Positions 1 through 64,000 of a stretch of DNA of 64,000 nucleotides are shown piece by piece; position 1 is the stretch's first letter, and each line of letters starts with the position of its first letter. The translations under genes were made by a program, and so were the position numbers. The DNA comes from Cliona cf. orientalis (Eukaryota; Porifera; Demospongiae; Clionaida; Clionaidae): the NCBI GenBank assembly GCA_963930775.1, contig OZ005689.1, forward strand, positions 36,524,851 through 36,588,850, given 5' to 3'. The notes beneath the pieces were generated by a model that was not told the origin of the DNA, did not search any database, and worked only from the letters and a program-made list of their open reading frames with translations.

Positions 1-1186
1 GGATCATGCGTTGTATTCGATTAATTACAGTATTTGAAATATGAGGGTAGGGAGGGATAGAGATTGTGTGCCCACATCAGATAAGGCCACACAAATAATT
101 TTTTTGAACTACTATGAAATAGTCAGTCAGTCCGATGAATGATAATTAATTAATTAAACCAATTACAAGTGTCAGTATTTCTATGTAAACTTGTAGTATT
201 CCAGTTGTCAAGGGGGTTGTGCTAGTAGATTAAAAATACATTTTTAAGACAGTCCCATTAAAAGCCTGAGTCCATACATATGCCTGTATATTATAGTAAC
301 CTAGGCTATTGGATGCTTTACAGTCAGTGTGGTTAGTTCAAATAAACATTTAATTCTGAGTGGCCTAAGCATATTTGAAATAATTATGGTGAGCCTGGCA
401 CAGATTTAGGGATAGCTAAAGTTAAACCCATTACAAAAGCGTGCTTCCACATACTACAACAAAGAGTTGTTTGACTTATCTTTCGAAAATCCATAACAAT
501 ACAGGCCAATGATATCACCGCCCCATTCTCCAGCCGGCAACAATCAGAACTATCAGAAAAAAAATAGAGTTAAAAAAATCTTAGAAAAAAGTGGATCATT
601 TCACTTTCCTTTTGAGGGGGGGGGGGGGGGGGGGGGAGGGGGCATCTGTGCTTACATCTGATATTGGTAGATTAAGGCAACATAAAAAACACACCACACA
701 AGAAAAATCAATCAAAGCACTTTCCTGGAGCCGAGGGGGGTTCAATAGAGTCCACTTTTTTTTCGATTATGCAGGCATCAAATATCTGTAGAAATGAGAG
801 AGAGAGAGAGTAAATTCACATCATAATAATATTATGTACATTTATTAAAAGCACACATAAATTGAAGATGATTATTATATTATATTAAAATTAATTCATT
901 AAAAGCACACAGAAATTAAACATTATTATGTGCATTATTAAAAGCACACGCAAATTAAACATTATTAAACTACAAGTTGCTATTTATACACTCTAATGAT
1001 TTCAACCCGTCACAGGCGTCTGTCCACAGAGCGAACCCCACAGATAACAGACATCGCCCCGAAGGACTCCGGAGCACACTAAACGCATGAACCGTGTGCC
1101 TCAGGCTTGAAAAACATTGGAGATCATAGCAACGTCTATGATACCAGGCCCACCGCCCCTTATGGTAAAGAAAAATTGTAAGAACA

Positions 1187-1382
1187 ACTGCCCTGCAAGA
1201 GAGCTGGACATACACCAAAGTAAATAGCCACGGACTGCCACCCCAGCATAAGCCGGTATACCCTCAATGCATACCACAGCCGAAACTGCCCTGCAAGAGA
1301 GCCAGACATACACCAGGAATAATAGCCGCGGACTACCACCCCAGCATAAGCTGGTATACCCTCAATACATACCACAGCTGAA
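1187..1382. repeat. 98-bp tandem repeat, two copies
   Basis: Unit 1 runs 1187-1284 and unit 2 runs 1285-1382. Both start ACTGCCCTGCAAGAGAGC and contain CCACCCCAGCATAAG and GGTATACCCTCAAT. The copies differ at scattered sites, so the duplication is not very recent. Overlapping minus-strand open frames are simply read through the repeat and are not taken as genes. Confidence 0.8.
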
Positions 1383-3413
1383 CTCAACGAAACTACGCGA
1401 GCCATCAATTCCCCTCTCTTGCTCGAGCCATGCATACCTAAAGACATGTACATATATTCTGTGACAATGAGCCAATTATCCCCGAAGGAAGCTCATTTGT
1501 CACTACTACACAGATCAACTGGTGTGCCTTCAACAAGCAGTGCCAATCCATTGACAGGCCGTGGGGCAACTAAAGTGTCCAACACCCAAGAAGTCTATAG
1601 CCAAGATCACCACCAACATCCTACGGCCCCACATACCGTTAATGCAGGGGCAGTGATCCCAACCGAGGCTGGATGAGTGGAGGACAAATCAGTTGGCCAC
1701 GGCTAGTCCGTGGATGATAGACGCTTGTCAAGGACACACCAGTCGCTCAGCGCCCCAAGAAAGAGGAAGGAATGGCAAATTTTTTTAACTTTACTTGGGG
1801 TCCTTTAGACTCGCCAGAAAATATTATGGTGAGCCCAGCACGGATTTAGCTATCTACGGTAAGCATTACTCTCAATACATACATTTTGCAACAAACAGGA
1901 CGCGAAAATAGCCTATCAAATTCAAATAATAATTTGTACAAGTTACTTATCTTTCACAAGTCCGCGAAGATCCGAGCCGATGAGATTCTCCTAGCGCGCG
2001 ATGGCTATCCGCGCGCGCTGACCCATTGCCGCAGGTATCCATCGACATAAAACAGCTCCCTCTTTTAGATCGATTTTTAGCCTTGCTCTTGACAGTTCAC
2101 GTGGAGGTCCCAGCTGGCAGTGATCTGATTGGTCCACGGATGGAGTTCAAAACGCACAATCATGTTCATGTACTAGTGCGCATGCGTGATTCTTGCCGAA
2201 AATTGTGATAATTATAGCAGATGAGTGCAAGTATCTCCATGATCTTGTTATACAATAATAATAATAATAATTATTATTATTAAGTTTAATGACAGTCGAG
2301 GCCAGGAGGCCCAATAGTCAGCATGGTATAAGCATTACAAAAAGAGTTAATGGCAGTTAATGAGAGTTAGTGAGAGTCTAGATCTGCTCTTTTCTCAAAA
2401 GCTACTGAAATAAATTTGCTGAGCAAGTAGATTAAGTGTTTATCGTTACTACGTGACATAAATCTCCACTTATCAATATCTGTGAGGTAGGGGAAACTTA
2501 TGTTATTTGTTTACTGTAATCAAAGAATTTTTGCCTTTCATGCGTGTATAGACTGCAACTGAACAAAAATGGACTTCATCTTCCATAATAATAAATAATA
2601 TATAGATTACGATAATCATAGTACATAATAGTTTTATTTAGTTGAGAATTGAGTCAGTATTAATTTTACAATCTTGCAGGAGTAAATCTTGGATGGATGT
2701 GCCTCTCCTTCAAGTCTCTGAAAATGCCCTGCATCATAAATAACACATCCATACAATAATATCATATTATTATAATATACTATAAATAACAATATGTTTG
2801 GATACATCCCAACAATAGGCAAGGTTTCATCCAGTGGAGGGGGGAGCTTCCCCTCCAAAACTCCCTAGCTCCCCCCAAACCTAATTACAATAAGTTACCA
2901 AATCAAACCACTAGCATTAAATTTTGTTTTAATAATCCGGAGGATCTTTAAATAAATTTTCTTAAAGATACGTCCCAAGGAACTTGGCGTGCTGAATAAG
3001 CCTATATACTCATTTATCGTGCTTCCACTCCAAATTTTTGTTGCTAAATAAAATCCTGATAGGGGTATATAGTGACGTGTGTGGGGGGGGGGGGGGGGGG
3101 GGGGGGGCTGTACGTATACATTGAGCGTACCTCAGCACTGGAAGACCAAGTTTATAGAGTTGGTAGCGATGTTGTAGCCAACGTTCTTCTTCCCCCTTGC
3201 CTCTATGATGGTTGCAGCTTTAATTCTTTGAGCCAGTCTGTCTGGTCTGGATGTGGTACTGACGAGGACCAGCACACGAAACAGACTCAGCTCTGATAAA
3301 TGAACAACCTATAGAGGTGTACATTAGAGCAATAATTATCATCGCTGGTACCAAAATTAATGCTGGGTAAAGAAATGATGACGCTGCAAAATCCTATAGT
3401 ACTAATACAATAT

Positions 3414-3535
3414 TTGTTGGTAGTTGACTTCTATTCATCATTGGCCTAGTTTATGATGACCCAACCCCTTCCCATAGTCGGTAAATTGCCTATAAAAACT
3501 TTGGTTGCTAGGCAACTACCAACAATTCTAAATTG
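3414..3535. mobile_element. Small TIR element carrying an X-box-like palindrome
   Basis: About 122 bp bounded by TTGTTGGTAGTTG and its inverted complement CAACTACCAACAA. The right end includes GTTGCTAGGCAAC at 3504-3516, a near-perfect palindrome resembling the RFX-factor X-box. Two further copies are at 27598-27709 and 53042-53152. The element has no coding capacity and is a MITE. Confidence 0.75.
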
Positions 3536-3566
3536 TGTACACATGTATATACACTTAGTATACTAT

Positions 3567-3694
3567 GTTTGCTGACTTGGCACTTTTGCAATTCCATATT
3601 AGGTAGCTCAAAGGTTGTGTGGTGCTGTACTGAAACAGCTGACTGGTCTTTGTGTTGCCTTATATGGAATTACAAAAATGCAAAGTCAGCAAAC
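3567..3694. mobile_element. Palindromic MITE (GTTTGCTGAC family)
   Basis: About 128 bp; ends GTTTGCTGACTTGGCA and its near inverted complement TGCAAAGTCAGCAAAC, so the whole element can fold as a hairpin. The same family is at 18191-18318 in block A and 45481-45608 in block B, in the opposite orientation. Confidence 0.75.
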
Positions 3695-4199
3695 TCATTA
3701 CTCATGTGTGCATACATGACCAGTGTATACCTATAATACTAGTGACATGCAGGGCCTGTTTGGGGCGAGCCTGAGCTGAGCCTCTGAAAGTCTCTGTCAG
3801 TAGCTGCTACTCGAAAACTTTAATAAAACCATAGCACGATAAATCTTGAAGACTACTGGTATAGATCCAAGCAAACAATGATAGACAGTCTCATAGTGCC
3901 GTGTAGGCCTGTAGGTCTACAGCTGCATGATAGTCCCCTTCCATCCTTCAGTACCGACAGTCAATATAAAGTTTTACCAGAGTCATCAGTGAGAAGTACG
4001 TCTAGTCTATCTTTATCGTATTCTTAGCTGGTCAGCACAGCTGGCACCACGTGGCTGCAGGACTGTACATATCTGTTTACACAGTGACATGGTGTTAAGT
4101 GGTTGATAAGCATACCAGGGCTGATAACGTGACGTCATTCAGACGTTTCGCGTTTACACGGGCCCTGCAGTAGTTCAACACTCTTATGGCTAATCTACT

Positions 4200-4426
4200 C
4201 TTGGCATTATGCATTGAATAGGCACTGTCGACAAAAAGGTACTATTTGTGACACCCATGGACCGTGTCCATCGATTTGATGCACAATGAAGCCAGTTTTT
4301 CGCCCATTTCGATTGATTAATTGTGTTTATGTGTCGCTTAGATGCCTACATCGTGAGATATGGCGATTTTTGTGCTCACGAGACACCACTGACTACTTTA
4401 CCCCCTTGCGCATGCGCGCGGGGTAA
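4200..4426 (-). mobile_element. Truncated Helitron-like element, GGGGTAA end only
   Basis: Matches the right part of the elements at 17539-18128, 20225-21077 and 28830-30497, and finishes with the same TTGCGCATGCGCGCGGGGTAA end. The CTAGAGCTC end seen in the other copies is missing. The inner boundary is approximate. Confidence 0.55.
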
Positions 4427-6196
4427 TTAAATTTCATTCTATATTATTTAAATGGCAGCCTCAGCTCCTTTTCAATTGGACAAGTCCAGAGGAGGTTCGA
4501 CATGCAGGATCAAAAGGTCAGCAATAACCCCCGTTAATGGTATTTTGACCATGAATTTAATATTAAATTTAGCCTCTGTCTTGATTTATCGTGGTGACAG
4601 GTGTTGCTTTTTCCAAGGATACAGGGCTCGAACTAGTATAATAGATACGAGGAAAAACATGATAGAGACACTTTTGTAGCAAGATAGCTGGGGTACATGC
4701 AGTGGTGAAATCAGTACTCCCATACAAGCAAATAGGAGCACGTGATTCGCCAATTGTGACCTTTGACCCAGTCAAATCTTCTCTGGGACAAATCTATAAT
4801 GGCCGGTATTGATGAGCTGCATATGCAAAAATTAATTAATGATATTCAGTCACACCGAATCGAATATAATGCGATCTATGGGAGAAGCGTCGATTCCCAC
4901 CAACGGGTGTGACAGGAGCCTGGTCGGAACTTCCTGAAAGGGTTCTGAATATCATTTGCATCTCATTATAATTCATTCACACATTAATATGCAATCCTCC
5001 TATTATCAGGAATAGTCCAATTGTACATCACTAACTGGTTACCTTACCTCACGTACTTATTTCATCCGTGATACAGAAGCACGTCCATCATGTTGAGCTG
5101 GGGCTGTGGGTCCTTGCTGTGATCGGATCAACTGTAAAGGACGGCACCCACCCTCTGCGATTGTGAATCACTCCTATGGACGACCAGGTGTCCTCCACAA
5201 GTCATTCGCTATAAAGCGTTTATAACACAAGCGAGTTGTTCTGATTATGGGCGTGGCTATATTGACGACCTTTTACCACATGCATCATTATCATGTACCG
5301 CTACACAGAGAAAACAAGTGTGCTATTTCAACACACAAAAATGTGCTAAACCAATGTCTCCAGTTTCAGCACGTTGCACATGTGCTAAATTGGAAGGTGT
5401 GCTGAATGAGCACATGTGCTATTCTAGAAGTGTGCTAAACTAACACATGTGCTTATCAAAATGTGTGCTAACATAGCACAATGAAGTGTGTTGATGCTAC
5501 TTGACAGCGGAGCAAAACTCAGATATTCAACATATAATACAAGTATGTTTAATGTCACAATCATGGGATAATGTGGCTAGTATGCATGATCATCTATTAA
5601 CAGTACAGGCTCACAAAATATAGAGACATAGTTCATGCACAAACAGTATCCTGCCTGGGCAAGATTGTCCATCAGCACCGTGCGCATGCGCAGATGGAAG
5701 CGGTTGCAGAGGCCACACCCCTTGGCAAAGCAAGCAAGTGTGCTAATATGGCTCTGCTCGAACGTTGCTACCGGACTACTGACAGGTATGAACAGACCTC
5801 GCCTCTCGCTTCGCTCGAGGCTCGGTGGCTAGCGCCAGCGCCTGCTTAGCAGGCCTTTCGAAACGCGCGGCGCTTTCGCGCCGATCGTTCGATCGACAAT
5901 GCGTCTCTAGCTAGCTGTAGCTATGGCCCGAGGCGTTCTTCTTTGTGCACACGTTACTTTTTTGTGCACACGGCCCTACAGTTCTGACCAATCCTGAGCC
6001 TTGTAGTGCGGCTCGTTCATAGCAACCGGGCGCATCCAAGACGCGTATCCATGCCCTCATGTAATGACACGGACTATATAAGAAAAATGATCGTCTGAAA
6101 AATATTTTTCGTTGTATATAGTATAATTATTAGTACCAAAAAGCATTAGGAATAGTAAAACAGATGGATAAACATAAAAGATGCTTAAAAATGCTA

Positions 6197-6547
6197 TACC
6201 ATAGAATCCCACGATTACGCCCCCCCCTCGTGCATAAGCCCCCCTCCATTTTTAGCTCAAGTTCCTGCATAGGTACTTTTGTCTCGCGTATAAGCCCCCC
6301 CTCTCCCTGACTGTAAAATGGAGCCCATAAATCAACAAAAACAGTAGCTACAACTAGCAAACTAGCTATTTGTGTCATATGCCTTACTTTGTCGTTTTTC
6401 TCGAGTTTTGCTCACCAAACGTGGCATTCGACGGTCGGTAATGGTTGTCACACGGAAATGTAAGAATCCCGCGTATAAGCCCCCTCCCCACTTTCGCCCA
6501 ATCCTAGCATGCACAAAGGGGGGGCGTAATCGCGGGATTCTATGGTA
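6197..6547. mobile_element. 351-bp TIR element, TA target type
   Basis: Starts TACCATAGAATCCC and ends with the inverted complement GGGATTCTATGGTA. The subterminal sequence is C-rich on the left and G-rich on the right. The termini include TA, fitting a TA-duplicating (Tc1/mariner-like) MITE. There is no coding capacity. Confidence 0.75.
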
Positions 6548-9500
6548 CTACTACTTACACGATCAGAAGACCTAAGCCATAGTCTAGTAATAGAAATAAA
6601 ATTGTGTGCATGCACATGCACACATACCTCTCTGTAGTTATACTTCCTAGCAGCTGGGTTTTTGTCTCCTTAGCCGCTTTTTATTATACTGAATGCATCT
6701 GATTGGCTCCTTTCTTATATGCATGTGAAATGCAAGTCCATGATATTCCCGACAAGGGAGCTTATGATTTATTAATTTTCATGGGTATTTCATGGACTGA
6801 TAAGACTACCTACATTGTACATGTACTATAACTATGCTAAATTGGCAATCGGTAACACGGCACTTGTCCGCTGTAGAGAGGTTGTCCGCTTCTCGGAGGG
6901 TCCATTATCAGAGGCTCAACTGTACACACTTATTTAAGTGTATTTCATAAGTGTGAGAAAGGGGTGGATCAACAAGAGACCCATACATATATCAATCCAT
7001 AATATTCCAATATTATTATGGTACCATCTACCTTCTTTGATCTATATGATGATAATTTGGATTTTGGCTCACAAGGTAGATCACACGACAAGGTCAAAGG
7101 TTAGAGTTTACATGAGCACTATAAGCATAATGATCAGGACTGGGCTTGAGCCAACAATACCAGTCCAACAGCAACACTGAGTTCTCTTAAAATTACTTTC
7201 GATTGATAGATAAGCTTTATTAGTAAAGATTTACAGCCACCATGCACTTTGTTCACTGTGGTGTGTTTGAAAAACTGATTATTAGAAGCTAAGTGCACAT
7301 GACATGTTTACTGCATTGCCCACACATGGTATATGTTGTTTTACACATGTACATGTGCATGACATTGTACATTATAGGTCATGCATGCAATTTGCATACC
7401 AAGCTCCCACTCTTTTCTCGTGTATTGTAAAATTAATATTGGGGAGTCGCGACTATATTTGGCTAATCAAAGTTTATGGATGAACATAGAATGGACAGGC
7501 TTTTTATAATAGTCTACTAAGTAATCTATTAAATACAGATTATCTTCCTAAGATTTTATGGATTGGCATCTCATACATTGCTTACAATTTCTTTTATGCT
7601 TTATTTCCGATCCAGGTGATCATGGAAGCATGCCACAAAAATGCAGCACATACATTTCCAATGTGAAAGATATATACATGCAGAGACAAGTCGAACATAA
7701 AAAGCAGCTTCCCATTTGCCACTCAAAGAAATTGGTGAGGTTAGAATTAGTAGAGAGAGAGAGAGGAGAGGGCTACTCTACTGATTTTCAGAGAGGCAGA
7801 GAAGTAGTCAAGGTAGAGGGCGACTCTACAAACATGCAGGAGGATAGAAAAGGCAAGGCTATCAAACACATTCCCCTAGCTTATGATGATCTCTTTAAAG
7901 TGGAGAGTGGAAAGAGTGTCAAGATCCTTGTAGAGGGCGATGCTGGCATAGGCAAGACCTCTCTCTGTATAGCAGTCTCTGAGAACTGGGCAAATGGGGA
8001 CCTCCAGCAGTTTGACTTGGCTCTTTACTTACCACTTAGGTTGGTAGGCTCTGCAGCCTCCCTTTCTAACTTGCTGAAGTTCCGAGACCCTTGTTCTACT
8101 CAAGCAATGCCTGATTCTGAAAGCAATTACCTTTCTAAATTGCTCAATTTCCGAGACCGTTGTTCTACTAAAGCAATGTGTGATGAAGTGGTTGAATATT
8201 TTCAAGGAGAGAAACGAAAGAAGCTGCTTATCATTGCTGATGGATGGGATGAGCTTGAATCTAAATTAGAGAAAGGGTCTTTTTTGGATAATCTGTTATT
8301 CAATTCAGTGATGTCAGTTGTAGTTACCTCTCGACCTTCAGCTTCTGCTTCACTTCGTTATCATTCTAATATTAATCGATTTGTTGAGGTGCGTGGCTTC
8401 AGCAAAGAGCACATTGAAGAGTACATCGAGTCTGAGATTGACAAGGAAAAGGCAGGTCGCCTCTTAGTGCAGTTAAAGGACAATCCAGTAGTTGAGAGTG
8501 TGTGTTGTGTTCCCTTCAATTGTGCCATTATTTGTCACTTGTGGAAACATGATGTGAAAGCCCTTCCCACCACCATGACAGAGCTGTACAAAGAAATAAT
8601 TCTCTGGTTTATCTATCAGGTATCACGTGATGATAACAAAACTCTGTCGGCTGATTTTAAATCACTCCCTGAGTCATGGTGGTGTCTGTGTAAGTTTGCT
8701 TTTATATCATTGGAAATGGATAAACTTGTCTTTTCTCAAGATGAGCTAGAGGAAATCTTCCCTGAAGGCTTAGCTCTAGATAAAGAAGAAGAACGCTTTG
8801 GCCTACTACAGCAGACCAATTTAGTGGGTGTTGGCAAATCATTCCACTTTCTCCATCTGACCTTCCAGGAGTACCTTGCTGCCCTGCACCTTGCAAGTCT
8901 GGAACCAGATGACCAGTGCAAGTTCTTTCAGTTGCATAAGCAATTTGATCAATGGTCTCCTTATCGTTTTGAAATGGTACAGAGGTTCTTTTTTGGCATT
9001 AATTCCTCTAAATTCAATAAAGAAATGAGCTCTGTTATTGAGCAGTCTTTGACATGTGTACACAGCTGTTTGTCTAAATGCCACTGTGCTTTTGAAGCCA
9101 ATAGTGACTTCATATATAATGATATTGCTGAACATTTACTCTTGTGCTTTTTATTCAAAGTTTACTTTGGTGATCCTCGTACTGCTTTTGACCGTAGTGT
9201 CATACTCCATGTTATTACCAACATGAAGGAGTATGATAGTGGTTGTTTAATTGTCAAGCTTAAGTATGCTAGTGAAGACCAAATCAAAAAATTATTGGAT
9301 ATGAAAACTAACAAGTTGAAGATGATTGTTGATTTAGATCTGAGTTATAGTAGACTAACAGTCTCTGGTCTGCAGAGCTTAAAAGATGCAGTACTTGGCA
9401 AGCAGTTAACTCAGTTGGAGACGCTTAAACTGGAGGAGTGTCCCATCAGTGATGCTGAGGCTATTATTAGCTTTGTAACAGCTGTAGAAACTAACTGTCC

Positions 9501-9776
9501 TAACCTATTGGATTTTTCGGTCAGCTACATTAAGGATTCTAGTTGGTCATCGATAGATGTTAACCACGAGGATGACAATGGAGATCTGTTATATATAAAA
9601 AATTTAGATGACAAAGATGTGACTAATTTGATTGAGAGTCTACGCAAACCAGATAATGCATTAGCTCTAGACTGTCTGGAAATGAAGGACATTCATGCCC
9701 CTGGTTTTATTTATTTGGCTAATGCTATTTCTTCAGGAAAGCTTAAGATTGCTAACATGCTGCACCTTTTTTCTTA

Positions 9777-10595
9777 CCCACTAGGCCTTGAAGGAGCCAT
9801 AATTATTGGTAGAATTCTCAGTAGTAGAAACTGCCAACTGTCATCCATTATGTTAGTTGACTGTCAGCTAACCACAGCAGTAGGTGGTCTCCAAAATACT
9901 GACTCTATAATATGTTGTGAAACTGTAGGTAAACAAATTTATCAAATGGCTAGAAATATACGTAGTAGCACCATAATAGATCTTTGTCTTGCTGAGAACA
10001 GCTTTACCGGAAAAGGTATTCACATTCTATCCAGCTTCATCTGCTTGTGTCCAAATGTGAAGAAGCTTATTACCATGAACTGTAAAATTACTTCTGATGA
10101 TCTCATTTAGCTTCTTGACAAACTTACTCAACTAAAATCTTCATCACCTTGTCTTTATAGTAACCTAGGTAGATGGAATCTTGGCAACAACCCACTAGGC
10201 CTTGCAGGAGCCATAGGTGTTGGTAGAATTCTCAGCATTAGAAACCGCCAACTGTCATCCATTACTTTAATCAACTGTCAGCTAACCACAGCAGTAGGGG
10301 ATCACCAAGATACTGATTGTGAGAATGTAGTTGAACAACTTTATAAAATGGCTAGAAATACACATAGTAGCACCATAACAAATCTTTCTCTTTCTGGGAA
10401 CAGCTTTACTGGAAAGGGTATTCACATTCTAGCTGGCTTCATGTACTTGTGTCCAAATGTGGAGGAGCTCTCTACCGAGGACTGTGACATCACTTCTGAT
10501 GACCTCATACAGCTTCTTGATGAACTTACTAAACTCAAATCTTCATCACTTGGTCTTTGTAGTAACCTAGATACATGGAATCTTCGCAACAACCA
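9777..10595 (+). repeat. In-frame tandem duplication of an LRR segment
   Basis: A segment beginning CCCACTAGGCCTTG recurs at 10191, 414 bp (138 codons) after its first occurrence at 9777, and the frame is kept. Both halves encode PLGL-x-GAI, QLTTAVG, NSFTGKGIHIL and ITSDDLI. Copy 2 at 38941-41997 has a single unit. The premature TAG at 10108 lies in the first unit; the second unit has the intact CAG. Confidence 0.9.
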
Positions 10596-11277
10596 ACTTG
10601 ATGATGGCAGAGGTTTGTCTTTTCTAGAGAAACACTTACCATCACTGTTCCCTTGCTGTCATGAACTTGGCCTTCCCAGTAAGATGGTGGAGACAATACC
10701 GACGCTGAAAAAGAAACTGAGTGAGGGTCGTTTGAGATGGCTGGAGTATGAAAGAAAGGTGAGCTGCTTTGTGTACATGTAAATTAATGCAAGGTATGTG
10801 TAGCTCTGCTTGGTGAAACGTGAAAGCTTTGGCCTGTATAGTAATGATTACACTTATCATGGGCATAGGAAGCTGGGGGCAAATTCCACGCTCTCCCTTA
10901 TTATTGGAAGAAAAGGGCAGAGCCCCACACCCTTAATCTCCATCCAAGTATAATTAGAATACAGACTTTCCAAATAGTCCATAATATTTGAATAAGTATG
11001 ATATAGCATCCAAATCTATGACTTCCTATTCATTCTTTCACAAAAAAAAACAACGCTTGTATGTACTATGATAGTAGCCTTGATTGTGCAAAAATGGGCA
11101 TGTTTTTTTATCAAGAGTGGGTATATATAATATTCAGATATCTGACCCTTATAACCATAACCGTAACCTTAGGTATCTTCCTATGGCTATGCTTGTGGTG
11201 TTGTGTATATATATACTAGATGTTGCATATTTATTGATATGAAGGTGTTTCTTGTCCAGCGATCCATTGAGGACAGA

Positions 11278-11445
11278 GACGACAATGATGACAGTAAGTA
11301 CGGTGAGCACAGCGATGACAATGATGACAGTGAGTATGGTGAGCACAGTGATGACAATGATGACAGTCAGTACGGTGAGCACAGTGATGACAATGATGAT
11401 AGTAAGTACAGTGAGGACAGTGATGACAATGACAGTGAGGACAGT
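11278..11445 (+). repeat. 36-bp coding minisatellite (acidic 12-residue repeat)
   Basis: Four full units and a partial fifth, encoding variants of DDNDDSKYGEHS, lie in the second exon of NLR copy 1. The units start at 11278, 11314, 11350, 11386 and 11422. Most units contain CAGTAAGT or CAGTGAGT, which resemble splice donors. The NLR copy 2 tail at 41923-41997 has only a short DSDDSIDSD stretch. Confidence 0.9.
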
Positions 11446-11479
11446 TTAAATCAACAGGCACAACAAGTGTCTTCATTAG

Positions 11480-11815
11480 AAAATAAATTGGGTGGTTCAT
11501 GGTGTGTGGCTTTCGTTGAAAACACTTTGTTCAGAAGTTTGGGTCATTTGCTGACCACCTGTGCCTTTCATGCCTCGTGATAAACAAGAGACTTGAGACT
11601 TGGAGTCATGAAGGATATAGTGTGTAGGTGTAGCAATAGCTCCCACAGTTCAGCTGACTCATCATTGATCATTGCCTTTGTATAAATCTATAAGAACTGC
11701 TGATTTAGCTTAGCATGGCCTGCTCCCAAAGCATGTTTAATACATAGTTGTGTGCAATTAATATACATTCTTGTGGTTACTGCATTTCATAGCGCTACAA
11801 TAATATTATTATTAT
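11480..11815 (+). mobile_element. 336-bp retroposon-like insertion in an NLR exon
   Basis: The insertion is flanked by perfect 13-bp direct repeats GTGTCTTCATTAG (11467-11479 and 11816-11828). Removing it and one repeat joins the frames exactly: QQVSSL continues into AATCSQS. It starts AAAATAAATTGGG and ends in a TAATAATATTATTATTAT tail. A homologous segment sits at about 15026-15345 just after an ATTATACAG acceptor-like site, and again at 42905 in block B. The long duplication and A/T-rich tail fit target-primed retroposition; the source may be a terminal exon or a SINE-like family. Confidence 0.75.
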
Positions 11816-13039
11816 GTGTCTTCATTAGCAGCTACTTGCAGTCAATCTACTGCCAGTGTAGTACAACAATGGCCAAGTGACCTAAGGGCACAAATGAGAC
11901 CTGAACAGCAACATACTCAGCCAATGTTTTCACAGCTACCACCAACTGGTACTGATCAGCCCACTGTGAGGACTACAGGATCGCCGCCACCTCCCAAACC
12001 CCCAGCTGGCACTGATCTGTGCACTGTGCTGACTACACAACAGCAGCTACCACCACCCCTACCACCCAGACTCCCAGCTGGCACTGTGAGGACACTACCA
12101 TCTGAATCTGCCTTGGGGGATAACTTGAAAAGTGCTTCTGTTCTATCACCTCCTTCCCTTTCTTCACCAATATCCCACCTCGGCAAGAGGCAGCATGAGG
12201 AACAACACGGTATGTAAAATGTTATTAAAAAGTTGTATCAGTAGTTCATTTTTGATCCAACAATGTAGGAAGCGGTGGTGATGATGCTGCAAGTGAGAGC
12301 TCAGATGACCTTCAACCCCCAGAACCAAAACAATTCAAGAAAGGTACCTGATTTAATATTCACTCAACCTTATGAACCAAAAAATAAAGCAGTTATTTCC
12401 TTTTTCGTGTACTAATAATAGCTACTTTTTTATTTTATTTAATTGATGTCCCTTGTTTTAGTATAATTATGTGCCTTAGATGTAGAATATTAAGTAGTTG
12501 TCCTTGAAATTCCAAAAAGTAGTTATTTCCTTTTTCATGTACTAGTAATAACTACTATTATTATTTCATTGAAGTGGTTTAGGAGTCCCCTGTTTTAGTG
12601 CAATTTGCTATTATTCCTTTGATGTGGTATATTAAATAATCGTCCATGAAATTAAGTTCCCCTCCATTTTGTAAAATTGTTGTCTCATGTAATAATATGT
12701 ACAAGTAATAATTATTTCTTTGGTGTATTAAGGACCGATTGCATGTCCAGATTTCAATAAGCACTAAACTAGCATTTCACAGATAACTATATACTTCATT
12801 GACGTACAGTGTATGTTATTGTGTCTACCTGAGTCAATTTTACTGCTTACTCAGCAGAAATGGCTATTGCACTTGGTTAATGACGGAGTTTGGAGAAGCA
12901 TTGAGGGAAACAGTGCCATTAATATTGAGATTGTGAGGTACGCTAGCTTGAGTGCTTCTGCTCTAGCTCTCTAGAGCGCATACCCAGCCGGTACGTGTAA
13001 GAACTTGATGATCCTTGCCTATTATAAGTTTGAGCGTAT

Positions 13040-13280
13040 ACAGAGCAGGATCAAAAAGTATACAAACAAGAGATATCGCAAATACTATACATCCCTACGC
13101 TTGCTTTTCTCGACTATTATGCACCTATTAATTTCAATGTGTTTATTGAGTGTCTCTGAGACATTCAGGTTGTTCCCTAGTTGTCATGATGGTTTGGGTT
13201 TTGATTCGATCGCATTATTACTGGTTATTTTTGCATCCCTCAAAAATCAAGCGGTAGACTCTATAAGTAGGGATGGCCCG
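13040..13280 (-). mobile_element. Diverged relative of the 14227 MITE
   Basis: It shares ATACATCCCTACGCTTGC, GCACCTATTAAT, CTAGTTGTCA and ATTACTGGTTATTTTTGCAT with the reverse complement of the core of the element at 14227-14633. The TIRs are eroded, so the borders are approximate. This segment is absent from block B. Confidence 0.55.
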
Positions 13281-14226
13281 GATATGCCATATATGTAATA
13301 CAGTACAAATATCAAAATATCTCAAAATAGATAATTTTGTGAAATTTCTAAGTGTGAAAATCAGAATCTCCAGCAAATTATCTATCAAACAAGACCAAGA
13401 TCATCTATCAATTCAATTGTATACGTCAGAACCAGATGTTCAAAAAAATAGCCATTTGTCAAGGTTTCTTTCTTCTTTCTTTCTTTCTTTTTCATTATCA
13501 GGGCTAGCTCAAGACTGCCTTAATCACTCATCTTAGTTTGAGTATAAATCCACTCCGTTTTGTAGCGCGCAGTGCAGTGGCACGCAAGTTTGGCATTATC
13601 TCGACAGTTACGTAATAGTGGGTGTGTACGGCGAATGGCGGGTGTGTCTGATACGCCATTTTGTGATATAATACGCATGCTCGGAATGTGTTGCCATGGT
13701 GAAGTCATGTGACAGCGCCAGGCGAGCTCGAGCGCTCGAGCCGAGGCCGAGGCGAGCTAGCTACTCGCTAGCGTGTGGAGCAGCGCGCTGGATCGATCAT
13801 GGATAAGAAGGCGCTAGGCATAGGCGAGCTACTCGCTAGCGCGTGCAGCGCTAATGCTCAGCTGGAACGATCATAGATTTCATACGCCTGAAGGCGCAAG
13901 GCGGCTCAGCTCAGGGAGTCGCGAGGATCTAGGAGCGCGGGTGGCGTACATTATGCCGAGTAGCTGCTGCTAATAATAAAATTTAGAACTTGGTTTTCTC
14001 CTTAAACGGAAGAATCTCATCACTACTTGGGCAGCCTAAAACAGCCTTCTTTATTAGCCTGCATGCTTCATCACCGTGCATAGGCATATGAACGCAAGTT
14101 AACGAGAGGCGTGGCTACGAATATTTGGCACCTCCCATCGTCAACTTAATTACACTGGACAGCAAGCCATGTAAGATGGCATTGATAAAAATTTAATGTA
14201 CTATATGCAATAAAAAAAGAACAGGA

Positions 14227-14633
14227 ACAAGTATAAAAACAATTGAATAAAATTGAAGAATGAAGTAGGGATGGCAGGATAAAAAAGTACACAAACAAGA
14301 TTTATAAGGGCTAATTACATCTACTATACATCCCTACGCTTGCTTTCAAGTTGAGGGATGTAAAAATAACCAGTAATAATTAATGCATGTGATTGAATCA
14401 AACTGACCATCCCACCATCGTGACAACTAGCTAGGAATAACCCTGAATGTATTCCGACATACTTCACTCGACAAGTAGCTATGTTGACATTAATAGGTGC
14501 GTAGTAATAAAGAAAAGCAAGCGTAGGGATGTATAGTAGATGCAATTAGCCCTTACAAATCTTGTTTGTGTACTTTTTTATCCTGCCATCCCTACTTCAT
14601 TCTTCAATTTTATTCAATTGTTTTTATACTTGT
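14227..14633. mobile_element. 407-bp MITE with about 120-bp TIRs
   Basis: The left TIR (14227-14347) starts ACAAGTATAAAAACAATTG; the right TIR (14513-14633) ends with its inverted complement CAATTGTTTTTATACTTGT, and the arms match almost throughout. The 165-bp core holds only short meaningless frames. It lies in the block A-specific insertion between the two parts matched by B near 42490-42515. Confidence 0.85.
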
Positions 14634-16391
14634 AGCGTATGGTACATATTATGGCTAGTGCACAAAAAGTCTAGACTTGTTCAACCTCATGCAAGAATAC
14701 ATAATCACAACTAAAGCAAAAATCTGCTGACAATGCAGTTGTATAACGTCATGGACCAAGACCCTCTCCTCACCAACGTCATAATGACGTTAATTTTTCC
14801 ACAAGGACTTTGGATAAGCCCATTAATTGCTATAGCACTAACACAGGCTGCAGTATATAGAGCCTCATTCAGCTGCCTCAGTCTAATGCTCGCCATGGCT
14901 TGCAATTAAGAGTATGGCTCAGGTGACCTCCAGTCACATAATTGATGTAATGATCTGTTGTGTATCTATTGACATGCTTAGCTTCTATATACCTGGTACA
15001 TACATGCATCTTATCATTATACAGCGAAAATAAATTGGGTGGTTCATGGTGTGTGGCTTTCATTGAAAACACTTTGTTCAGAAGTTTGGGTCATTTTCTG
15101 ACCACCTGTGCCTTTCATGCCTCGTGATGAACAAGAGACTTGGTGTCATGAAGGATATAGTGTGTGTAGGTGTAGGTGTAGCAATAGCTCCCACAGTTCA
15201 GCTGACTCATCATTGATCATAGCCTTTGTGTACATCTATAAGAACTGCTGATTTAGCTTAGCATGGCCTATTCCCAAAGCACGTTTAATAATAGTTGTGT
15301 GCAAGTAATATGCATTCTTGTGGCATTTCATAGCACTATATATATATACATATATACATGTGTGCCTGTGCCTTTTTAAAGGCTAAGTTTAGCCAGAATT
15401 TTCTCAAAAATTTTTATAGTGTCATGACCATGCTTTCAGTAGGTGCGTTTGAGTCGAAGGCAAGACTTAGAGTATAATAGAATTATTATTTACGCATCTG
15501 AAATAGTCTCATACCATGATTATGCAGTGGCCTTAATGCACCAGAGTAATTAATTATTGTCTCATTAATTATTTTTGCATAAATATTTTATTAACATCTC
15601 AAGAATGTTGTAATCAATATAATAATATTATAAATTTAGAATGTTGTAATCAATATTGGTTGAGATAAAAATGGAGTATGTTTCTATATTATTATTCTCC
15701 ACATGTGCAATTATCGACACAACACATGTAGCAATATCACTATAATCATAACTAATACAGTTTTTACTAGACCCACGAGTCTAGAGGTTCCTCTGTCCTT
15801 TGACCCCCGGCACCACTGCCACTATTACTGGGGGACTGGACTGCTCCAGCACTGCTGCTGCCATGTTGAGGGGACTGGTGGTGACCTGATGGACGGGATA
15901 GCTGCTGCTCACTGCCTCTCCTTCAGTCGACGCAATGCCCTCTTCTTCTCTATGTCAACTTGAACAGAGTAAACAGCAACAATGTCATACCACAATATAG
16001 CCAGATATATTGGCGGGAATTAAATTTGGTGGTTGAGCCCAAAAATTAATTGCTATTGCAAGAATATTGGCGGATTTAAGTTTGGTGGTTCAGTACGGGA
16101 TCACCATACGTATATAAGCGAGTAAGAAATTGTGGCAGATTTAAATTTAACACAGGTGTGGACAAGGCTGTTCATATGATGTCTGTGTTTACTAGTTTAG
16201 GTCAACCTTAGTTGAGGGACATGGATCCGTTAATTTTGGTGGTTTTGTTATTATGGTATAGCCAAAAAATTTGGTGGGGAATTAAATCTGGCAGTTTGGC
16301 TGTCTATATTACAACCGCCATATGGAGCTTATTTTGTGTTAAAAATAACAATATTCAGTATTAATGAGATCTGCATGGAAACGACGATACA

Positions 16392-16794
16392 TACTGTATC
16401 TATTCAAATAGAAGCCACACCCCGAATAGTAGCCGCCCTCAAATAGTAGCTGCACCTGGAGCTTCACCAAATAAATAGTAGCCGCACCCATGCATGAACA
16501 CAATCAAGTTGGTGTAGCCACATTCGCAGGCCATGAACGATCGTCAGTTTGAGACTAAAGCATGATAGAAGATGTCCCTGGCTTGATTCTGCTGCTGTTT
16601 TTCGGTCATAATATCCCAAAAGTAGTCCTGAAAAACTAGTCTATCACAACAAGATACCACTGGATCGGCCCAAACGTATCCCTCCAAAATAAATAAAAGC
16701 CTTCCTTGAATAAGAGCCGCCCTCGATTAGTTGCTGCACTCCAGCAAGGCTGAAATCAATAGTAGCCGCAGCTACTATTCGAATAAATACGGTA
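16392..16794. mobile_element. TIR element with AATAGTAGCCGC words
   Basis: It starts TACTGTATCTATTCAAATAG and ends CTATTCGAATAAATACGGTA. Repeated AGTAGCCGC words lie inside both arms. The block B equivalent is 44275-44671, which has cleaner TACCGTATTTATT ends. TA termini suggest a Tc1/mariner-like MITE that predates the block duplication. Confidence 0.7.
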
Positions 16795-16980
16795 CTTAAA
16801 TCTTATACTGATAATAGTAGTAAACACAGTGTCATGCATACCTATCCTCACGCTAGCTATCCAGATATTGTATATTTCAAGAGGCTTGGTCTTATAGAGA
16901 TTCTAGCTCAGTACTACTGAGTAACACAGATCACTAAATTACTAGCTATAAAAAATCAATGTTCTGAAGATACTGTGGAT

Positions 16981-17452
16981 TAGGCCTTAGCACATTATGC
17001 TCAAAAATCGAGCTATTGTGCTTTGCTCCTATGCTCTAAGAATCACACCGTTATGCTTCCTAGTCCTACGTAGCCCTGGTCATTATGCTCTCAATGTAAC
17101 CCATTGTGCTCATTTAAAGTGACCTTTGACCTTGTCATGTGATCTCAATGGCCAAAACAGAGTGCTAATTTAATTAGCTATCAGTACACAGTACTAGTAC
17201 ACATGCACGTGTTCATGGCGACATGGCTTCAGCTTCACCACCAGTGGATACTGAGGCTGATAAAGAAAGGAAAAGAGATGCTTGAATTTAACAATATTTA
17301 ACTGTTTATAACTTTTGTACAGGTACATTAATTTTTATTGTGACATTGACTCATTATGCTCACAAAATTTTGCTATTATGCTCAATTATGCTCAAGTCAG
17401 AGAAGAGAGCTATTATGCTCAAAATTATGCCGGCATAATGTGCCAAGGCCTA
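16981..17452. mobile_element. 472-bp hAT-like MITE
   Basis: Ends TAGGCCTTAGCACATTATGC and GCATAATGTGCCAAGGCCTA are inverted complements. The element is flanked by perfect 8-bp duplications CTGTGGAT (16973-16980 and 17453-17460). ATTATGCTC words are repeated within. Eight-bp duplications and TAG-type ends are typical of hAT elements. The same insertion is at 44861-45332 in block B. Confidence 0.85.
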
Positions 17453-17538
17453 CTGTGGATCTCACAAAGCTATAGGGGAGCCTTGAGTTCAGGATTGGTA
17501 GTTAAGATATAATTTTCATGGAGAAAACATTCTTGAAA

Positions 17539-18128
17539 CTAGAGCTCTGTAGAGCACATACCCCGCGCGCACATTGCGCAAACTATAGATTCACTTTCGG
17601 TGCATGGCTATGATTTGTGAACTTGAGAGAAATAGCTACTATAGAAATGCTGCTTAGTTGCTCTGGAGACACTTAAAACAGCACTCTTTGCACCCAGACT
17701 AGGAAGACATGAACTTGTACCTATATTTTGTTGTAATAATAGTATAGCTATCTTTAATACATAGGGGCTTCAGATTTTAATCATTGTAGACATCACGAGC
17801 ATTATTTTAAAACTTCGACGATCTTTACCAGTTATACGCTTGTTAGTTGTGCGCATGAGCAGAAAGCACAATGGCCATGCATCATTCATTGCTGGGCACT
17901 ATTGATAGGCGTGGCTACGGTGGCCAACAAAAAGGCACTATTTGTGACGCTTGTGGACCGTATCCCTCGATTTGACGCGCACTGAAGCCATTTTTTCGCC
18001 GTATTCGATTGATTCATTGAGCTTACAAGTCGCTTAGACGCCTACATCTCGAGATATGGCAATTTTTGTGCTAACAACAACGACGACACAACCGATTACT
18101 TTACCCCTTGCGCATGCGCGCGGGGTAA
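17539..18128 (-). mobile_element. 590-bp Helitron-like non-autonomous element
   Basis: Block B at 45418/45419 is the exact empty site: TTGAAA joined to TAAGAAG. The element therefore sits between A and T with no target duplication. Read on the minus strand it starts TTACCCCGCGCGCATGCGCA and ends with a short GCTCT/AGAGC hairpin followed by TCTAG. A/T insertion, a 3' hairpin and a CTAG terminus are Helitron hallmarks. The start TT instead of TC, and the related GC-rich words at both ends, are unusual; a TIR element without duplication is the alternative. Confidence 0.6.
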
Positions 18129-18190
18129 TAAGAAGTTAAACTAGATGCCCAGCACAGCTGCTATACTTCATGCTTTTGTGCATTTGGTCA

Positions 18191-18318
18191 GTTTGCTGAC
18201 TTTGCGTTTTTGCAATTCCATATAAGGTAATACAAAGGCCAGTCAGCTGTTTCAGTACAGCACCACAAAACCTTTGTGCTACCTAATATGGAATTGCAAA
18301 AGTGCCAAGTCAGCAAAC
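18191..18318. mobile_element. Palindromic MITE (GTTTGCTGAC family)
   Basis: It begins GTTTGCTGACTTTGCG and ends AGTGCCAAGTCAGCAAAC. Same family as 3567-3694; the orthologous position in block B is 45481-45608, so it predates the duplication. Confidence 0.75.
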
Positions 18319-18880
18319 ATATACTTAGTAAGTGTGCATAGCTGGTGCTTTGGTGTGTGCACACATAAGCAACTATAGTGACCTATGCAATGCTCAGTAG
18401 ATAATTATGTTCATCATTCTGGTAAAGTGATATTCAAATAGCAGTCTCTATAATATGCATTGAGCAAGTCTATAACTTTGGGGGCCATGCACTGGGATTA
18501 TTAAGTGCATGTATATATGCATTACAATAATATACCATAGATCTGGAAATTTTTGTGTAAAGAAACTTTCGTATGATAAATATTCGTGTAAAAAACATTT
18601 TTCGTAGGAAAGACCCCTCACCTTAATAGCGTAGGGGGGTGGGGGAGGGGCACCGGGCAGGGGAGGTGTTATTTGGAAAGCTGGCGTTGAGAGGAGGAAC
18701 GTCACCATGCAGGCCGCAGGGGGCAATGTCAGTGAATATTCTTGCACCATGATTAGTTCAGTAGACCAGCCGGAGGAACTGAGGCCAAGGACCGGAGAGC
18801 TGTCTAATACACTGTAAGTAGGAGAGAAAAGACTAACAATAATAATAATTACATTACATTACCTACACACTATAATATTA

Positions 18881-19107
18881 TACCCTATCCGATCTAATTA
18901 ACGCACCATGAAAAAGTAATTACAAATGCTGGGTGGCGCGCCATTAGAGCGTGAAAATTACCCTTTGCGACCATGAGGCGCGCAAATTTTGTACACCAAA
19001 GTATAGGGACACGTGGGTGGGTGCATTTAAATAGAGCGTGAAAATTGTACTTCAGGCCGAGGTGGCACATCTATTAGAGAGGCGTGTTAATTAGATCGGA
19101 TACGGTA
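18881..19107. mobile_element. TIR element, TACCCTATCCGATC family
   Basis: The left end TACCCTATCCGATCTAATTA and right end TTAATTAGATCGGATACGGTA form imperfect TIRs. A block B counterpart is at 45835-46064. It is non-coding and TA-ended. Confidence 0.65.
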
Positions 19108-20224
19108 CTAATAATACAAAAAATATATATCTCAAGGAAGTATATTTCCATACCTTTTTTTTTTATTTGCTTCGCTACTGGGCTATTCTGAACGCATTCT
19201 CAGTAGAAACCGTCTCTATAGTAAGCTTTCAACTGCGATCACATTGCTGGGTCCAGGTCAGCCTACATGATTTAATATATACAGCTGAGTGGTATGAAGG
19301 AGGCTCTAAATCAGTTCATGAGTGATTATCTCACTAACTTTCGGCTGTCCGATTTCTATCCTGGACCAACCTGTCAAACTACACCGCCGTTTCTCTTCGC
19401 GATGGTTTCTGTCGATGTTCTCCTCTCTCTACTGTCAGCACCTCAGCACAACCTCATGGTGGCTACTACTACTGCGCGTGTGTGTGTACGTGCGCATGAT
19501 CGAGAGCGCTTGTCGATGACGACCCCGTACCAACCACGTTACCCTACGCGTCGTGGGTGTGTCAGCCATTCAACTTGGCCGAGTTACTTTCTTTGGATGC
19601 TACCAGGCCGGTTCACCTGTTTGCGTGAGGCTACTAGAAGAGTCTGGGAGCCCGACTGATCACCAACTCTCGTCCACTGAGCTCCGAAACAAGTACATAG
19701 TAATCAATAATTTATTATCATCACTGACATGCTTCACCACAGTGTCATACTATTAATTGTATCTTTATTATTCAAGTTGTGTGTGGGTGTAAGGAATGAT
19801 CAAAAATTTTTTATTGTAATAATTATGCTTACTATAACCATATGGGTAGGTAATTACCTAGTCATCAGGTAGGGGCGAGGGTGCCTCACAATATTATTGT
19901 ATACTTTATTAAAAATTTAATTTGTTCCGTAAAATCCTATTGCCATATTAACATTATCCAGGAGATGAGAAGTTACAGCAAGGTAAAAAGGCTCATGAGT
20001 GTCATTCTGTCTGTGTTCATTAATATGTGTCAGTTCAAATTGTGCTGTTAATTTTTTTTTCTATCCATAGTGACAACTTGAGGAATATAAATTATCATGT
20101 AGCTATCTGCTGGTGGAGATTTGAAAATAATTATATGACCAAGAGTAGCTAGCTCAACGGTTCAGTAGATGGGACCTAGCTATCACTGGCTGTGACTCAA
20201 GAGTGGTAGCTAGCTACTACAAAA

Positions 20225-21077
20225 CTAGAGCTCTGTAGAGCACATACCCCGCGCGCACATTGCGCAACCTATAGAATTGCTTTGTGTGCATGGCTATAAT
20301 TTTATGAACTTCAGAAAATTAGTGGGAATGCTGCTTAATTCAATGTCATAGCTACCGGAGGTCCCGGTGACAAAAGCACTCTCTCTGCATTAGATCTAGA
20401 CTACTAGGAGATATGAACTGATACGTCCAATAGTCTGTTGTAATTATTATTATTATTATTATTATATTGTGAAACACACCACTTAAGGTGCAAACAGCAG
20501 AACATATTGAATATAGATTGATAGAGTTATTACACAGAACACATACACAGTATCTCTTGCTCAAGGTGGTGGTTCTCACTTGGGCACAGTCTAGCATCAC
20601 GTATGAAATTTGCACACAATCAGCTTCCTTGTATCTTTTCCAGTGCCTGTAGCCGTACATAGTATTATACCTATATAGCCAACTTACATTACGTTTTGGT
20701 TCCATAGGACTGCAGATTTCAGCTCCGTCAGCGGATTCGGATGGAGTATAGATTTCAAGGACATTATTAATTTCGACGATCTTTACCAGTCATGTTATTC
20801 TAGTTGTGCGCATGAACAGACAATGCAATGGGCATGCATTATGCATTGAGTAGGCACTGTCGATAGGCGTGGCTACATTAGCTAACAAAAAAGCACTATT
20901 TGTGACGCCCATGGACCGTATCCATGGATTTGACGCACACTAAAGCCAGTTTTTTCGGCGAATTCGATTGATTCGTGGTACTTACCAGTCGCTTAGACGT
21001 CTACATCTCGAGATATGGCGATTTTTGTGCTCACGACGACGACACGACCTTACCCCTTGCGCATGCGCGCGGGGTAA
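20225..21077 (-). mobile_element. 853-bp Helitron-like element
   Basis: It starts CTAGAGCTCTGTAGAGC and ends GCGCGGGGTAA like the 17539 copy. The flanks are A on the left and T on the right, again an A/T site without duplication. It is longer than the 590-bp copy, with extra sequence and a TTA microsatellite (20446-20465) inside. Confidence 0.6.
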
Positions 21078-21316
21078 TAATTGCTAATACCGGTAGTTTT
21101 ATTTTACTCAAACTGAAGTAAAATGCATTCTGCACTGTAAATGATTGACAGCAAATTTGATAACTCCAGTCTCCTCGCTCTGCGCTCCCTGTGTGACTGG
21201 CAGCCAAGTTCAAAATCGCATAGGTATAGGGTTAAAGCGGGCAACGATGACCTTTGACCCCACAAAGTACGCCTAAATTTGTAATTCGCCTCCGTCTCCT
21301 ATCTCTTCTTCACACA

Positions 21317-21583
21317 ATGGGCCAGTACAGTTAATAAGAATACACCCCTGTTGAGGAACGCTTTTTCAGTTCCCCTGAAGACAAGTAATCGGATAAATTT
21401 CCCCCAGAGGACTTAATTAAAATGGAGGCAGTGACCTCCAAGATATCGTTGAAATGCACCATTTTACCCCCAGAACATCATTAAAATAGCCTCAACACCC
21501 CCCAAGACTTCGTCAAATCAAACTACCCCCTCAGGATACAATTATCATTCCTCAACAGGGGTGTATCTTGGAATAGCCCAATG
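21317..21583. mobile_element. MITE with ACACCCCTGTTGAGGAA arms
   Basis: The left arm contains AATACACCCCTGTTGAGGAA; the right arm contains the inverse TTCCTCAACAGGGGTGTAT followed by GGAATAGCCCA. Related ends occur at 62973-63021. There is no coding potential, and the outer borders are approximate. Confidence 0.6.
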
Positions 21584-21653
21584 ACCTTTCGTTGACCTTT
21601 CTCGCGATCGCGAACACCTAGCTCCCGCGTTTATGGGCATACAGTGTCTACAA

Positions 21654-22010
21654 TACCGTAGAAACTGGTTGTTAAGCGCATACTTTTTATTAAGCGCATA
21701 GTTTAGTGCGAGCTTTACCGCTCTTTGTTAGGCGCACATACCCAGCAAGCCACCTAAACGACGAACGATCGGTTACATGAGCCCAAAAAGAAGGCTAGAA
21801 GTAGGCTGGAGAAGAAAACGTCGAGAATTACGCTCTCTGGTCGCTCCTTGGCCATCGGTGTAGGCCTTTCTACCCTCGACACGTTCTTTATGCACGCCCC
21901 ACCTACCGTGTTTTAGCACTTTTAATTAAGCGCATACTTTTTATTAAGCGCATATTTTCTTGCTGCCGCGTGTTATAAGCGCATGCGCTTAACAACCAGT
22001 TTCTACGGTA
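21654..22010. mobile_element. 357-bp MITE, TACCGTAGAAACTGG family
   Basis: Ends TACCGTAGAAACTGGTTG and CAACCAGTTTCTACGGTA are perfect inverted complements. TTAAGCGCAT words are repeated inside. A truncated inverted copy plus 70 bp of its flank lies at 32515-32720, showing that part of this locus was copied after the MITE inserted. Confidence 0.8.
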
Positions 22011-22350
22011 TTTGTCTAGATACATGTACTGGATTTAGGGCCGTATCATGAAGCGCATGCGCATATTGTGTAGGTCGCAGATGACCCCCCCTTCCAGGCC
22101 TGAATATCTTGTACCAGCTTGCTGTGTTTGGCTCAACAGCCAGCTTTTCCACCCTCCCTTCAATTAATAAACCTTGATCTGACACAAAATGTAGCTAAAA
22201 ACCTGTTTGTACGATGAAAAAGTCAGGTTCCATTGATACCTCGGGCTGTTTGACAATGTCTCGTTCGCGGCAACAATGTGGGCGTGGTCTTCACAAAAGT
22301 GGGCGTGGCCAAAATTCGCGCGGATCACCCTTCTCGGCCACCGTAAAGAA

Positions 22351-25300
22351 ATGGCTACTGAGATTCCCTCGAGTGGTGACACTACTCCCGAGTTCAACGC
22401 TGTTCGAAAATCGCGTGGAGAGATTGAAACCGCGATTGTTCTTGATGACTTTATTCATCAAACCCATAGCTGTGGACTGATTCCCACTCGCAATTTATCA
22501 AGGCCGCCTCTGGACATGGTTCTAGACGAGATATCTTGCGATCCAGTTAACTATTACTCCTTGCAATATGTCCTTGTAAATACCACTCTGAATGTGGGGG
22601 GACGCTTCAATAAGGGTATCAGCAATATGGAAGAAACATTTCAGCGTAAGGATCTTTTTAATTATTATTACGTGACTACACTGTTAGAAAAAAGGTGTTG
22701 TGGTAACACCTTTAGGAGTGCTAATAGTATGGTAGTATTTGACACCCTGTATTGTAGTAAAAAAATTGAAGCATAAAGTGAATGCATGTGTATACCTAAC
22801 ATAGAGAGGGGTAGGGAGGGAGAGAAAGATTAAGAGAGAGAGAGAGAGAAAGACAGGGCACACAAGAGAGTGGGAGGGAGAGACATTGGGGGGCATGCAT
22901 GCAAAACAATGCTTACTAATTCAGAATCACAGGTGAGTCACAGTTGCGTATCCAGGATTTGAAGGAGGGAGTTGCTAAGTCGATCGTGCGCAAAGCGCGC
23001 GTGCGCAAAGCGCGCGTGCGCAAAATGTTTAGCTACGCCCCAAAAATGTTGACCACGCCCCTCATTTACGCGTTCTTGAAGATAAAGAAGGCTGTTTCAG
23101 GCCTAGTGACGAGGAAATACTGTTTAAGGAGCGAGTTTTAGAGCCCGGTAAGTTTATTGTTGGTAGGAGCTACCAGTTATCGATTATCGTTGACAATATT
23201 TCTGCTTAGGTACTGAGCTCGCTGTTGTGCCAGAGCTGAGGGGGGTACTCCAGCACCCTGAGCTCCATGCTAGATACGCCACTGTCACCACGTCTTGTTC
23301 ATATATGGTACCTGTAGTTAAATGCACAAGAGATAATCACAAGCTAAAGAGCGGAGGGTGCATGCTTACCAATTCATTCGCCACGTTAGAGAGGAGGGGG
23401 AGGGGAGCATGTCAATTCATAATCACAAGTGAGTCACCATGTTCATGTACTTGTTACCTGTAGTAACATCCACAAAAGACTATTACACTGTGGCATAAGA
23501 GAAAAGTGAGAGAGAAAGAGAGAGGGATCAGAGGGAGAAATTAGAGAGAGAGAGGGAGAGATCGAGATCAGAGAGAGAGAGTTGGCATGCAAATACTTAC
23601 CATCACAGCAAAAACAAGTGGGTTATGTTGACCTATAATGTGGGTTGCCTCAGTTGCACACACTACTTGTCCCATGACAATTCTCAAAATAACCCAAGTA
23701 ATTGTAGTAATTAGTGCAGTATTCACTCCCCTATACATTGCTATGTCAAACATGCCAATTTGTTAGTAATAAATAGACATAATATTACTAAATCTTGCAC
23801 CAAGCTTGCACTTACTCAGGGGCGTAGCCAGGATTTTAGAAAAGAGGGGGCAAGACTGCGCGGGAAGCGCGCGAAAATTTTTAGACCGGAAGCCACACCC
23901 ACTAATTAAACCACGCGATCTGGTGTATTCCTGTTTTTGTGCCCTTTGAACTCATTAAATGCTTGAGACTCGAGACCAGACACCGCTCGATCGAAGCATA
24001 GCTCGAAAGTTTGTTTACAGATAGCTTTATAGTCAGCCTTTCTGTGATTATATTTGACTCTGAAGACTACTGTAAAGACTTGGTGCTGGTATTTATACGG
24101 TAAGAAATGATAAATATTACATGACTCTGGGAAAAAAGGGGGGGCAAATGCCCCCTGTGCTCCCCCCTGACTACGCCCCTGCTTACTACTTAATTGTCCC
24201 ATGATAGTTTTCAAGAAGGGACAAGAAGTACGTGCAAATATGCCAGATTGGCATGCATACTTAACATAATTATGTGTAGTAGAGTACTATGATTAACTAA
24301 ATTATGTTGAGAACAATCATGGGAGAATTAAACAGTTTGTGCAACTGAGGCAACCCACATTATAGGTTAATTTGTTTTTGCTGTGTGCAATACAGAATTG
24401 CAATTGAGTGACATGTCTTGTTCATACAAGATATCTGTAGTAAAATGCACATGCAAGGTAAAGATCGAAAGGAGGGTGCGCGCTTACCAATTCATTATTA
24501 CAAGTGATTCACCATGTATGTTCATATTGTGGTACCTGTAGTAGTGATTTTCCATGTTTAGTGTAAAGAGAGAGAGAGAGATTGAAACAGTGAAAAAGGA
24601 ACTACCCCAGTGTTAGTTTACCTGCTTTTACATAGTATTTAGTCTCAACCTTCTACAAATGGTGTATCTTTTACAGCAAACAAAAATTGCACAGTCATAG
24701 ATAGCAGGCAAAAACTAGAGTACGGATTGTTATTAAGTAACTTAGTAGAGATATAGAGTGCTTGATAACTTACCGATCGTAGGAAAGGCATCCATTTCTC
24801 TCTAAAATGTAGCCAGGCAGAGACTTTGGTAGCCAGGAGACTTGTAAAAATTTCAAAATGTGAAAGGGTTAAAGGAGCAGTATCACCTTCAGTGCTAGAA
24901 TGCACATGCTCATTAACACAAATGCCACACCCCTTCTAGTGTCCAAAGAGAATAGCACCCCCATGGTGTTCAGTCAGCACCCCACCATCATGATGGGGTG
25001 TTACCGCAGCACCCTGCTAATCAATCTGCAAACATGGGGTGCTGGGACAGCACCCCATTTTTAACAGTGTAGTCGACATTTCATGATTAATTTTTACAGT
25101 GGCAATGAGAAACTATATTCCCGCCAGTTCATCTGAAGTTGAACCAGGTATATCGGTAGAGTAAATAGCTATAACAAAATTTCAACCAATAATTTTCTGT
25201 TCAATTTTAGAAAATTGTCCCAAAGTGTTTATTAGCTTCAGTGAGACAAAAGTGTTTGGTGACTCACCAGATGCATACGCTGAAGCCAAAGGCCTCTATG

Positions 25301-26757
25301 ATGAGTTAAAGGCCCAAGGATGCAGACCTTGGATGGACGAAAAAGGGCTTGATTATGGCGATGCCCTGGCTAAGATATTCCAGGCAATTCAACAGTGTGA
25401 TTTTATCATCCCCATCATGACTGGTGGCTATGCTGCCTCCCTCTGGTGCCTCAGGGAATTATACTATGCTGAACTGCAAAAAGACCCCAGTCGGCCGAAA
25501 ACAATCATTCCAATGCTTTTGGAAGATGAGGCTGTTATTGACCACCAAAAGGCGGGCAAGTGGCTGTTGAGAATTGCAAAGAGACAAAAGTACTTCAAAA
25601 AAGAGGAAAAGGTTGATGTGATCAGATCTTTGAAAGATAAGGTATTTTCTATTCTATCCATGCATGTGATAGGTTTGGTAGATTAAGTTTAATAGTCAAG
25701 GGATAATTGATCCAGGGATTGGTTTATAGCTAGTGGCATGATAAGCTAACACAAGCTGGTCAAAATTTGTACCCATGGCAGTACTCTACCATAGTATTTA
25801 TTTGAATACAGTCCAACCTCGATTATCCGAACCCCTTTGGCCAAGGGGAAATTTGGAACCGTTCAGATAAGCAAAAAGTTCAGATAACATTGATCACACC
25901 CACTGGATCGATCATGCATGCAAAAACATATCATAGACAGATTTATTGAGCTTTTTGACGATTTTAATCCCATTCTCGATTGTTAGAACGCTTACCATGC
26001 GTTTCTTTTACTTCTTTGAGCGTTAAAACTAGATTTGATAGCAGTGCAGCAGCTGTTCTCGCGTGGCAACGACGCAACGTAGGTTTACTGGGCATGCGCA
26101 ATCTAGTCACGTGGTCACAATATGTACTTTGACCCTGAATTTTCTTTGCATCTCGAATTTCGATAATCAAGGTTCGGATAATCGAGGTTGGACTGTACAT
26201 GTACTAGCCACGGCTACTACTAGAGGTAGGTAAATTATGCTAATTTTTGGCCTATAATACTATTCTCAAATGCTCAAAAAATCCCTAATAATGCTCCTTG
26301 AGTGCACCTATAATTCCCAATACATTTCCCATTATGCTCATGCTCAAGTTAAACCAACTATAGTGATAACGAAAATCGATATGAGACACAAGGAGACTAT
26401 CATAGAGTGCAACCATTTCAATTTTACATGTGTTCAGAATTCAAAAGTGGGTACGAGTCCATAATTAGTAATATATATAATCCAGGCATTGTGACAAAGG
26501 TTAGTTAACAGCTACTTGTATTTATGTCCCCTAAAATTCTCGAAGTTCTTCCAGTTGATGCCTATAATGCTAGCATAATTCTCAAATGCTTGCACACACG
26601 CACACACCTATTATGCTCAACATTATGCTGGCATAATTTACCTACCCCTAGCTACTACCATGGCTATAACATTCTGACTGATCAGATGGAGGTTGATAAA
26701 TCACTTATCAAACCTACAGGAGATTTATCAATCTACGAGTGGGGTGCACGCGCGTGA
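22351..26757 (+). CDS. TIR-domain protein, probable signalling adaptor or NADase
   Basis: Predicted exons 22351-22645, 25100-25147, 25211-25641 and a less certain 26686-26757 keep frame and have GT/AG borders, giving about 281 residues. Residues 1-98 are an unassigned, possibly helical domain, perhaps CARD/death-fold-like. A short linker leads to a TIR domain from about residue 119: KVFISFSETK, the BB-loop region RPWMDEKGL, then GGYAASLWCLREL. The SxWCLxEL box matches plant NAD-cleaving TIRs, where its glutamate is catalytic (here about residue 197, nt 25456-25458). If the donor after 25641 is not used, translation stops at 25686. Intron 1 is filled by a 2.39-kb transposon. It is flanked by MITEs, with no operon-like partner. 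Confidence 0.75.
22679..25069. mobile_element. 2.39-kb TIR element inside intron 1 of the TIR gene
   Basis: The left end CACTGTTAGAAAAAAGGTG and the right end, read as inverted complement, CACTGTTAAAAATGGGGTG are TIRs, next to TA on both sides. Removing it leaves an intron of about 63 bp, the same size as the next intron (25148-25210). GGTGTT/AACACC words are repeated near both ends. No transposase was recognised. It contains GA microsatellites (22833-22850, 23510-23580) and a nested element at 23817-24181. Confidence 0.7.
23817..24181. mobile_element. Nested CAGGGGCG-type TIR element
   Basis: It starts CAGGGGCGTAGCCAGGA and ends TGACTACGCCCCTG, with CTTACT directly repeated on both sides (23811-23816, 24182-24187). 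It belongs with the elements at 30064, 35808 and 59217, which show 5-bp duplications. GCGCGCGAAAATTTT near the left end is shared by relatives. Confidence 0.7.
25809..26195. mobile_element. 387-bp pogo/mariner-like MITE
   Basis: Ends CAGTCCAACCTCGATTATCC and GGATAATCGAGGTTGGACTG are perfect inverted complements flanked by TA. This terminal motif and TA duplication fit the Tc1/mariner (pogo-like) group. It lies in the last intron of the TIR gene. Confidence 0.85.
26221..26650. mobile_element. 430-bp hAT-like MITE
   Basis: Ends TAGAGGTAGGTAAATTATGC and GCATAATTTACCTACCCCTA are near-perfect TIRs, flanked by 8-bp duplications GCTACTAC (26213-26220, 26651-26658). Internal ATTATGCTC words link it to the 16981 family. 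Confidence 0.85.
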
Positions 26758-28829
26758 AGGATACATGTAATTATTAGTTAGTGGAGTAATTTATGCAAGG
26801 TCAGCAATTTTTCTAACGGCTGCATGGCTGCTTCGACGCTGCAAGGAGAACTATCGTTTTTGGACTTGACCAGTGAGATATCACTGCAGTAGATGACGAA
26901 GGCCATGCTCACTGTATTGCAGGTCAGATTCTGGGAGCCTTGAAGGAAGGAAACTGCTTCAATCGTTGATGGCTATTGCAGTCGCTTGATTATGACTGCG
27001 TTCGAGCAGCTCTCGTGCTCTTCATAGATACAGATGGCCCTGAATGGAGAAGCGAACGGCAACGTAGGTACTCGACATGTAGCTGTAGTATTAACTACTA
27101 TTAAGCATAGTTTACTATGGTAGAAGTCAGTTATACACCTTGGTTACAGTAGCTATATATGGGATTTATCATACCTCGTGCCCTGCGGGCCCTCGGTATG
27201 ATAAATCCTATAGCCACCTACACCTCAGTGTGTAACCTATGCTTTCAGCCTTGCTGGAGTGTGGCTACTAATCGAGGGCAGCTTTTATTGATTTGGAGTG
27301 ATACCTCTTGGTGTTATTGACACAATAGACTCGATTTTCATGACTGATTTTCGAATATTCGAATGATCTTTACCGCAATGATTATGTGCATGCGCTTTGA
27401 GCTAGCGAACATGTGGACGACATATCGCTACATACATACATACATGCACACATACATGCATACATACATACACACGTACGTACGTACATAAATACATATA
27501 TACATACATACATACATAATATAATATTTATCTGCCAGTAATTGGGGTGCATGAGATGCATGGTCGAATGCGCCCCAATTACTGGCAGATAACGCTTTTG
27601 TTGGTAGTTGACCTCTATTCATCATTGGCCTACTTTTTGATGACCCAACCCCTTCCCATGGCCGACAAATTACCTATAAAAACTTTGGTTGCTAGGCAAC
27701 TACCAACAAACATGCATACATACATACATAAGTACAATGATTTTCTTGTACTACTGATTAGTGTGGGGGCGAGCCTGAAGTAATACTAGGGCAATGTAAA
27801 TCATCGAAGGGGCGAGCCTTCGGTCGCTATGTGGCTACAGAACTGTACAGCTAGCTAGCTACTGAAAATTAGTTAATGACGTATAGTCCTTAAACCCAAA
27901 CTATAGGCCTAGCCTTCAAGTTTGCTGTAGATACTTGTTCTGATGCCTTACCTTTTCTTGTTTCCTAGCTATCTACTCAAACTGGATTAGTCGGGGGTAC
28001 CAGCCCCTTTACAAGAGAGATGAGGCAGGGTTGCATACAGGACTTTTTTCTTGGGGGGGGGGGGGGGGGGGGGGGGGGATCTCACGGATGACATACTTTG
28101 TACGTGTGTATATGCGCTGCTGCCATGCATGCGTATACTATTAGATGAATCACATAATAATTCTGTAAGAACAAATTTAATGATGTCTTCTTACTTGTGT
28201 ACATGTATGTAATCATAATATTATTTGTGCTGTATATTATTATGGAATTGGTGGGGAGAAGAAATCCCAGTGTGCCCCCCTCCCCCGTATGCAACCCTGT
28301 GAAGGGTCTAGTAACATCACTATATCCATGTTCTCATGTTTGGAATGTGGACATGGGCAATCAGATCAGTGTGGTATAGCGTATGACTGCAGCACTTGCT
28401 TGCACTATGCACGATCAGCTGTTAATTGCGCCAGTATATCAGGATTTCATTTAGGGGCGGGGAAGGGGCACTCGCCCCCCCCCCCCCTTGAGGGTATAGC
28501 CACTATCCATACACGCAGTACACGTACAAGTAAAAAGTTTGAATGGTGAAAGTGTCCAAAGTGGCAGTTTTGCTCATTTTTAACCCATAAACTAAATGAA
28601 GCTTCGCACTATGAGCAATAGCTAGTTCTTGAATGTGGAAAGTATCAATTGAATGATTGCTAAATTGCATCCTGTGTGGTGTCAATTAGTATGCTTCCTG
28701 TACCTGAGTTTGTAGTGTGATCTATGTACACGGGCAGCTTGGTCACCTATTCCCTCATATTCCTGTTACCTCAGTATTAAGTACACAGTATTACTAGTCC
28801 ATCTTAAAGGCACACTTTGTCCTAGAAAA
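26758..28829. other. Intergenic region with microsatellites and MITEs
   Basis: No gene supported. It contains an ACAT-type microsatellite at 27427-27520, a hairpin element at about 27530-27592 (arms ATCTGCCAGTAATTGGGG), the X-box MITE at 27598-27709, a long G run at about 28055-28078 and a C run near 28478-28490. Short open frames have no recognisable motifs. Confidence 0.55.
27598..27709. mobile_element. X-box-bearing MITE, second copy
   Basis: About 112 bp, arms TTGTTGGTAGTTG and CAACTACCAACAA. GTTGCTAGGCAAC is at 27688-27700. It is preceded by a hairpin element with ATTGGGGTGCATGAGATGCA, an arrangement repeated at 52976-53152. Confidence 0.75.
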
Positions 28830-28930
28830 CTAGAGCTCTATAGAGCACATACCCCGCGCGCACATTGCACAATCTATAGATCTGCTTATGTTGCTGCTTG
28901 GTTGTATCAAGAGCTTATAGACCCCATATA

Positions 28931-29804
28931 GCGTAAAACCTCGATTATCGGCCATGTTTTTCGCCTCCGGGCGTAACTCCAAGTAGGAACGGTTCTAGAC
29001 TCTACTTCAAAGACCTACAGACTGGTCTTATGGAGCTCTACATAGTGATATAAAAATAATGTACCTTTGAATAGCAGACACGTTACAGCGATCTCTTGAA
29101 ACTCCTGTTCGCTGGCCTGTATTATCGATAACCACCTGGTATTATCGGCTGTACATACACCTGCAGTACAATTATTATCGGCCAAATCGAGCCTTTTTGT
29201 CTGTCGACTCTTACCTGTTCAAAATTGCCACTCCTGGTCAACAGTACTGAAACCAGCAGGTGTGATTACCCTTTACCAATTTCAACCAACTCGTTCTATG
29301 CAGCATTATTGAGATACAGTGAAAACGAGCTATGAATAATCATTACTCCATTGTATACAATACATTTTATGATTGATAATGACATGATATAAATGCTAAT
29401 ATCAACTTCGGCGATGCTCTCTGGGGTTCATATGAGTACTCTCTCCTTTCTTCTGATCTGGATAAAAGTAAGTCAAGTGTCTAATATCAGATTAGGCGAT
29501 GTAGCTAGCCACCAGCCCTCACGATCCACCACCATTCAGTACGCCATGTTACGCCCATTCAAATTGGTTCAACACCATTCTATACCCTTCTCTCCCTTGT
29601 ATTTAAGTTGTAGACGTAAGTTAAGCCTACCTGGTAGCTTCAAACAAGTCTAAAACCTCTGATCCAGTCTTCGAGCATAAACGGAGCTCCGCATCATCTT
29701 TGTAAATTTTCCGTATAAACGCGTAAATGTCCGTAAAATATAGGTCGATAATCGATGTACGCTCGGCCGATAACACAAGTCGGCCGATAATCGAGGTTTT
29801 ACGC
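28931..29804. mobile_element. 874-bp TIR element, TATA/TA target duplication
   Basis: Ends GCGTAAAACCTCGATTATCG and CGATAATCGAGGTTTTACGC are perfect inverted complements with TATA on both sides. The target choice and CCTCGATTATCG core suggest a Tc1/mariner-like MITE, related in style to 25809-26195. It is nested in the Helitron-like element. No transposase. Confidence 0.85.
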
Positions 29805-30063
29805 TATAAGCCCTTGGTTGTATAATAATAATATAGGGCTCTTGGTGATATCAGCAAAAACACTACTAACTCTCTCTGCACCAGATCTAGATTAGGTAGA
29901 TATTGGTATCTTATATTCTGATTCGATGGGGTTTTGCCGGCTTTCCAGTGTGCGAATAGCTACTGGCCAAGCATGTGCCACTAGCATTATTGACGACCTT
30001 TACCAGTCCATAATATTCAAGGTTGTGCGCATGAGCAGAAAGCACAAGGCCTGAATGCATAAT

Positions 30064-30239
30064 CAGGCGCTGATCCAGAAAATTTTCATGGAAGGTGGCT
30101 GACAGGGTGGCTACCCATAGTAAACTATACTGGTGGAAGGGGGGTGGCTGGTTAATAATGGTGGACATCTCCTATACTACGTTGCTGGTGAAGGGGGGTG
30201 GCTAGCCACCCTATCCACCCCCCCCTGGATCAGCCCCTG
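30064..30239. mobile_element. 176-bp CAGG-type TIR element, 5-bp duplication
   Basis: It starts CAGGCGCTGATCCAG and ends CTGGATCAGCCCCTG, flanked by ATAAT on both sides. Same group as the elements at 35808 and 59217. Confidence 0.8.
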
Positions 30240-30497
30240 ATAATGCATTGAGTGGGCACTGTCGATAGGCGTGGTTACGAAGGCTAACAAAAAGGCACTA
30301 TTTGTGGCGCTCGTGGACCATATCCCTCGATTCGAAACACACTGAAGCCCGTTTTTCACCAAATGCGACTGATTCAGTGTGCTTACTAGTCACTCAGGTG
30401 CCTAGATCTCGAGATAAGGCAATTTTTCTGCTAACGACAACAACGATAACGACGACACGACCGATTACTTTACCCCTTGCACATGCGCGCGGGGTAA

Positions 30498-31700
30498 CTA
30501 TGTAAAAGGGATATATATATAAGTCATAATATACACTAACCACAAAAATTCATGCCTGCACACAATATTATTTTACCTCTCCCACATTGCATTCTTTGTG
30601 AATAGATTGTTGTGAAAACACAAGAGAAGTTGCCCGATCCATTAAATGGTGAGTAGCTAGCTATAAACTAGCGTAAGTCATCAAACTCTCGACCGTCTAA
30701 GACGTTTGGGACTGTAACTCGGGCGCTGTATGTACTATGAACATCGAACAAAATCTATTCGGTAGGTAATTCATTTATCTAATACGCGACCACTTACCAT
30801 GTATTTATCTCATTTCTGCAGGTCACTATGAGCGAGTATATATGCTAAACCCATGATTTTATGAATTGGGGTGACCGTTTCCATCTGTTGTCGACCGCCA
30901 AGTAATTTGTACCAGCGCTAATGTCGATCGATTGCCGATTTTTATAATTAATGTGCATGCAAGTAGTAGATACTTAAAATAATGCTTTCGTCATGATTAA
31001 TACTTACTAATATCATAAATATCAAGTTTTTATATCGAGTGAAACTTGTATACGCAGGATGCACAAAATTAATACCATCGCCATACATTCATAGTTCATA
31101 GCAACCGTATAGTAGATATCGGTCGACAATAAAAGGAGGTCGACTAATGATGACTTACGCTAGCTGATCATGTATTGATGCCTTGATACGCTAAGGTTCA
31201 CTATTTTTTGTAAGCTATGAATATCATGCACTAATGATCAAGGCTTAAGGACATTTGTGACCCGCTATGGAAAAATTGACCACTCACGATCTTTTATGAA
31301 AATCACGTTTTGGGTATAGATTGACGCAGAATTTACTATAGAGTTCAACGGTCAAAGAGCCAGGCTCTAAAAAGCTTCCTAAGGCGAGTTATGGCCAAAA
31401 AATTGTACACAGGTCACCGTGTCTCAGTTCATAATTTTTCGAGAAACGGAACGTTTTGTGCGTACATAACTCAACGTTCAATGTTTCAGTGTGTTACAAT
31501 ATGAAACAGTGTATAATGAGAGGCAAAAATAATATATACGTATATATAATAATAAAATTAATATCAAAGTAATTCAAGTATGGCTCAAGTTAATTAGAAT
31601 GATCCCTGGCCCTCAGCAATGGCCAGGTCATTCAATGTTTCCGTATGCGGTCTCCGTATTACACCACGCGGTTAGCGCCATATTGAATTTGCCGGGAAAG
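30498..31700. other. Intergenic region with a 496-bp TIR element
   Basis: No gene supported. A probable MITE spans 30668-31163 (ends CTAGCGTAAGTCATC and GATGACTTACGCTAG). At 31257 starts GTGACCCGCTATGGAAAAAT, whose inverted relative ATTTTTTCATAGTGGGTCAC occurs at 35093 and 35329; these could be ends of a 4-kb composite element, but no target duplication is evident. Confidence 0.5.
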
Positions 31701-32980
31701 ATGGCTACAGAGAGAGTGCCAGTACAGCAGTCCTGGTCTTGGGAGAAGATATCGAGAGAAGCAATGGACTCTACACTTTGTAAGTTGTCTATGATTGTTC
31801 GTATAGCTAAGGCTGCATCTAATAAACACCCCTGGGTGTGATTCAACATGAAGGGCGTCTTGTCCAAGTACGGAGTCTGACACATGAGATAGCCGTTTGT
31901 AGCTGTGAAGTTTAATACTAGCTAGCTTTGTGTGCTGTTTAATGTGAACTACGATTGTGAAAAGCTTTAACTTTGTTGTAGAAAATGTGATTTCGAAGGC
32001 TCTGTACTGCACTGTGGGTCTACCAACTGATTGGATGTGATACTCTCACTGTGAGGATGAATCTGCTCATTGTTTAGATTCGGAAAGCTAAGGTACATGA
32101 AGAGTTGGACAACAGACAGTGAGAGTTTGTGTGCATGTTGAAGAGTGTGTGTGTGTGTGTGTGCATGTTGGAGAGTGTGTGTGTGTACATAATTATGCAT
32201 GCATGTACATGTATGAGGTACTTGTAGACATTGGGGGGAGGGAGAAGGAGTGAATTAAGTTACTGGCTTAGAGCTGGCAACAAACATGAGGAGGGAGAGT
32301 CGACTAGTCTTGCATGGTGGGACAGGTATGGGGTTTGTGTGGGTGTAAACGACGGGGATACAGGCTGTTGGCGGCAACAGTGATTCTGAGACTGATACAT
32401 TGACAAGGTCTTCTCAGTAGCTGTTTATGAAGCTTGCTGCACAGGCACTAGTTCCTTCATCCTCGTCCATAACCGTACAAGTAACATGCATGTCAAATTA
32501 TCCGTGTATTGTTCATCTGCGACCTACACAATATGTGCATGCGCTTCATGATACGGCCCTAAATCCAGTATCTAGACAAATACCGTAGAAACTGGTTGTT
32601 AAGCGCATGTGCTTATAACACGCGGCAGCAAGAAAATATGCGCTTAATAAAAAGTATGCGCTTAATTAAAAGTGCTAAAACACGGTAGGTGGGGCGTGCA
32701 TAAAGAACGTGTCGAGGGTAAGTCCATGTAATTTAACAGTTACTCGGTATTCTCTCTCTTTCACATACACAATCTCTCTAACTCTCTCTCTCTCTTTCTG
32801 TCTGTCTGTCCCCCCGCCTCTCCCCCCGCTCCATCTATCTCTTTCTCTATTCTCTCCCCCCCCCCCCCCCCCTTAGATTCTCTGAGTCTTCAGACAGCTC
32901 AAGGCACTGTTGTGCTCAAGGCTGTGGGCTCCCTCAGGCAGGACTGGGCTGCAGCTGTTGAGCTCTGCTGGTCTACATAG
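31701..32980 (+). CDS. Small two-exon gene candidate, function unknown
   Basis: Exon 31701-31779 opens with AAAGATGG and encodes MATERVPVQQSWSWEKISRE..., ending at a TTT/GTAAGT donor in phase 1. A pyrimidine tract and TTAG acceptor precede 32876-32980, which encodes SLSLQTAQGTVVLKAVGSL... to a TAG stop. The phases match and give about 60 residues with a mixed hydrophobic composition. AATAAA lies at about 33006. I do not recognise the family. Other exons may lie in the 1.1-kb intron, which also holds a GT microsatellite, a duplicated fragment (32515-32720) and CT-rich DNA. A chance pairing cannot be excluded. Confidence 0.4.
32515..32720 (-). repeat. Inverted copy of 21872-22082
   Basis: The reverse complement of this segment matches the right half of the MITE at 21654-22010 plus its right flank (CTGGATTTAGGGCCGTATCA and the CGCATATTGTGTAGGTCGCAG region). 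Similarity ends abruptly on both sides. As it includes MITE flank, it is a secondary copy and not an independent MITE insertion. Confidence 0.75.
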
Positions 32981-33147
32981 ATAGTTAGGCATTGATGCTG
33001 ATTTTAATAAACAATTCAATTTATTATGACAGTGAATCTACTATGATTAGGGGGTGGGGTGGATGGGTGGGACTGTCTTCTTGATTCTTCTGGTGCCATC
33101 AATCGTGGAGCCGAGGGTGAGTGGGGATCAACTATTGTAGACAGACC

Positions 33148-34746
33148 AGACCTTCAAGAAACTCGAAAGTGCTGAAATATGCTGTACTCAACTTCGGGAA
33201 TCCGCTCATCGTGTAGGCGTGTAAAACCAGCCAATCATGATGTACATGTAGGCGTGTCCAAAACATGACGTGATTCGTGGTCACATGTACGTATATTAAA
33301 TATGTGGATAAAAATATGAAATCGCTTGCTACAATGAAAAGATTAAATGAAAGGTGATTGTCATAAATGGCGTGGAAAGAAAGGCCAGGATCTGGGAGCC
33401 AATCAAAAAGGATACCTGAATGCAATATCTCGGCACAAGCTGTGCAAAGCTGCTGAAGCTGTCCTACCATGACGCTCACGCCACATGAACTCGTCAAGAT
33501 AGGAGCTCATCATCTGGTCATGGCAACCCCTCATTCTCTTTATCTTGATTTTGACTCTGTTCCAATAGGCTCTATGTTTTGAGTGTGGACCCCGGTTGCA
33601 GAGTTGACGAACTCAATGCTGTGGTTTACCGTCTGATGTTGAGCCACAGGAGGGAGGTATTGTACATTATTGTATGCTGTCCACATATCACTCCAGACTA
33701 TTGTTCCTGAGCGAACATGCATGTCGCTGGATTATGGGGAGGAGAGTGGCAGCATCACTGGAGTCAACTAGCTCCATTACTCCAAGTGCTGGACTCATGC
33801 TCGTGTCTACCATATACCAAACACCCATGTCTGCTGACGTGAAGGACAACCTCGGTGATTCTAAAATTAATTATTACAATCATTATAATAAGGTATAATT
33901 ATTTTTAGTATTATTAAATCTTAATTATGTATTTGTTTTCTGATTTTTTTTGTGTTTGTACCTTTGGTATGTGGCTAAATAGTAATTCATCGATTTGAAC
34001 CACTACACCAGAACCTCCAAGCAACATTGGGGAATCGTGTGTGACCAGTCTCCAACTACAGATGTCACGGAAGTACTGGTAGACTTGAATGGCAGTGTTT
34101 TCGGTGACCTTGGCTTCCTCTGCCGCATCAGTCATTGTGACTCCCTAATCCACCAGTGTAACAAGACAAGCCACTTCTGCAGGGATAACTTCGACTTCTC
34201 AAAGAAACTCCCATGGCGCAGACTGCGTCTTTCCGCAAGTGGTCACTGGACACCGCCACCTATAAATAACCTGTGCCTCTTTATGCTGCGTATACTACTA
34301 CTACACTGCCTAGGGTATAATCATTCACCTCCTTTTATCTTGGATATCATTTTGTATTTGTATGACCATTGCAGTACCACAAATAGAGCAATTGGGCTGA
34401 AGAGACAGCAAGTTCTTCTGCTGAAACCAGGCAATCTGCCTGTAAAGATCACCAAAAATAACCTGCCCAAGATCCAAGATGCTCATCTTTCCGCCAGAAG
34501 TGCACAGTAGCCCGCTCAACTTCCCCACGCTTGCTACTGATTGGCCATTGAGCTATCATAGGTGCATTCCCGAGAATTTACTTAACTCACAAAGTGCGTA
34601 TGTGCATGCATGGCGATAATATTATCATTACACATGCACATAATATATTCAATACTGATGTTGCCGAACGGACACGCCTACATAATGAGCAGATTCTTGA
34701 AGTCGAGTACAGCATATTTCAGCATTTTCGAGTTTCTAGAAGGTCT
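33148..34746 (-). mobile_element. Merlin-like DNA transposon, about 1.6 kb
   Basis: Inverted ends of about 80 bp: the left arm holds AGACCTTCAAGAAACTCGAA and GCTGAAATATGCTGTACTC, and the right arm holds the inverse GAGTACAGCATATTTCAGC and CGAGTTTCTAGAAGGTCT. Both also carry ACACGCCTAC/GTAGGCGTGT. The interior encodes a broken ISXO2-type transposase on the minus strand. Exact termini and target duplication could not be fixed. Confidence 0.7.
33540..34528 (-). pseudogene. Decayed ISXO2/Merlin-type transposase
   Basis: Minus-strand frames give, in order: a zinc-ribbon-like NCSICGTAMVI (about 34400); RRSLRHGSFFEKSKLSLQKW (about 34190); TDAAEEAKVTENTAIQ...VVVQIDELLFSH (33970-34130); GVWYMVDTS...LPIIQRH (33730-33840); and WSDMWTAYNNV...TVNHSIEFVNSATGVHTQNIE (33580-33700). 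The aspartates in QIDE and WSDMW and the terminal glutamate match the IS1595/Merlin DDE order. Frames shift at about 34135 and at a CATGCATG duplication near 33718-33725, and there is a stop before TDAAEEA. It therefore cannot make an intact enzyme. Confidence 0.8.
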
Positions 34747-34883
34747 GCTGTGTAAGATCGAAAGCAAGACAAGGGCCTCGAGTCGGCCACTACTTACTGT
34801 GCTATGCTAGCTCGGTAAGCGCGGGTATCATCATGGTGATTGACCACGACTTGTAGATTTTAATTGATTGATAACACTGTAGG

Positions 34884-35355
34884 TCCATTCACGTAGCTAG
34901 CTAAACTGAATGCCATTCTTTCTTTTGAGCGGTACACACACTGAACAAGCTCGGATCGCGCTGAAATTTTATTAATGGATGGGCAAGGGACTATACTCTT
35001 TCGGAATATCCAGAAAAAAGAATTAAAAAAAAATAACGTTGAGTCGAGTATCGAACCCCCTACTGCAAAATCATATTTTAGCGCGAGTGGTCGATTTTTT
35101 CATAGTGGGTCACGTTTGTTCCATTCACGTAGCTAGCTAAACTGAATGCCATTCTTTCTTTTGAGCGGTACACACACTGAACAAGCTCGGATCGCGCTGA
35201 AATTTTATTAATGGATGGGCAAGGGACTATACTCTTTCGGAATATCCAGAAAAAAGAATTAAAAAAAAATAACGTTGAGTCGAGTATCGAACCCCCTACT
35301 GCAAAATCATATTTTAGCGCGAGTGGTCGATTTTTTCATAGTGGGTCACGTTTGT
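34884..35355. repeat. Apparently identical 236-bp tandem duplication
   Basis: 34884-35119 and 35120-35355 read the same by eye, starting TCCATTCACGTAGCTAGC and ending GGGTCACGTTTGT. Each unit has, on the minus strand, GGTTCGATACTCG, close to a tRNA B box, and an A-rich stretch. Identity implies a very recent duplication or an assembly artefact. Confidence 0.9.
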
Positions 35356-35807
35356 TTGCGGGTATATAATTCGGCCAATTTAAATTATACCTGCAAAATT
35401 TAACATCAATAAGTGGAATTCAATTCACTAGAATGAGTACCCACTAAACGCACTATTGCATAGGCGTAGGAATGGGGGGGGGGGGGGGGCCATGACCCCC
35501 CAACCATCTGACTGATATCTGGCCAGAGAGCCCAAGATACAGCCTATCAACAGATATTTCACAGGCCTGACTGAATCAAGTTATGAAACTTCATGAATAA
35601 ACAGCTGAATAGTATGCTCTACTTGACTTACTGCTCACTCTACAGCCTAAAAACCTCTTGCCTCACTATCATACAGCCTCATTGATGCGAAAATGGCATG
35701 GTTTGAAGGGAATGTGGGTGTGGTCAAAAAATCGCGCGTGCTTTGTGTGCTGGCCCCTCCAAATTAAAAGATATGCACCCACAACACTTGGGAGCTACTA
35801 CACTACT

Positions 35808-37033
35808 CAGGGGCGGATCTAGGGGGGGGGGGGGTTCAGGGGGTTGCAACCCCCCCAAACGATTTGAGCAGCCCCTCCCACTTATATACAAGGCCTACTA
35901 TAGCTTGGCATAGTAGCTGCCACTGTATGGTTTGCAGCAGACAAGCTGTGTAGTACATAATTGGCCTCAAACCAACAGGTGGTGCACGGTGGTTAGTGGT
36001 ACACCCTGAATATGGCTTCAGCTATGAATAATCTACTGTAGACCACAAGAGTTAGCTGTGGTGCTAGGCGTGGTAAAGCTCTATACCTACAGTGTTACAG
36101 TAGCGATTTCCAACCTCCAAATTTCACTGATTTTTCCGCGGATTATCTTTTAGTGGAATATCAATGTTCGAGTATCAGAAGGTAACTCTCCACAAGCTCT
36201 ATCCAACGGTGCTTGTAACGTGTCTGTAGATAAAACCGTTACGTAGCCACGCCCACCTAAACTTTCCTCATAGAAACTTAATATAAACAAAAACGAAGCT
36301 AGCAGCGGTTCCACGGAACCAATTTGCACGGTTAAGATGTCAGTAGATAGTTCATTCAGTGAGCTATCCAGCACATTTTTTCCCGTGAGTGTACTCCTAG
36401 CCAGAGCTGAGATATTTTCGATTTACTGGAGGTCCTTGGAGATTGAATATCGCTAAGTTACAGTGCCTTACTAGGTCACAGTCACACTCTGGGGTAGCCT
36501 CGTCCCCAGGCCACTCCCACGTTTTCAATGTTGCACGCAGAAAGGAGGGAGGGCCTGGTATCTAAAGTCACGTGCGTGACGTATCGCGTAGATCAGAGAG
36601 ACCGTAGAGAGACCTCTAGGCCCCTAGAGTGCAGCATGCAAAGGTCGTCGAGACTTGGAGGACTCTCGTTTCCAATGATCGAAAGGTACGGCCCAAATGC
36701 TTATTGCCGAGTGCAGCACGATCCTTTTAGTTCCCAAATTGGTGGGGATCGAGCTGCTCGTACAGAAATTTAGCTCAGGACGGTAGCTTTGTTATGCGAC
36801 CATTTCTTGGTCTTAATATATGCATAACGATGACATCACGCACGTGACTTTAGATACCAGGCCTCCCTCCTTTCTGCGTGCAACATTGAAAACGTGGGAG
36901 TGGCCTGGGGACGAGGCTACTCTGGGGCGCGAGAAGATGATTAAAAGTGGGCGTGGTCGCAAAATTTGTCGCGCGCTTTGCGCGCAATTACACCTACAAC
37001 CCCACCATACTAAAAATCCTAGATCCGCACCTG
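35808..37033. mobile_element. CAGGGGCGGATCTAGG element with nested hAT MITE
   Basis: It starts CAGGGGCGGATCTAGG, followed by a G run, and ends CCTAGATCCGCACCTG. CTACT is directly repeated on both sides. It includes GTGGGCGTGGTC and a GCGCGC stretch near the right end, as relatives do. A hAT-like MITE (36495-36919) interrupts it. Short frames inside, including an ATGTCAGTAG start at 36337 with a GTGAGT donor, are not supported as genes. Confidence 0.75.
36495..36919. mobile_element. 425-bp hAT-like MITE with long TIRs
   Basis: Ends TAGCCTCGTCCCCAGGCCAC and GTGGCCTGGGGACGAGGCTA are perfect; the TIRs extend about 90 bp to TCACGTGCGTGA. Perfect 8-bp duplications CTCTGGGG at 36487-36494 and 36920-36927. 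A solo GGGGACGAGGCTA end is visible near 52440. Confidence 0.9.
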
Positions 37034-37785
37034 CTACTGCAAACCACTGTAGCAGCTGTGCAAACCAGCCATTCACAAACAGGGTGGGGTGCCTGTTTTC
37101 AAGTAGTAGCGAAAACGCTGAGTTAGCGTAAGCCGCCATATATCGGCATGTACCTAATACCGGCACCGCCCGTGCCAATCATTGGCACCTAGTTTACGAC
37201 GTATTTTATGGGATATACGGACATCGCTGAAACTTTCAATGGCCATTGCATATCAAGGAAAGTAAACAGGAAGAAAAGGATGATATTACTGGCAAGAAGG
37301 CGTGGCGAAGGAGCTCTATACTAAGTTCGATCAAAATTGGATGAAGTATCTGGCGTCTACAGGGAGAAATAGCTCATGGCGGCTTTACCGTGGCCTAGCA
37401 AGAGCTGGAAAGATTATTTTTCCATCATAGTTACTCTTAAGGTGGAGGCTGATGCCTAGAACACATCCCAGTCCTACTTGAATTTATTGTACTGTTGAAA
37501 CGGCTCTAGTGTCGATTTTATGTGTAGTATCAACACATTCACGGCTGCCGTTCGAAGACGATGCAAGCGATCGATATGAGAAGAGAGATGTCGTGAGAAG
37601 TATCTGGGGATATTTTTTCTATAATGTTCTGGCAAGTAAGGCAGCAGTAAAAGGCTCAAGAAGGCCATGGTGCCAATAAATGGCGTATTCTCCATTATGG
37701 AAAAGAGGTGTGCCGAGAATAGGTACCAGTTGCCGATAAATGGTATTGTGATGTCTGCGTATTAGCGCTTATAACTCATTGATGA

Positions 37786-38253
37786 GTGAACGGTGTGAGT
37801 GAACGGATCAGGAAGGCCTGTGAGAAGTTTGACCTACGGTTTGTCTTCAAATCGGGCCCAACTCTCCCCTCACTGCTCACCAAAGTGAATGACCCCCTCC
37901 CCAAGGAGAAACTGGCATGTGTGGTCTACCAGATCCCCTGCCAATGTGGTAAGGTGTACGTTGGGGAAACGCAGAGGCGCCTAGAGACGCGAGTCAAAGA
38001 GCACCAAGTGGATTGGGATGCAACCAGAGTGCTGGACAGGGCCGCCAGACCTGTCCAGCTAAAGGTAAAGGAAGCCTTACACATCGAAAAGACCCCAGAA
38101 AATAATAAGCTTAATCGAGACGGGGGCTACGAGCTACCAGGCTGTTGGATCGCGACGATGAAGAAATTAGGGGGCGGGGGCAACTGCGCTAGCACTAATT
38201 GCGCCGGCGCTCCACCCTCTGCACCCAGATGCATGGGCGCGCGAGCGCAGTAG
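37786..38253 (+). pseudogene. Penelope-like element fragment, GIY-YIG endonuclease
   Basis: Encodes the C-terminal part of a Penelope-like retroelement: GVSERIRKACEKFDLRF, then KLACVVYQIPCQCGKVYVGE, TQRRLETRVKEH, EALHIEKTPENNKLNRDGG and YELPGCW. CGKVYVGET...R is the GIY-YIG endonuclease core with its arginine. Between RVKEH and VDWDATRVLDR the usual linker (SAVAEH-type segment) is missing, so the domain is internally deleted. No reverse transcriptase lies upstream, so the copy is 5' truncated, as is common. The last about 40 codons (GGGGNCAST...) are probably read-through of 3' sequence. It is followed at once by a hammerhead-like motif. Confidence 0.85.
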
Positions 38254-38302
38254 CCACACCTATAAGAGCACCACCCTTTTCGCACCTCGCTTCACTTTCG
38301 CC

Positions 38303-38335
38303 CTGAGGATGACTAGAGCATCTAGTCGAAACGTC
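38303..38335 (+). ncRNA. Hammerhead-ribozyme-like motif at the Penelope 3' end
   Basis: The sequence reads CTGAGGA (CUGANGA core), T, then a perfect 7-bp stem GACTAGA/TCTAGTC around GCA, then GAAAC and GTC. This is the order of a type I hammerhead with a minimal stem III. Stem I outside the core is weak (GCC against AGC), so activity of this copy is uncertain. Hammerheads are known in the terminal regions of Penelope-like elements, which fits the position 50 bp after the GIY-YIG frame. Confidence 0.65.
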
Positions 38336-38940
38336 AGCAAGTTTTACCGAACAGTTAAGTTGTCCGAAAAGAACCTTCGTTTATTAAATATTATTATATA
38401 TAATATAATATATCTCATAATAGTATTCGATGCTAGTATAATATTAACACTCAACCACCCTGTTGAATTCAGTCTTAGAGGAAACACTGCAATACCACTC
38501 CCACAGAAACAAGCTCTATTAAAAGTACTCTGATTGATAGATAAGCTTGCTTGGTGAGGACTTACAGACCCCACTTTTTTCACTGTGGTGTGTTTTAAAA
38601 ATTAATTAGAAATTAAGGCAAGTGACATGTTTACTGCATCGCCCACGCATGGTATGTATTGTTTTACCACAGATCTACACGTGCATGTACGTTCTAGGTC
38701 ATGCACTCAATTTTACCTACCAAGCTCCCACTCCTTTCTCGTGTGTTGAAAAAATTGGGGAGTCTGGACTATAATAATAGTTGGCTACTCAAACTTTATG
38801 GATGAACATAGAATGAACAGGCTTTTTTATAGTCTACTGAGCGATCTATTGTACACATGCAGATTATCATCCGAACATTTATTGATTGGTATCTCATACA
38901 TTACTTACAATTATTTTTTTATGCTTTATTCCTAATCCAG

Positions 38941-41900
38941 GTGATTATGGAAGCATGCCACGTGAATGCAGAGATTACATTTCCAATGTGAAAGGTATAT
39001 ACAAACAGAGACTAGTCGAACGTAAGAAGCAGTTTCCCGTTTGCCACTCAAAGAAATTGGTGAGGTTAGAATTCGTAGAGAGAGAGAAAGGAGAGGGCTA
39101 CTCTGCTAATTTTCAGAGAGGCAAAAAAGAAATCAAAGTAGAGGGCTACTATGCAAACATGCAGGAGGATAGAAAAGGCAAGGCTGTCAAACACACTCCC
39201 CTAGCTTATGATGACCTCTTTAAGGTGGAGAGTGGGAAGAGTGTTAAGATCCTTGTAGAAGGCGATGCTGGCATAGGCAAGACCACTCTCTGTATAGCAG
39301 TCTCTGAGGACTGGGCTAGTGGGGACCTCTTCCAGCAGTTTGACTTGGTTCTTTACTTACCACTTAGGATGAAGGCAGTAGCCTCTGCAGTCTCCCTTTC
39401 TGAATTGCTCAAGTTTCGAGACCCTTGTTCTACTCCAGTAATGCATGATAAAGTGGTTGAATATTTTCAAGGAGAGAAACGAAAGAAGGTGCTCATTATT
39501 GCTGATGGATGGGATGAATCTAAACTAGAGGAAGGGACTTTTTTGTATAGTCTTTTATTCAATTCAGTGATGTCAGTTGTAGTGACCTCTCGACCTTCAG
39601 CTTCTGCTTCACTTCGTTATCATTCTAATATCAATCGATTTGTTGAGGTGCGTGGCTTCAGCAAAGAGCACATTGAAAAGTACATCAAGTCTGAGTTTGC
39701 CAGTGACCAGGAAAAGGCAAAGGCAGGTCGCCTCTTAGTGCAGTTAAAGGACAATCCACTAATTGAGAGTGTGTGCAGTGTTCCCTTCAATTGTGCCATT
39801 GTTTGTCACTTGTGGCGCACTCTTGAGGAAGCCCTTCCCACCACCATGACAGAGCTGTACAAGAAAATCATTCTCAGTTTTGTCTTCCGAGAATCACATG
39901 AATATGATGCTGACAAAACTTTGCCGACTGAGTTTGAATCACTCCCTGCTGACTTACAACAGTCATGGTGGCGTCTATGTGAGTTTGCTTTTACATCATT
40001 GGAAAAAGATAAACTTGACTTTTCTCAAGATGAGCTAGAGGCAACCTTCCCTGAAGGCTTGGCTCTGGATAAAGAAGAAGAACGCTTTGGCCTACTACAG
40101 CAGACCAATTTAGTGGATGTTGGCAAATCTTTCCACTTTCTCCATCTCACCTTCCAGGAGTACCTTGCTGCCCTGCACCTTGCAAGGCAGAAAACAGATG
40201 ACCAGTACAAGTTCTTTCAGACACACAAGCAAAGTCCATGGTTTCTTTATCGTTTTGAAATGGTACGGAGGTTCTTTTTTGGCATTAATTCCTCTAAATT
40301 CAGTGAAGACATGAACTCTGTTATTGAGCAATCTTTGACATATGTACGCGGTAACATTGACAACTTGTCTGTTTGCTACTGTGCTTTTGAAGCCAATAGT
40401 GACTTAATTTATAAAGATGTTGCTAAATATCTCTTGAAACAAGGCACAATTCAATTTGGTAATCCTCGTACTGCTTTTGACCGTAGTGTCGTACTCCATG
40501 TTATTGCCAACATTAAGAAGTATAGTGGTCGTTTAAATGTCAGCCTTAAGTATGCTAGTGAGGACCAAATCAAAAAATTATTGGATATGGAAACAAAGTT
40601 GAAGATGATTGTTCGATTAGATCTGAATGATAGCAGACTAACAGTCTCTGGTCTGCAGAGATTAAAAGAGGCAGTAGTTTATAAGCAGTTAACTCAGTTG
40701 GAGAGTCTTAGACTGGAGAGGTGTCCCATCAGTGATACTGAGGCTATTATTAGCTTTGTAACGGCTGTAAAAGCTAATTGTCTTAACCTATCGGATATTT
40801 CGATCAGCTACGTTAAGGATTCTAGTTGGTCATTGATAGGTGTTGAATACGGCATATGCATCAGTGGAGATCTGTTATTTACAAGAAATTTAGATGACAA
40901 AGATGTGGCTAGTTTGATTGAGAGTTTATGCAAACTGAATGTGTCAGATAATGCATTAGCTCTGAAGTATCTGATCATGGCAGACATTCATGCCCCTGTT
41001 ATTATTTATTTGGCTAATGCTATTTGTTCAGGAAAGCTTCCGGTTGCTGCGATGCTGCACGTTGCTCTTAACCCACTAGGCCTTGCAGGAGCCATAAGTG
41101 TAGGTAGAATTCTCAGTAGTAGATACTGCCAACTGTCATCCATTACTTTAGACAACTGTCGGCTAACCACAGCAGTAGGCGGTCTCCAAAATACTGACTC
41201 TATATGTTGTGAGAATGTAGGTGAGCAACTTTATCAAATGGCTAGAGATACATGTAGGAGCACCATAAGAGATCTTTCGCTTAATGAAAACAGCTTTACT
41301 GGAGAGGGTATTCACATTCTAGCCGGCTTTATGTACTTGTGTCCAAATGTGGAGAAGCTCTCTACCATGAACTGTGACATCACTTCTGACGACCTCATAC
41401 AGCTTCTTAATAAACTTACTCAACTAAAATCTTTATCATCTAGTCTTTGTAGTAGCCTAGGTAAATGGTATCTTTACAGGAACCAACTTGATGATGGCAG
41501 AGGTTTGTTTGTCCTAGAGCAACACTTACCATCACTGTTCCCTTGTTGTCATGACCTTCTCCTTCCCAGAGAGATCATGGAGACAATGCCGACACTGAAA
41601 GAGAGATGGCTGGAGTATAATACAAGAAAGGTGAGCTGCTTTGTGTACATGAAAATTAATACAAAGGCATGTGTAGCTCTGCTTGGTGAAATGTGAAAGC
41701 TTTGGCCTGTACAGTAATGAATACAATTATCAAGGGCATAGGAAGCCGGGGGGCATGTTTTATCAAGAGTGCATTGGGGTATAGTAAATTATAATATTCG
41801 GACGTCTAGATCTGTCCCCCTAACCATAACTGCAACCTTAGATATCTTCCTACGGCTATGCTTGAAATACTGTGTGCACTGGATGTTGCATATTCATTGA

Positions 41901-41997
41901 TATGCATGTTTTTCTTGTCTAGCAATCCAGTAAGGACAGTGACGACAGTATTGACAGTGATAGCTCAGATGATCTTCAACCCCCAGAACCAAAATGA
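38941..41997 (+). CDS. NACHT-LRR (NLR) receptor, copy 2
   Basis: A cytosolic NLR-type sensor. Exon 38941-41630 follows a CCTAATCCAG acceptor; the first ATG inside is 38955. It joins in phase to a terminal exon 41923-41997 (QSSKDSDDSIDSD...QPPEPK, then TGA), giving about 916 residues from that ATG. NACHT: Walker A GDAGIGKTT from 39261, Walker B ADGWDE from 39501, VVVTSRPS, and a winged-helix-like region ending in FHFLHLTFQEYLAALHLA. LRRs with the NSFTGEGIHIL and LTQLKSL pattern follow from about 40600. No stop interrupts it, unlike copy 1. An upstream exon with a death-fold domain is expected for this family but none was seen. The C-terminal tail is shortened by a deletion relative to copy 1. 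Confidence 0.85.
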
Positions 41998-44274
41998 TCC
42001 AGGAAAAGGTACCTGATTAAATATCCAATCAACCTTATGAACCAAAAAATAATTTCCTATTTCGTGTACTATATATTAATAGCTATTATTTTTATTTTAT
42101 GTTATTAAAGTGGTTTAGGAGTCCCTTGTTTTAGTGTAATTATGTCCCTTTGATGTGGTATATTATTAAATAATTGTCCTTGAAATTTCCCTCCATTCTG
42201 TACAATTGTTACATGTCTCATGCATGTAAAAGTAATAATTATTTCTCTGGTGTGTTAATAATTAAGGACTGACTGTCCACGTTTCAATGAGCACTAAACT
42301 AACATTCCACAGATAGCTATAATATTATACCTCATTGGCATTCAGAGTGTATGTTATTGTGCCTATGTGTATCAATTGTACTGCTTACTCAGCAGAAATG
42401 GCTATTCACGGCATTTAGACGTTAATGATAGAGTTTGGAAAAGCATTGAGTGCACGAATTGATGATCCTTGCCTATAATACTCTGTGAGTTTAAGCATAA
42501 TTATATAATTAATGTAGCGTATGGTACATATTATGGCTAGGTACTAGCTCTTCATAAAAGAAGTCTAGACTTGTTCAACCACCTGCAAGAATACATAATC
42601 ACAACTAAAGCTAAAATCTGCTGACAATGAAGTTGTATAAAGTCATGGACCAAGACCCTCTCCCCACTAACGTCATAATGACTTAAATTTTTCCCCAAGG
42701 ACTTTGGATAAGCCTCTTAGCTATATAGCACTAACACAGGCTGCAGTGTATAGAGCCTCATTCAGCTGCCTCAGTCTAATGCTCGCCATGGCTTGCAATT
42801 AAGTTTATGGCTCAGATGAGCTCCAGTCACATAATTGATGTAATGATCTGTTGTGTGTCTATTGACATGCTAGCTTCTACGTACATACATGCATCTTATT
42901 ATTGTACAGCAAAAATAAATTGGGTGGTTCATGGTGTGTGGCTTTCGTTGAAAACACTTTGTTCAGAAGTTTGGGTCATTTGCTGACCACCTGTGCCTTT
43001 CATGCCTCGTGATAAACAAGAGACTTGAGACTTGGAGTCATGAAAGATATAATAATATAGTGTGTAGGTGTAGCAATAGCTCCGTAAGGTCAGCTGATCG
43101 ACTCATCATTGATCATTGCCTTTGTATAAATCTATATAATATAAGAACTGCAGATTTAGCTAAGCATGGCCTCTTCCCAAAGCATGTTTAATACATAGTT
43201 GTGTGCAATTAATATGCATTCTTGTGGTTACTGCATTTCATAGCACTATAATATATACATGTGTGCCTGTGCTTTTTCTAAGGTTAAGTTTAGCCAAATT
43301 TTTCTCAAAAATTTTTAGTTTCATGACCATGCATGCTTTCAGTAGCTATAGGTGCGTTTGAGTCAAAGGCAAGTATATATAATACGATTATTATTAATTT
43401 TAAGTATCTGAAATAGTCTCATATCATGATCATGCAGTGGCCTTAATGCACCAGAGTAATTAACTATTGTCTCATTAATTATTTTTGCATAAATATTTAT
43501 TAATATCTTAAGAATGTTGTAATCAATGTTGGTTGAGACAAAAATGGGGTATGTTTCTATATTATTCTCCACATATGCAATTATCGACACAACACATGTA
43601 GCAATATCACTATAATCATAAATAGTAATATTAATTTAATATAGTTTTTGCTAGACCCACGAGTCTAGAGGATCCTCTGTCCTTTGACCCCCGGCACCAC
43701 TGCCACTATCACTGGGGGACTGGACCGCTCCAGCGCTGCTGCTGCCATGTTGAGGGGACTGGTGGTGACCTGATGGAGGGGATAGCTGCTGCTCTCTGCC
43801 TCTCCTTCAGTCGATGTGATGCCCTCTTCTTCTCTATGTCAATCTGAACAGAGTAAACAGCAACAATGTCATACCACAATATAGCCAGATATATTGGCGG
43901 GAATTAAATTTGGTGGTTGAGCCCAAAAATTAATTGCTATTGCAAGAATATTGGCGGATGATTTAAGTTTGGTGGTTCAGTACGGGATCACCATACGTAT
44001 ATAAGTGAGTAGGAAATTTTGGCAGATTTAAACTTAACACAGGTGTGGACAAGGCTGTTCATATGATGTCTATGTTTACTAGTTTAGGTCAACCTTAGTT
44101 GAGGGACATGGATCCGTTGGTTTTGTTATTATGGTATAGCCAAAAAATTTGGTGGGGAATTAAATCTGGCAGTTTGGCTATCTATATTGCAACCGCCATA
44201 TGGAGCTTATTTTTTGTGTTAAAAATGACAATATTCAATATTATTAATGAGTCCTGCATGGAAATGACGATACA

Positions 44275-44671
44275 TACCGTATTTATTTCAATAGAAGCCG
44301 CACCCCAAATAGTAGCCGCCCTCAAATAGTAGCTGCACCTGGAGCTTCGCCAAAGAAATAGTAGCCGCACGCATGTGTGAACACAATTAAGTGGGTGTGG
44401 CCACATTCACACGCCATGAACGATCGTCAGACAAAAGCATGATAGAAGATGTGATTCTGCTGCTGTTTTTCGATCACAATATCTCAACTATTCGAAAAAT
44501 AGTCCTGAACAACTAGTCTATTACAACAAGATACCACTGAATCAGCCCAAACGTATCCGTCCTAAATAAATAAAAGCCTTCCTTGAATAAGAGCCGCCCT
44601 CAATTAGTAGCTGCACTCCAGCAAGGCTGAAATCAATAGTAGCCACAGCTACTATTCAAATAAATACGGTA
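44275..44671. mobile_element. 397-bp TIR element, TACCGTATTTATT ends
   Basis: Ends TACCGTATTTATTTCAATAG and CTATTCAAATAAATACGGTA. Block B counterpart of 16392-16794, with TA-type termini. Confidence 0.75.
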
Positions 44672-44860
44672 CTTTATTCCTATACTGATAATAAAAGTAA
44701 ACATAGTGTCATGCATACCTATCCTCACGCTAGCTATCCAGATATTGTATATTTCAAGAGGCTTGGTCATATAGAGATGATAGCTCAGTACTACTGAGTA
44801 ACACAGATCACTAAATTACTAGCTATAATATAGAATCAATGTTCTGAAGATACTGTGGAT

Positions 44861-45332
44861 TAGGCCTTGGCACATTATGCTCAAAAATTGAGCTATTGTG
44901 CTTTGCTCCTATGCTCTAAGAATCACACCGTTATGCTTCCTAGTCCTACGTAGCCCTGGTCATTATGCTCTCAATGTAACCCATTATGCTCATTTAAAGT
45001 GACCTTTGACCTTGTCATGTGATGTCAATGGCCAAAACAGAGTGCTAATTTAATTAGCTATCAGTACACAGTACTAGTACACATGCACGTGTTCATGGCG
45101 ACATGGCTTCAGGTTCACCACCAGTGGATACTGAGGCTGATAAAGATAGGAAAAGAGATGCTTGAATTTAACAACATTTAACTGTTTATAACTTTTGTAC
45201 ATGTACATTAATTTTTATTGTGACATTGACTCATTATGCTCACAAAATGTTGCTATTATGCTCAATTATGCTCAAGTCAGAGAAGAGAGCTATTATGCTC
45301 AAAATTATGCCGGCATAATGTGCCACGACCTA
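44861..45332. mobile_element. 472-bp hAT-like MITE (block B copy)
   Basis: Same element, length and flanking CTGTGGAT duplications as 16981-17452. One TIR change, CACGACCTA instead of CAAGGCCTA at the right end. Confidence 0.85.
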
Positions 45333-45480
45333 CTGTGGATCTCACAAAGCTATAGGGGAGCCTTGAGTTCAGGATTGGTAGTTAAGATATAATTTTCATG
45401 GAGAAAGCATTCTTGAAATAAGAAGTTAAACTAGATGCCCAGCACAGCTGCTATACTTCATGCTTTTGTGCATTTGGTCA

Positions 45481-45608
45481 GTTTGCTGACTTTGAGTTTT
45501 TGCAATTCCATATAAGGCAATACAAAGGCCAGTCAGCTGTTTCAGTACAGCACCACAAAACCTTTGTGCTACCTAATATGGAATTGCAAAAGTGCCAAGT
45601 CAGCAAAC
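45481..45608. mobile_element. Palindromic MITE (block B copy)
   Basis: Counterpart of 18191-18318 with GTTTGCTGACTTTGAG and CCAAGTCAGCAAAC ends. Confidence 0.75.
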
Positions 45609-45834
45609 ATATACTTAGTAAGTGTGCATAGCTGGTATTTTGGTGTGTGCATACTACATGCCGCAGGGGGCAACGTCAGTGGATATTCTTCCACCATGAT
45701 TAGTTCAGTAGACCTGCCGGGGGAACTGGAGGACGAGGATCGGAGAGCCGTCTAACACACTGTAGGTAGGAGAGAAAAGACTAACAATTATAATAATAAT
45801 AATAATTCCATTATAGTACCTACACAGTATAATA

Positions 45835-46064
45835 TACCGTATCCGATCTAATTAACGCACCATGAAAAAATAATTACGAGTGCTGGGTAGCACGCCATTA
45901 GAGCATGAAAATTACCCTTTGTGACCATGTGGCGCGCAAAATTTGTACACCAAAATATAGGGACGCGTGGGTGGGTGCATTTAAATAGAGGGTGAAAATT
46001 GTACTTCAGGCCAAGGTGGCGCATCTATTAGAGAGGCGTGTTAATCTAATAGATCGGATCAGTA
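45835..46064. mobile_element. TIR element, TACCGTATCCGATC family (block B copy)
   Basis: Counterpart of 18881-19107. Left end TACCGTATCCGATCTAATTA; right end degraded to AGATCGGATCAGTA. Confidence 0.65.
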
Positions 46065-46409
46065 CCTAATAAATTACAAAAAAACATCTCATGGAAGTTT
46101 ATTTCCATACCTTTTTTTATTTGCTTCGCTACTGGGCTATTCTGAACGCATTCTCAGTAGAAACCTTTTCTAGAGTTAGCTTTCAACTGCTATCACATTG
46201 CTGGTTCCAGGTCAGCCTACATGATTATATACAGCGGTATGAAGGAGGCTCTGAATCAGTTTATGAGTGCTTGCCTCACTAACTTTCGACTGTCCGACTT
46301 CTATCCCGGAAAGATCTGTCAAACTACACCGCCGTTTCTCTTCGCGATCATCTCTGTCGATGTTCTCCTCTCTCTACTGTCAGCACCTCAGCACAGCCTC
46401 ATGGTGGCT

Positions 46410-46417
46410 ATCTACGT
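46410..46417. repeat. Left target-site duplication of the 15.3-kb element
   Basis: ATCTACGT, repeated at 61674-61681 directly outside the other TIR. If the terminal T/A is counted as part of the element, the duplication would be TCTACG (6 bp). Confidence 0.85.
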
Positions 46418-46764
46418 ATGGAATACCATTTGTTTCAATACTTTCATAATATTTTTCCGCGTCATTTATGCGCGTTAATAATTTCCAACGCGCTATATTT
46501 TATTATTTACGCGCGCAAACTTGCATCAAAGCGCCATAACTTCAGTTTATACGCGAGAATATCTCCTCCGCAACGCTTCTTTTGTTCACCCGCCTACTTA
46601 TCTGTAACGCGGGACATTCTGTGCCCAAGCGCCACCAATGCGCGCTAACTGGCGTCAAGACCACGCCCCCGTTTTGCTCGGAGCGCGAGTACTGCGCATG
46701 CATCGCTTGGCAAACCACACCCTCTCCGCGTAATATTTTATCTTCTCTACTTCGCGCCCGAATA
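46418..46764 (+). repeat. Left 347-bp terminal inverted repeat
   Basis: Begins ATGGAATACCATTTGTTTC and ends TTCGCGCCCGAATA. Comparison base by base with the right TIR shows one difference, CATGCATCGC here and CATGCGTCGC there. It is rich in ACGCGCG and GCGC words (about 46465-46530, 46640-46710), which could be binding sites. Confidence 0.95.
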
Positions 46765-46808
46765 ATTATTACTCTCGCAATAATAACGACGTGATGCACG
46801 CGCATGCG

Positions 46809-46817
46809 TATAAAAAA
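46809..46817 (+). promoter_or_regulatory. TATA box of the SAM-HECT gene
   Basis: TATAAAAAA stands 54 bp before the ATG at 46863 and 45 bp inside the left TIR. The spacing leaves room for a start site about 30 bp downstream and a short leader, so the gene is driven from the element end. Confidence 0.6.
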
Positions 46818-46862
46818 CCGCATCTACACGTGGTTCTTCCTCTGCTGCGCTACATCTACGCA

Positions 46863-49800
46863 ATGGCTTCTAGATCTCAGTTGGAACAGGCTCTGCAAAC
46901 CGCTGGTTTGACCAGTTTGATCGACAAATTCCGCGTTGAAAAGGTAGGCCATAATTTCTTTGTATAAAGCATGTGAACACAGCTATGGAGCTTATTTTGT
47001 GTCAAAAATCATGGATTTGATTTTTAGAGTGAAATACAATGTGATCAGGCAATATCAACTTCAAATTTGATATTCAATTTGATTTTCTGTTCGATTTTCA
47101 ATTTATGATCTTCAATTTGATTTTTCATTTGATTTTCTGTTCAATTTTCGCTTTGACTTTCGATTGTTCACATTCCATTGTTCTATAACCCAGATCAGGT
47201 TCCTATGCTCATTTTCATGAGTGTAATGCTGTCTCTCAACAATAATTTACTTGCCTGGCGACCTTTATTAGTTTTTATTAGCAAGAATTAACCACTGCTG
47301 TGAGGTTCCTATCATTCGACTTGAGAGCAATATTTCACTTCGGTTTGTGCTGTATTGATTGTAATAAAGGTAACGATGCAAGTTAAACGTAATTATTGTT
47401 GAGAGAGGATTGCACTTTAATGAAAATGACCATATAGAATAATGGAATATGAAACGATTGAAAAGCAAGCAAAAATTGAACAGAGAATCAAGTGAAACTC
47501 AAATTGAAGATCACATTGTGAAAATCAAATTGAAAATCGAATGGAAAATCAAATTGAAAATCAAATTGAAAATCAAATCGAAAATCGAATTGAAAATCAA
47601 ATCGAAAATCAAATTGAAAATCAAATTGAAAATCGAATGAAAAGTCAAAATTTAAACTACGAACAAACTGAAAACTTTGTTTCACAGTTGATATTGCCCG
47701 ATCACATTATATTTCACATTCTAAATCAAAATTCTGATTTTTGACACAAAATAAGCTCCATACACAGCTACTCTAGTTCATAATAAAAAAAAAACTTTAG
47801 GTTACTGTAGAGGTAATCCCTCTGATGAACGACGAAGATTTGAAGAAACTAGGGGTTACTCATCTTGGTGATCGAGTAATTCTAAGGAACATTTGCAAGA
47901 ACTTGCAACGTAAGCTAGGGATTGTTACTTTTGCCTGTCATGCCCACCTATGGCTTTAAATCACGCCCATTTGGCGTTAAGGTACCATTTAATTGCGTGG
48001 GCGTGAGCGTCAGGAATGGCTAATTCAATTAGCGAATCGTGAAGGGGCGTGGCCGAAGAGGCCATACGAGTGCTTTTGGTCGAAGGTGGGCGTGTCCAGA
48101 ATCGGCCAGGGATGATTATGCACGTGTAATTAGCGACCGGAAGTGGCCCCTGAAGAAAAGGCCGGTAATTGAGCAAGATCAAAGCATTCTTGCTTAACTA
48201 TTAACCGCAACGACTTATTACACACTCATACCTGCCAACCTGCGGATAGTCTTGTGCTTGAAATTTGTATAAAATGTGCTTGATTTGGGGCATTTTTGCT
48301 TGATAATGCTGCTAGCTTCTCAAAAATGTATTAGCATATATGGGCCAGGTTCTCACAAAAAATGAGGGATTTAGTGATTTTTGTGAGGGATGGGTACCAT
48401 TTTTGCTTGAAATCAAGCAGAAAGCTGGATGGTTGGTAGGTATGCACACTAAGTAGTTACAACCTAAGATAAAAGAATATATGAGTGTGTAATGTAATGT
48501 AATAAATGTAATGTAATGTAATGTAATGTAATGTAATGTAAATAATGCATTCGAAGCACAGGAAAAGGTATTGTGCAATAATTTTTATATCAGCATGTAG
48601 AGTGGATCAAAAATAATAATTGAATCGTCTCAGATTTTTGATTTTCACTTTCAGTTTTGAAATACGAGTTGTAGTAGTTTCTGACCACTAAAGCATGCAG
48701 GAAATGACTTCTATCCAGATGGTGCAATGGTTAAGCTCAGTGTCTGCCAACCAGTGTCAAATGCGTGCACTGGTTCGAATCCCACCCGGGACCAATTTTT
48801 TTCCATCTTTTTTTTTCACTGCCAGTGATGCTGGGAAGGCAGTCTACATACACAAATAACATTCCATGGGTGATGCTCCTTATGTTGGATCTAGACTGGG
48901 GGATGATTACATATACAAGCCCCAAGTCACTCTCAAATACACAGATCTCAGATGTCACGTTGTACATTAGTATTATGACGTTATAGTGGGTATAGTAATC
49001 AATGTTTACAAGTTGAGATTTTCTGCCTTACCACATACCTGACCTATTGTAGCAGACATATATGATAGGAACTGGTGACATACCGCTAACAAATTACTTG
49101 TTGATAAAATTCTTTTATCTTAGGTTGTGGTTTAGCTTGAAAAAAAGAAAAAATTTAATATAAATAATTAATGTTTGAGACTCAGGGAAGCAGTTCATGA
49201 CAAGATTTTTATATGAGCACGCAGAATGGATCGCACCTGCAAATTTAAATGAAGCGGAATTTTGATTTACGCCTTAGAATTAAAGTTACGGCCCTTTGAA
49301 GTTTCCTAGGAAGCCATACATTTGCAATGTTTGCCCATAAAAAAATTACGGGCACGCAGAAAAAAAAATAACGGGCGCGCGGGGTACGTTGACGACCCTT
49401 TACCAAACATTGTGCATATGGCTATTTTGATACCTGCTTGCATTACTATGCATGCAGTTCGACTATGTGGTGGTTTTCGGATGTTTTTTTCTGCTTAGTG
49501 TGTGGTCCCCTTGAAAAAAAAAAAAAAAAAAAAGAAAAAAAAGAAAAAGCTAATTAGGCCTAATTAAGCATGTGGGCGTGTTCCTGGCACTGTGTGGAGT
49601 GTGTGCGTGTGCGTTAATGCAGGTTTTATTGCTTCCGATTGGGCGTGGCTTCACAGGCCAGTGCTTGGACATCGGCGCCTGGGACTTGGCCCCGGCGATA
49701 GGTGGGCGTGTCCCGGATGCGGTGGTGACCTTTGAACCCGTCCAGGAGGCTTTGGGGGCGTGGTAGGAGGTCAAAGGTGAGGCCATGTCTGTTAATGAGG

Positions 49801-52800
49801 CACTGTACGGCGGTGCGATCGAGGGGCCTGTACGGCTGGACGGAAGCTGACGATGCATTAGACCCTGATTATTAAGCTGATACCAAACCTCAAAGTTCAT
49901 TAGTTTTACTCTTGTATGTGTTGTGTATGCACTATGATTATGGCTGTCCCTTTTAGGAGAAAGTGTGGTTAATGAAGAGATTAAGAACATTTTCCCATCA
50001 ACATCTGCTCCACCTACTTCACAAAGTCTCGGCCACCAGGATGTACTTGCTCGTGCTGACAGATTGCTTACCCAGCTACGCAAGAAACCAGCCTCTCTCT
50101 CTGAAAAGCATGTTCGTCGTCGACGCAAGTATACTGGAAAGAGTCGAGAATATCAAAGAAATCTGGTTGTGATCGACTATCCTGGAAAGAAGCTTCCTGC
50201 TGTGCAAGTTTTGCACGATTATGACAAAGTGTATGAGGGCAGTTTTTCTTTCACTAGTGCTATGAGTGAGGATTCTATCCGTGAAGAGATAGCCCAGCTA
50301 ATGCAAGAGAAAACAAGCGACTTGTATGATTTTACTTCAGTTGAACCTGATGATTTTGAGTTTGTCAAATGTGTTAACAAACGCGTAAGGGTTCCGGATG
50401 GAAAAGCTTGTTATGATGGTGATGGGATTCGTGATCTTTATCGTTGTGCTAACATATATGTAAGACTGACTAAATCATTCAGCAAATATGAGGTAAGAAT
50501 GCATTTCATTTACACAAAAACCAGCATTCCCAAACATGTAACAATCCAGCTCCAATATATACTTACTTTACATTCGATGGAGATGAGAGGTCACCTTATG
50601 TGTTATTGTGTGTTAACCATTTAGAGGAAATTTTGTGTTGCCCAATAGTCAAGGATCCCCTATCAGTATACACGAGGGCCCCAAGATTCAGCCTAATCTG
50701 CTCGCACATTGTATGTATGTTCACATTCGGTCACGCACATTTTATGTCATTAACATGTACTTGTTGGCAGGCTACACTAATAGGATGCAATCTTTGTACA
50801 CTAATAATAATTCTTACCAGGAAATTCCCGCCAAAAAATGTCCATAGACTCTATTTTCATACAAAAACCCTGCATATTGTATCATAGCATGATTGTCATA
50901 ATCAGAACATACCTGATGTATTTTAGATATTCACCCTTCCTCTAACTACAACCTCTAAACTTGTTATCTGGACACTTTCACTTTATTATATGAAGACCAA
51001 TCCACAGTGATCCGGAAATTGTTGTGCACACTTGGTTACTGATCAGTGTTCTCCCCAGCATACTTAAGGGATAGGGGGCCCCCATCCCTTAGTGCTGATT
51101 TGTCTTTGAAGTTGGATTGGGGTGGAGCCAAAATCTTTGATGTGGACACTAGCTCCACCCAAAATAATGCCTTCCCCTATGCCTTCAATTTTGGCTGGGG
51201 AGAACACTGCTGATATCAGCAAGAATTAAATGTTGGGGTCTGTGTGTATGCTGTGTTGTTTTAAGACTTATTCATACACGTTGGAATGTACATGTAAAAG
51301 GACTGGAGGGCTCGGTATGCAAACAGAGGGCCTTAGGCTAATAATATTATTATAGACAGAGCACTGTTTGAAACGAGTAATTACTATGCCATCATACACA
51401 GGTACGTGAGTCAAATACCACTTCTTCACATGATGGCAATTCTGATGCTGGCAGCAGTGCTTCTGGACAGCCTGGGGTTTCTGACAATGATGATGTTGTT
51501 CGCAGCACTGTGGATAATGCTTCATCACATGATTACAACCTTGATTTGGATTTAGATGTCTCCGATCTTCCTGTTGTTGACCTAACCACAAACGGGAAGA
51601 GTGATTCAGGAGTTGTCAAGAGTAGTGATCGCTCATGTGGACAATCTTCTTACGAGTATGTAAAAATATACAGTAATTACCTCTTGTACTCTATTACTAA
51701 TAATTATTGGACACTGTGCTTGCTTATGTGAAAAAGGCTTGGCCTTAGTGCTATTCAAACTAGAGCTCCCTAGAGCACAAAACCTCGGTGTGTTATATAC
51801 ATGGTATTACCCTATATGAAATCTTATGCATGTTACATACATGTTGACCTGAACATGCCTGTAACATGAATGTTCTACTCATGTGTAGTGCATATCAAGA
51901 CAACATGCATGTTACAGTAGGGGCAAAAGGTATGTTGTATGCATGTCAAATAAGGTAGCATGCACAGTGCATGTAGCAGGAGTAACAGGCATATAACAGG
52001 CAAGTGACATGCATGTTTCATGTGAGTGACATGACATAATAGATGCATGTTAAAAAGTATAATATGTACTAAGTATTATCATATAGGTATTTGTTCTGAA
52101 TCTCTGACGTTTAAATGTATGCTGATCCCATCCCACCTCGATCTATATGCATACATGTGTACATGTATGTGTACACAGATGAGGAAATCGATTTTTAACT
52201 TCTTAATCGCCTGTTTTAATGCTTAATTATTTACGCATGTTACATGCATGGAAGATGTCCCATTCCATGCATGTTACATGAAACATGTATGCTACATGCA
52301 TGTAGATACAAATGGAACCTGCATATAACATGCGCCAAAATTAGTGTATGTCATCACCTGAAATGTAACATGCATATTAAATGCACGAGATTTTGCATAG
52401 ATGTTTCAGTGGTGCGTACAGAAAAGGGAATAAAGGGCTGGGGACGAGGCTAAGGGCTAAGGAAGAGGCTAATGTTATACTCGCACAGCAGTAGGTTCAA
52501 CAGCTCACAGCTTCTTCAAAACCCTGGTGCGAAACTTAAGTACACTAAGCAGTATTACATGTCCAATATTATCGCTCACTTGAGTCTAAGCACTGCATGA
52601 TAGCTGGGGGAAAGACAAGGTAGAATCATGCAGCAAATGATACCAAACTGGCGAACAAAGCGTTTTTGATAAAATTCACACAAATAATATGTTTGAATCT
52701 TATACCACCGCACTTTGGACTCACAAACAAGGTTTGTAGTAATAACGGACAGATGGACACACAGAACAACCGCTGTAATCCTCAGACACATGCGACGACT

Positions 52801-55713
52801 GTTAAAAATATTGATCACTATAATATTATTATACTGAGGTGGGTGCGGAGGGATTTGAACACACCCTGCTGTACTCTATATGCATATAATTCCGGCTGTA
52901 CCATCACATTGATTGCAGTGATTGTGTGCATGCATGCACAGAGACATGGATATGTTATTGCAACATATAAAAGTTATCTGACAGTAATTAGGGTGCATGA
53001 GGTGCATGGTCGAGTGCACCCCAATTTCTGTCATGATTATTTTGTTGGTATTTCACTCTGTTCATTATTGGCCTACTTTATGATGACCCAACCCCTTCCC
53101 ATAGCTGGCTAATTGCCTTAAAAATTTTGGTTGCTAGGCAACTACCCACAAACATGCATACATGTACACACAATGTCATACATACCCTACACACATACAC
53201 ACCCATACACACAAGTCAACACTGATTATCTGCTCTGCAATACAAAGGTGCAGTGTGAGTAGGGTGTGCATGCAAGGGTGCTGTTATTTTAATTCTGTAG
53301 TATCTTACCATAAATTTAATATTGTGCAGAACCTTCATTGATCTATTATCTGAAGATGAGCCCGATGACGACCTTCTCATTCAATCAAGCATTGAAGCCA
53401 GTATTCTTGATGGGTAAGTCTATTATAATTATTATCAATTGGAGCTCTTATTGTTAAATTTATCACAGGATCAACAGAGTTGAACCACCTGCCAATGTAA
53501 ACATTGATCAGGTATTGAGGGACCACGCACACACTGCAGCCAAAATTCAAGAAATTCCAGAAGATCGCCAAAGGATAACAATCCGCCGTCGTCTGATTTG
53601 GGAGGATACCAAAAGAGCACTCGAACGACCATCATTCAATCCTTATGTAGGACTTCACATAGACTTTGTAGGAGAGGGTGCTCAAGATGCAGGTGGTCCA
53701 CTACGTGAATTTTTCCACTTTCTCTGGAGTGCAATGTCGAAGGATGGCAGTATCTTCACTGGACAAGAGGATAAACGCCTACTCACTCACAATGTCATGT
53801 CACTACAGAAAGGATACTATTCTCTTGTTGGAAGGTGCATTAGCTTAGCATTGGTGTATGGCGGTACTGGTCCTCATTTTTTCTCTGAATCAGTCACCTC
53901 ATATATATTCAATGAAGATAATGCAGCTATCGAAGAAATTTCGGATGATATGTTGCGACGCAAAATTCGTAAGGTAAGATACATACCATGTTCGAGGAAA
54001 TTATTTTCACTGGAAAGAATTTCGCCAACCCCAGCTAATTTCATATTGCAGAAAGTTTTGATGAAATAAAATTTGGCCAAATTGGTAAAGGTTACCATGT
54101 CCTCTGTAATACTACATGTAGTGGTGATGAAATCATCTGTGTGGGGCAAGCCTTCGTGAAAGTCACCTATACTTTGTTAGCTGGTAGCCACAAGCTAGTG
54201 GCCACAAGCAGGGTCCAATTAACTCTGAGTGTATACAATATATGTATAGCCAGGGGACAAACCTCCATGCAAACCCGACCTACTATATTATTATTATATC
54301 ATTTTGGTTTCTGACTAGCCTAGCTTCGTGGAATCTGTACACAACCTTAGCATGACATACATATAATACATGCACATAATAGTATAAGATATTGGTTTAC
54401 ATGGCAGCTATGCAGTACACATGACGCTGTATTTATCCCAAATACAGTACCAATACCTGTTCATGAGTTCAATCAAGTGCAGGGTTAGTTAGTAGTCCAA
54501 TACTCCAAGCATACAGGTGAGGCTGGGCATAATAGTCACAGCCATGTGCTGTACATGCTGGAGTCATGCATGCTGTGTACGTAGTCAATGTCTGTTAATA
54601 TCTTCTTTACCATGCATGCTATTTACCTTCTAGTACCCTTTCACAGACAAATTGAGCTCGATAGCATGTTCTAGCTGGGTGAGCCCCTTGCCTTGCCTTG
54701 CCTACCTGTACTGTAAAATTAATTATAAAGATCATGTGTTTTACCTCTCTTCTACCTCTCTTGTGATGCTATATTAATTGAACATACTCCACAGATAAGA
54801 GAATGTAGCAGTGATAATGAACTTAAGCAGCTTCTCGGTTCCGAAGACTACAACTTCCGATACGATGCTGGGGTATGCATGCCATCAACAGCAGTTTCAC
54901 TTAAACAAAAGGAAGATATCGCACTAGCATTGGCCAAACATTACCTGCTATATTCCACCATGGCAGAACTTGAGCAGTTGAAGCAGGGTTTGAAGGAACT
55001 GGGGATACTGAATTTGCTACATGCTCATTCAAAAGTGCTTAAGCCTTTATTTCTTGCCAGTGGAAAGCCTCAACTGAGTCCTTCAACTGTTATCAACATG
55101 TTTAAAGTGATATGGTCACCAGTTGGCTCAAACCAACGGGACAAAGAAGAGGCAGTAATACTTGGATGGACAGAATATATACACGGCCTTAAAGGTAGCA
55201 ACCGATTACCTTGCATGCATGATATATAATAACGATATCCCAGATAGGAACCCACCTACTTCGGGGTCAATAATAATTATTATTAGTGGTTTTCTTACAA
55301 ACTTGTATTTTAGGAATGAGCAGTCTGAGATTGTCCTGTACTTACGATTTTGATCTTGCCCGATCATAATTCATGATTTTTATTGCACCATAAAAGTACT
55401 TTCTTTATAATAATTGCTAATTTTTTTCCACATAGATGGAAGATTAATACACAATGAGGATCCCGATGGAGAGGACTTTTTCATTGACTTAGGAAGTGTT
55501 TTAATTTTCACAACCGGAGCAGATCATGTACCTCCAGTGGGATTTGGTGTCAGTTGTAGTCCAGAAATTAGGTTTGAAAAGGAAAATCGACTTCCACATG
55601 CTTCAACTTGTGGCCCAACTCTTTACCTTCCATTACGTATGGATGATCCTGACAAATTTAGCCAGCAGATGGACTTTGCAATATGTAATGCTCATGGTTA
55701 TGGAAAGCCCTGA
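46863..55713 (+). CDS. SAM-domain HECT E3 ubiquitin ligase
   Basis: Predicted exons 46863-46943, 47801-47909, 49957-50492, 51402-51655, 53330-53413, 53469-53973, 54795-55194 and 55436-55713 all have GT/AG borders and matching phases, giving 748 residues. Exons 1-2 encode a SAM domain (LEQALQTAGLTSLIDKF, EDLKKLGVTHLGDRVIL). Exon 3 is basic, then an unassigned conserved region (NLVVIDYPGKK...). Exon 4 is acidic and Ser-rich. Exon 5 has a UIM-like DDDLLIQSSIEAS. Exons 6-8 are a HECT domain: VGEGAQDAGGPLREFFHFLW in the N lobe and LIFTTGADHVPPVGFG then LPHASTCGPTLYLPL in the C lobe, with the thioester cysteine at about residue 715 (nt 55609-55611). It transfers ubiquitin from an E2 to a substrate. 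It is cargo of the 15.3-kb element and resembles multicopy G2E3-like HECT genes. Confidence 0.9.
46984..47762. mobile_element. MITE in intron 1 of the HECT gene, minisatellite core
   Basis: Ends TATGGAGCTTATTTTGTGTC and GACACAAAATAAGCTCCATA are perfect inverted complements with TA termini. The right half holds about ten units of a 12-bp repeat (AAAATCAAATTG variants, 47515-47640), and the left half holds inverted relatives (TTCAATTTGATTTTC, 47075-47160), so the whole core can pair. Related ends lie near 16319 and 44200. Confidence 0.75.
48489..48543. repeat. TAATG microsatellite
   Basis: About nine TAATG units with one interruption (TAATAAATG), in intron 2 of the HECT gene. Frames crossing it are artefacts. 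Confidence 0.85.
48717..48800 (+). mobile_element. tRNA-derived SINE head
   Basis: A box TGGTGCAATGGTTAAG (48720-48735) and B box GGTTCGAATCCC (48772-48783) at tRNA-like spacing, followed by a T run at 48794. The T stem does not pair (only two of five base pairs) and no acceptor stem forms, so this is not a functional tRNA gene. It lies in intron 2 of the HECT gene. Confidence 0.6.
51656..53041. other. Intron 4 of the HECT gene: ATG/CAT-rich repeats and MITE debris
   Basis: No coding exon is needed here for phase. It contains a CTAGAGCTCCCTAGAGCAC start resembling the Helitron-like end (51761), a 600-bp stretch (about 51790-52430) saturated with palindromic CATGCATG and TGTTACATG words, a solo GGGGACGAGGCTA MITE end (52440) and a hairpin element (52976-53036). 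Confidence 0.55.
53042..53152. mobile_element. X-box-bearing MITE, third copy
   Basis: Arms TTGTTGGTATTTC and CAACTACCCACAA; GTTGCTAGGCAAC is at 53130-53142. It lies in intron 4 of the HECT gene with the same upstream hairpin neighbour as at 27530-27709. Confidence 0.7.
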
Positions 55714-56050
55714 CTGTATGAAATTAAGCTTGTGGGTCATACTGTTAACAATCTTGCACTTTACCATTATCTTATTCCATTATTCTATATTTAATCATAA
55801 TAACAATTAATATTAATTTTATATTCATTGCTGGCCATGCACTCTCCCTGAAGTTTTCTGCATGACAATTTTCACTTACTGTTCTTCTTGACTCGTTGTT
55901 CTTTCATTATGCCATGAATCATGATGATTATTAATAGTTACTGTAATAATGCTGCTTGCTGAAATATAACATAATAATTATTGTAATGACTTGCATATTC
56001 ATTGCATATTCTGAATGCATGATTCAGACAGTATAATGAATACAATTATA

Positions 56051-56730
56051 TGTGACCGTCCACGAGAAAACCATGCATAATGCGCTGGATATCAATCTGA
56101 GATACAGGCCAATTTAGTCATCTATGGTGATAACTATCGATTTTCACTTTTTCGTATGGATCGATAGAGGAATCATTCCTCTACACAAAAATCTGCGTCG
56201 TAGCTTCTAGAACGCTATACTTACTGAGTTATGGCTCGAAGAAGTCGGCCGTGTAGCTAACATTGGCCGTCCATGATACGGAGCCGTTGCCATAGTTGCA
56301 GGTAGGCAAGCACGGCAGCTGCACAGAAAAAAACTCTCCAGTCACTTCTTTCTTCGAATTTTTGTACTAACGATCTTTAGATACGCTTGTCTTCTTGTTC
56401 TTTTCCATCGAAACGTTGGCTGCTACTCTCGTTCGAGCGTTTTGGCAGCCAGCTAGCTCATTGACTTTGTGGGCGGGGCCACGTATTTACCATAAACGGC
56501 GAGTATACGGACTTCCGCGTGCAACGTACGTAGCAATGTTCATTGCAATTTTTTGCAATACTCGAGTACGGGCGATCCGGGTACATTTTTGCTCATATCT
56601 CCATGACTACACGGGCTAGAGACTTCAAATTTGCTGGAGCAATAGTTCAAAGGTTGTAGTTGGTAATGGTGGCCTTAACTCAAAAATTTTTTTCAGCGCA
56701 TTATGCATGGTTTTCTCGTAGACGGTCACA
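56051..56730. mobile_element. 680-bp TIR element between the convergent genes
   Basis: Ends TGTGACCGTCCACGAGAAAA and TTTTCTCGTAGACGGTCACA are TIRs that continue through CCATGCATAATGCGC. TA flanks both sides. It separates the 3' ends of the HECT and integrase genes and has no coding frame. Confidence 0.8.
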
Positions 56731-56848
56731 TATTATCACACACTCAAAGGGCAAAATATAGAAATAAATGACTGTTATGATGACACGATGCTGGATGCAT
56801 GCTATAATAATTCTTATATAATTATATAGACTAGCTATATAGTAAGTA

Positions 56849-56854
56849 TTTATT
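56849..56854 (-). terminator. Poly(A) signal of the integrase gene
   Basis: AATAAA on the minus strand (TTTATT on plus), about 50 bp past the stop codon of the integrase frame. Confidence 0.55.
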
Positions 56855-56903
56855 ATCTTGTGTGATGACAAATGGCACTAGACTAAGTAGCTATTATACT
56901 CAA

Positions 56904-59900
56904 CTAGGGCAGCATTGCAGACACAGTGTTCAGCACTGATAAGTAAATATCAAATCCCTGATAGTCACTATGTGCCAGTGGTGGATGATGTTCACGCAAG
57001 TAATCCATTTGTAGTTGTGTCAAACCAATGTTTGTTTCGGGAATTATCACTGATTCAAGGTTAAAAGGATTGACATACTCATCTTGGTCAACTCCATACT
57101 CTTCTGGTTGATCAATTACAGAAGAGCTTGCTATACATAGACCACGAGTCCAGAGCTGGGATGGCGTCAATCCATGCTCAGTCCGCAGAGGATGATTATT
57201 CCATCCTTCCATGAACCGATTAAGTTGCATGTTGATACGGGGAAGGTACACAAAGTGAAGACAGAATAGATGCTTGTCACAAATAGGATTCAAAAGGTTA
57301 CATGCTTCCATCTCGTAGAATAATGTATAGAAGGTGTGGCATACACAGCGAAATGTGTCGCGCCAAAGACGCTCTATTCTCTGGTTGTGAACACTAGCAC
57401 CAGATATATGACTAGCTCGCCCGGGTCCCCTACTCATTATCATAGCTCTAGCTACATCAATATTTTCTCCACCATGGTCTGACCTGACCCTTGAAGGCCA
57501 CCCATACTTCCTTGCAGCAACAGTAAACTGTCCAAGTACAGTTTGTGCTCGATTATTATCTGATGCATTGAGGTATACAATATGACGTGAATAGCCATCT
57601 ATTCCACCATGTATAACGATTCTCCATCGTACTAAGCAATGCAAGCCATCTATATGCCATAAGGCATTAGAAGATGCTACAGTATACTGTCGACGAGCTA
57701 TTGTTGTTGTAGCGCGTGACTGAACCATTCTTGGACTGACTCTCAACAATGACTCCCGAACTCTTCTTCTTGGTAAATGTATACCGTAGCTACGTAAGTA
57801 ACCCCACATCATTATTGTTCCACACCTTGGATATTGATTTACCAGTCTCTGCATGACGGCATCTACTTCACTGTCACTAATATTCGATGTACTCTGCAAG
57901 GTAATTCCCAATTCATGGCACCTACGCCATAGTGTGGTTCTTGAAATCATAAGAACATCAGCACATTGATCCCATGTGAGTCTCATTTCACGTAAGAATT
58001 CTAGCTGTTAAAACATAACATGTGGTACACTAATGTGATCAATAATGAATAATGAATAATGAAAATTTTGCTGGATCTTCAAAATAGCATGCGGGCGGTG
58101 ACGCTTAACAGTGAATTTAGTTTGTGTGGCCTAAAGTATTTACTCCCTTGAAGTTCCTAATTTTAACCTCTGTATAGTATAATATATTATATAGTGTACC
58201 TGTGCTACTTACCAACTCGATATTTACTACCTTCCTTGGGCGGCCATGAGGAGCTATCTCACTTTCTACAGCATCAAATCGAGATTCGATAGACTGCAAT
58301 TTAATTTCCCACTGCACTAGCAAAGAGCTAATACAGTGATTGAGCTCCCTATACATATCGTATTCTATGGAGGGCCTGGCAACACTTCCTGAAGATATGA
58401 AGTTGCATAAAGTTTGAGTACAACACTCCAGGTCAAAAACTATTCTATCAGCTGTTGCTATGTCGGTAGTGAGCTCATGGATCCGGCAATCGTTCAGTAC
58501 ACTGTGTACTGCTTCCAATAAACCACCAGCAATGGCCATTATTGTATAGCAGTTGTCCCTAAGATGAAAGAAAAATGAATTATATACGTATACATTACTA
58601 TAATACTGCCTTCTTTATCAAAACGTGCCCATTCATAAAATTAATTATCTTATGCAACAGTCTGATAAGCTTTTATAACACTACTTTTATGGAATGCAAA
58701 ATTTAAGGTCAGCATGCGTTAGGTATACAATAATAACAACACTCAGCTTACTACCGTAAGTGTCATATGCAGGAAAAGGCAGGGTACTTATAATAGAACT
58801 TTACAGTACAATAATATAAGAATTATACTGTACATTTTGTGTTGACCATCCTCCCTCTATTACACTAGTTTTGAAGTTATGGAAACATATCCCCTTTAAT
58901 AATATGGTTGGGTTATACATCGCGCTTCTGAATGCACTATAGTACACCCTCTGGTGTTGAATACTCAACGACATGTATCACTATCGAAGTGTTCTCCACA
59001 CTTCTTGCTTTGTACACCTAAGTGAAATTAGAACTCACTAAACGGACACCTGTCAAAGGCAGATATGCATATTATAAATTTATTATTATCATGAATAACT
59101 GAAAATTCTGAATATATATTGTATCTGGATCAATACAATCTCAACAGCTCACTGTGGCACTCCCATACTACAGTTTTTTATCAACATATTTACGTTTGCT
59201 TTATTGGTGATGGTTGCAGGGGCGGATCCAGAGGGGGTTAGATGGGCTCGAACGATCCCCCCTTTCTGACTAGCTGTCTGGTATTTAGCCTGTATAGTAG
59301 TCTAAAATCTAGGCTTCATAGAACCCCCCATGCCTTTAGCTAGCTACAGTACTAAAGCCTCTGTCTTTAGCTCACCTACTTGGACATTTCTTAGTGAATA
59401 TTTGGTTGATTTGAAGTCTTGGAGCGCATCACAAGACTTCGAACACGCAATCTAGCAAGAAATAGGCGTGGTCAACGAGCGAAGTGGCCTAAAAATTCGC
59501 TCGCGCTTCACGCACATACTGTTAAACTAAGAATCCCCCTCTGATAAATCCTGGATCCACCCCTGGGTTGTAACTTAAAGGGGGCCGTGACATAATAATA
59601 CATGTAATAACATTATGATTGAAATCATAAAACTGTACTTGTGACCATGCAACTACGAAATATATCTACGGGGAGGGGGGGGGGGGGAGGGGGGGAGTTA
59701 GTTAAATTAGCTACAAGCCAACCTACAGACCCTATCCCTAGGAAAGGCCAGTTCGAGAAACAAATTACTAAATTGATCATGAAGTGGCCTGACCATTGTC
59801 TAACTATGCATGCACAAAATCTCAGCCACGCCTCTTAGCCGACTATAGTTATGCTGCATGGAGATAGGGCCCAGAATATCGCTTGACAGTTTGAATGACC

Positions 59901-61274
59901 CCCAAGAAGTGCCTTGACCATTAGACTGCATTTTGACCCCGGTCGCAGCTCTGGACACGTTAGCTAGCGTCTACAGTGGAACCCCTCTAAAGCGGACACC
60001 ATTGGGACCAAAAATTTTGTCCGTTGTAGCGAGGTGTCCTTAGCTCAGGGTAGTAATGGGCGGTATTGGAAATAGTAGCTGACGGTATGTTGTGCAGAAA
60101 ATATTGCGGTATCACGGTATCCACGGTATGTGGAATATATATGGTAATGTATACGCTAAAATTTGATAATCAAGCATTAATGGCTACGACATCAGTACTT
60201 TTTGAATCTGATTATACAAATTTATTGGGCGATCTGTAGATTATACTCTCATTTATTACGGATGGAAGAAAATTATGATAGCAAATACGGTATCACGGTA
60301 TTTGTATCGTTTAACGGTTAATAATCAATACCTCGGTATCACGGTATGGACGGTATATTGCCCATTACTAGCTCAGGGGTTAGTGGTTGACCACGCCCCT
60401 CCTACAATCACGGCCAGCTATGATAAAGCACTACTGTGGACAACGATGAAGACCGTATTGATGAGAGATCTGTCAACTGACAGCTTCTAAGCAAGAATAT
60501 GAGACATATTTAGGCTTTACTGTAGTTACTGGTCGCTGAAACCGACTGATTTTAATGGTGGGTGTGGCCTAACTGTCCGTTATGCGAGGTTGTTCACTAT
60601 TGCGCAGGCTCGAACGGGACCAAAATAAGTGTCCGTTATACGGAATAGCGGGGTGTCCGCTGTTGAGGGGGTTTGAATGTATTGAAGTCTATGGAAATAC
60701 AATCCGGACATTCAGAATTGTCCGCTATATCGCAGGTGTCCACCGTTGAGGGGTGTCCGCTAAGCGGGGTTCCACTGTATATATTATATGGGAGTGATTC
60801 CCACCCCTCCCCCCTTGTGACATAAATTAATGAAGTATCTATATTATTCTTAACACGTTAATTTGATACATTTATAGTACATTATAGCTACTGATCGAAT
60901 ACCCTGATACCAAGGGGGAGGGGGACAGTGCAGCCTGAAAAGTGCCACGCCTCCTTCCCGGCAATCCAAACCCAAAAAAGTTATTGTAGATAGCTACATG
61001 CAACCCTTATTTAATATACCTGAAGCTTCTCCATACAAGTACATTATACTAACTAGCCTAGCTAGCTACAAAATTTGATTAGTAATCACAGGATAACCGA
61101 GTATCTGAACTAGCTAGTCACCACCGCCTAAAGCCTTAAGTAGCAGGCCACTGAATATTCTGTGGTATCCCCACCCACAACTCCCCCCTCCCACATGCAG
61201 GCCTAAGAAATTTAACTAATATTGGCCCGTATATACTATGGATTAATCTATGTTTACACTTACCTCAGACTCAT
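56904..61274 (-). CDS. rve-type DDE integrase/transposase
   Basis: Minus-strand exons 58213-58558 and 56904-58004 join in phase (TTG/GTAAGT donor, TTTTAACAG acceptor). From the ATG at 58539 the product is 475 residues. A further 11-nt coding end of a first exon, 61264-61274 (ATGAGTCTGAG/GTAAGT), fits the acceptor at 58558 in frame and would give 485. N-terminal region helical, then an HTH (TWDQCADVLMISRTTLWRRC), then the retroviral-integrase-like core: WHIDGLH (D about 228), VRSDHGGEN (D about 285) and NQRIERLWRD (E about 320), a DD34E arrangement, then FMEGWNNHPLRTEHGLTPSQLW. It should cut and join the element ends. All three acidic residues are present, so it may be active. This integrase type is known in animals and fungi, but I cannot name its transposon superfamily. 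Confidence 0.85.
59217..59565. mobile_element. 349-bp CAGGGGCGGATCC element, 5-bp duplication
   Basis: It starts CAGGGGCGGATCCAGAG and ends CTGGATCCACCCCTG; GGTTG is repeated on both sides (59212-59216, 59566-59570). Near the right end is CGCTCGCGCTTCACGC, like the GCGCGC tracts of relatives at 23817 and 35808. Confidence 0.85.
59974..60777. mobile_element. 804-bp Tc1/mariner-like MITE
   Basis: Ends CAGTGGAACCCCTCTAAAGC and GCTAAGCGGGGTTCCACTG are near-perfect TIRs flanked by TA. GTCCGTTRT-type words are repeated inside. It is interrupted by a hAT-like MITE; without it the length is about 476 bp. Confidence 0.85.
60051..60370. mobile_element. 320-bp hAT-like MITE nested in a mariner MITE
   Basis: Ends TAGTAATGGGC and GCCCATTACTA, with perfect 8-bp duplications GCTCAGGG (60043-60050, 60371-60378). 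ACGGTAT words are repeated inside both arms. Confidence 0.9.
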
Positions 61275-61326
61275 AAACAACAATAATAATATTATTCAGA
61301 TTCAGATAATTAGAAACCACTACTAC

Positions 61327-61673
61327 TATTCGGGCGCGAAGTAGAGAAGATAAAATATTACGCGGAGAGGGTGTGGTTTGCCAAGCGACGCATGCGCAGT
61401 ACTCGCGCTCCGAGCAAAACGGGGGCGTGGTCTTGACGCCAGTTAGCGCGCATTGGTGGCGCTTGGGCACAGAATGTCCCGCGTTACAGATAAGTAGGCG
61501 GGTGAACAAAAGAAGCGTTGCGGAGGAGATATTCTCGCGTATAAACTGAAGTTATGGCGCTTTGATGCAAGTTTGCGCGCGTAAATAATAAAATATAGCG
61601 CGTTGGAAATTATTAACGCGCATAAATGACGCGGAAAAATATTATGAAAGTATTGAAACAAATGGTATTCCAT
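61327..61673 (-). repeat. Right 347-bp terminal inverted repeat
   Basis: Inverse of the left TIR with one difference seen. Its inner border (TATTCGGGCGCGAA) lies 53 bp from the putative first exon of the integrase gene, mirroring the left side. Confidence 0.95.
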
Positions 61674-61759
61674 ATCTACGTGTGTGCATTCGTGCGCATG
61701 ATCGATCGTGCTGGTCGATGACGACCCCGTACCAACCACGTTCCCCGTTGAAGAAGAAC

Positions 61760-62206
61760 GAATCCCGTTATGTACCGAGAAACCCGCGCGTCAAATGACG
61801 TTCTATTGATCACGTGTGGCGCGCGCCTCCCTCACTTAGAAAATTTCCAGAGTATAAGGGAAAAAAAAAAAGAAATTGAATGAATAGAGCGAGGATCGAA
61901 CTGGGGTACATGAATCCATACACCAGAGCCCTAACCACTGCACCACCGTGAACGCCGCTGCCAGGTGCTCTTTTGTCACGACTTTAAAGACAATAGTAGT
62001 ACTAACCCTTGTGTGTCAAACCATAGATATTATTACGTAAACGTAGTCTATAATATCTATGGTCAAACCCTACCCTAAACCAAAACCCTACCTACCCTTA
62101 GCTAGCCGTTCATATAATACTATGCAATTTAGCCCAGCCCCCTACGGGGGCTGGGGCTGGGCCGTGCGCCTATGGCGCGCGGGTTTCTCAGTACATAACG
62201 GAATTC
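61760..62206. mobile_element. TIR element with embedded tRNA-like sequence
   Basis: The left arm GAATCCCGTTATGTACCGAG and the right arm, inverted, GAATTCCGTTATGTACTGAG continue through AAACCCGCGCG. It is absent from block A. It contains the tRNA-like segment at 61891-61945 and a palindrome at about 62023-62066 (ACCATAGATATTATTACG and its inverse). Confidence 0.7.
61886..61950 (-). mobile_element. tRNA-derived SINE head, minus strand
   Basis: On the minus strand: A box TGGTGCAGTGGTTAGGGC (61945-61928) and B box AGTTCGATCCTC (61902-61891). The T stem is not paired, so it is not a tRNA gene. It resembles the 48717 sequence in its A box. Confidence 0.55.
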
Positions 62207-62710
62207 AAGAAGAACGGGCAACGCGTTTTGTTTAGTTAATTATACATTCAAGAAGAACCCTACGCGTCGTGGCATTGCGTGGGCGTGTCAGCCATTTCAA
62301 CTCGGCCGAATAGCTTGCTCTGGATGCTACCAGACCGATTCAACTGTTTGCGTGAGGTTACTAGAAGAGTCTGGGAGCCACCATAGACTATGGAGCCACT
62401 GATCACCAACTCTCGTCCCGGCACTGAGCTCCAGAAACAAGTACATAAAAAGTAATAATTATCATCACATGCTTCACCACAGTGTCATACCATCAAATTT
62501 AATAAAGTATATAGCTATACGATATTGTGAGGCACCCTCGCCCCTACCTGATGACTAGGTAATTACCTACCCATATGCTTATAGTAGACTATTACAATAA
62601 AAAAATTTTGATCATTCCTTACACTTTATTAGCCACACATAATAATAAACAAGATCATAACAATTATTAATTTTAGTCTTTGTTCCGTAAAATCCTATTG
62701 CCATAATAAC

Positions 62711-64000
62711 TTGTTGTATACACAGTCACCAGACCCTCAGATTGGGGGGTGTGGCACACGAGACTAGATCTAATGAAGTATTGAGGGGGCATGGCAAAGA
62801 ATAATATTATTAGTACTGTGGAGTAGCTGGCCAGGGTATGGAGGAATTACTATTAGTTTTATAGGATGAAATCGAGATTATTGATTAGTAGTTTTGTAGG
62901 GTAAAATGAGCAAATTGATTAGTTTTGATGGTTATTTTTGCACTTTAATTGGTATTTAGGGTAATGAACATGAATCTCTTCCTCCATAGGGGTGTACGCC
63001 TATTATCTGGAATAGCCCAGTCATGTAGTGAGAGAATTTCCCCCCATGGCACTTGGAGCCATCTACACAGATTTGTGACATTCCTGGCTGGATACTCACA
63101 AGCACAGGTATAAAATTAATATACCGTATTTCTTAAAAATTCGGCCCTTCTAATTATTCAGCACCCTTTACCAAATGATTGAAAATAGTCTCTAATTATT
63201 TTCAGCAAAAGTCGTCATGCATATATGCTATAAACGGGAATAGAATGCACACGCTAGGAGAAAATATTCGCCAATATTGCTATAATATATTATGCTCCTG
63301 TTGGTGAAATTTTCTGTGTGTAGAAACTATCAATCTATTCTGCTACCTTGACCATCCATCCCTGCACTCAAGAGTATAATAGAGAGTGTCCTTCCTATTG
63401 CTGTGTGCAAACACAAATTTACAAAAGTCTGCTATGGTAAAGGGTCGATAATGTTAGTTTATGTACAACCACAATGCTATGGTAAAGGGTCGATAGCGTT
63501 TTTAAGTTGTTAATGACTTATTCTCCCTGCAGCACACACCAAGTGAAGCGAGTCACCCAAGAGTTCAATATTCCCTACTACGTCCAGGTAAATAGAGAGA
63601 GAGAGAGAGAGAGAGCATTGCCCACTGAGGGGTACGCTGGTGTCCTCCCCAAACTAAATTCCAAACTACAGATAGGCATAGTTTGGGTAGAGCCTGTGGC
63701 CACAATAAAGCTTACGGATTATCTATATTCCCATATCAAAGGAAATTCTCTACTGAAGGCTTGTTGGGTCAACATGCCACTGTACGCACATTATAATGGA
63801 AATATACCATAATAATGGCGAAATGTTTCACTAGGAGGCATACTGATCTCAGGCTGTATAATAGTCCACTGGTCTACTGGGCACTCCCCTTATTAAGTTT
63901 GATATCTCCCCCCTCCTTTCTATCCCCTTCCCTTTCTCTCTCCCTCTCTTTCTCTCTCTCCCCTTCCCTCTTCTCTCCCTCTCTCTCTCTCTCTCTCTCC
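62711..64000. other. Right edge, no confident gene
   Basis: Possible exon-like pieces are 63028-63108 (encoding GTWSHLHRFVTFLAGYSQAQ, CAG/GTATAA donor) and 63532-63587 (encoding HQVKRVTQEFNIPYYVQ, CAG/GTAAAT donor), but their phases do not join, so no gene is called. AGAG microsatellite at 63594-63615; CT-rich microsatellite from about 63905 to the end. Confidence 0.4.

Follow-up and report, generated by a model that had tools for sequence, protein, structure and literature searches.

A predicted HECT ubiquitin ligase gene convergent with the transposase gene of an IS3EU/GingerRoot-like DNA transposon in Cliona cf. orientalis

IS3EU/GingerRoot elements are defined by TA..TA ends, a 6-bp target-site duplication (TSD) and an IS3-like rve transposase without HHCC zinc finger (PMC10045372), in which the first catalytic D lies at 100–300 residues (Kojima and Bao 2023, PMC10045372). 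Fungal IS3EU families have the termini TAYGG..CCRTA and a 6-bp TSD, according to the available sections of PMC12730594. A connection to ubiquitin has been raised for another group of elements: in the available part of PMC2836005, transposons carrying OTU or Ulp1 domains, which remove ubiquitin or SUMO, prompted the idea that the ubiquitin pathway is involved in transposition, and the authors propose such a role for Ginger1.

We analyzed a window of 64,000 nucleotides, the whole stretch taken from contig OZ005689.1 of the sponge Cliona cf. orientalis. It was confirmed to contain a real DNA transposon of 15,258 bp at 46417–61674, with the termini TATGG..CCATA (TATGGAATACC..GGTATTCCATA in full), terminal inverted repeats (TIRs) of 348 nt that differ by a single mismatch at 46702, and a perfect TSD:

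46411–46416, no strand: left TSD, TCTACG (sequence)
46417–46764, plus strand: left TIR, starting with TATGGAATACC (sequence)
46809–46817, plus strand: TATA-like stretch TATAAAAAA between left TIR and HECT start codon, a possible promoter (by eye)
56045–56736, no strand: MITE-like repeat of 692 bp whose inverted ends are 43 bp long, an insertion between the 3′ ends of the two genes
61327–61674, minus strand: right TIR, ending with GGTATTCCATA (sequence)
61675–61680, no strand: right TSD, TCTACG (sequence)

The first-pass annotation of this DNA had described 347-bp TIRs with one mismatch, flanked by the 8-bp repeat ATCTACGT. The inverted repeats and their mismatch were found as described, but the arms are 348 nt long and the coordinates were one base off at each end. 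A flanking duplication is also present, but we prefer to divide ATCTACGT into a 6-bp TSD and TA..TA ends, since the same ends occur together with perfect 6-bp TSDs in three other elements (see below). For the MITE-like repeat, at least about 40 near-full-length copies were scored in the genome.

The two convergent multi-exon genes that had been noticed between the TIRs were borne out by splice models and Pfam (SAM, HECT, rva_4). Predicted splicing yields open frames of 748 aa for the SAM-HECT gene (8 exons, GT-AG introns) and of 475 aa for the transposase gene (2 exons, rve/rva_4 type):

46863–46943, plus strand: HECT exon 1, start codon and SAM (splice model, Pfam)
47801–47909, plus strand: HECT exon 2, SAM (splice model, Pfam)
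49957–50492, plus strand: HECT exon 3, middle region (splice model)
51402–51655, plus strand: HECT exon 4, rich in S and D (splice model)
53330–53413, plus strand: HECT exon 5, UIM-like by eye (splice model)
53469–53973, plus strand: HECT exon 6, N-lobe of HECT (splice model, alignment)
54795–55194, plus strand: HECT exon 7, middle part of HECT (splice model, alignment)
55436–55713, plus strand: HECT exon 8, C-lobe with the Cys715 codon at 55609–55611, and stop (splice model, Pfam, E6AP alignment)
56904–58004, minus strand: transposase exon 2, DDE core of rva_4 and stop (splice model, Pfam)
57648–57650, 57477–57479 and 57372–57374, minus strand: codons of the triad residues D228, D285 and E320, within transposase exon 2
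58213–58539, minus strand: transposase exon 1, start codon (splice model)

In the 748-aa protein Pfam detected HECT (PF00632, 9.3e-13) and SAM_1 (2.2e-8). The proposed SAM–UIM-like–HECT architecture was thus upheld for SAM and HECT but not for UIM: no UIM family is listed by Pfam for this protein, and the UIM-like stretch of exon 5 is a reading by eye. Cys715 in the C-lobe aligns with the LPTSHTC motif of E6AP and is a Cys of the catalytic type; having both a HECT domain and this Cys, the predicted protein shows the sequence features of a HECT E3 ligase and is a putative one. The predicted structure of a related HECT ORF (pLDDT 92.5) matched Nedd4, UBR5, HUWE1 and E6AP. A homologue search with the whole 748-aa protein gave no match, probably owing to word selection or introns, since an alignment of single-exon HECTs (A2) used as query gave 176 proteins.

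For the transposase, Pfam reported rva_4 (PF24764, 3.3e-81) above the cut-off and PF00665 slightly under it, while no zinc-finger family (HHCC) appeared in the result for the 475-aa protein. The earlier reading as a DD34E integrase with a full acidic triad was correct: D228, D285 and E320 are separated by 56 and 34 residues. Its predicted structure (pLDDT 84) matched IstA, retroviral intasomes and TnsB, with a best E value of 2.3e-6 for this integrase fold; at the sequence level, the transposase alignment had no match in the PDB. With TA..TA termini, a 6-bp TSD, an rve DDE transposase, D228 as first catalytic residue and no HHCC finger, the element fits the known IS3EU/GingerRoot superfamily, in which we place it by the published description of ends, TSD and transposase type. 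We therefore do not follow the suggestion of an undescribed type of transposon, as these three features agree with what has been published; what is new is the HECT gene, not the superfamily.

Three further elements of the same genome, for which both ends were seen, contain both genes in convergent orientation between TATGG..CCATA termini and differ in their perfect 6-bp TSDs:

C12: 8.3 kb, TSD CCATTG
C4: 6.0 kb, TSD GCCGGT
C5: 8.1 kb, TSD CGCCCT

Together with the window element, these termini and a perfect 6-bp TSD were found in 4 of 4 bounded elements. We scanned all frames of at least 35 aa at the 29 other best transposase loci with two HECT profiles: a HECT frame was found at 19 of them, always downstream on the opposite strand and within ∼1.5 kb. 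This profile scan gave no HECT frame within ∼1.5 kb downstream at the remaining 10 loci, two of which have a HECT 3–7 kb away. One subfamily of transposase loci, C18, seems to be without HECT: at the one place examined none was present over 4.4 kb downstream, and another convergent frame there had no significant Pfam family. HECT was the top Pfam family in 15 of 15 convergent ORFs chosen by eye, above the cut-off in 12. Conversely, a transposase match is located no more than 10 kb from 12 of the 16 loci matching the HECT protein of the window (10,000 randomizations gave a mean of 0.43 and at most 4), although 3 of these 12 are not convergent; for a second HECT type a manual count gave 15 of ∼20 loci within 5 kb of a transposase.

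Copies C5 and C3 are 99.8% identical as far as the left TATGG, and their left flanks differ. Near-identical groups among the compared loci have 2–4 members, these counts being lower bounds. In paralogues without the element the joined flanks are contiguous (empty sites); they carry small indels exactly at the junction, so that these sites fall short of proving the 6-bp duplication. At C1:18645001–18663000 both genes are present and outer TIRs were not found. A single copy in the genome had been named as an outcome that would speak against the first reading: it is what we found for the exact TIR of the window, of which no second nucleotide copy was detected at the sensitivity of the search used, but not for the family. 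HECT had been regarded as a true component of the element, and we agree, since elements bounded by TIRs of different sequence and by unrelated flanks hold the same convergent pair; such independent copies were the support that the first-pass annotation had asked for, found here at the level of the family. As many relatives in this genome carry it, the ligase gene seems to be a standing component of the element and not an accident. Outside this species the pair was not found in our scans of viral contigs, which gave no relative, and of genome contigs, which gave three short contigs from a sponge-symbiont bin, none with a HECT match. The closest named homologues come from Amphimedon.

The ligase could instead be a passenger, i.e. 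a host HECT gene that was acquired accidentally, in one or a few events, and has no role in the transposon. The superfamily can carry extra genes, for example TET/JBP in fungal IS3EU (PMC12730594, available sections); the 10 transposase loci without nearby HECT point in the same direction, as do broken HECT frames (split in L019 and L021, internal stops at C9:4548427). Against this, five single-exon HECTs with a mutual identity of only 28–52% occupy the same convergent slot, and HECT distances correlate with transposase distances (r 0.55, equalled by 1 of 5000 permutations). Moreover, codon position 3 differs more than positions 1 and 2 in 10 of 10 HECT pairs, and the active-site Cys column is kept in 13 of 13 C-lobes. 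We consider a passenger improbable.

Less probable still is a shrunken Polinton/Maverick that has lost its polymerase and capsid genes. Long TIRs, an rve integrase and a 6-bp TSD are common to both (TSD: PMC10045372, available text), but no polymerase, ATPase, protease or capsid match above cut-off was obtained in either spliced protein or in the 13 frames scanned out of 16 that overlap the element and have at least 100 aa (the other three lie mostly in the TIRs; remnants in short exons are possible). In addition, the integrase is rva_4, the ends agree with the IS3EU termini in the available part of PMC12730594, and related elements of 6–8 kb have little space for Polinton genes; the initial judgement that this is not a Polinton therefore holds. 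The least credible origin is a chance neighborhood, between unrelated inverted repeats, of a mobile element carrying HECT and another carrying the integrase. None of the three bounded relatives is as long as the window element, which also contains a nested repeat; yet in four elements, the shortest of 6.0 kb, a single pair of TIRs flanked by a perfect TSD encloses both genes. Very probably, then, the comparison of these loci reveals a cut-and-paste IS3EU/GingerRoot transposon in whose lineage many elements carry a convergent DDE transposase and a HECT E3 ligase.

We count the ends, TSD, ORFs, triad, Cys, HECT fold (as predicted from a related ORF), recurrence of the pair and co-divergence as established at the level of sequence. 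Beyond these, we propose that the transposase would pair both TIRs, excise the element and insert it at a target cut with a 6-bp stagger. The ligase may ubiquitinate either the transposase or transpososome, so as to control its dose or cause disassembly, or a host factor of silencing or repair. That the ligase serves transposition in one of these two ways, either of which fits the data, has in our view about an even chance. A narrower proposal, that it specifically targets its own transposase and so limits the amount (copy-number self-control), appears rather unlikely: the genes share one element and co-diverge, and near-identical groups are small, but shared descent alone explains the co-divergence and the interaction is a supposition. 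Somewhat short of even, we place the possibility that animal IS3EU is a lineage whose second gene, HECT, is conserved, belongs to the core and is required for transposition, as a counterpart to the fungal alpha-kinase. We know of no other ubiquitin ligase that regularly accompanies a cut-and-paste transposase; if HECT is such a core gene, it would be the first. An element family in which a ligase recurs in convergent position next to an integrase-like transposase makes the idea of ubiquitin in transposition testable, and HECT-domain gene counts in such animal genomes may partly reflect transposon genes.

Compared with known systems, the window element resembles Polinton/Maverick in its long TIRs, rve integrase and 6-bp TSD and differs in that polymerase, ATPase, protease and capsid genes were not found in it. 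Styx of Zymoseptoria has four coding sequences and a transposase traced to IS3EU, and HECT is unmentioned in the available text of PMC10853768. Ginger1 also ties an integrase-like transposase to a domain of the ubiquitin/SUMO pathway, but there an OTU or Ulp1 protease is fused to the transposase, the TSD is 4 bp (CCGG/CCGT), the ends are TGT and a zinc finger is part of the definition (PMC2836005, available part); the TSD TCTACG, the ends TATGG and a Pfam result without zinc-finger family place the window element outside Ginger1. With IS3EU/GingerRoot it shares the TA..TA ends, TSD length, rve DDE transposase without HHCC match and position of the first D, whereas the HECT gene and 348-bp TIRs set it apart, HECT being unmentioned in PMC10045372. 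A search of the available literature found no publication joining HECT with IS3EU, or HECT with GingerRoot and transposon, and a wider search had nothing on the subject among the matches listed. Fungal TET+ IS3EU (Kojima 2025, PMC12730594, available sections) likewise has a 6-bp TSD, TAYGG..CCRTA termini and a second enzyme gene opposite the transposase; in the fungal elements this gene is an alpha-kinase with TET/JBP in between, in the window element it is the predicted HECT ligase.

The candidate IS3EU/GingerRoot transposon occupies 15,258 bp (window 46417–61674), a span that follows from its first and last bases, TATGGAATACC and GGTATTCCATA, together with the TCTACG found on either flank as a 6-bp target site duplication (TSD). 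The inverted repeats described in the first-pass annotation are real; the terminal inverted repeats (TIRs) measure 348 nt, and comparison of the two arms revealed a single differing base at 46702:

46417–46764, left TIR, 348 nt
61327–61674, right TIR, 348 nt

The 8-bp flanking repeat ATCTACGT that had also been proposed is indeed repeated, but only 6 bp of it represent the TSD and the rest is the T/A of the element ends. When the flanks were fused with one TSD copy, a continuous match to element-free paralogous sequence was obtained at three sites on contigs of the same genome (the window lies on C1):

C1:36491647, empty-site paralogue, 95%
C6:84053, empty-site paralogue, 89%
C1:36544013 (within the window near 19163), empty-site paralogue, 88%

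These alignments cross the junction, yet small indels sit precisely there, so the paralogues show absence of the element and not the 6-bp duplication itself. The element is inserted into one copy of a low-copy repeat (window 46117–46416 and about 19163–19544), of which several copies lie towards the window's end of C1 and on C6 and C3. A short dispersed repeat (61760–62206, inverted ends 61760–61793/62173–62206) adjoins the right boundary and has about 30 more matches genome-wide.

Two genes with GT-AG introns were predicted from the sequence. The plus-strand model comprises 8 exons and encodes a stop-free protein of 748 aa with Pfam matches to SAM_1 (2.2e-8) and HECT (9.3e-13), in which Cys715 (codon 55609–55611) lines up with the LPTSHTC motif of E6AP. 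The minus-strand model (2 exons, 475 aa) matches rva_4 (3.3e-81) and, slightly under the Pfam cut-off, rve (3.2e-7). Its catalytic triad is spaced by 56 and then 34 residues; across 59 aligned transposases the first Asp and the Glu never vary, and at least 90% keep the second Asp. An AlphaFold model of the 367-aa transposase frame (pLDDT 84) gave structural matches to IstA, retroviral intasomes and TnsB. For the ligase the structure prediction rests on a related locus, L025, and its single-exon HECT frame with 39 aligned relatives, whose model (pLDDT 92.5) matches the HECT domains of Nedd4, UBR5, HUWE1 and E6AP. Between the two gene ends lies a 692-bp repeat (56045–56736) with 43-bp inverted ends; about 40 near-full-length copies (93–100%), scored among 744 first-look genome candidates, identify it as a MITE-like family. 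HECT intron 1 (46984–47762) contains inverted arms flanking arrays of the 12-bp A/T-rich unit TGAAAATCAAAT, probably another nested repeat.

A search of the genome (217 Mb, 149 contigs) found no second place with the exact TIR of the element. The transposase query gave 113 matches, the next best being 49% identical, and the HECT query gave 36, of which 8 were its own exons and the remaining 28 were grouped into 16 loci. At twelve of these 16 loci a transposase match occurs no more than 10 kb away, whereas 10,000 random placements (restricted on C1 to 16.5–37 Mb) gave 0.43 such loci on average and never more than 4; the test used 80 of the 113 transposase rows, without those of the window itself and others that are mostly second-exon rows next to a listed one. 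Strands read by hand showed nine convergent, one same-strand and two divergent arrangements among the twelve. With a second HECT type (query L018; 26 matches, about 20 loci) a hand count placed a transposase match no more than 5 kb away at 15 loci, each time in convergent orientation; the 20 include several near-identical copies, and a C4 locus is common to both HECT sets.

From the transposase side we surveyed the best 30 among the 113 matches, each extended by 1.5 kb per side, and compared all frames of at least 35 aa with two HECT profiles, the first derived from an alignment of HECT frames (A3) and the second from the HECT protein of the window. A HECT match was present at 19 of the 29 loci other than the window, in every case on the opposite strand and downstream of the transposase; five of the matched frames (L008, L009, L018, L025, L031) themselves belong to A3. 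In an earlier Pfam scan of 15 of these frames chosen by eye, HECT was the top family for all 15 and exceeded the cut-off of 23.9 bits for 12 (the others being L009, 22.7; L006, 19.6; L007, 13.8). No HECT match was seen in the surveyed stretch of ten loci (L004, L012, L014, L015, L016, L017, L022, L023, L026, L029), among which L022 and L026 have a convergent match farther off (3–7 kb). At L016 on C18, HECT is absent from the 4.4 kb downstream of the transposase. HECT is thus frequent in transposase loci, though not universal. A transposase subfamily (L015, L016, L017, L023, probably L029) lacks HECT in the stretches seen; on C18:3093090–3099800 (L016 and L074) there is another convergent frame of 150 aa (3097400–3097849) with no significant Pfam family.

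Three relatives carrying both genes could be bounded, each with TATGG..CCATA ends:

C12:792649–800941, TSD CCATTG
C4:526442–532435, TSD GCCGGT
C5:4265879–4273971, TSD CGCCCT

Their first unbroken inverted stretches measure 286 bp (C12, perfect, including one flank base), 194 bp (C4, 192 matching, including flank bases) and 211 bp (C5, perfect), and more inverted blocks follow further inward. The C5 copy and one on C3, whose right end is outside the fetched sequence, are 99.8% identical across 3.6 kb, with identity ending exactly at the left TATGG, and their left flanks are unlike: good evidence for movement of a HECT-bearing element.

At 13 loci the distances between HECT C-lobes are correlated with those between the transposases (r 0.55, a value reached by 1 in 5000 label permutations), the active-site Cys column is kept in 13 of 13, and third codon positions are the most different in all ten pairs of five HECT frames. 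The correlation and the codon pattern fit long joint maintenance of both genes and are silent on what the putative ligase does. As in its family, the transposase would bind the TIRs and cleave at the TA ends, the cleaved ends would be joined to target strands 6 bp apart, and gap repair would create the TSD. For the ligase, a part in transposition or an effect on it is most likely; its target would be the transposase or a host factor, between which the evidence does not choose.

The evidence for the pairing comes from the Cliona cf. orientalis genome only. The transposase has 5074 relatives, and in the 120 that were listed the named homologues are from Amphimedon queenslandica only; HECT relatives in the protein collection number 176. 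Three transposase relatives (L075, L076, L077) are on contigs binned with a Cycloclasticus symbiont of a poecilosclerid sponge, likely host contamination; they encode IS3EU-like transposases, one with an adjoining frame that is gypsy-like by eye. In Cliona, 44 of 74 transposase clusters (built from 81 of the 113 rows) lie on C1, all within 16.8–36.6 Mb. C1 measures 37.5 Mb and the other listed contigs at most 14.8 Mb; possible readings are an arm rich in transposons, a special chromosome or a join made during assembly. Related transposase genes face each other about 10 kb apart at C19:2571938/2582400, with HECT downstream of one member only, and at C11:173020/183347, a nested or palindromic arrangement.

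No paper treating HECT and IS3EU together was found in our literature search, Repbase and the GingerRoot paper being outside its scope, and an earlier notice of the pairing in either is possible; the word HECT is absent from the texts of PMC10045372, PMC12730594, PMC10853768 and PMC2836005. IS3EU elements are described in PMC10045372 with TA..TA ends, usually 6-bp TSDs and no HHCC motif, and the origin of Styx has been traced to IS3EU (PMC10853768). According to PMC12730594, fungal IS3EU elements with TET/JBP have TAYGG..CCRTA ends, 6-bp TSDs, TIRs of more than 30 bp and oppositely oriented alpha-kinase and transposase genes. Ginger1 transposases contain OTU and Ulp1 domains according to PMC2836005, which suggests that the ubiquitin pathway takes a part in transposition.
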